From Aphanocapsa sp. GSE-SYN-MK-11-07L (GTDB taxonomy: Bacteria > Cyanobacteriota > Cyanobacteriia > Thermosynechococcales > Thermosynechococcaceae): 41,722 nucleotides of DNA. The position numbers were made by a program, and so were the translations under genes. The notes beneath the pieces were generated by a model that did not search any database, was not told where the DNA came from, and saw nothing but the letters and a program-made list of their open reading frames with translations. Location of the stretch: the NCBI GenBank assembly GCA_019359715.1, contig JAHHGS010000107.1:1-41722 (forward strand). Direction: 5' to 3'. Position 1 is the first letter of the stretch. Every line of letters starts with the position of its first letter. Shown piece by piece: positions 1 to 41,722 of the stretch.

Positions 1-44
1 TCCCATTGCTCGTCCGTCAGATCCGTCGGGTATGCTTTTCTCAT
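1..44 (-). CDS. IS5-family (DUF4096-type) transposase, N-terminal fragment
   Basis: The leftward frame starts at ATG 44-42 and reads MRKAYPTDLTDEQW before leaving the window. This opening is typical of IS5-family transposases of the DUF4096 type. Only 14 codons are inside the window, so integrity cannot be judged. The AT-rich sequence up to about 125 (a run like cttttcaaacaccctctc) is probably the IS end with its terminal repeat, but its exact boundary is not clear. Confidence 0.7.
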   Translation of the reverse strand, partial: MRKAYPTDLTDEQW

Positions 45-149
45 GGCTCTTGATCCTCTGTCGTCTTCTTTTTAGACAGATTAATGGGTCAAGAGCTTTT
101 CTCAAAACTTTTCAAACACCCTCTCAGCAAATCCAGATGCTTAGTAGAA

Positions 150-244
150 CTATAGCAGTCCTAAATCAGTTGTGAGATTAAGGGGCTTTGTGAGAAAGGT
201 TTCACACTGAAGCCTTTCTCACAATTCACCGAGGATTGCTATAG
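150..244. repeat. MITE-like nested inverted repeat
   Basis: The outer arms 150-176 and 218-244 are imperfect inverted repeats: CTATAGCAGTCCT at the left, and AGGATTGCTATAG at the right; both also share TTGTGAG inward. Nested inside is a long hairpin, 188-203 against 209-224, with 16 paired positions including one G-T pair and a 5-nt loop. There is no coding capacity. The size (95 bp), ends and possible TA flanks suggest a small non-autonomous transposon; the parent family is not identified. Confidence 0.6.
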
Positions 245-450
245 ATTTTCTAAAATAGCTGATTGGCTACCAATTTCTGTAAAAATACCGAGCTTTGAAA
301 ACAAGCGATCAACTTAATTAGACTTACCCTCAGTATTTTTCTGTCGATTGGATTGGTTGGTAATTTCTGAGTTCAGCCATTTGAGAGAGAGCGATCGCTG
401 TTTGATGCTGATACATTCTTGGCGTTAACGCATTTTGAGGTAATAAAGTT
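245..450. other. Non-coding leader of the GlsB-type gene
   Basis: AT-rich sequence with one HIP1 octamer near 391. No convincing promoter or stem-loop was found. It presumably holds the promoter of the gene at 451. Confidence 0.3.
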
Positions 451-720
451 ATGAACATCATTGCTTGGATAGTTTTAGGTTTATTAGCTGGCGCGATCGC
501 CAAAGCAATTTATCCCGGAAGCCAAGGCGGCGGCATTCTTACAACAATGGTGCTAGGGATTGTCGGTGCTTTTGTCGGCGGCACCTTGTTTACTTTTCTT
601 AGCACGGGCACATTCCAGTTCGTCGCTTCTGGACTCAGTATTCCTGGAGTTTTTGTCGCCGTACTAGGGGCAATTATTGCAATTTTCTTGTGGGGTCTGA
701 TCACTCGCAAGGCTTCATAG
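451..720 (+). CDS. GlsB/YeaQ/YmgE family membrane protein
   Basis: An 89-residue, very hydrophobic, glycine-rich protein with three predicted membrane segments at about residues 2-20, 28-50 and 60-84. The first segment with GLLAGAIAK and the second with GIVGAFVGG are typical of the transglycosylase-associated (GlsB/YeaQ/YmgE) family, whose members are stress-induced inner-membrane proteins of unknown biochemical role. The ATG follows taataaag, a weak ribosome site. It stands alone with about 450 bp free on both sides, so it is likely transcribed by itself. Family assignment is firm; function is not. Confidence 0.85.
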   Translation: MNIIAWIVLGLLAGAIAKAIYPGSQGGGILTTMVLGIVGAFVGGTLFTFLSTGTFQFVASGLSIPGVFVAVLGAIIAIFLWGLITRKAS

Positions 721-1197
721 AAGTTGCTTGGCAAGATAAATTTGAGGCTGTTGTTTAAAGGCAGATTGCTTTCAAGAATTAAATTTAGGTTTTTGTAGTG
801 TAAAGACTCTTCCTGCTCAGCCTAAATTTAGGGAGAGTCTGGGTTATTGATTTTCAAATGCTGAATTTACTGAGCAAACATAGCCGTTTTAACTAGGTTT
901 CAAATTAGGTGCTGAGAGATAAACTCCGTTGGGGTAGACCTCTCAGCATTTGAATTAATTGTTAATTTAGTTTAAATCTTGGATTCTTGGATTAAACAGT
1001 ATCGTAAGATACAGAAAGTTAATTATTCGTTCACTTCGTCTGACCTTTGGTTGAGTGGGCTTCTTAACACTGTCTGTTTGCAGGCGGGTTAGGAATTAGC
1101 TTGAATCCTGTTAGATGAGGCGGAAGTAGGGAGATTCCCGAAGGAACGCGAACACTGATCATCCAAATCAAGTGACGAGTTCAAGGAGTCCAAAATT
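721..1197. other. Intergenic region with two stem-loops
   Basis: No gene is supported here. Two inverted repeats are visible: AGACTC/GAGTCT around 804-839 with an inner CTAAATTTAG palindrome, and TGCTGAGAG (910-918) with CTCTCAGCA (940-948). The first may end the transcript from 451. The rest, 950-1197, is probably the promoter and long leader of the DUF4278 gene. Confidence 0.4.
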
Positions 1198-1626
1198 ATG
1201 GCAAAACTTACCTATCGCGGCGTTGGCTACCATCGCAAGCAGCTACCCGATGATCTTGCAGAACGGGCGGCAGTAGTCCAGCACGAAGCGCCCAGCCCAA
1301 ATATTGTGCCAAGTGGCGTTCTGCCGGTGCCGCAGCCGGTGCATCGGTTAACCTACCGCGGAGTGAGCTACGAAAAGCCGATCGCGCAACAGCCGATTAA
1401 GGAAACGGCGATCGCCCAAAGAGGAATCGTTGTTGAAAAGTTGAAGCCTGCACCTGTGCCGACTCAAAACCGGATGGCAGTTCGTACGCTTCACACCGAT
1501 ATCATTGATCAAGAGCAGCGCCAGAGCTTCTTGCAGTATCTGCAAAGTTGCCTAAAAGAGGCGAAGGCAACAGGGGATCTTGATCGAGTCTTACAGCTGA
1601 GACAGGAAATTCAACTCCTGTTCTAA
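1198..1626 (+). CDS. DUF4278 domain protein
   Basis: 142 residues. Two copies of the short cyanobacterial DUF4278 signature are visible: KLTYRGVGY at the start (about residues 3-11) and RLTYRGVSYEK at about 50-60. Between and after them is a proline/valine-rich linker, and residues 95-142 form a charged helical tail (QEQRQSFLQYLQSCLKEAK). No catalytic motif or signal peptide is seen. The family is abundant in cyanobacteria and has no assigned function. A strong terminator follows directly, so it is monocistronic. The ATG lies about 9 bases after the purine-rich run aaggag. Confidence 0.85.
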   Translation: MAKLTYRGVGYHRKQLPDDLAERAAVVQHEAPSPNIVPSGVLPVPQPVHRLTYRGVSYEKPIAQQPIKETAIAQRGIVVEKLKPAPVPTQNRMAVRTLHTDIIDQEQRQSFLQYLQSCLKEAKATGDLDRVLQLRQEIQLLF

Positions 1627-1643
1627 CCCGATCACCTCAGTTC

Positions 1644-1683
1644 AAAACCAAGCAGACAGAGTATTCCCTGTCTGCTTGGTTTT
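1644..1683 (+). terminator. Rho-independent terminator after the DUF4278 gene
   Basis: A perfect 16-bp stem (AAAACCAAGCAGACAG with its complement at 1668-1683) with an 8-nt loop. The stem ends in a T run on the plus strand and an A run at its start, so it could act in both directions. Confidence 0.85.
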
Positions 1684-1824
1684 GGAAGGTTAAAATGTTG
1701 CATATTTGTTACATTGTTGTTACATTAGTTAACAACGCAGCAGCAACTTATATTTTTGCCTCTATCAGCAAGGTTATGTAGTTAGTCTGTACTATCTGAA
1801 TCAAACTTCAACCTAAAATCTAAT

Positions 1825-1854
1825 CCCTGCTGCTCTCCCAGCCAGGGTTTTTTT
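1825..1854 (+). terminator. Terminator-like stem in the pyrR leader
   Basis: CCCTGCTG and CAGCCAGGG pair with one bulge and are followed by seven T. It lies 77 bp upstream of pyrR and downstream of the DUF4278 terminator. It could therefore end a short transcript starting near 1700-1800, or serve as an attenuator for pyrR. I do not see the classic PyrR-binding anti-antiterminator sequence. Confidence 0.5.
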
Positions 1855-1931
1855 ATAGAAAGCGACTCAAATTTGGTCTTATCCTATAGCAATTACTCGG
1901 CAACGCATCAGGAAGGAACCTAACGTTCGCT

Positions 1932-2477
1932 ATGTCCGCTGAAACAGTCCAGATCCTAGCGGCCGAAGATGTACGACGCACTGTCACGCGTTTAGCTTCT
2001 CAAGTCGTAGAAAAGGCGCGAGGCGATCTTTCTAAGCTCGTGCTGTTAGGGATTTACACTCGCGGTGTGCCACTATCGCAAATGTTGGCCCATCAGATTG
2101 AACTCCTAGAAGGCAAGCTAGTGCCCGTGGGTGCTTTGGATATTACCTTCTATCGTGATGACCTTGATCAGATTGGGCCTCGCACTCCTAATCAGACTTC
2201 GATGCCGGTTGACTTGTCCGGTAAAACGGTCATCCTGGTGGATGATGTCATTTACAGTGGGCGAACAGTCAGAGCCGCGATGAATGCGGTCAATGACTAT
2301 GGGCGGCCTGACGCAATTTGGCTATTGGTATTGATCGATCGCGGGCATCGTCAGTTGCCAATTCATCCTGATTTTATTGGCAAAAGCTTACCAACTGCGC
2401 GTGAAGAAGATGTTAAAGTCTATCTTCAGCCAACGGATCAGCGAGACGCGGTCGAGCTGATCACTCGCTCAATTTAG
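1932..2477 (+). CDS. pyrR: Bifunctional pyr operon regulator / uracil phosphoribosyltransferase PyrR
   Basis: 181 residues, the usual length for PyrR. The PRPP-binding loop [13 protein letters not shown] is at about residues 100-112, and the type I phosphoribosyltransferase fold is recognisable around it. In Gram-positive bacteria PyrR binds UMP and pyr mRNA leaders and also makes UMP from uracil and PRPP. Its RNA-binding role in cyanobacteria is an inference. No other pyr gene is adjacent; glgB follows after 213 bp, probably from its own promoter. The ATG follows aggaaggaacc. A terminator-like stem sits in the leader. Confidence 0.92.
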
Positions 2478-2690
2478 AGCAAGGCTATCCTTGGTTTAGA
2501 AGTTAGCAGAATTCAAGTCAGTCCACAACCTTCTAAGATTTTCAGAAAAGGGGTTGCACCGCAAAAACTCGATCCATTTTTCGGATAGGCTCTTAAGGAA
2601 ACACAGTTATTAATGTAAACTAACGAAACAAAGTGTTAATTTTTGCTTCGTAAACCCTCTGTATTATTGACTTCTGCCAATTTTAACCCC

Positions 2691-4985
2691 ATGACAATTA
2701 CCCCTGAACAGGTTGACCGCATTATCCACAATCAGCACCACGACCCCTTTGAAATTTTGGGGTCTCATCTGATCGAGCAAGACGGAAAGCCGGCGTGGAT
2801 AGTACGTGCTTATGTACCGAGCGCCAACGCTGCTTGGGTTGTCTGTCCGAGTGAGAAGACAGAGTACCCGATGGAAACCCTCCATAATCCTCACTTCTTT
2901 CAGTGTGTGATTCCAACGTCTGAACTGGTCAACTACCAGTTGCGAATTCGGGAGGGTGAACATGAGCGAGTTTTTTACGATCCTTACTCTTTCAAATCTC
3001 CTCACCTAACTGACTTTGACCTCCACCTCTACGCAGAAGGAAATCATCATCGGATTTACGAAAAGCTAGGCGCACACCTGACGAAACTAGATGGCGTAGA
3101 GGGGGTTTACTTTGCCATTTGGGCTCCCAATGCCCGCAATGTCTCTGTGCTGGGCGACTTCAATTACTGGGACGGCCGAAAGCACCAGATGCGCAGAGGG
3201 ATCACCGGCATTTGGGAATTGTTTATTCCAGGACTGTCTGTCGGCACTCATTACAAGTACGAAATCAAAAATTCGGCTGGACATATTTACGAAAAATCCG
3301 ACCCGTTTGGCTTTGAGCAAGAAGTTCGCCCCAAAACGGCATCGATCGTGGCTGACTTAGAGTCTTATACTTGGCAAGATACAGATTGGCTAGAGCAGCG
3401 CCGACGTTCTGATTCTCTCAGGCAGCCAATTTCAGTCTATGAGGTTCACTTAGGCTCATGGATGCATGGATCGTTTGATCAGCCGCCCCAATTAGCGAAT
3501 GGTGAGCCAGGCACCTCTGTCGGTGTTGCTGACCTGAAGCCTGGAGCTAGATTCTTAACCTACCGAGAATTAGCAGACCGTTTGATTCCCTACGTTAAAA
3601 AGCTCGGCTTTACCCACATCGAACTGTTGCCCGTTGCCGAGCATCCCTTTGATGGGTCCTGGGGCTATCAGGTGGTGGGATACTATGCCTGCACGTCTCG
3701 CTACGGCACGCCAGAAGACTTGATGTACTTTGTTGATCAGTGTCACCTGAATGGTTTGGGGGTGATTATTGATTGGGTACCGGGGCACTTTCCAAAGGAC
3801 GGACACGGCCTCGCATTTTTTGATGGCACTCATTTATACGAGCACTCAGACCCCCGGCAAGGCGAACACCTAGAATGGGGCACCTTAGTCTTTAACTACG
3901 GTCGCCATGAAGTCAGCAATTACCTAATTGCCAACGTTCTATTCTGGTTTGATAAATATCATATCGACGGGATTCGAGTGGATGCTGTTGCTTCCATGCT
4001 CTACCTCGACTATTGCCGTGAACCCGGTGAATGGTTGCCCAACCAGTATGGCGGTCGGGAAAACCTAGAAGCGGCAGAGTTTATTCGGCATATGAATAGC
4101 TTGCTTTTTAGCTATTTTCCAGGGGCGCTGGCGATCGCTGAAGAGTCCACCTCTTACCCGATGGTTTCTTGGCCAACCTATGCCGGCGGGTTAGGCTTCA
4201 ACCTGAAGTGGAACATGGGTTGGATGCACGACATGCTGGACTATTTCCACATGGACCCCTGGTTTCGCCAGTTTCATCAAGATAATGTCACCTTCAGCAT
4301 CATGTATGCCTTCAGCGAGAACTTCATGCTGGCCCTGTCCCACGATGAGGTGGTGCACGGCAAGAGCAACCTGATTGGCAAAATGCCGGGGGATGAGTGG
4401 CAAAAATTTGCTAACCTGCGCTGCTTGTTCACATATATGTTTACCCATCCCGGCAAAAAAACTCTATTTATGGGCATGGAGTTTGGTCAGTGGAGCGAGT
4501 GGAATGTCTGGGGTGACTTAGAGTGGCAGCTTTTGCAATATGAGCCTCATCAAACCCTCCAGAACTTTGTGGCTGACTTAAACCATCTCTATCGCCAAGA
4601 GCCTGCTTTGTATACCCAAGATTTCTCTGGCGAGGGGTTTGAGTGGATTGACTGTAGTGACAACCGCCACAGCGTTGTTTCCTTTATTCGGAAAGCTGAT
4701 GATAGTGAAGAGTTTATTTTGATCGTCTGTAACTTTACCCCCCAACCCCACAGCCACTATCGAGTTGGTGTCCCAGAGCTAGGGTTTTACACTGAACTGA
4801 TTAACAGTGATGCTCGTAAATATGGCGGCAGCAATATGGGAAACCTGGGCGGTAAGTGGGCAGAAGAATGGTCATTCCATAATCGTCCTTATTCCTTAGA
4901 TTTGTGTCTACCTCCCCTCGCGACTTTAGTTCTGAAGCTAGATCGAGAGAAAACCCAGGCGACGCGCAGCCTCTACAATAGTTAG
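2691..4985 (+). CDS. glgB: 1,4-alpha-glucan branching enzyme GlgB
   Basis: Makes the alpha-1,6 branches of glycogen, working on chains made by GlgA in the cytoplasm. From the chosen ATG (MTITPEQVD...) the protein has 764 residues, matching cyanobacterial GlgB; an upstream TTG at 2643 would add 16 unlike residues. Order: N-terminal carbohydrate-binding modules (DPFEILGSH at the start, then GDFNYWDGR), the GH13 barrel with [23 protein letters not shown] (nucleophile Asp), AEEST (acid Glu) and [10 protein letters not shown] (transition-state Asp), and a C-terminal beta domain. It is intact. It ends 51 bp before tRNA-Pro. Confidence 0.95.
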
Positions 4986-5036
4986 TGGTAAACTATTTCT
5001 ACAGATCGGCTTGTTTGAGCCAAATCGCAGAAATTA

Positions 5037-5110
5037 CGGGATGTGGCGCAGCTTGGTAGCGCACTTCGTTCGGGACGAAGGGGCCGCTGGTTCGAATCCA
5101 GTCATCCCGA
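5037..5110 (+). tRNA. trnP-CGG: tRNA-Pro (anticodon CGG)
   Basis: A 74-nt cloverleaf. The acceptor CGGGATG pairs with CATCCCG at 5103-5109, with discriminator A5110. The D stem is GCGC/GCGC, the anticodon stem CTTCG/CGAAG with loop TTCGGGA (anticodon CGG, reads CCG), and the T arm GCTGG/CCAGT with loop TTCGAAT. The CCA end is not encoded. Its 3' 49 bases are repeated at 22802-22850, so it is the integration target and is kept whole by the element. Confidence 0.95.
5062..5110 (+). other. Left attachment repeat (inside tRNA-Pro)
   Basis: The 3' two-thirds of tRNA-Pro from the base before the anticodon stem to the discriminator base. It is the left copy of the 49-bp direct repeat that bounds the element and it belongs to the intact tRNA. 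Confidence 0.85.
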
Positions 5111-5203
5111 TCGGTTGGGGAACCGTTAATTTGTAAGGCTTTTGGGAGTTTCCAGACATCTCCTGAAGGTCTTTTTTGTTGTCAACAAGCCAACGAGAAT
5201 CGG
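5111..5203 (+). repeat. S repeat, left inner copy
   Basis: The 93 bp directly after the tRNA are repeated imperfectly, in the same orientation, outside the right end at 22878-22968 (about three quarters identical by eye). Shared blocks are TCGGTTGGG, GTAAGGCTTTTGGGA, TCCAGAC and AAGCCAACGAGAAT. It opens with a small hairpin, CGGTT-GGGG-AACCG (5112-5125), that may end the tRNA transcript. Confidence 0.7.
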
Positions 5204-5231
5204 TCGTTAGGGCTGTCTGGGGTTGTAAAAT

Positions 5232-5250
5232 TACCCCGGAATTTACCCCG
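5232..5250 (+). promoter_or_regulatory. Paired TACCCCG direct repeats, left end
   Basis: TACCCCG occurs at 5232-5238 and 5244-5250, 12 bp apart, directly before the integrase ATG. The same pair with the same spacing lies inside the right end (22726-22744). I infer arm-type integrase or excisionase sites; their position over the integrase ribosome site also suggests autoregulation. Confidence 0.5.
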
Positions 5251-5251
5251 C

Positions 5252-6355
5252 ATGAAATGCACAATTGAAAACCACAATGGCAGGCTACGACTGCGTTGGC
5301 TCTACCAGGGCAAACGCTACACAATGGGCTGTGGCGTATCTGATACCCCGACTGGAAGGGCATTAGCCAAACAGAAGGCCAGTCGAATCGAACTCGATAT
5401 TGGGGCTGGCTATTTCGACCCCACATTGCTCAAATATAAACCTCGGATTCTAGGCAAGACTGCAACAGAGTTGACCTGTCCTGAATTGTTTGAGCAGTTT
5501 ACCCAAGCAATGAAGCGAGACAAGGCTCTCTGTCCTGGTTCACTGGAACGATATAAGGGGTGTCTGTCTCACCTGCGGCGATCGCTGTCTATCCCCGCTC
5601 ATCAGGTTACGCTCACCAGAGCAGGCAACTTTGCCAGTGTCCTGCTGGAGTCGGTCTGTAATCGCACTGCCAAAGAATACCTCTGGATGCTCAAAGCCTG
5701 TTGGGATTGGGCCAATGGTAACTATCACCTTGGTTCTGAGAACCCCTGGTCAAGCCAGTTACAGAGGATCAAACCTCAACCCCGACAGAAAACCAAGCCC
5801 TTCACTGTGGCAGAAGTGAGGGCCATTCTGGCAGGGTTCAAGGGCGATCGCTATTATTCGCACTATGCCGACGTGGTTGCCTTCTTATTTGGCGTAGGTT
5901 GTCGTCCGGGTGAGGCATTTGGGCTGCGCTGGCAGCACATCTCAGACACCTTTGAGACCTGCTGGATTGGTGAGAGTGTCAGCCGCGGAGTAAGGAAGTC
6001 AACCAAGACTGGGCGGGCCAGGACTATCCTGCTCAGCGCTTCGATTCAGGAAATGTTGCGATCACGGTTTCTGGCAGCCAACCCGAAGCCTGATGATTTA
6101 GTTTTTCCGGCTCCCAAGGGTGGCCCAATCAACGATAGATTATTCAACCGCCGCGCTTGGCATACTGTTCTAGAGCGGTGCAATATCGAATATCGCAAGC
6201 CCTACGGAATGCGTCACACCGCCATTAGTCATGCCCTAGCGAATGGGGCACACCATATCCAGGTGGCCGAACAAACAGGGCATGATGCGCGAGTTTTATA
6301 TTCTAGTTACGCGGCTGTGATCGAGGCTAAATCAGTATTTGTGGAGTTTTTATAA
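5252..6355 (+). CDS. int: Tyrosine recombinase (phage-type integrase)
   Basis: 367 residues. Residues 1-60 look like the short arm-binding domain (RLRLRWLYQGKRY), 70-170 the SAM-like core-binding domain, and 180-367 the catalytic domain. Catalytic positions: R218 in GCRPGEAFGLRW, K252 in TKTGRAR, R321 in YGMRHTAISHAL, H344 in QTGHDA and Y353 in LYSSYAAV. The usual His of the HxxR box is Tyr here (Y318). It should recombine the tRNA-Pro site with the circular element. The gene points into the element and its TAA overlaps the next ATG (TAATG), implying translational coupling. The ATG is chosen because the frame upstream runs into the terminator-like S repeat. Confidence 0.92.
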   Translation: MKCTIENHNGRLRLRWLYQGKRYTMGCGVSDTPTGRALAKQKASRIELDIGAGYFDPTLLKYKPRILGKTATELTCPELFEQFTQAMKRDKALCPGSLERYKGCLSHLRRSLSIPAHQVTLTRAGNFASVLLESVCNRTAKEYLWMLKACWDWANGNYHLGSENPWSSQLQRIKPQPRQKTKPFTVAEVRAILAGFKGDRYYSHYADVVAFLFGVGCRPGEAFGLRWQHISDTFETCWIGESVSRGVRKSTKTGRARTILLSASIQEMLRSRFLAANPKPDDLVFPAPKGGPINDRLFNRRAWHTVLERCNIEYRKPYGMRHTAISHALANGAHHIQVAEQTGHDARVLYSSYAAVIEAKSVFVEFL

Positions 6356-6642
6356 TGGGTACTTTTGAAATTCCTGACTTTGTTCCAAGTGAATTCCGGC
6401 TCGATATACTTCCCAGAGAATGGCTGGTCGATTTAAACGTCTCAAAACCAACGCCAGGTATTCCAGTCGTGCCGATTCAAGCCCCTACTCTTCCTCTAGG
6501 ACAGATTAATGCGGCTGTTGATGTGAATTTTTTCGCCTATCAGCTAGCTTTGCACTGGTTTATCAAATTTAAGTGGAAGCGAGGCTACAGAGTTCCTTAC
6601 GATCGACACCAAGACTGTAAAGCCGTTTGGCGAACTATTTAG
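6355..6642 (+). CDS. Unknown protein, N-terminal part of a frameshifted gene
   Basis: 95 codons from an ATG overlapping the integrase stop to TAG at 6640-6642. I do not recognise the family. The N-terminal half is proline-rich; the second half (FFAYQLALHWFIKFKWKRG) is aromatic and basic. The reading frame appears broken near its end. Removing one A from the AAA at 6619-6621 joins it in frame to the open frame ending at 7165, giving a protein of about 269 residues with a smooth seam (RHQDC then KPFGELFRSTFELCKEL). The short stretch KAVWRTI would then be an out-of-frame tail. It is probably cotranscribed with int. Confidence 0.6.
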   Translation: MGTFEIPDFVPSEFRLDILPREWLVDLNVSKPTPGIPVVPIQAPTLPLGQINAAVDVNFFAYQLALHWFIKFKWKRGYRVPYDRHQDCKAVWRTI

Positions 6643-6655
6643 AAGCACTTTTGAA

Positions 6656-7165
6656 TTGTGCAAGGAGTTGCACGCTTACCCGTCAGAATTTAACTCTGGC
6701 TACCTGCGATCGTCATTGTGGTGGTCGTTGGTGACAATGGAATTGTGGGAACTATTTAATAACCCCGATGTTGGCTCTTGCCCCCTTGATCCGACCTATC
6801 CCGCGTCTAAACGCCAAACAGTTCAGTTTCTCAGGGCCCTACACGAGTCAATTAGGAGTTGTGAGCCTCTGGTCATTGGCGATCGCTTACCCCATCTCAG
6901 TAACTTAGTCCTGGACACCAATAGAGTACTTTCCGGTCTGAGCATGTACAGCGATTTCAAGTCTAAGTACTTAACAAAAAACGATAGGAGAACGGGAGAG
7001 AAAGGCTTTTGGGAAGCCTTTGGTGCTTGTATTGCAGCAATAGACCGGGACAAAAACTATACCTCTCAGGTTTTCACTCCGACCAGCGCTATTTACCGCC
7101 CGGACAAAACTAACCAGTTGCGCCAGATTAACCCTGCCTGGCTGGACGACCAAAACAAAAGCTGA
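6656..7165 (+). CDS. Unknown protein, C-terminal part of a frameshifted gene
   Basis: Open from 6548 to the stop at 7165 in the frame next to that of 6355-6642. The first possible start is TTG 6656, then ATG 6746, but the protein-like sequence begins earlier (KPFGELFRSTFELCKELHAYPS). So this is better read as the rest of the preceding gene after a one-base insertion. The body (DRLPHLSNLVLDTNRVLSGL, GFWEAFGACIAAIDRD) is mostly helical with no known motif. Whether the split is real decay, programmed frameshifting or a sequencing error cannot be told here. Confidence 0.55.
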   Translation: MCKELHAYPSEFNSGYLRSSLWWSLVTMELWELFNNPDVGSCPLDPTYPASKRQTVQFLRALHESIRSCEPLVIGDRLPHLSNLVLDTNRVLSGLSMYSDFKSKYLTKNDRRTGEKGFWEAFGACIAAIDRDKNYTSQVFTPTSAIYRPDKTNQLRQINPAWLDDQNKS

Positions 7166-7218
7166 TCGCCACAACCCAATTAATGCAAGCTTTTCAGCCT
7201 ACCTTGCGTTAAAAAGGA

Positions 7219-7311
7219 TTTTTGGGTTTCGACTTTATAGTTTTAAAAACCCCGAAAGCCAAAAAACTCAAAAGCCGATCGCCCCTAGGTACCAACTAAC
7301 GCGATCGGCTT
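7219..7311 (+). promoter_or_regulatory. Spacer with two inverted repeats
   Basis: TTTTGGGTTTCG (7219-7230) faces CGAAAGCCAAAA near 7254 with one mismatch. AAGCCGATCGC (7272-7282) faces GCGATCGGCTT (7301-7311) perfectly with an 18-nt loop. The second stem is built on HIP1-like sequence. They separate the integrase transcription unit from the replication genes and may be a terminator or an operator. Confidence 0.4.
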
Positions 7312-7359
7312 AACCCCAACCGACAAACCAATCAAATTTACCGGAGGTTCACCCCAATA

Positions 7360-7623
7360 ATGGCACCAAAAACCCAGCTACAGCAATTTCCATTCGTTGG
7401 ATCGGCGGTTCTCGAAGCGCGGCTAGATCTACGAAAAACCCAACGGGTCGAACTTCAACGACAATTACCGTCCCCCCTTTACTGGTGGAAGTTTCCGGGT
7501 GGCCGCAAGATTTTTTGGAACTGGTTGCTTGTTCAGGATTTTCTGCTGAACGGCGATGTCCCAGCCCACCAGCGGCTAGTTGAGGAATATTTGGCGACTC
7601 TGCCCAGCAACCGGCCCGCCTAA
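7360..7623 (+). CDS. Small unknown protein upstream of the primase
   Basis: 87 residues, not recognised. The N-terminal half is polar and basic (LEARLDLRKTQRVELQRQL). The second half is rich in aromatic residues (PLYWWKFPGG, IFWNWLLVQDFLL) and could form a compact helical domain. A good ribosome site (ggagg, 11 bases upstream) precedes the ATG, which supports a real gene. It lies 73 bp before the primase start and is likely the first gene of the replication-packaging unit. Two HIP1 octamers at 7630-7637 and 7652-7659 follow its stop and can pair with each other. Confidence 0.6.
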   Translation: MAPKTQLQQFPFVGSAVLEARLDLRKTQRVELQRQLPSPLYWWKFPGGRKIFWNWLLVQDFLLNGDVPAHQRLVEEYLATLPSNRPA

Positions 7624-7696
7624 AAAAGCGCGATCGCCCCTGCTACGGAGTGCGATCGCTCAAAATTTTTGTGCAAATATCTACAGGTATTTTACC

Positions 7697-8338
7697 GTGC
7701 TAACACCAACCCACCACACCGAAATCGTCGGGGGCAGCGGCGTATCTGAACAAATAGCAGTTCTAAATTTTTGGACAATCACTGACCCGGTCGAGGTCGA
7801 TAAACTGCTCAACCGCAGCAACAGGGGCGGGAAGAACTCAGCGCAACTGGTTCCGGGTTGGGCTGTCGCAGGGGTTGACCCGACCACGGGTAAACGGTGG
7901 CTACAGGGCGTTCAGTTCAAACCAGACAGTCCCCCCACTGACCGCGAGGGTAAGCCCCAAAAATACCTGAGCGCTTCAGGGCGCGAAACCCAACCCCTTT
8001 TTCTGGACACGGGCGACGCGGGTTACTGGCAGAGGGTTCTGGCTGACCCAACCATCCCGATCATCATCACTGAGGGGGCAAAAAAATCAGGCTGTTTGCT
8101 AACTCTGGGCTATGCCGCTATCTCCCTCCCCGGCGTGTGGAATGGGCAGAAACAGGGGCGACTCAAACCGCTGATTCAGCAAATTTGCGCCGTTGGTCGC
8201 CAGGTGGGGATGGGGTTCGACGCTGATCTGATGGAAAAACGGGGCGTGCGACAGGCCCTGGACAAATCGGGGCAGATGCTCACCAACGCGGGGTGTGTGG
8301 TTTTGGTTATGCTGGGACAGCCAGTACAAAGGCATTGA
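7697..8338 (+). CDS. DUF3854-type primase domain, N-terminal part of a frameshifted primase-helicase
   Basis: From GTG 7697 (LTPTHHTEIVGGSG, VSEQIAVLNFWTI), which matches the usual opening of DUF3854 proteins of cyanobacterial plasmids and phages; the frame is open further upstream but reads poorly. DUF3854 is a Toprim-like primase domain: here IIITEGAKKSG and VGMGFDADL are the expected Toprim acidic motifs. The last codons (LGQPVQRH) are out of frame: the next frame carries WDSQYKGIDDL, the normal continuation. One extra base between about 8300 and 8312 explains the break. The rest of the protein is the entry at 8295-10304. Confidence 0.75.
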   Translation: MLTPTHHTEIVGGSGVSEQIAVLNFWTITDPVEVDKLLNRSNRGGKNSAQLVPGWAVAGVDPTTGKRWLQGVQFKPDSPPTDREGKPQKYLSASGRETQPLFLDTGDAGYWQRVLADPTIPIIITEGAKKSGCLLTLGYAAISLPGVWNGQKQGRLKPLIQQICAVGRQVGMGFDADLMEKRGVRQALDKSGQMLTNAGCVVLVMLGQPVQRH

Positions 8339-10304
8339 TGATCTAGCGGTGGGAGCTGGCCCGGATGCAGTGAAGGCGGCGATCGCTGGTGCGAAAACGT
8401 TTGAGGCGTGGCGGTCAGACACCCAAAAACAGAATAAGGCGGCGCAGCAACCCAAGCCAAGGGCGGGCGATCAGCGCCCCCTTATCAGACTGGAGCCAGG
8501 GCAGTTGATATTAACCCTCACCCAAATTGAGACAAAATTGGGACAATCCAACTCACCCAGAGATGCGATTTACGCTCAGGGAAATCATGACGGAACGTAT
8601 CTGAGCAGGGTGCTGAAATCCGCCCCAGACAGTAGAAGCAGCCACATCGAGATTTCCCCAGACGTTGACTCTCTCGACCTGCTAACGGCTGAAACGCTGG
8701 TATACGAGTTAAATAAGCGGTTTCGTTTTGAGCGGTATGATGCCCGAATTCGTGGCTACGTGCCGGCGGATTGTCCTCGCAACCTAGCCGCCCAATTCCT
8801 GGCAATGGGGAGGTGGCCTAATCTGCCCCGGTTAACCGGAATCAGCCATATTCCGCTGCTGCTGAGAGATGGCACGGTCATCAATCAGCCAGGCTATCAC
8901 TCCCCAACGGGGATGCTGTTACAGTTCGATCCTGGTGATTTCCCGGCAATCCCTGTGTGCTGTTCCAAAGATGCCGCGATCGCGGCATTGGCTGTTCTGA
9001 TTGATTGGTTGAGCGAATTTCCATTTCAACACCCACGGCACCGATCAGCCGCCCTTTCTGCTGTGCTGACGGCGGTGTGTCGCAGGTTGCTCAAACAATC
9101 CCCCCTAAATGCGATCAGTGCAACCAAGGCGGGGACGGGTAAGGGGACGCTGGCTAGGGGGATTTCAATCTTGGCTCTGAATGGCCACGCTGGCACTATC
9201 CCGTTTACCGGGGATTCTGAGGAGTTCAGAAAAAAAATGACCAGCTTCCTAAAGTCTGGGCAGCCCATCGGCATGATTGATAACGTGACAGGGATTCTAG
9301 GCGGTGACGTACTGGAAATGGTGCTGACGGAGCCATTTTTCAAAGATCGGCTGCTGGGTGGGAATCAGATGCCCAGCTTCAGTACCCAGGTCACACTGTT
9401 GGCCAACGGCAATAACCTAAGATTCAGACCCGACATGACGCGCCGGACAATCCTGTGTGTTTTGGATAGAGAGTCTGAGAATCCCGAACTGCACAAATTC
9501 GAGCGAAATTTTGAGGAGTTTACAATAGCCAACCGGGGGCGGTTGGTGATGGCAGCACTGACGATTCTCAAATCCTATCTGGACGCTGGACAGCCCGAAA
9601 AAATACAGCCTAAACTGGGCAGCTTTGAGGGCTGGTCTGACCTAGTTCGATCAGCTCTTGTCTGGCTAGGGGAATCTGATCCAGTGGAAACGCAACGAGA
9701 ATTGGCAGCACAGGACGATCAGCGACAAACGTTAGGGGCGCTACTCCAGTCCTGGTACGACAAATATGAGAGCACGTCACAAACCGCCAGAGAGGTTTGC
9801 GTTGGGGTGATTACCAATGGCGGCGATCTGAAAGATGTGCTGTTGGAGGTAGCGTTAGATCGCAGCGGTGAGATCTCACCCCGCAGGCTGAGCTATTACC
9901 TCCGTAGCCACAATCGAAGCGTAGTAAACCGGATGCGGTTCGAGAACGCTGGCAACGACCGATTAGGTTACGCGCAGTGGCGCGTGAGAGTTTTAGCTAG
10001 TCCGCCGGAAACATCCTCTGCATCCTCAGCAGAAACCCCGCAAACAACGCAAAATCAGGGATTTAACTGTGCTGAGGATAAAATTCTATCGTCAGCACCC
10101 ATCCTCAGCACTCAGGCAGCCAGTCAAAACGGCGGGCAACCTCAACGAGAGATGCAGAGGATGCAAATTCTATCCTCAGCAGGGTCAAACAACGGTAAAT
10201 CAATACTTGTAGCCATACCTGCTGAAGATGCAGAGGATAGTTCCAGCCAATCCGGTAAAACTGTCAATTTTGAATCGGAGGTGATCGATGCTGACGATTT
10301 CTAA
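8295..10304 (+). CDS. Primase-helicase, helicase part (P-loop ATPase) after a frameshift
   Basis: The sequence continues the DUF3854 domain from WDSQYKGIDDL, so the GTG at 8295 is probably not a true start. The middle holds a P-loop ATPase of the SF3/phage primase-helicase kind: Walker A ATKAGTGKGTLA, Walker B PIGMIDNV, a sensor-like LLANGNNLR and an arginine cluster DMTRRTI. Whole protein about 870 residues, as expected for a satellite or plasmid replication initiator (P4 alpha is the well-known analogue). The last 110 residues are low complexity and encoded by iteron-like repeats. Likely role: unwinding and priming at the element origin. The stop overlaps the next gene's start region. Confidence 0.8.
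   Translation: MWFWLCWDSQYKGIDDLAVGAGPDAVKAAIAGAKTFEAWRSDTQKQNKAAQQPKPRAGDQRPLIRLEPGQLILTLTQIETKLGQSNSPRDAIYAQGNHDGTYLSRVLKSAPDSRSSHIEISPDVDSLDLLTAETLVYELNKRFRFERYDARIRGYVPADCPRNLAAQFLAMGRWPNLPRLTGISHIPLLLRDGTVINQPGYHSPTGMLLQFDPGDFPAIPVCCSKDAAIAALAVLIDWLSEFPFQHPRHRSAALSAVLTAVCRRLLKQSPLNAISATKAGTGKGTLARGISILALNGHAGTIPFTGDSEEFRKKMTSFLKSGQPIGMIDNVTGILGGDVLEMVLTEPFFKDRLLGGNQMPSFSTQVTLLANGNNLRFRPDMTRRTILCVLDRESENPELHKFERNFEEFTIANRGRLVMAALTILKSYLDAGQPEKIQPKLGSFEGWSDLVRSALVWLGESDPVETQRELAAQDDQRQTLGALLQSWYDKYESTSQTAREVCVGVITNGGDLKDVLLEVALDRSGEISPRRLSYYLRSHNRSVVNRMRFENAGNDRLGYAQWRVRVLASPPETSSASSAETPQTTQNQGFNCAEDKILSSAPILSTQAASQNGGQPQREMQRMQILSSAGSNNGKSILVAIPAEDAEDSSSQSGKTVNFESEVIDADDF
10013..10238. 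repeat. Nine iteron-like 10-bp repeats, candidate replication origin
   Basis: The motif ATCCTCAGCA or its complement TGCTGAGGAT occurs at 10013, 10022, 10070, 10088, 10101, 10153, 10172, 10220 and 10229 (start positions). Four copies are exact and five have one mismatch; five are in one orientation and four in the other. The copies encode different peptides depending on strand and frame, so the DNA rather than the protein seems conserved. The setting, inside the 3' end of the initiator gene, fits an origin bound by the primase-helicase. Confidence 0.65.
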
Positions 10305-10632
10305 GGCTTCGATTGGAGCGATCGCCTATGGCAGATCGGGAGTTGGCTACCCAGTTAAAGAAGTCAAAGGCGATCGCTTAGTTCTGCGAACACCTAACGG
10401 GTTGAAGCGGGTGCCTTGGGGTGCCGTAATTCAGTGGGAATTGCCAGCAGTGCCGCCCCTCAACTATCAATTTGGTCAAAGGGTTGAGGTTTTCTTTCTC
10501 AAAAAAAACATTTGGCGGCAGGGGTATCGATTTTTGAGCTACAGCCAGGCCTGGCCAGACCGAGTATGGCTGCATTGCCCAGAAGGACACTCTGCTACCT
10601 GCAACACAAATCTATTCAGAGGTGAGCAATGA
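10288..10632 (+). CDS. Small unknown protein, possibly SH3-like fold
   Basis: 114 residues, family not recognised. It alternates short strands and turns (RLVLRTPNGLKRVPWGAVIQWE, QRVEVFFLKKNIWRQGYRF), suggesting an SH3-like or KOW-like beta barrel as in small nucleic-acid-binding proteins; this is an inference. The ATG lies inside the last codons of the primase gene in another frame (17-bp overlap) and follows a good ribosome site (cggagg), so translation is coupled. It ends next to the following small gene. Its place between replication and packaging genes suggests an accessory role in either. Confidence 0.6.
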   Translation: MLTISKASIGAIAYGRSGVGYPVKEVKGDRLVLRTPNGLKRVPWGAVIQWELPAVPPLNYQFGQRVEVFFLKKNIWRQGYRFLSYSQAWPDRVWLHCPEGHSATCNTNLFRGEQ

Positions 10633-10633
10633 C

Positions 10634-10915
10634 ATGAATGAGCAACCTAGTTGCTATCAACCCTCCCCTGCCGCTCAGCGAGACAACCTGAAGGCCGAAT
10701 GCCACAGGTTGATCGAGAAGATTTCTCACAGACCAGGCTGCCTGAAGTTGCTAGCAGGGGTAAAGGATTATTTGGCGATCGCAGCCCAGTACAAAGCAGG
10801 TAGAACTTACCGTAGGAGAAAGAGCAGTGATGACCAAGGCGCGGGCCAGGCACAATGGTCATCAGACCTATACCCCTGCCAACTCTCGCCAGTGGAAAGA
10901 AGCGGCGATCGCTGA
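10634..10915 (+). CDS. Small unknown protein
   Basis: 93 residues from ATG 10634, which has gaggtgag 8-15 bases upstream; GTG 10622 in frame is an alternative. The core (ECHRLIEKISHRPGCLKLLAGVKDYLAIAAQYKAGRTYRRRK) reads as two helices with a basic tail and looks like a genuine protein. The last 30 residues overlap the 48-codon frame starting at 10830 and look less natural, so the true end could be affected by a frameshift. No family recognised. It belongs to the tightly packed rightward unit before the terminase genes. Confidence 0.5.
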   Translation: MNEQPSCYQPSPAAQRDNLKAECHRLIEKISHRPGCLKLLAGVKDYLAIAAQYKAGRTYRRRKSSDDQGAGQAQWSSDLYPCQLSPVERSGDR

Positions 10916-10976
10916 ACTGGCGACGGTCAAGCTCAGGGTAGGCAGACCCAAATTGCATACCTATGGAATTGCATAA
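10830..10976 (+). CDS. Very small basic protein before the terminase genes
   Basis: 48 residues from ATG 10830 to TAA 10974-10976: MTKARARHNGHQTYTP..., rich in Arg, Lys and His, with a helix QWKEAAIAELATVKLRVGRP. The ribosome site taggaga lies 9 bases upstream and the stop is 3 bases before the next ATG, so it fits the operon well. It overlaps the end of the previous frame by 86 bp in another frame. Its helix resembles part of the start of the small terminase-like protein. A DNA-binding role is only a guess. Confidence 0.45.
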   Translation: MTKARARHNGHQTYTPANSRQWKEAAIAELATVKLRVGRPKLHTYGIA

Positions 10977-10979
10977 CCG

Positions 10980-11510
10980 ATGGCAAAAACTGGCCCCAAA
11001 CGAACCAAAATTCAACAGCAGCTTGATCAAGCGGCGATCGCTGAATTGACGCTGAAGGGCTGGACACAGTTACAGATTGCCCAACACCTAGAGCTTGACC
11101 AAAGTACCGTCAGCCGCGACCTGAGAGCAATTCAAGAGCAGTGGAAAGCAAACGCACTCCGAGACTTTGACGCTGATAAGACGGCAGAGTTAGAGAACCT
11201 GAAGCAGTTGAAGCGAGAATATTGGGCCGCCTGGGAGCGCTCGCAAGCAGACCGGGAAATTAGTAGCCTTGAGAAATTGGCAACTGGATGTGGTGCTGAG
11301 CATCAAGCCCTGGGCCGAGTCAAGGTTAGCAATCGCACAGAGCAGCGCAATGGCGATCCGGCTTTCCTGAATGGACTGGTGAAGATTGTTGAGCTTGAGA
11401 GCAAATTGCTCGGACTGTTCCCGACTGAAAAAACCGCTGGCAATAGCGCGATCGCGCTTACTGACACCCAGCTCGGCACCCTCGCAGACCTGATGAGAAA
11501 CATCCCATGA
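10980..11510 (+). CDS. terS: Helix-turn-helix protein, probable small terminase subunit
   Basis: 176 residues. A helix-turn-helix is clear at about residues 17-50: IAELTLKGWTQLQIAQHLELDQSTVSRDLRAI. The middle (ENLKQLKREYWAAWERSQ) is likely coiled coil, and a helical C-terminal part follows. Small terminases have this layout and recognise the packaging site of the phage or satellite. The stop overlaps the start of the large terminase (ATGA, 4 bp), the usual arrangement for the pair. Without the large terminase beside it, it could be read as a plain HTH regulator. If it is TerS, it decides which DNA is packaged. Confidence 0.75.
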   Translation: MAKTGPKRTKIQQQLDQAAIAELTLKGWTQLQIAQHLELDQSTVSRDLRAIQEQWKANALRDFDADKTAELENLKQLKREYWAAWERSQADREISSLEKLATGCGAEHQALGRVKVSNRTEQRNGDPAFLNGLVKIVELESKLLGLFPTEKTAGNSAIALTDTQLGTLADLMRNIP

Positions 11511-12892
11511 CCGCCACCCTTAGCCAGCAGGTCGTCACTCAGTTCATCCGAGACAACCTGCTGGGCTACTCTACCGCCCAATTCCCCGACTTCAAACCAG
11601 GACGGCATCACAAGCTGCTGGCAGCCAAGCTAGAGGATGTCGCTGTTGGCAGAAGTAAGCGCCTCGCCGTATTGATGGCCCCCAGACACGGCAAGTCGAA
11701 GCTCTCTTCTGAACTCTTCCCCAGTTGGTATTTAGGGCATCACCCCAGTCAGCGGATCTTGAGTCTCAGCTACGGTCAGGATTTAGCGGATGTGTTTGGG
11801 CGATCGGTTCGCAACTATATGAGAACCCCGACCTTTGGGGCGCTCTTTCCTGAGTGCCAGCTCTCCAGTGACTCCAATAGCATCAAGCGCTTCAACACCA
11901 ATGCAGGCGGCGGTTACGCCACAATTGGTGTCGGCGGTGCCACCACGGGGCGAGGGGCTGATTTGTTGATCATGGATGACCTGATCAAAGACCGGGAGCA
12001 GGCCGATAGTCCCGTCTACCGGGAGCATCTGATCGACTGGTACAAAAGCGTTGCCAGAACCCGACTCCAACCCGGTGGCTCAATTGTGTTAGTGCAAACC
12101 AGATGGCAAGCGAGCGACTTTGTGGCGTGGCTCTTAGCCGAAACAAGCCATGAGGGATGGCAGGTGATTAGTTTGCCTGCGATCGCCCTTGATAGTGACC
12201 CCTTGGGCAGACAGCCTGGTGAAGCCCTCTGGCCAGAAGCCTATCCCCTATCGGCACTGGAAGAAATCAGAACGACCCTAGGTAGCCGGGACTGGAGCAG
12301 TCTCTACCAGCAGTGCCCGATCAGCGATGCTGACGTGATCTTTAATCCCCAGTGGGTGCAATATCACTATGGAATTCCTAGAATTGAAACTCCCCAAATT
12401 ATCCACAGTTGGGACTTGAGTTTTGGGGGCACCTCGTCTGGTCATTCGTGGGTAGTTGGGCAAGCCTGGGCTTTTGATATGCCGAATCGACGCTGCTATC
12501 TAATGCAAATGATCAGAGAGCAGATGGGCTTCAATGCGGCGATCGCCGCCATCCGCAGCCTGAATGAGCAGTACCCAGCCAGCCGGATTCTGGTCGAGAA
12601 CAAAGCCAATGGGCCAGCAGTGATTGAGTGCCTAGAGAAAGAGATTCCCTACTTAGAGGCAGTCTTACCCAAAGGGGGCAAGAGCGATCGCGCCTATGCT
12701 GTGACTCCGATGTTTGAGCGGGGCGAAGTGTTTCTGCCTGATCCCGATTTCAGCCCTTGGATCAAATCCTTGCTGATTGAAATGCAGAGCTTCCCGATGT
12801 CGCAGTCAGATGATTGTGTGGACGCTATGACCCAAGCCCTGAAATATTACCAGGAAAAACTGCACCTCCAGGCATGGTGGGACAATATTTGA
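11507..12892 (+). CDS. terL: Phage terminase large subunit
   Basis: 461 residues, full length. ATPase part: Walker A at residues 58-65 (APRHGKSK), Walker B at about 152-158 (DLLIMDDL), coupling region VQTRW. Nuclease part (RNase H fold): D303 in SWDLSFGG, E364 in VENKANGP, and the DD-xx-D at 435-439 (SDDCVDAMTQAL). It would cut and pump DNA into a procapsid. Packaging needs a portal and capsid, which are not encoded here; a helper phage would have to supply them, or the element is dead. It overlaps terS by 4 bp. HIP1 octamers occur in it, so the gene is at home in cyanobacteria. Confidence 0.93.
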   Translation: MTATLSQQVVTQFIRDNLLGYSTAQFPDFKPGRHHKLLAAKLEDVAVGRSKRLAVLMAPRHGKSKLSSELFPSWYLGHHPSQRILSLSYGQDLADVFGRSVRNYMRTPTFGALFPECQLSSDSNSIKRFNTNAGGGYATIGVGGATTGRGADLLIMDDLIKDREQADSPVYREHLIDWYKSVARTRLQPGGSIVLVQTRWQASDFVAWLLAETSHEGWQVISLPAIALDSDPLGRQPGEALWPEAYPLSALEEIRTTLGSRDWSSLYQQCPISDADVIFNPQWVQYHYGIPRIETPQIIHSWDLSFGGTSSGHSWVVGQAWAFDMPNRRCYLMQMIREQMGFNAAIAAIRSLNEQYPASRILVENKANGPAVIECLEKEIPYLEAVLPKGGKSDRAYAVTPMFERGEVFLPDPDFSPWIKSLLIEMQSFPMSQSDDCVDAMTQALKYYQEKLHLQAWWDNI

Positions 12893-12978
12893 TTTGTGTT
12901 GCATAGAAGTAAAACCGTGATGTTTAGTGTTTATGTATTCTGAAGACGTGGTCACGATTTCTGGAGGGCGTTAAAGGG

Positions 12979-13003
12979 GAGAATTGTTATACACGCTATT
13001 CTC
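12979..13003. promoter_or_regulatory. Inverted repeat upstream of the DUF433 gene
   Basis: GAGAAT (12979-12984) and ATTCTC (12998-13003) flank a short AT-rich spacer in the 163-bp gap between terL and the DUF433 gene. It is a possible operator, but six-base arms are weak evidence. Confidence 0.3.
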
Positions 13004-13055
13004 AATTTGGGAGTAGCCCAACAAAGTTGACTCAAATCAGTATTTTTCTCATCAG

Positions 13056-13751
13056 ATGGCAAAATGGGATGACCATACCTACAACACTCCAGCCTATTCG
13101 GTGACGGATGCAGCCAGGTATCTGCATATACCTTTGGTAACCCTGCGCTCATGGCTGAAGGGACGTACCTACACAACTAAGACTGGTCAACAAACCTTTG
13201 AGCCACTAATCGAGCGTCCTGACCCAGAATACTCGCAACTGTCTTTCACAAATCTGGTTGAGGCTCACGTTCTCCGAATCATTCGTGAAGCCCATCAGGT
13301 CAAGTTAGATAAGGTTCGCAAGGCTCTGGACTACATGAGCCAGCAGCTAAACACCCTTCACCCTTTGGTGCATCGAAGATTTGAAACAGATGGCATTGAT
13401 TTGTTTGTTTACCAAATGGATGAGTTGGTGAATGTCTCCCGTGGAGGACAGCTTGCTATGCGGGAGACTTTGAAGCACCTCCTGAGCCGTGTTGAGTGGG
13501 ATGAGCAAAATGTGGCAGTTCGGTTATTTCCCTTTATTCAGCCAGAGGGTGATGAGAAGAGAATTCTCTACATCGACCCCAGAATTTCTTTTGGTAAGCC
13601 TGTGATTGCAGCGAAGGGTGTTCCTACTACTTCTATTACTGACCTCTACGAAGCAGGGGACGACATCGAAGACATTGCCGATGAGTTTGATTGCACTCCC
13701 GAACAGGTCACAGCAGCTATCCGGTTTGAATCTCCCTCATGTTGCAATTGA
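13056..13751 (+). CDS. DUF433 antitoxin-like protein with MerR-type N-terminus
   Basis: 231 residues. Residues 12-40 (AYSVTDAARYLHIPLVTLRSWLKG) are a MerR/excisionase-like winged helix. The middle is helical, and residues 165-228 are a DUF433 domain (IDPRISFGKPVIAAKGVPTTSITDLYEAGDDIEDIADEFDCTPEQV). DUF433 proteins are usually antitoxins next to a PIN-like (DUF5615) toxin. No such toxin follows: hsdS of the opposite strand ends 5 bp after the stop. So the partner is missing, or the gene now serves as a stand-alone regulator. Confidence 0.8.
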   Translation: MAKWDDHTYNTPAYSVTDAARYLHIPLVTLRSWLKGRTYTTKTGQQTFEPLIERPDPEYSQLSFTNLVEAHVLRIIREAHQVKLDKVRKALDYMSQQLNTLHPLVHRRFETDGIDLFVYQMDELVNVSRGGQLAMRETLKHLLSRVEWDEQNVAVRLFPFIQPEGDEKRILYIDPRISFGKPVIAAKGVPTTSITDLYEAGDDIEDIADEFDCTPEQVTAAIRFESPSCCN

Positions 13752-13755
13752 TTTC

Positions 13756-15186
13756 CTAATCGGATAAATCTGCTTGCTGTCCAGGTTTTTGTTGCAATTT
13801 TACCGCTTTGCCCTTGGGCTGGTCTTGCCTTTCTGCCCGAATCCGCTCCAGCAAGACCGCTGCGGGTTCATCATCGGGGTCTTGGGGCACGAGTTCACCC
13901 CGGAAGGCTTTAGCGAGGGTAGCTTGTTCTAGCCTGTCGCACAGCTTGCTGGCTTTTTGATATTCCTGCTCGATCAAATCAATGGCTTTGAACAGTTTTT
14001 CAACTCGCTGAACAATTTCCTTTTGTTCCTCAACTTCTGGCAAATCAATTGGTAAACTTACTAAAGTAGGCTGATTTATCTTTGGCATATTTCCTGCGGT
14101 TCCAGTTGCTCTATTCCTCAAATACTTTCTCGATTTCTCACAGGAAAGTAGAACGTGCAAAAACCGAGTTAAAACCATTGGTTTTGCACGAAGACGCATC
14201 ATTAAATCAGGAAAGATAAATTGGTTAGGAGAACCATCGTATATTGCCGAAACCCCTACGTATTCTATGGTATTACCTCTCTGAACTAAAATATCATCTG
14301 GTTGTAGCCAGAAGGATGATTCCTTATCAATATTTTCATCAAAGTATTTAAAGTGTTCTGAATTAAATTTTCCTGATGTTGTCGCTGTCAATGTTATTAC
14401 TCGAAATGGTGTTTCATAATTAACTGGCTTTGCAGAGTAACCATTTTTTGGCTTATCTATAATCAGTTCACCTAGAGTAGTTGATTGCCAAATAGAATCA
14501 AAATTATTCTCTTCTCTCCAATCAGCAGTAAGATGACCAGAGCAGGCGGCGGTTAAGATAGTCTGTCTGTAGCGATCGCACAACCCAGAAACCCGCTCCA
14601 ACTCCTCACGGGCACGGCGGCTATGGGCAAACAGGCGATCGAGCTTGGCAACAATGCGGTGTTGTTCAGAAATCGGTGGGACTGGAAGATTTATTTCCTT
14701 CAAAAACTGTGCAGGAACACGACGCTGCCCAACGGCTCCTGTCATATACCGTTCAGCTTCTTTACGAAAATCTACCTGACGGACGAAGCGCCACAGATAT
14801 TCAGGTAGAACTGCTCCTAAAGATCGTAGAACATGAAACTCGGTGGAGCCGCACGCGAGACCATTGTGAAGCTCGCTTGCAAGCGCAATTTTCCCATTCT
14901 CCATGCAGGGTGTAATCTTGGCGAAGATTACATCGTTATCTTGAAAGTGAGTGTACCCTTTCCATACCTCTTCAAGAAGACGGGTTTCATAGGAGAGAAT
15001 AATCCCCTCTTGATCACAAACAGCAGGCATTGGCACAAATGATACTGCTGTTTGTCTATCGATCAATGAGCTATGGCGTGGGTTGAAATCGCATAATTGC
15101 TCCAATGCAGCTTTATTCCATCCCTTTGGCAATTGATTCACGATACTGTCATCTGTCGAGAGTCCGTCATTGATGGGGTTATTCAT
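13756..15186 (-). CDS. hsdS: Type I restriction-modification specificity subunit HsdS
   Basis: 476 residues, standard two-half structure. TRD1 is about residues 15-180, followed by a coiled-coil spacer (EQHRIVAKLDRLFAHSRRAREELERV, about 185-215). TRD2 is about 230-400, then a second coiled coil (EEQKEIVQRVEKLFKAIDLIEQEYQKAS). It recognises the bipartite target and directs both HsdM and HsdR. Its ATG overlaps the vapC stop (ATGA at 15183-15186). The TRD2 region (roughly 14040-14520) is distinctly richer in A+T than the rest of the gene, a sign of TRD exchange. It is intact. Confidence 0.93.
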   Translation of the reverse strand: MNNPINDGLSTDDSIVNQLPKGWNKAALEQLCDFNPRHSSLIDRQTAVSFVPMPAVCDQEGIILSYETRLLEEVWKGYTHFQDNDVIFAKITPCMENGKIALASELHNGLACGSTEFHVLRSLGAVLPEYLWRFVRQVDFRKEAERYMTGAVGQRRVPAQFLKEINLPVPPISEQHRIVAKLDRLFAHSRRAREELERVSGLCDRYRQTILTAACSGHLTADWREENNFDSIWQSTTLGELIIDKPKNGYSAKPVNYETPFRVITLTATTSGKFNSEHFKYFDENIDKESSFWLQPDDILVQRGNTIEYVGVSAIYDGSPNQFIFPDLMMRLRAKPMVLTRFLHVLLSCEKSRKYLRNRATGTAGNMPKINQPTLVSLPIDLPEVEEQKEIVQRVEKLFKAIDLIEQEYQKASKLCDRLEQATLAKAFRGELVPQDPDDEPAAVLLERIRAERQDQPKGKAVKLQQKPGQQADLSD

Positions 15187-15593
15187 GGTGTTTCTGCCTC
15201 CCAGTCTGCCAGCGACAAGCCCTCTACTCGACTAAATTCACGGGTATTGTGAGTGACTAGTGTGAGATTGTGAGCTAGGGCGATGGCGGCAATTTGTAGG
15301 TCGTAGGAGCCGATAGGAGTTCCCGATGCTTTCAATTGGGCACGTAGCCGCCCACAAATGGCAGCGGCTTTACCATCGAAGGGTAAACTCACAAAGTCTC
15401 CAAAAAACTTTCGCAGATTTTCTAGATTTTCTGTTATTCGGGAACTGTTATAAGCGCCATAAAAAAGTTCAAATTTCACCACATCGCAAATGTATACATC
15501 GTCTGGAGACAATGCAATCAGGGTTTCATAGACTCGCAGATTACGACGATTAATGTACTGAATGCAGGTATTGGTATCCAACAAATAAATCAT
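15183..15593 (-). CDS. vapC: VapC-type PIN-domain ribonuclease toxin
   Basis: 136 residues, a complete PIN domain. Acidic sites: D6 in LLDTNTC, E42 in FELFYGA, D98 in GSYDLQIAA, and the THNTREF motif near the end, typical of VapC enzymes that cut initiator or other tRNAs. Its start overlaps the stop of the vapB-like gene by one base, and its stop overlaps the hsdS start by 4 bp, so it is translationally locked between antitoxin and specificity subunit. It should be silent while the antitoxin is made and could punish loss of the operon. Confidence 0.88.
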   Translation of the reverse strand: MIYLLDTNTCIQYINRRNLRVYETLIALSPDDVYICDVVKFELFYGAYNSSRITENLENLRKFFGDFVSLPFDGKAAAICGRLRAQLKASGTPIGSYDLQIAAIALAHNLTLVTHNTREFSRVEGLSLADWEAETP

Positions 15594-15955
15594 TAAAAGG
15601 GCTCTCGTTCTGATGCTTCTTCTTGAGGTGCCCTAACTAAAGGTTCACCTTGCCAAGCACCAAACGTACTTAAGAATTCTGTTGACCATTGCCGCTTCTT
15701 CGTTATCTTTGTGTGATCTTGATTCTGATGCATTTTATCTCGCAACTGTTGAAACATTGCTTCAGCATCGATAAACTGATCCTGATTCGCCGCTTCTACA
15801 CCAACCTGCACCGCTTGCTGAAGTTGTTTAAATCGCTTCTGATAGACTTGCTCCCACTCATCCGTTTGCAAAAGTTCAATGAAGGTAAGTACCTCTTGTT
15901 GCTTTTCAGGTGACAAGACCCGCACCTTGTCGATAATGGTTTGTTCAGTGGTCAT
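15593..15955 (-). CDS. vapB: VapB-like (DUF2281-type) antitoxin
   Basis: 120 residues, directly upstream of vapC and overlapping it by one base. The N-terminus IIDKVRVLSPEKQQEVLTFIELL is a DUF2281-type helical segment of antitoxins. The C-terminal end (FGAWQGEPLVRAPQEEASEREPF) is a flexible tail that would wrap round the toxin. The middle is helical and longer than in most VapB proteins. A DNA-binding domain of AbrB or RHH type is not obvious, so regulation may come from the whole operon. Function inferred from position and these motifs. Confidence 0.7.
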   Translation of the reverse strand: MTTEQTIIDKVRVLSPEKQQEVLTFIELLQTDEWEQVYQKRFKQLQQAVQVGVEAANQDQFIDAEAMFQQLRDKMHQNQDHTKITKKRQWSTEFLSTFGAWQGEPLVRAPQEEASEREPF

Positions 15956-15974
15956 TTTCTGGCTCCTAACTGAT

Positions 15975-16574
15975 CTAAAAACTCTCAGGATTGGGGAATT
16001 CTACTTCTTCATAAACCAGCGCCAGCGGACAGCTAAAATCAAGACTCAGCAGTTCCAGAACCGGATCTTCTCCATGCGCTGCATCTTCCGGGTAAGCGGT
16101 CAGTTCCCATTTGCCCGTGCTGGTTTTGCGATAGCAATCTATCCCTACCTTCTCGGCATCAATCAACACATACTCTTGCAAAGTCGAGATCCGGCGGTAG
16201 AACCTGAACTTGTCACCGCGATCAAAAGCGGCTGTGCCGGGCGAGAGAACTTCAACAATCAGCTTGGGGTAACTAATCGCATCCGTCGCTCGGCGATCGC
16301 GATCGTCGCAGCTTACCACCAGATCAGGATAAAAATAGGGGCCGGCTGGGCTAACCCGCACCTTGGCATCTGCAACATTGGCTCGGCACCCCTTGCCTCG
16401 GATCTGAGATCGCACCAAGCTATAGAGATTCAGCGCAATGTCATTATGGGGCAGCGTTCCCCCCGTCATGGCGTAAACTTCCCCCTCAATGTATTCGTGT
16501 TTGAGGGGTTGCTCGGCTTCCCAAGCCAGATATTCAGCCGGAGTCATGAATTGGGACTGGGTTTGAGCAATCAT
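15975..16574 (-). CDS. Uma2 family putative endonuclease
   Basis: 199 residues, full-length Uma2 (DUF820), a PD-(D/E)XK-fold family expanded in cyanobacteria. Visible motifs: MTPAEYLAWE at the start, KHEYIEGEVYAM, YPDLVVSC, LIVEVLSPGT (the E-V-L of the nuclease core) and LQEYVLID. Its ATG overlaps the hsdM stop by 4 bp, so it is cotranslated with the methylase; the antitoxin gene follows after 19 bp. The target is unknown. Being in the R-M operon, it could act in defence, but Uma2 genes are often found in unrelated contexts. Confidence 0.88.
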   Translation of the reverse strand: MIAQTQSQFMTPAEYLAWEAEQPLKHEYIEGEVYAMTGGTLPHNDIALNLYSLVRSQIRGKGCRANVADAKVRVSPAGPYFYPDLVVSCDDRDRRATDAISYPKLIVEVLSPGTAAFDRGDKFRFYRRISTLQEYVLIDAEKVGIDCYRKTSTGKWELTAYPEDAAHGEDPVLELLSLDFSCPLALVYEEVEFPNPESF

Positions 16575-18046
16575 GACTTGCCTCCAGGTGGGGTGAACTC
16601 CTCGATCATTATCTCAATCTCTCGCAGGGCATTGCCCAAATGGGTGGCGATCGCCGCCGCAATCTCCTCCGGTTCAGTGAGTTCATCCTCTGGGTCATTG
16701 CTGGTATCCCGCAACCAGCTAATGTCTAGATTGTCATTGCGATCGGCAATCTGCTCACGGGTGAAACAACGAAATCGCCCTGACTCTCCCTGATCAATAC
16801 GCTTGGCTATGCCCAAAGGGTCATCCCCAAACGCCGCTTCAAACTCGGAAAAATCGGCTACGGTGAGCAGCCGAGTTTTGCCAAAGCTGTTCATGTTGGC
16901 TCGCAGGTCATACACCCAGACATTTTTGGTGTTGCCACGATCCTTCTTGCCCCGTGTGAAAAACAGCACATTCGTTTTCACCCCTTGGGCGTAAAAAATC
17001 CCCGTCGGCAGTCGCAAAATCGTATGCAGGTCGCACAATTCTATGAGTTGCTGCCGCAGCTTCCGCCCTGTATTGTCCTCAAACAAGACATTATCCGGTA
17101 GCACCACCGCTGCCCTACCGCCAGGGTTCAAAGCCCGATAAATATGCTCGACAAAGGCCAACTGCTTGTTCGAAGTTTCCGCTGTGACGGAAAAATCAGC
17201 GCGGGTGGGTCGCCCGCCGCCCTTCTTGGTGCCAAACGGCGGATTGGTCAGGATCACATCGGCTTTGCCCAAGGCTTCGCCATCCGGTGACAGGCTATCG
17301 CCGCACCCGACGCTGCCTTCAATCCCGTGCAGGAGCAAATTCATCAGGCAAAGCCGGTGCGTGTCTGGCACCAGCTCCAGCCCTTGATAAGCCTGATGGC
17401 GCTGGAAATGGGCCTGATCCTTGGTCAGGGTATAAAGCTCGTCCGTGTGCCGCTTGATATACTGATCTGCCGCCACCAAAAAACCACCCGTTCCCGCTGC
17501 TGGGTCTTGAATCACTTCCCCAGCCTGGGGTTGCACCAACCGGACAATGCAATCAATCAAAGGACGCGGTGTGAAGTATTGCCCTGCCCCTGATTTTTTC
17601 TCGGCAGCGTTCTTCTCCAGCAAGCCTTCATAGAGATTGCCCAAGCCTTCTTCCCGGGCCGAAAACCAGTCCAGTCGGTCGATCGCATCGGTCAATGCCT
17701 TCAGGTTAGTTGGTTTTCTGAGCTTGGTTTGAGCATCAGTGAAAATCGCTAGCACCACCGGATCTGAAACCTGCTGCTGATTGCCCAAATCTAGCAGGAG
17801 TCGTCGGTAAAACTCCAACTGCTCTAACCCCTCCCGGCTGTCCAGTTCAACCCAACGATAATTGGCCGGTAAGCGGCTCTCTCGCCCCGTCTCCGCCAGC
17901 ATCTTCAGAAACAACAAATAGGTCAGCTCGGTGACATATTCGTTATAGGTGATGCCATCATCGCGCAAAATATGACACAGATTCCACAGTTTGGCGACAA
18001 TATCACGGGTGACGCGACTGGTACTGATTAAGCTGTCTCTTTCCAC
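16571..18046 (-). CDS. hsdM: Type I DNA methyltransferase subunit HsdM
   Basis: 491 residues. The N-terminal helical domain (residues 10-110) is followed by the N6-adenine methylase domain: SAM motif DPAAGTGGF at 181-189, catalytic NPPF at 268-271, and QYFTPRPLID at 156-165. It methylates adenine in the HsdS target and forms M2S1, joined by HsdR for cleavage. Its start overlaps the hsdR end by 19 bp. It ends in a 4-bp overlap with the uma2 gene. Sequence looks intact, so host DNA should be protected. Confidence 0.95.
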   Translation of the reverse strand: MERDSLISTSRVTRDIVAKLWNLCHILRDDGITYNEYVTELTYLLFLKMLAETGRESRLPANYRWVELDSREGLEQLEFYRRLLLDLGNQQQVSDPVVLAIFTDAQTKLRKPTNLKALTDAIDRLDWFSAREEGLGNLYEGLLEKNAAEKKSGAGQYFTPRPLIDCIVRLVQPQAGEVIQDPAAGTGGFLVAADQYIKRHTDELYTLTKDQAHFQRHQAYQGLELVPDTHRLCLMNLLLHGIEGSVGCGDSLSPDGEALGKADVILTNPPFGTKKGGGRPTRADFSVTAETSNKQLAFVEHIYRALNPGGRAAVVLPDNVLFEDNTGRKLRQQLIELCDLHTILRLPTGIFYAQGVKTNVLFFTRGKKDRGNTKNVWVYDLRANMNSFGKTRLLTVADFSEFEAAFGDDPLGIAKRIDQGESGRFRCFTREQIADRNDNLDISWLRDTSNDPEDELTEPEEIAAAIATHLGNALREIEIMIEEFTPPGGKS

Positions 18047-21000
18047 AGTTCCTCGTTGATATCGCCTAAAATTGCTTCCAATTGTCCTTCAAAAATTCGG
18101 TTGAGCCGATTAAACCCGCCATCCGCTTGAAAAGGTTCTTGATCCAGGGCAGAGCGATCAACAATAAATTCACGGGCCACCTGTTCCCCAATCCGCTGCA
18201 ACCATTTACGCTGTGGGTCTGTCCATACTCGCTGGCCTATAATCCGCTTCATCGCCCTCTTGACCCGATCCTCATAGGGAATCAGCGGATCACCCAAGGC
18301 CGCCTGGCGGATAAAGCCAATAATTGAGGCAGCAATGTCCTCATTTTTGGCCTCCTGCCAGGCTTGACGCAGATTGGTTTCTGAATATCCCATCTTATCA
18401 AGCTCCAGCCGCAATTCCCGCAGTTGAGCGCGGGTCAGCTCCCGCGGTCGCTGCAAGACCACGGTCAAGGCTGCCAACCTGTTGACGTTATCGCGCACAT
18501 AGGCAGTAAAGCTGTCTAAAAAGTCATCTGGCCGTTGGGCTGTGCCGTACCCACGGGTAACAGCGACCACTTGATCAGGATGGTGAGCGATCGGCAGCAC
18601 CCTTTCGCCACAGACCGGGTTCCAATCCAGAATCCGCCCAATGCCGGGGCGCTCCCTCACCCATCTAGCCAGGTCTGGCAGGGGTGTAGTCCTGAACCGC
18701 TCCAGCGTCCGTTCAGGCGTTTCGCCGCTCTGCGCCTCGTAGCTCTCCTTCGCTGGCTCTGCCATCTGCCGCAACTTGCGCCCCAGCTTAACCAAGATTT
18801 GGTCGCGAATTTCAGCTTGGTGATCATGCTCAGTCACCTGGACAAACTGATCAAACAACTGCTCCAGGGTAATTGTCGGGTTGACCACAACTGGCTTCAT
18901 CTGGGTCAAAGCCTGCAAATTGGCATACAGATCCACTGCATCAAAAATTCGGAACGTTTGCTTGCCAATCTGATCGCATGGCCGGGTTGCCCGTCCCAAC
19001 ATCTGCTCATAGAGAATCCGGCTATTCACCCGCCGCAAAAACACCAGGTTGGTAATACTGGGCACATCAATGCCCGTGGTCAGCAGGTCAACCGTGACCG
19101 CAATCTTGGGCATCGCATCATTACGGTAAGAACGAATCAGCTCACCTACCTTGTCAACACTGCCGGTAATCTTGCGAACAGCGGCATCTTCAATCTCGCC
19201 GTAGTAATCTGCCATTGCCTGTTTCACCTGCTCAACCACAATGTCTGCATGGGCATCACTAACCGCAAAAATCAAGGTTTTCCCCGGCAGATTTGGATCG
19301 ATGTGTTTGGCTAGCTCCTTTGCGACGGCTTGGTTAAACGGTACAGTAATCACCTTCTTGTTAAACTCATCCACCTCGAAATTTAGATCATCGGGGGCGT
19401 AGGTTTGCTCGACCTGGCGAGTCGCGGCATAGAACACATCCATCGATTCCCCCACTCGAAACCGAATCCCCCCTAGACTCAAGGCAGTAGAGATTTGGAC
19501 AGGTGGCTCATGGTCAATCAGAAAACCATCGACCACTGCCTCCCGATAGGAGTAGGTAAAGACTGGCTCCCCGAAGATTTGCACCGTGTGCAGGGCAGGC
19601 GTGGCCGTCAGCCCAATCTTGACCGCATCAAAATGCTCTAAAACCTGGCGGTATTTGGACACATAATCATCCTGGCTCCGAAAACTCAGCTCGGCATCCG
19701 ACATTTCCCGATCTAGTAAATAGCCTCGGTGACACTCATCAATCAACAGCAGGTCATATTGATCGATGGGTGGAATGGTGCCGGGTTCACTGGCATAGAG
19801 AACTCGCTTCACCAGCCCCTGAATGGTGCAGATATGAACCTTCGTTTCTGATTCTGGGATGATATCTTCTAACCCCTGTAACCCAAAAATATCGCCAAAT
19901 GCCTTCGCTGTCACAACCTTGGTTGTGCGAAACTCCCCCGCTGCCTGAGTTCCCAAAGCACTGCGATCCACGACAAAACAGACCCGGCGGAACCGCTTGG
20001 CCGTTAAGAGTCGGTAAAGCAGGGCGATCGCCAGCTTTGTTTTGCCCGTTCCAGTTGCCATGGCCACCAGCATGACCCGGCTATCCTGTTCCAATCCGCT
20101 TTCAACCGCTTCAATTGCCCGCTGCTGATAGGGTCGGAGGGGAAAACCAAACTGGAAAGACTGGGTTTTCAGAGCAGCATGGGCAGCTTCTCGATCCATG
20201 CCTAGCTGAGCTGCCAAGCCATCCGGCGTCGGCCAACCCGCCAAAGCCCGACGGCGATTGGTGGGTTTCCGCAGATCCCGAAACCAAATCCCGCTTTCTG
20301 TCTCGATTTGTTTGAGATACGGCCGCCCATTGGTTGCAAACACAAAGGGGGCGTGGAACTCCCCCCACGGGCCGCCAGCGATCAGGTCAAATCCATCTCC
20401 GGCTTGAAACCCCTTGGCATATCGCTCCGCCTGATCGATCGCCGCTGAGACGTTCTTGCGTTGGCGCTTGGCTTCAATCAACCCGATACAGCGGGTACCC
20501 ATAAACAGCCCATAATCCGCAATCCCATTAGCCGTTGGCCATTCGGCGATCGCCATGTTCTGTCCCTTCGCTGGTCTGGCTCCCTGCCCATAGCGCAAAT
20601 TCCGGCTATCCACCAACCAGCCCGCCGCTTGCAATTGCTGATCAATAATTGCCCGCGTCTGATCTTCATCGAGGTCAATCACCTTAGCGGTCTCATCCGC
20701 CAAGGAAATCAGCGCTGTCGTCTGTTGCGGGGGCAACTGCTTGGCAGCGATCTGAAGGGTAGCTAACTGCTCTGCCAGTGCGGCTCTAGCCTGTTCAGCC
20801 TCAACTGCTATTTGCTCCCATAATGCACGATCTTCAGCTTCTTGACGGGCTTTTTCCTCGGCGCTCAGCACCGCCCTCGCCCGGTCTTCTGCTACCAGCT
20901 GCGCCCGGTCTGCTTCACTTTGAGTCTGCTCCAGCGCAACCCGCAGACGTTCAAGTTCTGCTGCTAGCTCCGCTGTCAGCTCAGCCGGATTGGGCGGCGG

Positions 21001-21411
21001 CACAAACGCACCAGCCTTGAAACTGGTATCCCCGCTAAAGGTTCGATGAAACCAGATCGCCAATTGTCTGGCCGTCTTTAACATGGTCAGAGCTTCCGCA
21101 TGATCACCGGTATAGGCGTGGGTTGCCCTGTTCCCCACAATCCTAATCTGATGGAACAGCTCAACGACTTCCCGCGATACAACCCGTTCAATCCTTAATC
21201 GGCGTAGCAATTCCGTTTGAGCCTCCTCGGTGGAGGCAAACAACCCTGTTTTGGCAGCGGTCAGTTGGGCCAGCAGTTCGGTAAACTGTCGCAACTTAAT
21301 CAGGCAAGTGCTGGGGTCATCTCGAAAATACTGTTCGGCCAAAGCACCCAGACGCACTAACTGCACGTCATAGGCCCGTAAAAAACCGAAATTGGCCGAT
21401 TCTGTAGCCAT
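18028..21411 (-). CDS. hsdR: Type I restriction endonuclease subunit HsdR
   Basis: 1127 residues, intact. Residues 1-130 are a DUF4145-type helical domain; 145-225 a long coiled coil. The nuclease has D299, E313 and K315 (GLIEAKRQ). The motor has Walker A ATGTGKT at 452-458, DECH at about 565, and later helicase motifs (TGIDVPSITNLVFLR and EQMLGRATR). A helical C-terminal part binds HsdM. It translocates and cuts unmethylated DNA. First gene of the leftward operon, transcribed from the 116-bp gap it shares with the RHH gene. Its start ATG is at 21411-21409. Confidence 0.95.
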   Translation of the reverse strand: MATESANFGFLRAYDVQLVRLGALAEQYFRDDPSTCLIKLRQFTELLAQLTAAKTGLFASTEEAQTELLRRLRIERVVSREVVELFHQIRIVGNRATHAYTGDHAEALTMLKTARQLAIWFHRTFSGDTSFKAGAFVPPPNPAELTAELAAELERLRVALEQTQSEADRAQLVAEDRARAVLSAEEKARQEAEDRALWEQIAVEAEQARAALAEQLATLQIAAKQLPPQQTTALISLADETAKVIDLDEDQTRAIIDQQLQAAGWLVDSRNLRYGQGARPAKGQNMAIAEWPTANGIADYGLFMGTRCIGLIEAKRQRKNVSAAIDQAERYAKGFQAGDGFDLIAGGPWGEFHAPFVFATNGRPYLKQIETESGIWFRDLRKPTNRRRALAGWPTPDGLAAQLGMDREAAHAALKTQSFQFGFPLRPYQQRAIEAVESGLEQDSRVMLVAMATGTGKTKLAIALLYRLLTAKRFRRVCFVVDRSALGTQAAGEFRTTKVVTAKAFGDIFGLQGLEDIIPESETKVHICTIQGLVKRVLYASEPGTIPPIDQYDLLLIDECHRGYLLDREMSDAELSFRSQDDYVSKYRQVLEHFDAVKIGLTATPALHTVQIFGEPVFTYSYREAVVDGFLIDHEPPVQISTALSLGGIRFRVGESMDVFYAATRQVEQTYAPDDLNFEVDEFNKKVITVPFNQAVAKELAKHIDPNLPGKTLIFAVSDAHADIVVEQVKQAMADYYGEIEDAAVRKITGSVDKVGELIRSYRNDAMPKIAVTVDLLTTGIDVPSITNLVFLRRVNSRILYEQMLGRATRPCDQIGKQTFRIFDAVDLYANLQALTQMKPVVVNPTITLEQLFDQFVQVTEHDHQAEIRDQILVKLGRKLRQMAEPAKESYEAQSGETPERTLERFRTTPLPDLARWVRERPGIGRILDWNPVCGERVLPIAHHPDQVVAVTRGYGTAQRPDDFLDSFTAYVRDNVNRLAALTVVLQRPRELTRAQLRELRLELDKMGYSETNLRQAWQEAKNEDIAASIIGFIRQAALGDPLIPYEDRVKRAMKRIIGQRVWTDPQRKWLQRIGEQVAREFIVDRSALDQEPFQADGGFNRLNRIFEGQLEAILGDINEELWKETA

Positions 21412-21517
21412 AGTTTGCTCTCTATAAACTAATTTTCGACCGGCAGCCAGACCGCTTGTGACTTCACTCTGGACAGTTTTTTATAATTAATTTTTCCGAA
21501 GGTTCACCCATAATATA

Positions 21518-21549
21518 TCATGGGATTATGCTATTAATGATTCCCATGA
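21518..21549. promoter_or_regulatory. Inverted repeat at the RHH gene start, candidate operator
   Basis: TCATGGGA (21518-21525) and TCCCATGA (21542-21549) are perfect inverted 8-mers with a 16-bp spacer; arm centres are 24 bp apart. The repeat lies in the divergent region between hsdR (starting at 21411) and the RHH gene, over its possible start codons. It is a likely binding site for the RHH protein, by inference. Confidence 0.55.
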
Positions 21550-21737
21550 GACGTGACTTTGAGACACGGTTTAAGCCAAGAGCTGATAGCCTTGCTGCCA
21601 AGCCAATCTCGGTGTTTTTGAAGAAAGACACTGATCGGCTAGTGCGATTGCTGCCTAACCGTTCTGAGTGGCTCAGGCGTGTAATTACTGAAGCGGCAGA
21701 GCGAGAACTGCTGAACCAAGAGGTGAAAAAACTGTGA
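21546..21737 (+). CDS. Ribbon-helix-helix (CopG-like) small regulator
   Basis: 63 residues from ATG 21546 (MRRDFETRFKPRADS); ATGs at 21528 and 21537 are in frame upstream and would give up to 69. The C-terminal part is a classic ribbon-helix-helix: strand KPISVFLKK, helix DTDRLVRLLPN, turn, helix SEWLRRVITEAAERELL. Such proteins bind DNA as dimers on inverted or direct repeats and often repress their own gene. It diverges from hsdR, and a perfect inverted repeat overlaps its start, so it may control both transcripts, a role like the C proteins of other R-M systems. This is inference. Confidence 0.65.
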   Translation: MRRDFETRFKPRADSLAAKPISVFLKKDTDRLVRLLPNRSEWLRRVITEAAERELLNQEVKKL

Positions 21738-21875
21738 GTTTAGCTACCCCTAGCAAAATGTCAGCGGATTAGCAGATCAATGGATCAGCAGATCAAACAG
21801 ATCATGATTTCTCGCTACCGAGCCAATTGGGCAAAGGCGAGTTATTGAAATTTCCCCCAACGGAGAATTAGTCTC

Positions 21876-22124
21876 GTGACCCAAGTCAACTTCGCTGCCA
21901 TGAGTGACCAGGAATTGAAGCAGTATTTCTTAAACCACCGGAGTGATGAGACCGCATTTCATGCCTATATGGATCGGCGCAATGCCAAACCTAAAAAAAC
22001 ACTCATTGCTGCGGGTGAACTTGATCACCTTTCTTTTGATGAGCAACAGCGAATGATTAACGAACGCATGGCACTACACTTCAATCTCTCCATCCCTGGA
22101 AAAAATGATGAGGTGAAGCCATGA
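21876..22124 (+). CDS. DUF6887 family small protein
   Basis: 82 residues from GTG 21876. The N-terminus (VNFAAMSDQELKQYFLNHRSDETAFHAYMDRRNAKP) matches the cyanobacterial DUF6887 signature, in which a helix ending in a YMDR-like motif recurs. The second half (LDHLSFDEQQRMINERMALHFNL) is helical and may fold against it. Function unknown; DUF6887 is usually adjacent to another small protein (DUF6888), and here the next frames are tiny and coupled. The stop TGA overlaps the next ATG (ATGA at 22121-22124). Confidence 0.7.
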   Translation: MTQVNFAAMSDQELKQYFLNHRSDETAFHAYMDRRNAKPKKTLIAAGELDHLSFDEQQRMINERMALHFNLSIPGKNDEVKP

Positions 22125-22240
22125 CCCAAGCCACCGATGCCAAGATCCGGGACTTAATTCTTTGCGAATCTCCGGGCATCGATCCTCTACGCCCGGAAGT
22201 TCGCTCCCTGGATAAGAAGTTTGAGGAAGTAAAGGGATGA
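22121..22240 (+). CDS. Very small protein in the coupled cargo operon
   Basis: 39 residues, MTQATDAKIRDLIL..., one amphipathic helix with a charged C-terminus (LDKKFEEVKG). The ATG overlaps the DUF6887 stop and the stop overlaps the next ATG, both ATGA-type, which is the main reason to accept it as real. No family recognised. It begins MTQ like the DUF6887 gene, and could be an interaction partner of its neighbours. Confidence 0.5.
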   Translation: MTQATDAKIRDLILCESPGIDPLRPEVRSLDKKFEEVKG

Positions 22241-22398
22241 CCTTTGCAGAGATCAGTCAGGCGATCGCCCAGATGCTTGCTGCGGGGCGAGAGCTACAAG
22301 AAACCCAGATTAAACATGCGGCTGACTTTGACGCGCTGCGCTCTGTCCTCACTGAGCAAGCAGAACAGCATCACCAATGGCTCAGGAGGGAGCAATGA
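22237..22398 (+). CDS. Very small helical protein in the coupled cargo operon
   Basis: 53 residues, MTFAEISQAIAQMLAAGRELQ..., a continuous amphipathic helix (heptad-like ALRSVLTEQAEQHHQWL) that could form a coiled coil. It overlaps the stop of the 39-residue gene and the start of the next by ATGA. The small size and the tight packing resemble adaptor or antitoxin-like proteins, but no family is recognised. Confidence 0.5.
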   Translation: MTFAEISQAIAQMLAAGRELQETQIKHAADFDALRSVLTEQAEQHHQWLRREQ

Positions 22399-22712
22399 AC
22401 CCTGACGAGGTTGTCACTCTCTTGCTGTGTGTCTTCTTTGCTGGCTGGTTTTCTTACTGGATCTTCTCCGAGTGGTTTTATGCCAGACGCAAAAATCCAC
22501 GCGCTCATTTTGCCGAAACCATTCAATATGGCAAAACCAAAACTACGGTGCTGGACTTTGCTGCGGCGACTCGCTTGAGTGCCCGCAGAACCAGACGATT
22601 TTTGGATGCCAAAGCCAAGGAGTTTGGCGGGATCTGCGACATCAATGAGGTTGGAGATGCCACCTACTACTTTGGCGATTCAAAACAAAAGTTATTGAAA
22701 GATAAACTGTGA
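22395..22712 (+). CDS. Membrane-anchored winged-helix-like protein
   Basis: 105 residues from ATG 22395, which overlaps the upstream stop and follows aggaggg. A single transmembrane helix (VVTLLLCVFFAGWFSYWIFSEW, residues 5-26) precedes basic residues (ARRKNPR), so the rest is cytoplasmic. Residues about 40-100 (KTTVLDFAAATRLSARRTRRFLDAKAKEFG...) read as a small winged-helix DNA-binding or protein-binding domain. It may tether a regulator at the membrane. It is the last gene before the right arm sites. Confidence 0.65.
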   Translation: MNPDEVVTLLLCVFFAGWFSYWIFSEWFYARRKNPRAHFAETIQYGKTKTTVLDFAAATRLSARRTRRFLDAKAKEFGGICDINEVGDATYYFGDSKQKLLKDKL

Positions 22713-22725
22713 TGGCTGCTGTGAC

Positions 22726-22744
22726 TACCCCGTTTTTTACCCCG
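22726..22744 (+). promoter_or_regulatory. Paired TACCCCG direct repeats, right end
   Basis: TACCCCG at 22726-22732 and 22738-22744, the same sequence, orientation and 12-bp spacing as at the left end (5232-5250). Distance to the right repeat is 57 bp. Read as arm-type integrase sites. Confidence 0.5.
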
Positions 22745-22763
22745 CTCCTTTATTGATAATGCT

Positions 22764-22798
22764 CAAAAGCCTTACCTATTAATTCCTTCAACCGATGG
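22764..22798 (-). repeat. Inverted partial copy of the S repeat, inside the right end
   Basis: Reading leftward, CATCGGTTG and GGTAAGGCTTTTG (joined by 12 bases) match the start of the S repeat at 22876-22911. So the right attachment repeat and the short palindrome beside it are enclosed by inverted arms of about 35 bp. Confidence 0.6.
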
Positions 22799-22801
22799 TG
22801 A

Positions 22802-22850
22802 CACTTCGTTCGGGACGAAGGGGCCGCTGCTTCGAATCCAGTCATCCCGA
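22802..22850 (+). other. Right attachment repeat (tRNA-Pro 3' fragment)
   Basis: A 49-bp copy of the tRNA-Pro 3' end with one mismatch (22830, C for G, in the T stem). The 5' half of the tRNA is absent, so it is not a gene. It marks the outer limit of the element. Confidence 0.9.
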
Positions 22851-22877
22851 TGGTCATAAATGACCGGTCGGAGATCA

Positions 22878-22968
22878 TCGGTTGGGAACCTTTAATTGGT
22901 AAGGCTTTTGGGAATTCCAGACCAGTCCCAAGAGTATTTTTAGATGTCAATAAGCCAACGAGAATAGG
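22878..22968 (+). repeat. S repeat, copy outside the right end
   Basis: Imperfect direct copy of 5111-5203, set off from the att repeat by 27 bp that contain GGTCAT-AA-ATGACC (22852-22865). Its presence outside the element suggests an earlier related integration, or that the spacer after the tRNA is itself part of the att site. Confidence 0.65.
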
Positions 22969-23242
22969 CTATTAAGAACCAAATACTGTGTTATTAGAGA
23001 TTTTCGGCGCAAGGTCAGGATTGTTATACTGCGTATTTAGCCTTCATCTCGTCAATTAAGCCCCTCCCTACTTTCTGCCGCGTCAGCAAGCCAACTTCAG
23101 CCCCAGCAAAACTGGGCGCGATCATCAAGATGGCAAAAGCGATCGCGTTTAAAACCAAGGTTTCAGCTTGCTTAGAGTTGTCCTCTGGTGTTAGATAAGC
23201 AAGAAGAACCCTGGGATCAATACAGAATGTTTGCAGCCAGCT
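22969..23242. other. Intergenic region after the element
   Basis: About 270 bp with no supportable gene. A HIP1-like site is near 23140. The frame on the minus strand across this stretch lacks protein-like character. It should hold the promoter of the HAD gene. Confidence 0.3.
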
Positions 23243-23947
23243 ATGCCTTTGAAAGCTGTTTTGTTTGACTTTAACGGCATCATTTTGGATGATGAGCCGA
23301 TTCATCAGCAATTAATTGAAGAACTGCTGATTAACGAAAACCTGCGACCCCAGCCAGAGGAATTTCAGCAGTTTTGCTTGGGGCGCAGCGATCGCGCCTG
23401 CCTGCACGACATCTTGACCGAGCGGGGGCGGTTTGTGAATGAAGCGTACTTAGAAAAGTTAATTGCCCTCAAGTCGCAGTTCTACAACCAGCGGCTACAA
23501 GAAATGCCTGAACTGCCTTTATTTCCAGGGTTAGAAGAAATTTTAGCCCAGCTTAAAACGGTTCAGATCAAGCTGGCAATCGTCACTGGTGCCTTGGCAG
23601 CAGAAGTCAAGGCCATCCTGACTCGCGCTCAGCTCCTGGACTATTTTTCGGTGATTGTGGCCGCAGAGGATACTACTAACAGTAAGCCTGATCCAGAGGG
23701 ATATTTATTGGCAGTCAAGAAGCTGAATCAGTCCGATCCTGACTTGCAGCTTACCCCCGCCAACTGTCTGGCGATCGAAGATACGTTTGTGGGGATTACC
23801 GCTGCCAAACAGGCCGGGATTGCCGTGGTTGGTGTCGCCCATACCTACCCGTTTCACATGCTGCAACGGCGGGCCAACTGGGCCGTAGATTATCTGCATG
23901 ACCTAGAAGTAGAACGGATCCAAGAAATTTTTAGTCGAGCCGCTTAG
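23243..23947 (+). CDS. HAD-superfamily phosphatase, beta-phosphoglucomutase-like
   Basis: 234 residues from ATG 23243 (MPLKAVLFDF...). HAD motifs: I DFNGIILDDE at about 8-17, with Asp nucleophile and Asn, not Asp, two residues on; II VTGA at about 110; III K in NSKPDPEGY; IV AIEDTFVGI at about 180. The cap is the helical C1 type after motif I, as in CbbY/beta-phosphoglucomutase-like sugar phosphatases. DxN at motif I is common in cyanobacterial members and may affect turnover. Substrate unknown. It is cytoplasmic, transcribed toward hemB, with a 123-bp gap. Confidence 0.85.
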   Translation: MPLKAVLFDFNGIILDDEPIHQQLIEELLINENLRPQPEEFQQFCLGRSDRACLHDILTERGRFVNEAYLEKLIALKSQFYNQRLQEMPELPLFPGLEEILAQLKTVQIKLAIVTGALAAEVKAILTRAQLLDYFSVIVAAEDTTNSKPDPEGYLLAVKKLNQSDPDLQLTPANCLAIEDTFVGITAAKQAGIAVVGVAHTYPFHMLQRRANWAVDYLHDLEVERIQEIFSRAA

Positions 23948-24070
23948 TTAACAAACATTTAGAATTTACGCTCAAGTTTCCAGAATTCGATACCTTGAAG
24001 AATAGACAATCAACGCCTCCGGTTGGGCTTTTCGTTGTTTAACCCCTTAATTCACATCATTTGAGAGTCT

Positions 24071-25054
24071 ATGTTTCCCACTCATCGCCCGCGTCGGCTG
24101 CGTAACCATCCCCAACTGCGCCGGATGGTGCGGGAGAATGTCCTCACCACTAACGACCTGATTTATCCGCTGTTTGCGGTGCCCGGCGAGGGGATTGCCC
24201 AGGAAGTTAAGTCAATGCCAGGGGTGTTTCAACTTTCGGTAGACAAAATTGTTGAAGAAGCCAAGCAAGTTTACGACTTAGAGATTCCGGCGATCATTTT
24301 GTTTGGCATCCCGGCTGATAAAGACACCGATGCCACCGGAGCCTGGCACGACTGCGGGATTGTCCAAAAGGCAGCCACAGCCGTCAAACAGGCCGTCCCA
24401 GATTTGATCGTAATTGCCGATACCTGCCTGTGCGAATACACCAGCCACGGTCACTGCGGCTACTTAGAAATTGGAGATTTAACGGGGCGAGTCCTCAACG
24501 ACCCCACTTTAGAACTTCTGAAAAAAACCGCTGTCTCCCAAGCAGAAGCAGGGGTTGATATTATTGCCCCCTCTGGGATGATGGATGGCTTTGTGCAGGC
24601 AATTCGGGCCGGACTGGATGCGAGTGGGTTCACCGAGATTCCAATATTGTCCTATGCGGCCAAGTATGCTTCCGCCTACTATGGGCCATTTCGAGATGCG
24701 GCAGAATCTACGCCCCAATTTGGCGATCGCCGCACCTACCAAATGGACCCTGGCAACAACCGAGAAGCGATCAAAGAAATTGAGCTAGATATCGCTGAGG
24801 GGGCAGATATGCTGATGGTTAAACCTGCCCTGGCCTACATGGATATTATTTGGCAAGTCAAGCAAGCGTCAAACTTGCCCGTCGCTGCCTACAACGTCTC
24901 TGGCGAATATGCAATGGTCAAAGCCGCCGCCCTCAACGGCTGGATCGACGAAGAAAGAGTCGTGATGGAAACTCTGCTCGGTTTCAAGCGGGCCGGGGCT
25001 GACTTAATTCTCACGTATCATGCCAAGGATGCCGCTCGCTGGCTAAAGCCTTAA
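24071..25054 (+). CDS. hemB: Porphobilinogen synthase HemB
   Basis: Condenses two 5-aminolevulinate molecules to porphobilinogen, an early step of heme and chlorophyll synthesis. 327 residues. Two active-site lysines: K in [13 protein letters not shown] (about 200) and K in MVKPALAY (Schiff base, about 255). The metal site [14 protein letters not shown] has three Cys, the zinc-type pattern, unlike the Asp-rich sites of plants. The ATG follows atttgagagtct, a weak site. The gene is intact and separate from its neighbours. Confidence 0.95.
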
Positions 25055-25095
25055 TTTCTAATCGCCGCTAGATCAAATATCTTCAGAGTTGAACA

Positions 25096-25126
25096 GAAAA
25101 AGGCAGTAACATCTAACGCTACTGCC
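25096..25126 (-). terminator. Terminator of the fasciclin gene
   Basis: Stem GGCAGTA (25102-25108) with TACTGCC (25120-25126), 11-nt loop; on the minus strand it is followed by TTTTT. It lies between the hemB end and the fasciclin stop and could serve both. Confidence 0.7.
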
Positions 25127-25167
25127 CCTAACTCACTATAGATTTTTCGTGCTAGCCAAAGATTAGT

Positions 25168-25572
25168 TTAGGCAGGAAGCAGAACCGTATCGATGATGTG
25201 AATGACACCATTATCAGCAGCAACGTCAGGCGTTGTGACTGTAGAGGCGTTCACTTTGACGCCGCCGTTAGAAGCATCAATTTTTACCTCTGAACCTTCA
25301 ACCGTTTTGGCTGACTTCAGCTTAACCACATCAGCCGCCATCACCTTGCCAGAAACAACGTGATAGGTGAGAATTTGCTTGAGTTTGGGCAAATCCTTAA
25401 GCAGTCCTTCAACCGTCCCTTCAGGGAGTTTGGCAAATGCATCATCAGTGGGAGCGAAGACGGTAAAGGGACCAGCGCCCTTAAGCGTTTCTACCAGCCC
25501 AGCCGCTTTAATTGCAGAAACTAGGGTGCTGAATGAACCAGCATTAGCAGCAGTATCGACTATGTCAGTCAT
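25168..25572 (-). CDS. Fasciclin (FAS1) domain protein
   Basis: 134 residues, one FAS1 domain and nothing else. Typical motifs: [32 protein letters not shown] (H1 region), [10 protein letters not shown], and [12 protein letters not shown] at the end (H2). There is no signal peptide or lipobox, unlike many secreted FAS1 proteins, so it is cytoplasmic or released otherwise. Cyanobacteria carry several single-domain members of unknown role. The gene has its own terminator and faces hemB. Confidence 0.93.
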
Positions 25573-25709
25573 GTATTACCTAGTTTGTTTTGTGTAGACA
25601 GCTACAATCTAAACTATTTTTAACAAATAAACACGATTTTATAAATCAAGCTAATCAATGAGCGGACTTTTTCCTATGAATGCAAACTTAGGATTACCTA
25701 CGAATTCAA

Positions 25710-25814
25710 GTGAAGCCCGCGTGTATTTTTCCGGTGTTTGAGCAAATCTTTGCGGGATTAGAACAAGCAGGACAGTTGCCGGAGGGTGGCAAATCGTTCA
25801 GCACTATGGTGTAG
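25710..25814 (+). CDS. Possible very small protein upstream of ispE
   Basis: GTG 25710 to TAG 25812-25814, 34 residues (VFEQIFAGLEQAGQLPEGGK in its middle). The sequence looks protein-like but no family is recognised and the ribosome site is weak. It may be a small gene, or the tail of a decayed gene, 53 bp before ispE. Confidence 0.25.
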   Translation: MKPACIFPVFEQIFAGLEQAGQLPEGGKSFSTMV

Positions 25815-25867
25815 ACGGCTGTTTGCTGTTGCTGTAAGGTCAAGTAGCACCTCCTGCTTAGTGCTGT

Positions 25868-26821
25868 ATGTCTAGATCGACCTATAAGCTGCTGGCTCCG
25901 GCCAAAATCAACTTGCTGCTGCAAATTGTTGGCGATCAGTTCGATGACAATGGCCGATCGAATGGCTATCACGAGTTGGTGATGATCATGCAGAGCATCA
26001 GCTTGGCGGATCAAATTCACCTGCGATCGCTGGGGGTGGATCGGATTCAACTCCACTGCGATCACCCGCAAGTGCCGCTAGACAGTTCTAACTTGGCCCA
26101 TCGAGCCGCAGCCTTAATGATGCAGAAGTTTCCAGGGCTGTCAGGCGTAGAAATTACGATTCATAAGCAAATTCCAATTGGAGCCGGGCTAGCTGGTGGT
26201 TCCGCCGATGCCGCTGCCGTTTTAGTCGGGCTAGACTTAATGTGGAATTTAGGCTTAACCCAAACTGAACTGCAATCTCTAGGCGGGCAATTGGGGTCAG
26301 ATGTACCGTTTTGTCTAGAGGGCGGCACTGCCCTTGCGCTAGGGCGAGGCGATCAGCTCGACTTTCTGCCGGGGTTAGAAAATATCTATGTGGTGCTGGG
26401 CAAGTATCGTAGCCTGTCGGTATCAACTCCTTGGGCTTACCAAACCTATCGGCAGCAGTTCCAAGCCAGCTACGCCAAAACCCCGGCCGAACAAGATGCT
26501 CGCCGCCACGCCAGCGGGTCGGGTTCGCTGCTGAAGGCGATCGCCCAGCGTGATATTGCTCAGATCGGTCAGCGGCTCACCAATGACTTAGAGCGAGTCG
26601 TCTTGCCGGCTCATCCTCAAGTCGCTGTCCTGCGGCAAACCTTGCAAGCGCAAAACCTGTTAGGGGTGATGATGTCTGGTTCGGGGCCAACCGTATTTGG
26701 GCTGGCCGAGTCAGCGGCGACAGCAGACCAGGCGAAAGCGAGGGTAAGAGCGGCGATCGCTGATCCTGACTTAGAACTATGGGTGGCGCAGTTTTGCAGT
26801 CACGGTATCCGTCTCCTTTAA
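25868..26821 (+). CDS. ispE: 4-diphosphocytidyl-2-C-methyl-D-erythritol kinase IspE
   Basis: Phosphorylates CDP-ME in the MEP pathway to isoprenoids. 317 residues. N-terminal motif APAKINLLLQI, GHMP ATP loop PIGAGLAGGSADAAAVL at about 100-115 and the C-terminal MMSGSGPTVFG at about 275. All three GHMP motifs are present, so it should be active. Its 3' end overlaps the convergent MFS gene by 45 bp (26777-26821). HIP1 octamers occur in the gene. Confidence 0.95.
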   Translation: MSRSTYKLLAPAKINLLLQIVGDQFDDNGRSNGYHELVMIMQSISLADQIHLRSLGVDRIQLHCDHPQVPLDSSNLAHRAAALMMQKFPGLSGVEITIHKQIPIGAGLAGGSADAAAVLVGLDLMWNLGLTQTELQSLGGQLGSDVPFCLEGGTALALGRGDQLDFLPGLENIYVVLGKYRSLSVSTPWAYQTYRQQFQASYAKTPAEQDARRHASGSGSLLKAIAQRDIAQIGQRLTNDLERVVLPAHPQVAVLRQTLQAQNLLGVMMSGSGPTVFGLAESAATADQAKARVRAAIADPDLELWVAQFCSHGIRLL

Positions 26822-28060
26822 GGTCTGAGCAGCAGCTTGCTGCGGCAGCAAGCTGAGGTGAACAAGCACCAGCACGCCTAAACCGATTAGCCCGCCAGAC
26901 AAAAAAGCGTGGGAATGCGCCTGATCGCCAAACCAGCCTTGAGAATAGCGCCCTAGCCAACCAGCCAAAGGATAGGCGATCGCCCACCAAAGATGGCTCC
27001 AAGCAAAGTGGGCCCCGTAAACCCGCCCTTGCCATTCGGTTGGAATCAAATCGGCAATTAGGGTTTGGGTGGGGACGTTAATCCAGCTTTCACCCATGCC
27101 GGCCAGCAGCCACAGCCCAAGCAGGGGCAACCAGCCGACGTAGTTGGCTGGCAGCAACGCCACCGTAATTAAAATGCCGCCCAGCCCCAAGAAGCTGAGA
27201 TAAGACTGCTTTTGACCATAGGCACCGAAAATCAGCGCTGCCAGGGTGGCACCGATACCAAAAGCAGCCATCACCCAGCCGTAATGAACGCTGCTCAGGT
27301 GCAGTTCTCCCTCGACATAGCTGACCGTATTGACCAAAATTTGCGCCCCGGCGATCGCCGCCACCAGTTGGACACCCAAAGCATACCGGAGCGGAGCTTG
27401 TCTGAACAGTAACCGAGTGCCTGCCTGCATATCCTGCCAGGTGTCAGTCAGCCGCCAGCTCTCCGCTCGATCAGCGGCTCGAATTTGATTCGGCAGGGTG
27501 ATAATCAGCAGGGCGGCAATCCAGAAACTGAGCGCATCCAGCAGGAAAATTTGTCTAATACCAACCCAGGCCGCCAGCCCACCCGCCATACCCGGCCCCA
27601 GCACTCCCAAAAGCTGCCCGGTAGCGCTAGAGAGGGCGATCGCCTGCGGATAATCTGCTTTGCTGGTCACAAGTGGAATCGTCGCTTTGTAGGTTGGGGT
27701 AAAGAGGGCATTAAAAATATTCAGGGCAATCATCAAGCCGTACAGTTGCCAAACTGCCGTTACCCAGGGCAACAGGGCTACCACAATCATGCGGGCAAAA
27801 TGAGCGATCGCCAAGATCAATTTGCGGTCGAACCGATCGGCGATCGCGCCGACCAGCGGAGAAACCACCACAAACGTCAGCACTCGCAGCGTCAGGGCAA
27901 CAGACAGCACGATTGCTGCCTGATCCCCCGCCAAATTAAAGGCCAGCAGCGCCAAACCCACCCAGGTGAGGGTATCTCCGAGTAGACTTACGGTTTGAGC
28001 CGCATAGAGGCGCAAAAATATGCGATTGCTGAGGCTGTGCAAGAAATCAAGCTTAGGCAT
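26777..28060 (-). CDS. MFS transporter (EntS/NreB-like group)
   Basis: 427 residues, about 12 membrane helices. The N-terminal part FLRLYAAQTVSLLGDTLTWVGLALL and the loop VSPLVGAIADRFDRK (the motif A loop between helices 2 and 3) identify the MFS_3 / EntS-like drug and siderophore export group. Substrate unknown. It converges on ispE and overlaps its end by 45 bp, so the two transcripts run into each other. It diverges from the M23 peptidase gene, sharing a 163-bp promoter region. Confidence 0.88.
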   Translation of the reverse strand: MPKLDFLHSLSNRIFLRLYAAQTVSLLGDTLTWVGLALLAFNLAGDQAAIVLSVALTLRVLTFVVVSPLVGAIADRFDRKLILAIAHFARMIVVALLPWVTAVWQLYGLMIALNIFNALFTPTYKATIPLVTSKADYPQAIALSSATGQLLGVLGPGMAGGLAAWVGIRQIFLLDALSFWIAALLIITLPNQIRAADRAESWRLTDTWQDMQAGTRLLFRQAPLRYALGVQLVAAIAGAQILVNTVSYVEGELHLSSVHYGWVMAAFGIGATLAALIFGAYGQKQSYLSFLGLGGILITVALLPANYVGWLPLLGLWLLAGMGESWINVPTQTLIADLIPTEWQGRVYGAHFAWSHLWWAIAYPLAGWLGRYSQGWFGDQAHSHAFLSGGLIGLGVLVLVHLSLLPQQAAAQTLKETDTVTAKLRHP

Positions 28061-28223
28061 GATACCGAGAAGAGATTCGTCTTAGTTTGTACGGAAGTTT
28101 CTGACTCTGCATCCAAAATTAGAAATTAGGCTGCGATTTTTACGACAGAAAACACACTGCCTGTAAGGGACAAAAGTCTGTTACAACTGAACTTGGCGTG
28201 ACTGCGGCTGATCAAATACTAAG

Positions 28224-29444
28224 GTGCGGTTTGCTCAAAATAGAAATCTCAACTTTCCACTCCTGGGTTGCCAGCGCTGGCGACTGCTCAGCGTTGGGCT
28301 AGCCTTTGGTCTGGGATTGCTCCTCATCTTGGGTCATGGATTGATTGCCACCGCTACCCAAACTTCGCCACCGAGCATCAAGGACTTGGAAAAATGGCGG
28401 AAAACCGTGAACGAGTATCGATCGGGGGTGAAGCAGCAGCGCCAAAAGCTGCAAAACCTAGAGGAGGCGGCTCGTGGTCGCCTGGGTGGACTTCAGCAAA
28501 ATGTTCAAATGACGGCGGCTCAAGTTGAGCAAGCCGAACTAACCCTCCAGCAAGCCGGGGAAGTCTTAAAGCAGCTTGAAGCAAATCTGAGCGCTGCCAA
28601 TCAAAAGTATCAGCAGCGGTTGGGGGTGACAGTGGCGCGGCTGCGGTTCTTGCAGCGTCAGCGCCCGGCGAATACCTTGTCAATGCTGCTAGCCAGTCAA
28701 GATTTAGGGCAGTTCGTCAGTCGCAGGCGACAGCTCCAGCGGGTTTATCAGGCCGACCAAAAGCTACTCGTGAGCTTAAAAGCAGACAGCGATCGCCTGC
28801 AAGCCCAAAAACAGCAGGTGCAGGTGCAATCGGCTCAAATTAGCGAACTCCGGCAGCAGCTATTGCGCCAAAAGGCAGACTATGAATCGCAAGCCCGCGT
28901 TCAGCAACAGCTCGTGGATAAGCTGAGCAGCGATCGCCAAGCCATGATCGATGCCGAAGATCAGCTCCAGCGAGACTCGCAAAACATTACTCAACTGATT
29001 CAGCAGCGGATTAGCTACTTGCCGAGAGCCACCCGCCCCGAAGGAACGATTATTTACGGCACCGGCCGGCTCAGCTATCCCAGCCAAGCCCCAATTACCA
29101 GCAGCTTTGGCTGGCGAATGCACCCAATTTTGGGCTATCGTCGCTTTCATTCTGGAACTGACTTTGGCGCGGGGATGGGCAGCCCAATCCGGGCAGCCGG
29201 AGACGGCAGGGTGATCTTTGCTGGTTGGCAAGGCGGCTATGGCAATACGGTGATTGTTGATCACGGCGGTGGCATTACTACCTTGTATGGTCACGCCAGT
29301 GAGTTGTATGTGCAGGAGGGGCAACCAGTTCAAAAAGGACAGGCGATCGCTGCGGTTGGCTCAACCGGCCTTTCGACTGGGCCTCACCTCCACTTTGAAG
29401 TCCGCGTAAATGGCGAACCTGAGAACCCAATGAATTATCTTTAG
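28224..29444 (+). CDS. EnvC-like murein hydrolase activator / M23 peptidase
   Basis: 406 residues from GTG. A hydrophobic segment near residues 14-40 (LSVGLAFGLGLLLILGHGLIATA) serves as signal or anchor. A long glutamine-rich coiled coil fills residues 50-260, and a LytM/M23 domain follows from about 285 (SSFGWRMHPILGYRRFHSGTDFGA ... GPHLHFEVRVNGEP). Zinc ligands are visible: H in RRFHSG, D in GTDFG and the HLH near the end, so the enzyme may be active, unlike E. coli EnvC. Role: peptidoglycan cleavage at division or cell separation. Confidence 0.9.
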   Translation: MRFAQNRNLNFPLLGCQRWRLLSVGLAFGLGLLLILGHGLIATATQTSPPSIKDLEKWRKTVNEYRSGVKQQRQKLQNLEEAARGRLGGLQQNVQMTAAQVEQAELTLQQAGEVLKQLEANLSAANQKYQQRLGVTVARLRFLQRQRPANTLSMLLASQDLGQFVSRRRQLQRVYQADQKLLVSLKADSDRLQAQKQQVQVQSAQISELRQQLLRQKADYESQARVQQQLVDKLSSDRQAMIDAEDQLQRDSQNITQLIQQRISYLPRATRPEGTIIYGTGRLSYPSQAPITSSFGWRMHPILGYRRFHSGTDFGAGMGSPIRAAGDGRVIFAGWQGGYGNTVIVDHGGGITTLYGHASELYVQEGQPVQKGQAIAAVGSTGLSTGPHLHFEVRVNGEPENPMNYL

Positions 29445-29486
29445 TCCTCAAACAGCCCTCTACACTAATCACTGTCTCACTTTCCT

Positions 29487-29582
29487 ATGCGTAACACTCG
29501 TTTATCTGAGCTGCTAATATTTTTGCTAGTTATAGTAGGTCTTGAGGGATTGGCGGTGCTGCCAGGATTGACAAAAGGTTGA
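29487..29582 (+). CDS. Possible single-span membrane peptide
   Basis: 31 codons, MRNTRLSELLIFLLVIVG..., with one hydrophobic helix at residues 8-25 after a basic start. This resembles small membrane proteins of cyanobacteria, but no clear ribosome site precedes it and no family is recognised. Confidence 0.3.
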   Translation: MRNTRLSELLIFLLVIVGLEGLAVLPGLTKG

Positions 29583-29674
29583 TTGACCATCAAGGATTAG
29601 CTCAAGATAGCCTGGATTTGCATACAGGTCGTAGTGTTACTAGGTAATTCTGAAATTAGATGCAGTGGCAACCC

Positions 29675-29851
29675 ATGAAATTTAATGTGACGGTTGATCG
29701 TGATGAAGATGGAGTTTGGATTACAGAATGTCCAAGCATTCCTGGTTGTGTGAGCCAAGGTCAGACGAAAGAAGAAGCTCTTGCAAATATTAAGGACGCG
29801 ATCGCTACCTGCTTGCAAGTTCGAGCAGACTTAGGGATGCCTTTGACTTAG
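29675..29851 (+). CDS. hicB: HicB-type antitoxin, without a HicA partner
   Basis: 58 residues from ATG 29675 (MKFNVTVDRDEDGVW); an upstream ATG at 29660 adds five. HicB fold signature: VTVDRDEDGVWITECPSIPGCVSQGQTKEEALANIKDAI. The DNA-binding C-terminal extension of longer HicB is absent. HicB proteins usually adjoin hicA, a small double-stranded RNA-binding RNase toxin; none is present, and the Dam methylase starts 8 bp after the stop. So it is an orphan, possibly now regulating other transcripts. Confidence 0.8.
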   Translation: MKFNVTVDRDEDGVWITECPSIPGCVSQGQTKEEALANIKDAIATCLQVRADLGMPLT

Positions 29852-29859
29852 GATTTTTA

Positions 29860-30702
29860 ATGCCCAAAACTTCTATTGCTAACCCTATCCTTCCCCGACC
29901 CTTTCTAAAGTGGGCAGGCGGGAAAGGGCAACTCTTAACTCAGTATTTGCCCTATTTTCAGCAGAATTACACTACTTATTACGAGCCTTTTTTGGGCGGG
30001 GGGGCTGTATTTTTTCATTTGCAGCCTCAGCGGGCAGTTCTAACAGATATCAACCCTGCCTTGGTCAATGTCTATTGCTGCGTTCGAGATCAGGTAGAGC
30101 CGTTAATTGGCCTACTCCAGCAGCATCAAACTCAGCACAGCCCAGAGTATTACTATCAGGTGCGTTCAAGTTTACCGGATACGAAACTTGCCCAAGCTGC
30201 TCGCTTGCTCTATCTCAATAAAACCTGTTTTAACGGACTGTACCGCGAGAATGCTAAGGGTGAATTTAATGTGCCGATCGGGCGCTATAAACAGCCGATG
30301 ATTTGTAATCCTGGCTTATTGCGGGCTGCTTCTGCGGCTCTCCAAGCCTGCCAAATTGCAGTCTGCTCGTTTGAAGCTGTGCTGGAAAATGCCAATCGTG
30401 AAGGCGATTTTGTCTACTTTGACCCGCCCTACTATCCGCTAAGTCCAACCAGCAACTTTACGGCCTATAGTCGGCATTCCTTTGGCCCAGAGCAGCAAAC
30501 TCAGTTGCGAGACACCTTTGCAATATTAGCTCAGCGAGGTGTAAAGGTGATGCTATCTAACTCAGATTGTGACTTTATCCGCCAGCTTTACCAAGACTTT
30601 CACATCCATAGGGTAGTCGCTAGCCGAGCCATTAACGTCAATGCTCAGCGGCGGGGCAAAATTTCTGAGCTATTGATTACCAGCTATCCAGTTGCAGACT
30701 AA
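29860..30702 (+). CDS. dam: Dam-family adenine DNA methyltransferase
   Basis: 280 residues, alpha-class Dam-type N6-adenine methylase. SAM motif [10 protein letters not shown] at about 17-26, [11 protein letters not shown], and catalytic DPPYYP at about 185. Dam enzymes modify GATC; in cyanobacteria GATC sits at the centre of HIP1 (GCGATCGC), which is dense in this genome, so it likely methylates HIP1 among other sites. No cognate endonuclease is next to it. It follows hicB after 8 bp (one transcript) and ends overlapping the convergent proB by 4 bp. Confidence 0.92.
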
Positions 30703-31811
30703 CGAGTTAGCACCAAATTATCTCGGTGCACAATCGTCTCGACTCCGGCGTAGCCCAGAATTGCAGGAATCTTTTCGGAATGATGCCCTTGAATTTGCCG
30801 CAGGTCAGTGCTGCTGTAGTTGACTAGGCCACGGGCAACCTCTTCGCCACTGGCATCGCACAGTTGCACCGCGTCATCGGGCTGAAACTCCCCATCGATC
30901 GCCGTAATTCCGGCTGCCAATAGCGATCTGCCAGCTTGGGTTAATGCTGCGATCGCCCCTGGATCTAAATACAATTTTCCCATTGGCACCAAGGCATGGG
31001 CAATCCAGCGCTTACGAGCGTTGATTGGCTTTGCCTGGGCCTCAAACTGAGTTCCTAACGGCTCTCCGGCCAAAATTTTCGGAATGTTGCCCGGCGATCG
31101 CCCCTCGGTAATCACCGTTCGCACTCCCGACTCTGTGGCAATTTCAGCCGCCGCAATTTTGGTCGCCATCCCACCTGTGCCCCAGATCGAGCCGCGATCG
31201 CCGACCTTTACCTGCTGTCGAGCTAGCTCATCCATGCTGCTGACCAGACTAATCGGTAGGGCATCTGGCTGCTGGCGCGGATCGGCGGAGTAGAGTCGAT
31301 CCACGTCGGTCAATAAAAACAGCCAGTCAGCTTCCACCAAACCTGCCACCAGCGCCGATAGGGTGTCATTGTCGCCAAACTTGAGTTCATCCACGGCCAC
31401 CGTATCGTTTTCGTTGACGATCGGAATCACGCCCAATTCAAATAGCGCTTGAAAGGTGTTGTAGGCATTCAAGTAATGCTGACGCTGGATCAAATCTCCC
31501 CGGGTGAGCAAAATTTGGGCAATTGGCTGTTGCAGGGTTGTAAATAGGTCGTCGTAGACCCGCATTAGCCGCCCTTGCCCGACCGCCGCGATCGCCTGCT
31601 TGAGAGCCATCGAACGGGGACGGGCAGTCAAGCCCAAGCGAGCGCACCCCACCCCAACCGCCCCGGACGAAACCAGAACAACTTGATGCCCCTGCTGTTG
31701 AAGCTGAGTCAAAACTTCGACCAACCGGGCGATCGTTGCTAAGGCCAAACTGCCTGTTTCAGGGTGAGTCAGGCTAGACGTACCAATTTTGACAACAAGG
31801 GTTTGCGGCAT
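30699..31811 (-). CDS. proB: Glutamate 5-kinase ProB
   Basis: First step of proline synthesis: ATP-dependent phosphorylation of glutamate. From ATG 31811 ([13 protein letters not shown]) 370 residues; 9 upstream codons to 31838 are poor. Kinase motifs: VVKIGTSSL at the start, [35 protein letters not shown] (about 140-165) and [12 protein letters not shown]. The C-terminal about 80 residues are a PUA domain, standard for bacterial ProB. It converges with dam. Confidence 0.95.
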
Positions 31812-31905
31812 CAGCCAAAGATTATACAGCGATCGCAAATCGATTTTGAAATTTTGAACGCGCGACGCACCTTGTTAAAATATTCAGATTTATTCATGTC
31901 ATCAC

Positions 31906-31949
31906 AAAAACAAAGTGCCAGACCCTATAACTTTAGGATCGGCACTTTG
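31906..31949 (-). terminator. Terminator after the 52-codon gene
   Basis: CAAAGTGCC (31911-31919) pairs perfectly with GGCACTTTG (31941-31949), with an inner CCTA/TAGG pair. Read on the minus strand the stem is followed by TTTTTG. It begins one base after the TAG of the gene at 31951-32109. Confidence 0.7.
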
Positions 31950-31950
31950 C

Positions 31951-32109
31951 CTATGTATTTAGTTGAGATTTATGCTTAAGGTCTTTATAAGCCGACCTCA
32001 TTTCAATAAAATAATCATGGCAGACATCAGAAATCAGAATATGTTTCATAATATTTTCTTTATATTTATGATTCACATAAATTCGTTTCGATTTGTAAAG
32101 CTGGCTCAT
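31951..32109 (-). CDS. Small unknown basic protein with its own terminator
   Basis: 52 residues, MSQLYKSKRIYVNHK..., rich in Lys, His and Tyr with one likely helix (DVCHDYFIEMRSAYKDLKHK). No family recognised. The ATG (32107-32109 complement) is the only start before a stop in frame, and the sequence aagag lies about 7-8 bases upstream. A rho-independent terminator follows the stop within one base, which is strong support for a real transcript. Base composition is A+T rich compared with neighbours, which suggests transfer. Confidence 0.55.
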   Translation of the reverse strand: MSQLYKSKRIYVNHKYKENIMKHILISDVCHDYFIEMRSAYKDLKHKSQLNT

Positions 32110-32410
32110 AATGCTCTTGAGGGCTGAATACCTTGGAATAACTCAGCCCACAATCCCAGCCCAGGATGCGACAAGCCCAACCTTTCGGCTGCTTGAATCA
32201 TGCAATAACGCCGATCGCCAGATCAAGTTAACAAGCGCAATGTTAATACCATTTTGAAGATTGCACACGACAAATATATATTTGAAAGCTCGGCAGAGTG
32301 AGGCTTTTAGAGAATATTTGTTGCAGAATTAATTAGAACTGAGATAAGGTCAAGCTAGATGCCTGCCAATTTGGCTCAGCCCCCACTCATTAACCAAACT
32401 GATTCTGATC

Positions 32411-32905
32411 ATGCAACCTTTCAAGAGTCAGCCGGATTCTCTGATGACTGAACAACTGCCATCCCCAGCCTCCGAACCGGCGTGGAAAATTAAGCTGCTC
32501 TATGATGGGGCTTGTCCTTTGTGCCTGCGCGAGGTCAACTTTTTGCAAAAACGAGATGCTGGCCGGGGTTTGATTGCTTTTGTGGATATTGCCGACGATC
32601 GCTATTCTGCGGCAGCCAATGGCAACATTGACTTTGAAACCGCAATGGGGCGCATTCATGCCATTTTGCCCGATGGAAGCACGCTCAAAAATGTTGAGGT
32701 GTTTCGCCAAGTTTACGAGATTCTGGGCATGGGCTGGGTTTATGCTGCCACCCGTTGGCCCATCATCGGCCCAATTGTCGATTGGCTATACAGTGTCTGG
32801 GCTGATTGGCGGCTAGCTTTGACCGGGCGATCGGACTTAAAGACGATTGTTCAGCATCGCCAGCAGCGGTTGGGGGTACCAACCCAGTGTCGGTTGGAAA
32901 AATAG
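32411..32905 (+). CDS. DCC-family thiol-disulfide oxidoreductase-like protein (DUF393)
   Basis: 164 residues. After about 24 polar residues (to LPSPASEPAWK) the domain begins: KLLYDGACPLCLREVNFL with the CPLC motif at about 36-39 in the family position, then AFVDIADDRY, GRIHAILPDGSTLKNVEVFRQVYE and a C-terminal hydrophobic segment WRLALTGR. DCC proteins are thioredoxin-like and thought to act in electron or disulfide exchange; substrate unknown. A second in-frame ATG at 32444 is another possible start. Stand-alone gene. Confidence 0.88.
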   Translation: MQPFKSQPDSLMTEQLPSPASEPAWKIKLLYDGACPLCLREVNFLQKRDAGRGLIAFVDIADDRYSAAANGNIDFETAMGRIHAILPDGSTLKNVEVFRQVYEILGMGWVYAATRWPIIGPIVDWLYSVWADWRLALTGRSDLKTIVQHRQQRLGVPTQCRLEK

Positions 32906-32960
32906 TCGATGCACTGTCATAACTTGATTTTAGAAATGACTAGGATTTCTCGCTTGCAAC

Positions 32961-33500
32961 CTAAACCCTAGATCTCCCCACATCATAAGGATGGTTACGG
33001 TGCGGTATGTAGCGTCCTCTAGTTCTTATAACAGTAGACCGTAAAGCAGCAGGAGAAAGATTCCCTATCTCTGACCAGTTCTTAACTATTTCTAAAGTCG
33101 ATAGAATTTGCAGGTGAGGTGCTTCCCTTTGAAAAAAGGAAATTGCTTTCCTATCATCGGTAGCGATCGCCCAGCCTCGGCAAACCGCAATTGCACAGGT
33201 TGCAGATTCACCATCATCTCTCAGCTCAAAAACATAGTTTACGAATGTTTCCTGCTCACGCTCAAAATTGAAATCTATGACTGAGAGTAGTCCTTTTTTG
33301 ATCGCTGTTTCAAACTGATTTACATCCTGATTATTCTCATCTGTCAAGCGTTGGAGAGTCAGTAATTCTTTTTCTCTAACGACTTCAGTCACGACAACTT
33401 GAGCTGGAATGGATTTTACAATCTCGATCAAATGACCCGAAGCGCAGAAGTTCAGGACACAACAAGCATCAAGAACGACATGGGAGTGTTTAATTTTCAT
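32961..33500 (-). CDS. PIN-like toxin of the XRE-ImmA pair
   Basis: 179 residues. PIN-type acidic sites: D11 in VVLDACC, E near EVVREKEL, D in ELRDDGESATCAIA and D in AIATDDRKA; the sheet order fits the PIN fold. It follows an XRE-ImmA gene 19 bp apart in the same direction, and such pairs act as toxin-antitoxin or stress modules. The C-terminal tail RTRGRYIPHRNHP is basic and may contact nucleic acid. RNase activity is inferred. Confidence 0.7.
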   Translation of the reverse strand: MKIKHSHVVLDACCVLNFCASGHLIEIVKSIPAQVVVTEVVREKELLTLQRLTDENNQDVNQFETAIKKGLLSVIDFNFEREQETFVNYVFELRDDGESATCAIAVCRGWAIATDDRKAISFFQREAPHLQILSTLEIVKNWSEIGNLSPAALRSTVIRTRGRYIPHRNHPYDVGRSRV

Positions 33501-33518
33501 AACTCATCTCCCAATACC

Positions 33519-34712
33519 TCACGCCTGACGCAAATCTAGATCAGCAGATTCTTCCACCATCCCGCTGGAATGTTCGCGCAATGTTTCCGCGATGCGCCGA
33601 GCTTCTAAGCGATCAACACCAAGGAAACTTGCAAAGCGTCCTTCAGTGATCAGTCCTTGCTCCAGAGCTTCAATGGCAAGGTGTTGATAATGGATAGGGA
33701 AGATCTCAGCCCGCTGATCGATCTCTTCTAGGCCTAGCTCTTGCTGTACCTTTCTAACCTTTAATCCTCGATCTCGCAAACGATCCCAAGTTCCTGATGG
33801 AAGAAGTTTCGTGTCTTCCAACCGATAAACCAGGGCTTCTATAGAGACTCCATAGTAATGAGCAAGCGTAAACAAATTAGTTGGGGTGAACTTGCCATGA
33901 GTCCGATACATATCGTTAAATCGACTTAGCAAACCACTTGTGGGCATTAGAAAATACTTTGGGAAAGCTTCGGCTAATCGTTCACTTTCTGGAATTCTTT
34001 TGTATTGCCCCTCAAAATCAACGACAGGCTTTCGTCTATGGGCAAGAAAATGGAGATAACCATGAGCCATCGACCAACGCCGACTTTCCTCGTAGTGATC
34101 CAGATTTATTGCCATACAGCCACCAAGCTGGTCATCATAGCTGTAAATTTCTGAATATTTTGCTGGCATCTTTAGGTAGAACACCCTAATCCCTACACTT
34201 TGCTCTAGGATGTCTCGTAGCATTGGGATTGGACTATCGCCCAGTCCAAGCCGCTGCCGCTCTGCGATCGCAATACTTTCTGCTGCCACTTCGATCGGCA
34301 TATTGGTCACGTCATATTCTTGAGGATAGTTACGAGGAATTGGAGCATCCATGATCTTCTCAAGCTCCAAGTAGTTGCGACACAGTTCCTCAAAGCGCTG
34401 AATAATTGGGTCTGTTTGTGCTTCTTCCTGATCATTGCGCTGATAAGCTGCTCGGAACTGAACCTCAAATGGCTCAGTGACCGGACTGGAACGAACGAAA
34501 TCACTAATCGCTCGCCCATAAGCACGAGCCAATTTGATTAACTCATTTGGCTTGAGACGCCGCTCTCCCTTTTCAATTGCAACAATGGTAGTGCGTGCAG
34601 CGTCGATCACCTCAGCGGCATCAGCTTGAGTCATCCCACTCTTCCTTCGGGCTTGTTGCAGGAGTTCTCCTAATTTTCGTAAATCGATATTGTCGAGAAT
34701 GTTGGTAGCCAT
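33519..34712 (-). CDS. XRE-family regulator with ImmA/IrrE metallopeptidase domain, altered active site
   Basis: 397 residues. XRE helix-turn-helix at about 13-70 (ARRKSGMTQADAAEVIDAARTTIVAIEKGERRLK). The ImmA/IrrE domain spans about 140-300. The zinc motif HEXXH reads H217-G-Y-L-H221 here: both His are kept, the catalytic Glu is Gly. The third ligand position, E244 in ERLAEAF, is kept. Codon 218 is GGT, two changes from any Glu codon, so a single sequencing error is unlikely. It may bind metal but not cleave, acting as antitoxin and repressor for the downstream PIN gene. Confidence 0.85.
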   Translation of the reverse strand: MATNILDNIDLRKLGELLQQARRKSGMTQADAAEVIDAARTTIVAIEKGERRLKPNELIKLARAYGRAISDFVRSSPVTEPFEVQFRAAYQRNDQEEAQTDPIIQRFEELCRNYLELEKIMDAPIPRNYPQEYDVTNMPIEVAAESIAIAERQRLGLGDSPIPMLRDILEQSVGIRVFYLKMPAKYSEIYSYDDQLGGCMAINLDHYEESRRWSMAHGYLHFLAHRRKPVVDFEGQYKRIPESERLAEAFPKYFLMPTSGLLSRFNDMYRTHGKFTPTNLFTLAHYYGVSIEALVYRLEDTKLLPSGTWDRLRDRGLKVRKVQQELGLEEIDQRAEIFPIHYQHLAIEALEQGLITEGRFASFLGVDRLEARRIAETLREHSSGMVEESADLDLRQA

Positions 34713-34845
34713 AGCATTTCCCTTTCGCCCTTACTGAATAGCCATCTGGAAATCCTGAGATACTTGCTGAGCAATCACTTGACTTAAGAAATTTCCTGAA
34801 ATTTAACGATCAACCGCATGAATAGCAATAGCTAAATCAATCAGG

Positions 34846-35112
34846 TCAGCAATTAGCGTCGAATTCCATGCTGAGCTTAGCGAAGTCGCCTTCCCTAGCT
34901 TCTTCAGGATTACTAATTACTTGTGCAACGCTAGCCGCCATTGCTTGAAACAGCGCGACGGGAAGATCGCCTTTAGCTTTAATGTCTTGCTTGAGTTTCT
35001 CCAGTGCAACCCGTGCACATTCATCGCTGGTCGCAGTTCCTTCGCAAAGCCACCCGTACGGTTTTTGATAAAGCCGTCTGAGTCTACTGTGGACAATATC
35101 TCCATCGGTCAT
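34846..35112 (-). CDS. Small unknown protein upstream of the XRE-ImmA gene
   Basis: 88 residues, MTDGDIVHSRLRRLYQ..., all-helical by composition (VALEKLKQDIKAKG, LFQAMAASVAQVISN). No family recognised. It is the first gene of the leftward unit, 133 bp before the XRE-ImmA gene, so it may belong to the toxin-antitoxin module. The upstream stretch to 35407 contains no other gene and could hold the promoter. Confidence 0.55.
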   Translation of the reverse strand: MTDGDIVHSRLRRLYQKPYGWLCEGTATSDECARVALEKLKQDIKAKGDLPVALFQAMAASVAQVISNPEEAREGDFAKLSMEFDANC

Positions 35113-35452
35113 GACAACCTCCGCCTCTCGGAGTCCTTTAATATTTCAAAGCTAATGCATGGTTTTGACATTGTCAACTATTTTCTAGAAATTATTTTTA
35201 AAATGTCAGGATAAAAGTTCGATGCCTCAAGGACTCGAATTTAAGCGGGATATGAGCCTGAGAATGATGTCTGTCACAATGAAGCTTTGGCTCAAGCGTA
35301 AGATAGACGGCATAACATCGCTTTGGAGCATCGATTGTTAAGGTTGTCTGCCGACGTTCAGCCTAGTCGTTTGAGAAGTAAGAAAAGAGATGTCAGTATA
35401 GTAGAAAGTGACCTTTTGGAGTGGGTTTGCGCCCACGCGACTTGCTACTTTG
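35113..35452. other. Intergenic region before tex
   Basis: About 340 bp without a supportable gene. A small hairpin GTGGG-TTTGCG-CCCAC (35421-35436) lies 16 bp before the chosen tex start and could hide a ribosome site. Confidence 0.35.
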
Positions 35453-37714
35453 ATGCAGAACCTGGAAACAGTGCTGGCCAAAGAGCTGGCTTGCCGACCC
35501 GACCAAATCAAAAACGCCTTGGCGCTGTTTGCCGAAGGTGCCACTATTCCCTTCATTGCTCGTTATCGAAAAGAGCGGACGGGCGAGTTGAACGAAGTCC
35601 AGTTAAGGGATCTGGCAGAGCGATACGCTTATCTGACCGAGTTGGTCGATCGCAAAACGGTGATTCTGCAAGCGATCGCCGATCAGGGCAAATTAACAGA
35701 TGACCTGGAAGCTAAAATTACTGCCTGCACCCAAAAAACCGAATTAGAAGACCTTTATTTACCCTATCGCCCCAAGCGGCGCACTAGAGCCGCGATCGCC
35801 AGAGAAAAGGGGCTAGAGCCGCTGGCGGAGTTGCTAAAATCTCTCAATCGTCCGACCGCCACTCCTATTTCCTTAGAGCAGGCGGCGAGCAAGTATGTTT
35901 CTGAGCAAGTGCCGTCGGTTGAAGCGGCCCTCAAGGGAGCCGCCGACATTCTGGCGGAAACAGTGGCTGACCAGCCGGAATACCGAGCCTACCTGCGCCA
36001 GTACTTGCTGTCATCGGGCGTGTTTGTTTCCCAAATTAAAGCAGCCCATCCGATTGGCAGCACCAAGTTTGAAATGTACCGCAACTATCAGGCTAAGGTG
36101 CGGGCGATCGCCCCCCATAACCTGTTGGCGCTGCTGCGGGGTGAAGCAGAGGGACTGCTGAGCCTCGATCTGAGCTTTGACCAAGACCAAGTGCTGACCG
36201 AGTTGGAAGCGCGACAGATTCAGACTAATGATCCGGCTCTGCGGCAGTTTTACCGAGAGATGCTAAAGGATGCGTTTAACCGCTTGCTCAAACCCTCTTT
36301 GCTGACAGCCGTGATTACCGAGCAAAAGGCCTGGGCGGATCAAGAGTCAATCAAAACCTTTGCTGCCAACCTGCGGGATTTGCTGCTGGCGGCTCCGGCT
36401 GGGATGCAGGCAACCCTGGCGATCGACCCTGGGTTTCGGACGGGCTGCAAGACGGCGGTGATTGGCGAGACGGGGCAGTTTTTGGCGTATCAAACGATTT
36501 TTCCGCACCAGGCAGCCAACCAGCGCCACCAAGCGGCTCAGACCTTGATAAGCTTAATTCAGAAATACAAAATTCGACTGATTGCGATCGGCAACGGCAC
36601 GGCGGGGCGAGAAACCGATGCCTTTGTGGCAGAAGTGCTGCCAGGACTTGCACAACCACCGATCAAAGTGATGGTGAATGAATCCGGCGCGTCAATTTAT
36701 TCCGCCAGTCCGGTGGCGATCGCGGAGTTCCCAGACCTAGACCTGACTGTGCGGGGGGCGATTAGCATTGGGCGGCGGCTGCAAGACCCGCTGGCAGAGT
36801 TGGTCAAAATCGACCCAAAATCAATTGGAGTCGGACAGTATCAGCACGATGTTGATCAAAAATTGCTGAAGCAAAAGCTGGATCAGACCGTCGAAAGCTG
36901 TGTCAACTATGTTGGGGTTGACCTGAACACGGCTTCTCAGGAATTGCTCACCTTTGTTTCTGGGCTGAACGCCAGCGTCGCCAAGAACATTGTCAGCTAT
37001 CGCAATCAAAACGGGGCTTTTTGCGATCGCCGTCATTTGCTAAAGGTGCCAAAGCTGGGTGCCAAGGCCTTTGAGCAGGCGGCCGGATTTTTGCGAATTC
37101 GCGGCGGCAACAATCCGCTGGATAACACCGCCGTTCATCCCGAAAGCTATGGTGTTGTGGAGGCGATCGCCCGCGACCTGAATTTGCCTCTGACTGAAAT
37201 TGCTCAAGCCTGCGACAAGCTAAAATCACTCAACCTAAACCAGTATGTGAGTGAGGCGATCGGGGAGCCAACCCTGCGAGATATCTTGCAGGAATTGGAA
37301 AAACCAGGACGTGACCCGCGAGCTGAATTTAAATCTGCCACCTTCAGCGATGGCGTCAACCAAATAGCCGATTTGCGAGTGGATATGGAATTAGAAGGTA
37401 TCATCACTAATGTTGCCAACTTCGGGGCATTTGTGGATATCGGCGTTCATCAAGACGGACTAATTCATGTCTCGCAATTAGCCGATCGGTTTGTTAACGA
37501 TCCAAGGCAAATTGTCAAAGTTGGCCAGGTGGTGAAAGTTCGAGTTCTGGAGGTGAACGAGTCACTGAAGCGGATTAGCCTATCGATGAAGTCTGCCGCG
37601 CTGCCCAACAGCAATCATGCGTCTCCCACTCAAAAATCTAATTCACAACCTTTACCAACCCTAGACGACCTGCAAGCCAAGTTTGGTCGCAAGCCTCGCC
37701 CTCAATCGAGGTAG
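35453..37714 (+). CDS. tex: Tex-family RNA-binding transcription protein
   Basis: 753 residues from ATG 35453 (MQNLETVLAKELACRP...); a GTG at 35408 in frame adds 15 unlike residues. Domain order: Tex N-terminal helical region with HTH (IPFIARYRKERTGELNE), YqgF-like RNase H fold (LAIDPGFRTGCKTAVIG), helix-hairpin-helix pair (VGVDLNTASQELLTFVSGLN) and a C-terminal S1 domain (GIITNVANFGAFVDIGVHQDGLIHVSQLADRFV), then a short polar tail. Tex binds nucleic acid and affects transcription. The ABC permease gene follows after 4 bp. Confidence 0.94.
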   Translation: MQNLETVLAKELACRPDQIKNALALFAEGATIPFIARYRKERTGELNEVQLRDLAERYAYLTELVDRKTVILQAIADQGKLTDDLEAKITACTQKTELEDLYLPYRPKRRTRAAIAREKGLEPLAELLKSLNRPTATPISLEQAASKYVSEQVPSVEAALKGAADILAETVADQPEYRAYLRQYLLSSGVFVSQIKAAHPIGSTKFEMYRNYQAKVRAIAPHNLLALLRGEAEGLLSLDLSFDQDQVLTELEARQIQTNDPALRQFYREMLKDAFNRLLKPSLLTAVITEQKAWADQESIKTFAANLRDLLLAAPAGMQATLAIDPGFRTGCKTAVIGETGQFLAYQTIFPHQAANQRHQAAQTLISLIQKYKIRLIAIGNGTAGRETDAFVAEVLPGLAQPPIKVMVNESGASIYSASPVAIAEFPDLDLTVRGAISIGRRLQDPLAELVKIDPKSIGVGQYQHDVDQKLLKQKLDQTVESCVNYVGVDLNTASQELLTFVSGLNASVAKNIVSYRNQNGAFCDRRHLLKVPKLGAKAFEQAAGFLRIRGGNNPLDNTAVHPESYGVVEAIARDLNLPLTEIAQACDKLKSLNLNQYVSEAIGEPTLRDILQELEKPGRDPRAEFKSATFSDGVNQIADLRVDMELEGIITNVANFGAFVDIGVHQDGLIHVSQLADRFVNDPRQIVKVGQVVKVRVLEVNESLKRISLSMKSAALPNSNHASPTQKSNSQPLPTLDDLQAKFGRKPRPQSR

Positions 37715-37718
37715 CGAA

Positions 37719-38603
37719 ATGAATCGGCAGCATCGCCAAACTGGGCAGGAAAACTTGACGGGCTACTTGTTTATGGCACCGAGCCTGTTCGTGTTAGGCA
37801 CCTTTGTTGTGTTGCCGATTCTCTACGCTATTTTTCTGTCCGTACAGAAGGTAAAGCTATTGGGAGGGATTGAATACCAGTTCGTTGGAGCACGAAACTT
37901 TGTCCGTCTTTGGCAAGATGAGCGGGTTTGGATTGCTTTACAGAATACAGCCGAATATGTAGCGATCGTAGTGCCAGCTCAAACTCTGCTGGCGCTGGGG
38001 CTAGCGGTAACGCTGAATGCTGGTATCAAGGGCAAAAATCTATGGCGAATTATCTACTTTTTGCCGACGATTACGTCCTCGGCGGTGCTGACGCTAATTT
38101 TTATGTGGATATACAACGCGAATGGTTTGTTGAACAGTTTTTTGGCAGCGATCGCCCTCCCGACCTATAACTGGCTGGGCGACCCAGCCGTCGCACTAAA
38201 GGGAATCATGCTGATGAATATCTGGTCAACCGCCCCTTTTTTCATGGTGATTTATCTAGCCGCCCTGCAAGATATCCCCCAGTCGCTCTACGAAGCGGCT
38301 AAGATGGACGGGGCCAGCCCCTGGGAAGAGTTTCTACTGATTACGCTGCCGTTATTGCAGCCCGTCACGTTTTTTGTGATGGCGATGGGGATTATTGGCA
38401 CGTTCCAGCTCTTTGATCAGGCCTACATTTTTTCCAATGGTTCCGGCGGCCCCAACAACGCTACCTTAACGCTGGTGCTGTTGATTTACCAAGCTGTTTT
38501 CCGCGACCTGCAAATGGGCTATGCTGCTGCGATCGCCTTTCTATTGGCAGCGGTGATTATTGGTCTAACCTTGGTTCAACAACGGCTGTTGCATCGTCCG
38601 TAA
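37719..38603 (+). CDS. Sugar ABC transporter permease (UgpA/MalF-like)
   Basis: 294 residues from ATG 37719. Six membrane helices: about 22-46, 84-108, 120-142, 167-190, 218-240 and 265-287. The EAA loop (EAAKMDGASPWEEFLLITLP) at about 200-220 contacts the ATPase. It is the first of the usual two permeases of a CUT1 carbohydrate importer; the second permease, ATPase and solute-binding protein are not nearby. A decayed IS630 copy starts about 75 bp after the stop, where the partner gene would be expected. It overlaps no gene and is 4 bp from tex. Confidence 0.9.
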   Translation: MNRQHRQTGQENLTGYLFMAPSLFVLGTFVVLPILYAIFLSVQKVKLLGGIEYQFVGARNFVRLWQDERVWIALQNTAEYVAIVVPAQTLLALGLAVTLNAGIKGKNLWRIIYFLPTITSSAVLTLIFMWIYNANGLLNSFLAAIALPTYNWLGDPAVALKGIMLMNIWSTAPFFMVIYLAALQDIPQSLYEAAKMDGASPWEEFLLITLPLLQPVTFFVMAMGIIGTFQLFDQAYIFSNGSGGPNNATLTLVLLIYQAVFRDLQMGYAAAIAFLLAAVIIGLTLVQQRLLHRP

Positions 38604-38678
38604 TTTTCTGAAGTTATAGCTGCATTCGCCAAAGTTAGGACGTAGACTAGAAGAATTCCTCTAATCTTTCCCCTCTTT

Positions 38679-39341
38679 ATGGCGAAACCCTACAGCAATG
38701 ACTTTCGACAAAAAGTCATCCAAGCGATCGAGATGGATGGCCTCAAGAAAAGTGAGGCGAGTCAACTGTTCAACATCAGTCGCAACACGATTAACCTGTG
38801 GTTTCAGCGCAAAGCCCAAACGGGGGATGTTAAACCCAAACCCAGACAAGTGTCCCAAGAAGGCTTGAGAATCAACAACTGGGAAAAGTTTCGTGCTTTT
38901 GTCAAAGTGTATGGCGACAAAACCCAGAGTGAAATGGCAGAGCTTTGGGACAGCACAATTAGCCAACCGAGCAGACTTCCTAGCCCACCTGGGAGACCCC
39001 AAAGCACCGCACCTAGTCTATGTCGATGAATCGGGCATGGATGAACGAGACAACTATGGTTACGGGTATGCCCCTACGGGGGAACGCTTCTACGACCTCA
39101 AATCAGGTCGGCGACAGGGACGCATCAATCTGATCGCGGGTTATCGCAACGGTGAATTAATTGCCCCCTTGACGGTCGAGGGGGCGTGTAATCAGAGTGT
39201 GTTTGAGATTTGGCTAGAAACCCTGCTTGATTCCCCGACTCTGCCCAAGAGAGTGGGTGATTGTCTATGATTGAAGCGGCAGGCTGTCAGGTGGTCTATT
39301 TACCCCCCTATTCGCCTGACCTCAATCGAATTGAGAAGTAG
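38679..39341 (+). pseudogene. IS630-family transposase, decayed
   Basis: Three segments, in different frames, of one transposase: 38679-39029 (HTH part, KPYSNDFRQKVIQAIEMDGLKK), 38893-39270 (catalytic part starting ADFLAHLGDPKAPHLVYVDESGMDE) and 39270-39341 (VVYLPPYSPDLNRIEK then stop). The HTH part loses its frame after ELWDSTISQ, a stretch of the middle is deleted, and the sequence ends early after IEK where W..LK should continue. The left end tatagctgcattcgcc lies near 38615; no matching right end is seen. Inactive. Confidence 0.85.
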
Positions 39342-39475
39342 CGATCGCACTCCAGTCGTGCGCCGCAAACGACGAGGACGCTGCAACATGCTCAGGACTT
39401 TTTCAGCTTGCCACTTTGATCAGGGGTGTCGGAATGAAAAGCTTGATAAATATAAAGATTTTTGGGGATTAAACC

Positions 39476-39489
39476 TGAATGCATGTTCA
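39476..39489 (+). promoter_or_regulatory. SmtB-like operator upstream of the metallothionein gene
   Basis: TGAATGCATGTTCA, an imperfect palindrome (TGAA...TTCA) of the SmtB/ArsR operator type, 37 bp before the metallothionein start. A looser second inverted pair, CCTGAATG and CATTAGG, surrounds it (39474-39498). Confidence 0.55.
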
Positions 39490-39526
39490 TACATTAGGAT
39501 AGGTATTGAAGTTAAAGGAAAAATCC

Positions 39527-39694
39527 ATGACTACCGTCACCCAAATGAAATGTGCCTGTGAATCCTGTGTGTGCGTGGTTTCACTGTCTGATGCTGTAAT
39601 GAAAGAGGGTAAAGCTTACTGCGGTGAAGCCTGTGCCAACGGTCATCCGGCTGGGCAAGGGTGTGGACACACAGGCTGCGGCTGCGACGCATAA
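39527..39694 (+). CDS. smtA: Bacterial metallothionein SmtA
   Basis: 55 residues from ATG 39527 (MTTVTQMKCACESC; ribosome site aaagga); an in-frame ATG at 39506 adds seven codons. Nine cysteines in the SmtA pattern: KCACESCVC, YCGEAC and GCGHTGCGC, enough for a four-zinc cluster. It buffers zinc and cadmium in the cytoplasm. The SmtB-type operator lies just before it, and a SmtB gene follows 23 bp on in the same direction. Confidence 0.94.
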   Translation: MTTVTQMKCACESCVCVVSLSDAVMKEGKAYCGEACANGHPAGQGCGHTGCGCDA

Positions 39695-39717
39695 TCAGTC
39701 TCCAATCCAGCTCATCC

Positions 39718-40119
39718 ATGCCCGATCATCAGGCCAAAAAAATAATCGTTGCAAAGTTTGAGGATGGGGAAGATCCCTGTTGTGAACTTCCTCATGCGGG
39801 TCATGCCAGTCTGTTTCAGACTGAAGTGCTTACGGTTGAGAAGGCGCAGCGAATGTCAGAGTTTCTTGGCTTTTTAGCTGACACCAATCGCTTGCGAATT
39901 CTCTCCATCCTGGCAAACCAAGAGATGTGCGTGGGTGATTTAGCAATTGCCCTAGAGATGAATGAGTCGGCAGTGTCTCATCAGTTGCGAACCTTGCGGG
40001 CGATCCGGTTGGTCAATTTTCGTAAGCAAGGACGGCATGTGTTCTACCGCCTTCAAGATCACCATGTGCTTAACTTCTATCAGGCTGTAGCTGAGCATAT
40101 CGATGAGGCGATCGAGTAG
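39718..40119 (+). CDS. smtB: ArsR/SmtB-family zinc-sensing repressor
   Basis: 133 residues from ATG 39718 (MPDHQAKKIIVAK); an in-frame start at 39661 overlaps smtA and is unlikely. Winged helix: RLRILSILANQEMCVGDLAIALEMNESAVSHQLRTLRAIRLV. Metal sites: alpha-3N type residues in EDPCCELPHAGH and the alpha-5 pattern DHHVLNFYQAVAEHIDE with the D-x-H...H-x-x-E of SmtB. So it should release the operator when zinc is bound. In Synechococcus smtB diverges from smtA; here they are tandem. Confidence 0.9.
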   Translation: MPDHQAKKIIVAKFEDGEDPCCELPHAGHASLFQTEVLTVEKAQRMSEFLGFLADTNRLRILSILANQEMCVGDLAIALEMNESAVSHQLRTLRAIRLVNFRKQGRHVFYRLQDHHVLNFYQAVAEHIDEAIE

Positions 40120-40166
40120 CTGGAGCCTCGAACTAACGCCGCCCAAAACCCTTGGCCCGCATGCCT
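40108..40166 (+). repeat. Direct repeat flanking the 40.1-41.6 kb segment, left copy
   Basis: GCGATCGAGTAGCT (40108-40121) and CTAACGCCGCCC plus ACCCTTGGCCCGC (40133-40166). They recur at 41584-41630 without the 11-bp insertion. It includes the smtB stop codon. Confidence 0.65.
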
Positions 40167-40243
40167 ACCACCAAGGCCAAGTCTTTTCTCCTGAAAGAAT
40201 GTTGTACGATAAAGCACAAGTCTTGCAATTGAGAGCAGTCGCA

Positions 40244-40654
40244 ATGGCAAAAGTTTTTACGGGCAGGGTGGTGCTTCCGGGCGATCGCATTAATGAGTAC
40301 TTCGAGGCGCTGCAACAGGCAGAAGCTGCTAGAGCACCTTTCCGGGAAACCTTAGAGCACCTAAACCAGGGATTTGCTGCGTTTTTAGCTACGAAATATG
40401 TGCCTAAAACGGTGCGGAAGCATACCGGCATTGTTGATTTGTTCATTGACTTCATTTGTAACTATACCGATGTGGAGCAAATTGAAGATATCACCAGGGG
40501 GATGGTGAACAGTCACTTCCGTAGTTGGTACAAACGCAAGATCATAGATTCGGCGACGGAAAGTGACTTACGAGTGGCACTGCGGAAGTTTTTTCAGTTC
40601 TTGGCGACTGAGGAAGGGATCACCAATCAGAAAGTTCTAGATGCCCTGAAATAG
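40244..40654 (+). CDS. Integrase N-terminal (SAM-like) domain protein
   Basis: 136 residues from ATG 40244 (MAKVFTGRVVLPGDRINEYFEAL), with gagag upstream; an earlier ATG at 40199 is in frame. The sequence TKYVPKTVRKHTGIVDLFIDFICNYT and the helical rest resemble the core-binding SAM-like domain of tyrosine recombinases, but there is no catalytic domain and no R-H-R-Y set. It may be a truncated integrase or a domain used by itself. It follows smtB on the same strand. Confidence 0.6.
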   Translation: MAKVFTGRVVLPGDRINEYFEALQQAEAARAPFRETLEHLNQGFAAFLATKYVPKTVRKHTGIVDLFIDFICNYTDVEQIEDITRGMVNSHFRSWYKRKIIDSATESDLRVALRKFFQFLATEEGITNQKVLDALK

Positions 40655-40708
40655 CTTCGTAGGGTTCACAGTGGTTTGAAGATTTGAAAAGAAGATAGGA
40701 GAGAATCA

Positions 40709-41356
40709 ATGGCCATTGCCGCACCAGAACCAAAAGCTGAATTACGCCCCGTTGGCGAACAGCGGGTGGTATTGCGAGGCTTATCTTGGGACGCATACCT
40801 GCAAATTCTGGATGCGTTACCTCAATCCCGGGGCTCTCGATTAACTTACGACGATGGAGTGTTGGAAATTACCATGCCGTTAGAGGATCATGAGTTTTCG
40901 GGTCGTTTGATTGAGCGTTTTATTTTGACTCTGGTTGAGCTGATGGGACTGCGAATGAAAACGATGGGTTCAACCACCATGAATTACCCCCGCCTCAAGA
41001 AAGGAGCAGAACCGGACAATGCCTACTACATCCAAAATCAACCGCTGGTAAAGGGTCGGAATGTAGATTTTGGCCAAGACCCGCCGCCGGATTTGGTGGT
41101 AGAGGTGGATATTACCCATACGGATATTGCTAAAAACCAATTTTATTCCAGTCTGGGAATCCCAGAGTTTTGGCGGTTTAATGGCAAGATCTGGCGGATT
41201 TATCAGCTTCAGGAAGGGATATATGTGGAGGTCGAAGTAAGTCCCACGTTTCCTAGGGTGCCAAAGGAGCGGCTATATATGTTTCTGGAACAAGCGAAAG
41301 AGGACGAAATTGAAGCGGTACAGTCATTACGGACTTGGTGGCAGGGAAAAGCATAG
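40709..41356 (+). CDS. Uma2 family putative endonuclease
   Basis: 215 residues. Uma2 (DUF820) motifs: VVLRGLSWDAYLQIL at the start, RLTYDDGVLEITMP, PPDLVVEVDITHTD (E-V-D of the nuclease core), YSSLGIPEFWRFNG and a helical C-terminal end. It differs in sequence and length from the Uma2 at 15975, so it is a separate lineage. Substrate unknown. ATG with a good ribosome site (aggagag). It stands alone in a segment bracketed by direct repeats. Confidence 0.88.
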   Translation: MAIAAPEPKAELRPVGEQRVVLRGLSWDAYLQILDALPQSRGSRLTYDDGVLEITMPLEDHEFSGRLIERFILTLVELMGLRMKTMGSTTMNYPRLKKGAEPDNAYYIQNQPLVKGRNVDFGQDPPPDLVVEVDITHTDIAKNQFYSSLGIPEFWRFNGKIWRIYQLQEGIYVEVEVSPTFPRVPKERLYMFLEQAKEDEIEAVQSLRTWWQGKA

Positions 41357-41722
41357 GTGATACGAAGGAGATAATGTTATTTTAGCCAACACGGGGCAGC
41401 ATCCTGACGATTGAGGACTAGCAAGAATTTAAGAGGTTGGGCGGGTTGAAACTTTGCTGAAGTGTCGCCTGCAAAGACAGCACCATCCGTTAGAGTCAGT
41501 TTTGTGACTGGAGATCCCGCTGTGAAATTCAGATTCTCCAGGTTAACCCAGAATACGTTACAAAAGCTCTGTGGTGTAATGGAGCGATCGAGTAGCTAAC
41601 GCCGCCCGAAACCCTTGGCCCGCAATGCCTGTGACCAAATACCCAATTCTCCATTTTGTCCCCCAGCCGCAAGCTGATGCCTTTGGGGGTGCCAGACCAA
41701 GCAAGCAAAGCCGCTGATCGCT
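41357..41722. other. Non-coding right end of the window
   Basis: About 366 bp. It holds the right copy of the direct repeat (41584-41630). A reading frame from the ATG at 41625 stops within about 30 codons and is not supported. No other structure is seen. Confidence 0.35.
41584..41630 (+). repeat. Direct repeat flanking the 40.1-41.6 kb segment, right copy
   Basis: GCGATCGAGTAGCTAACGCC... followed by CCCTTGGCCCGC, the uninterrupted version of the left copy at 40108-40166. Confidence 0.65.

Follow-up and report, generated by a model that had tools for sequence, protein, structure and literature searches.

A 226-bp array of short repeats at the 3' end of a helicase gene, found in a 41,722-nucleotide stretch of DNA from the cyanobacterium Aphanocapsa sp. 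GSE-SYN-MK-11-07L (the window), is in all likelihood the replication origin of the mobile element that carries it, one that the element's helicase binds and that is overprinted on the tail of the gene for this helicase. A probability of roughly 0.85 seems right for this reading, in which binding and initiation are argued by analogy from a homologue. In the mechanism envisaged, the D5/SF3 AAA+ helicase of the ~17.8-kb integrated element would read 9-mers in the array, most likely via its C-terminal winged helix, would assemble, probably as a pair of opposed hexamers, on two mirror-image halves, and would open the DNA, with bidirectional replication of the element starting after excision. In most relatives that have an array this DNA is non-coding and lies just past the helicase stop codon; in the window and in several other lineages the frame continues through it, and the last ~100 residues of the helicase would then be a by-product of origin DNA and only incidentally protein.

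The repeat array and its symmetry

Between 10013 and 10238 the decamer ATCCTCAGCA/TGCTGAGGAT occurs nine times in both orientations, exactly in four copies and with one mismatch in the other five (starting at 10013+, 10022+, 10070-, 10088+, 10101+, 10153-, 10172+, 10220- and 10229-), each copy being where a preliminary description of this DNA had placed it. The tenth copy, outlying on the - strand (Table 1), may be a chance occurrence. Tandem copies are spaced 9 bp apart and so the unit is better viewed as the 9-mer ATCCTCAGC. Eight of the copies make up a two-fold symmetric array, and its four inverted pairs (10013/10229, 10022/10220, 10070/10172 and 10088/10153) have a common centre at 10125.0-10125.5, that is, to within 0.5 bp. 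An AT-rich melting tract is absent from the array, GC being 0.42-0.55 in 60-bp windows and ~0.55 at the centre. Searching Rfam for an RNA element gave no match, and the strong single-strand fold of the array (z -6.9) is not counted as separate evidence because the array is inverted.

Shuffled sequence does not yield such a cluster. The motif occurs 12 times in the whole window, a count never reached in dinucleotide shuffles (mean 3.2), and the exact decamer has 24 scattered occurrences elsewhere in the 5.1-Mb genome. With the protein sequence of the tail held fixed, 1000 codon-usage resamplings and 1000 permutations of synonymous codons gave at most six copies of the motif and at most seven of any 9-mer, against the 10 observed (0/2000 match).

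The earlier suggestion that the encoded peptides differ between copies holds in part, in that copies on the two strands give unrelated peptides (most + copies translate as SSA and most - copies as AED), but the reading frame is non-random. The majority of copies are read in one phase, and the tandem period of 9 bp corresponds to three codons, as might be expected were the repeats a protein-level feature, with SSA and AED as low-complexity tripeptides amplified by slippage in a disordered tail. Such an origin for the repeats is scarcely credible, since slippage does not yield inverted copies with a common centre, the unrelated peptides of the + and - copies nevertheless change together between the window and its closest relative, L022 (SSA to SPA, AED to AGD), and the cluster is non-coding in most relatives that have a strong one.

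Table 1. Features of the proposed origin and of the element around it (window coordinates)
Feature	Position	Strand	Remark
Proposed left att site	5062..5111	+	3' part of tRNA-Pro
Tyrosine integrase of the element	5252..6355	+	
DUF3854 ORF, primase-like module	7580..8338	+	overlaps helicase ORF, other frame
D5/SF3-type helicase gene, proposed initiator Rep	8295..10304	+	conserved domain to ~9989, then tail proposed to be origin-encoded
C-terminal winged-helix domain, proposed iteron reader	9786..9992	+	about residues 498-566; predicted model
Iteron array, proposed replication origin	10013..10238	.	9-mer ATCCTCAGC; four inverted pairs centred on 10125 and extra copy at 10101
Left outer tandem iteron pair	10013..10031	+	9 bp apart
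Left inner iteron, inverted	10070..10079	-	48 bp from outer pair
Left inner iteron	10088..10097	+	18 bp from previous iteron (10070)
Extra copy without symmetry partner	10101..10110	+	missing at matching place in L022
Right inner iteron	10153..10162	-	partner of 10088
Right inner iteron	10172..10181	+	partner of 10070
Right outer tandem iteron pair	10220..10238	-	9 bp apart; mirror of 10013-10031
Outlying single copy	10289..10298	-	one mismatch
Terminase genes, same element	10980..12892	+	small subunit 10980-11510 (provisional), large 11507-12892
Proposed right att site	22802..22851	+	98% copy of 5062-5111

The helicase gene and the element around it

A 50-bp direct repeat (98%), one copy of which is the 3' part of tRNA-Pro, bounds an integrated element of ~17.8 kb, and shorter repeats stand beside the two copies (5118-5147/22884-22913 and 5172-5200/22937-22965). 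The element contains an integrase, replication genes, terminase genes and a type I restriction-modification locus (13756-21411), between whose genes a PIN-type toxin-like gene was seen by eye (15183-15593). This layout recalls the PICI satellites, but the AT-rich tract between iteron sets is missing and the element is not classed as a PICI.

Packaging sites often lie near terS, and the terminase genes follow the array in this same element. A pac/cos-like packaging site, serving the small terminase subunit whose gene lies 680 bp downstream, is nonetheless a very improbable function for the array, which accompanies the helicase and not the terminase: it is present in the plasmids pWTY27 and pCM32 and in the Streptomyces plasmid of locus L021, with no terminase annotated in the nearby stretch examined, and it is the helicase homologue that binds it in pWTY27 (PMC3583192).

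The array had been described as lying inside the 3' end of a primase gene. The 3' location stands, but the gene is the D5/SF3-type helicase half of a replication module and not a primase. ORF 8295-10304 has no Pfam match; it aligns with plasmid and phage replication helicases and matches phrog_29234. An AlphaFold2 model of its helicase domain (mean pLDDT 94), made from an input alignment of 57 window and locus sequences, matches 7ola/7om0 (the SaPI5 primase-helicase) with Z ~14 and 7pds with Z 13, the best structural relatives being the SaPI5 primase-helicase, staphylococcal PriRep1 bound to dsDNA, poxvirus D5/E5 (vaccinia D5), the ASFV prim-pol and NrS-1. A sequence search of solved structures turned up nothing but spurious matches to designed proteins, and it is on the modelled fold that the product is predicted to be a D5-type SF3 AAA+ helicase. 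At its C-terminal end the model has three helices and two strands in winged-helix order (model residues 448-516, i.e. protein residues 498-566), and the array begins at 10013, ~23 bp past the end of the helicase domain (~9989).

Upstream, at 8232-8338, the DUF3854 and helicase ORFs overlap and are read in separate frames. At the break between them the DUF3854 match ends, having reached profile position 109 of 130, and so a frameshift, either genuine or a sequencing artefact, may have divided what was one gene; damage to the replicon is possible, as is an error in the sequence. Such a break between the two ORFs would suit a former origin now decaying as a remnant in a defective element, as would a related locus, L004, that is visibly broken and has lost its array. 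Decay is nevertheless unlikely here, given that the helicase has an uninterrupted frame of 669 codons in which the family-invariant residues are retained, and that all four symmetric pairs are kept in the array.

A tie between such arrays and the DUF3854 domain was considered and rejected, since such clusters are missing from most of the long DUF3854 proteins sampled in related genomes. At one locus (L200, about 3708-3967) nine copies of CGTATTGCG occur in both orientations, 645-904 bp past the ORF of a DUF3854 protein.

Relatives of the helicase and of its array

The closest full-length relative of the helicase, on a Coleofasciculus metagenome-assembled contig (L022), is 67% identical over the best segment and about 75% identical in the helicase domain. 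In the matching part of its gene L022 has nine copies, eight of them exact, of a different word, ATCTCCTGCA, and neither this word nor ATCCTCAGCA is present in the other's tail. The gaps between copies are 9, 9, 48, 18, 44, 19, 48 and 9 in L022 and 9, 48, 18, (13, 52), 19, 48 and 9 in the window, and the four inverted pairs of L022 likewise have one common centre. From window to L022 the peptides of the + copies go from SSA to SPA and those of the - copies from AED to AGD. One word is thus kept per locus in both orientations and the peptides are not, which argues that all the sites have changed in concert and that selection acts on the DNA. Selection on DNA rather than on peptide had been proposed from the window's sequence, and it gains support both from the shuffles, which do not yield the repeats, and from the different word at matching sites in L022. 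Homologues with the same protein tail and no repeats would speak against it, and the only relative sharing the tail, L022, has an array. The winged helices of the two proteins show R/K and S/G differences in the third helix, and VVNRM in the window becomes VISGL in L022 just after it.

The broken helicase relative L004 (contig C255 of the related genome G001), at about 640-1010, jumps from the winged helix directly to the C-terminal end seen in L022, the wing and the entire array region being gone. Homology of the window ORF 10288-10632 to this C-terminal end of L022 was looked for and is unsupported.

Single-protein scans of the genome and of viral contigs found no relatives; 115 loci with the helicase domain were collected, and 79 were left after reduction to below 80% identity, relatives other than L022 being distant (about 25-38% identity). 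Alignments were used three sequences at a time, and each locus was scanned on both strands for the 9-mer with most copies, allowing one mismatch, in 300-bp windows. The count just past the helicase domain is the highest anywhere in the locus in 35 of 78 testable loci, the window included. With the window left out, the 77 relatives have a mean of 6.1 copies of the best 9-mer past the helicase versus 3.6 in size-matched blocks of the same loci, and 35 of them rank among the top 5% of blocks at their own locus (p about 1e-25). By the 9-mer scan roughly half of the relatives have only a weak cluster or no cluster at all, which may mean that it is truly missing, that its copies have diverged or that the method falls short.

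Relatives with an array at this place occur among both phages and plasmids. The 9-mer words vary between lineages, and the usual layout in the family is two or three tandem copies 9 bp apart, then a spacer of ~60-130 bp and the mirror image. Of the 35 strong cases, those with six copies or more, eight have the array within the ORF and 27 have it downstream. The tree requires at least four changes between these two states and therefore overprinting has been gained or lost repeatedly. Where the array is inside the ORF the tails carry complementary tripeptide repeats, as a 9-bp period predicts.

An experimental anchor comes from the plasmid pWTY27, whose RepA (gene at 621-2237) is homologous to the window helicase (tblastn, 29% identity over residues 165-567, E 2e-28), with invariant residues common to both in the alignment. 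Its 9-mer scan, made independently of the published work, picked out CGTGGGAAC in ten copies at the same place and with mirror symmetry. The two systems are alike in having repeats in both orientations that start just past the helicase, in mirror-symmetric arrangement and with 9-bp tandem pairs. Operators and centromere-like sites are also typically clustered inverted repeats, and an initiator can act at both, so that the array might be an operator or partition site at which the helicase or some other DNA-binding protein acts in autoregulation or segregation and not in initiation. This is quite unlikely, because the array does not precede the replication genes but sits where the helicase gene ends, on its 3' side, and because the pWTY27 counterpart is essential for replication (PMC3583192). 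In that plasmid a 300-bp stretch directly downstream of repA (321-620) is needed for replication and contains GTGGGAAC repeats in both orientations, His-tagged RepA binds the iteron region with a footprint at 405-509, and a derivative of the plasmid replicates bidirectionally (PMC3583192). The proposal that the array is an origin recognised by the product of the gene containing it is thereby strengthened, in that a homologue binds iterons 3' of its own gene. pWTY27 differs from the window in that its array, with the word GTGGGAAC, is non-coding whereas that of the window is inside the helicase ORF, and in that its priming module is a prim-pol whereas the upstream module in the window is DUF3854.

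Known origins and the wider pattern

SaPI5 Rep, from the SaPI/PICI rep-ori replicons, and Cch2 of SCCmec show a relation to the window helicase only at the fold level. Both are D5-type AAA+ helicases with a C-terminal winged helix or DNA-binding domain, an arrangement that is predicted for the window. In Cch2 the C-terminal domain binds iterons 3' of its own gene (PMC7581432), and SaPI Rep, whose origin is directly downstream of rep, is thought to bind as two hexamers (PMC6092414). The SaPI and PICI elements have a layout similar to that of the element in the window, with iterons at the 3' end of rep and genes for an integrase and a terminase. Their iterons flank an AT-rich tract, in contrast to the two mirror sets of the window with no such tract. 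The preliminary description had likened the in-gene array to P4 alpha, for which a search of open-access literature on P4 crr yielded nothing of use, and to several satellite Rep proteins, but SaPI/PICI origins are just downstream of rep and not inside it (PMC6092414, PMC7581432), and the well-documented in-gene precedent is instead lambda O, where the ori-lambda iterons lie within the initiator's own coding sequence (PMC7466680), as they would in the window for its proposed initiator. Unlike the protein of the window lambda O is not a helicase, and its four longer iterons are mid-gene beside an AT-rich tract, with no mirror-symmetric tail array. The archaeal pRN1 ORF904 is likewise a primase/SF3 helicase with a winged helix, and an essential cis element of poorly conserved sequence lies just 3' of its gene; in contrast to the array, this element is described as a stem-loop and not as multiple iterons (PMC4234260).

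Origins 3' of Rep helicases are already known, as are origins within the gene of an initiator such as lambda O (PMC7466680). Not found described in the open-access literature searched were the combination of these two, the fixed mirror geometry with a word that changes freely and in concert, the recurrence of such arrays in the family and their repeated move into coding sequence.

A second helicase family offers a lead, not an established rule. In one sampling of DUF3987 helicases from related cyanobacteria (nine loci, L208-L216) a 9-mer is present in 6-13 copies towards the 3' end of the gene, in both orientations and for the most part within the reading frame; two of these loci (L209 and L210) are elsewhere in the window's own genome. 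The repeats are often followed by a short SH3/KOW-like C-terminal stretch. No prior description of DUF3987 or DUF3854 origins was found in the open-access literature searched, and one may exist elsewhere.

On balance it seems somewhat probable that overprinting of the origin on a disordered tail is common to many mobile-element replication helicases, from a minimum of two unrelated families (D5/SF3 and the cyanobacterial DUF3987), the tripeptide repeats in such tails (SPASPA/AGDAGD, EGYEGY/PSEPSE, AGVAGV/TPATPA) being the protein shadow of 9-bp iterons and the array word being replaced in concert as helicase specificity changes. Repeats in such helicase tails should accordingly not be taken for protein motifs. 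For unannotated phages, satellites and plasmids an origin-finding rule would follow, namely to search just past the winged helix of a D5-type helicase with the reading frame included, and the window and L022, having the same geometry and different words, would be a ready system for studying a joint change of specificity in an initiator and its eight binding sites.
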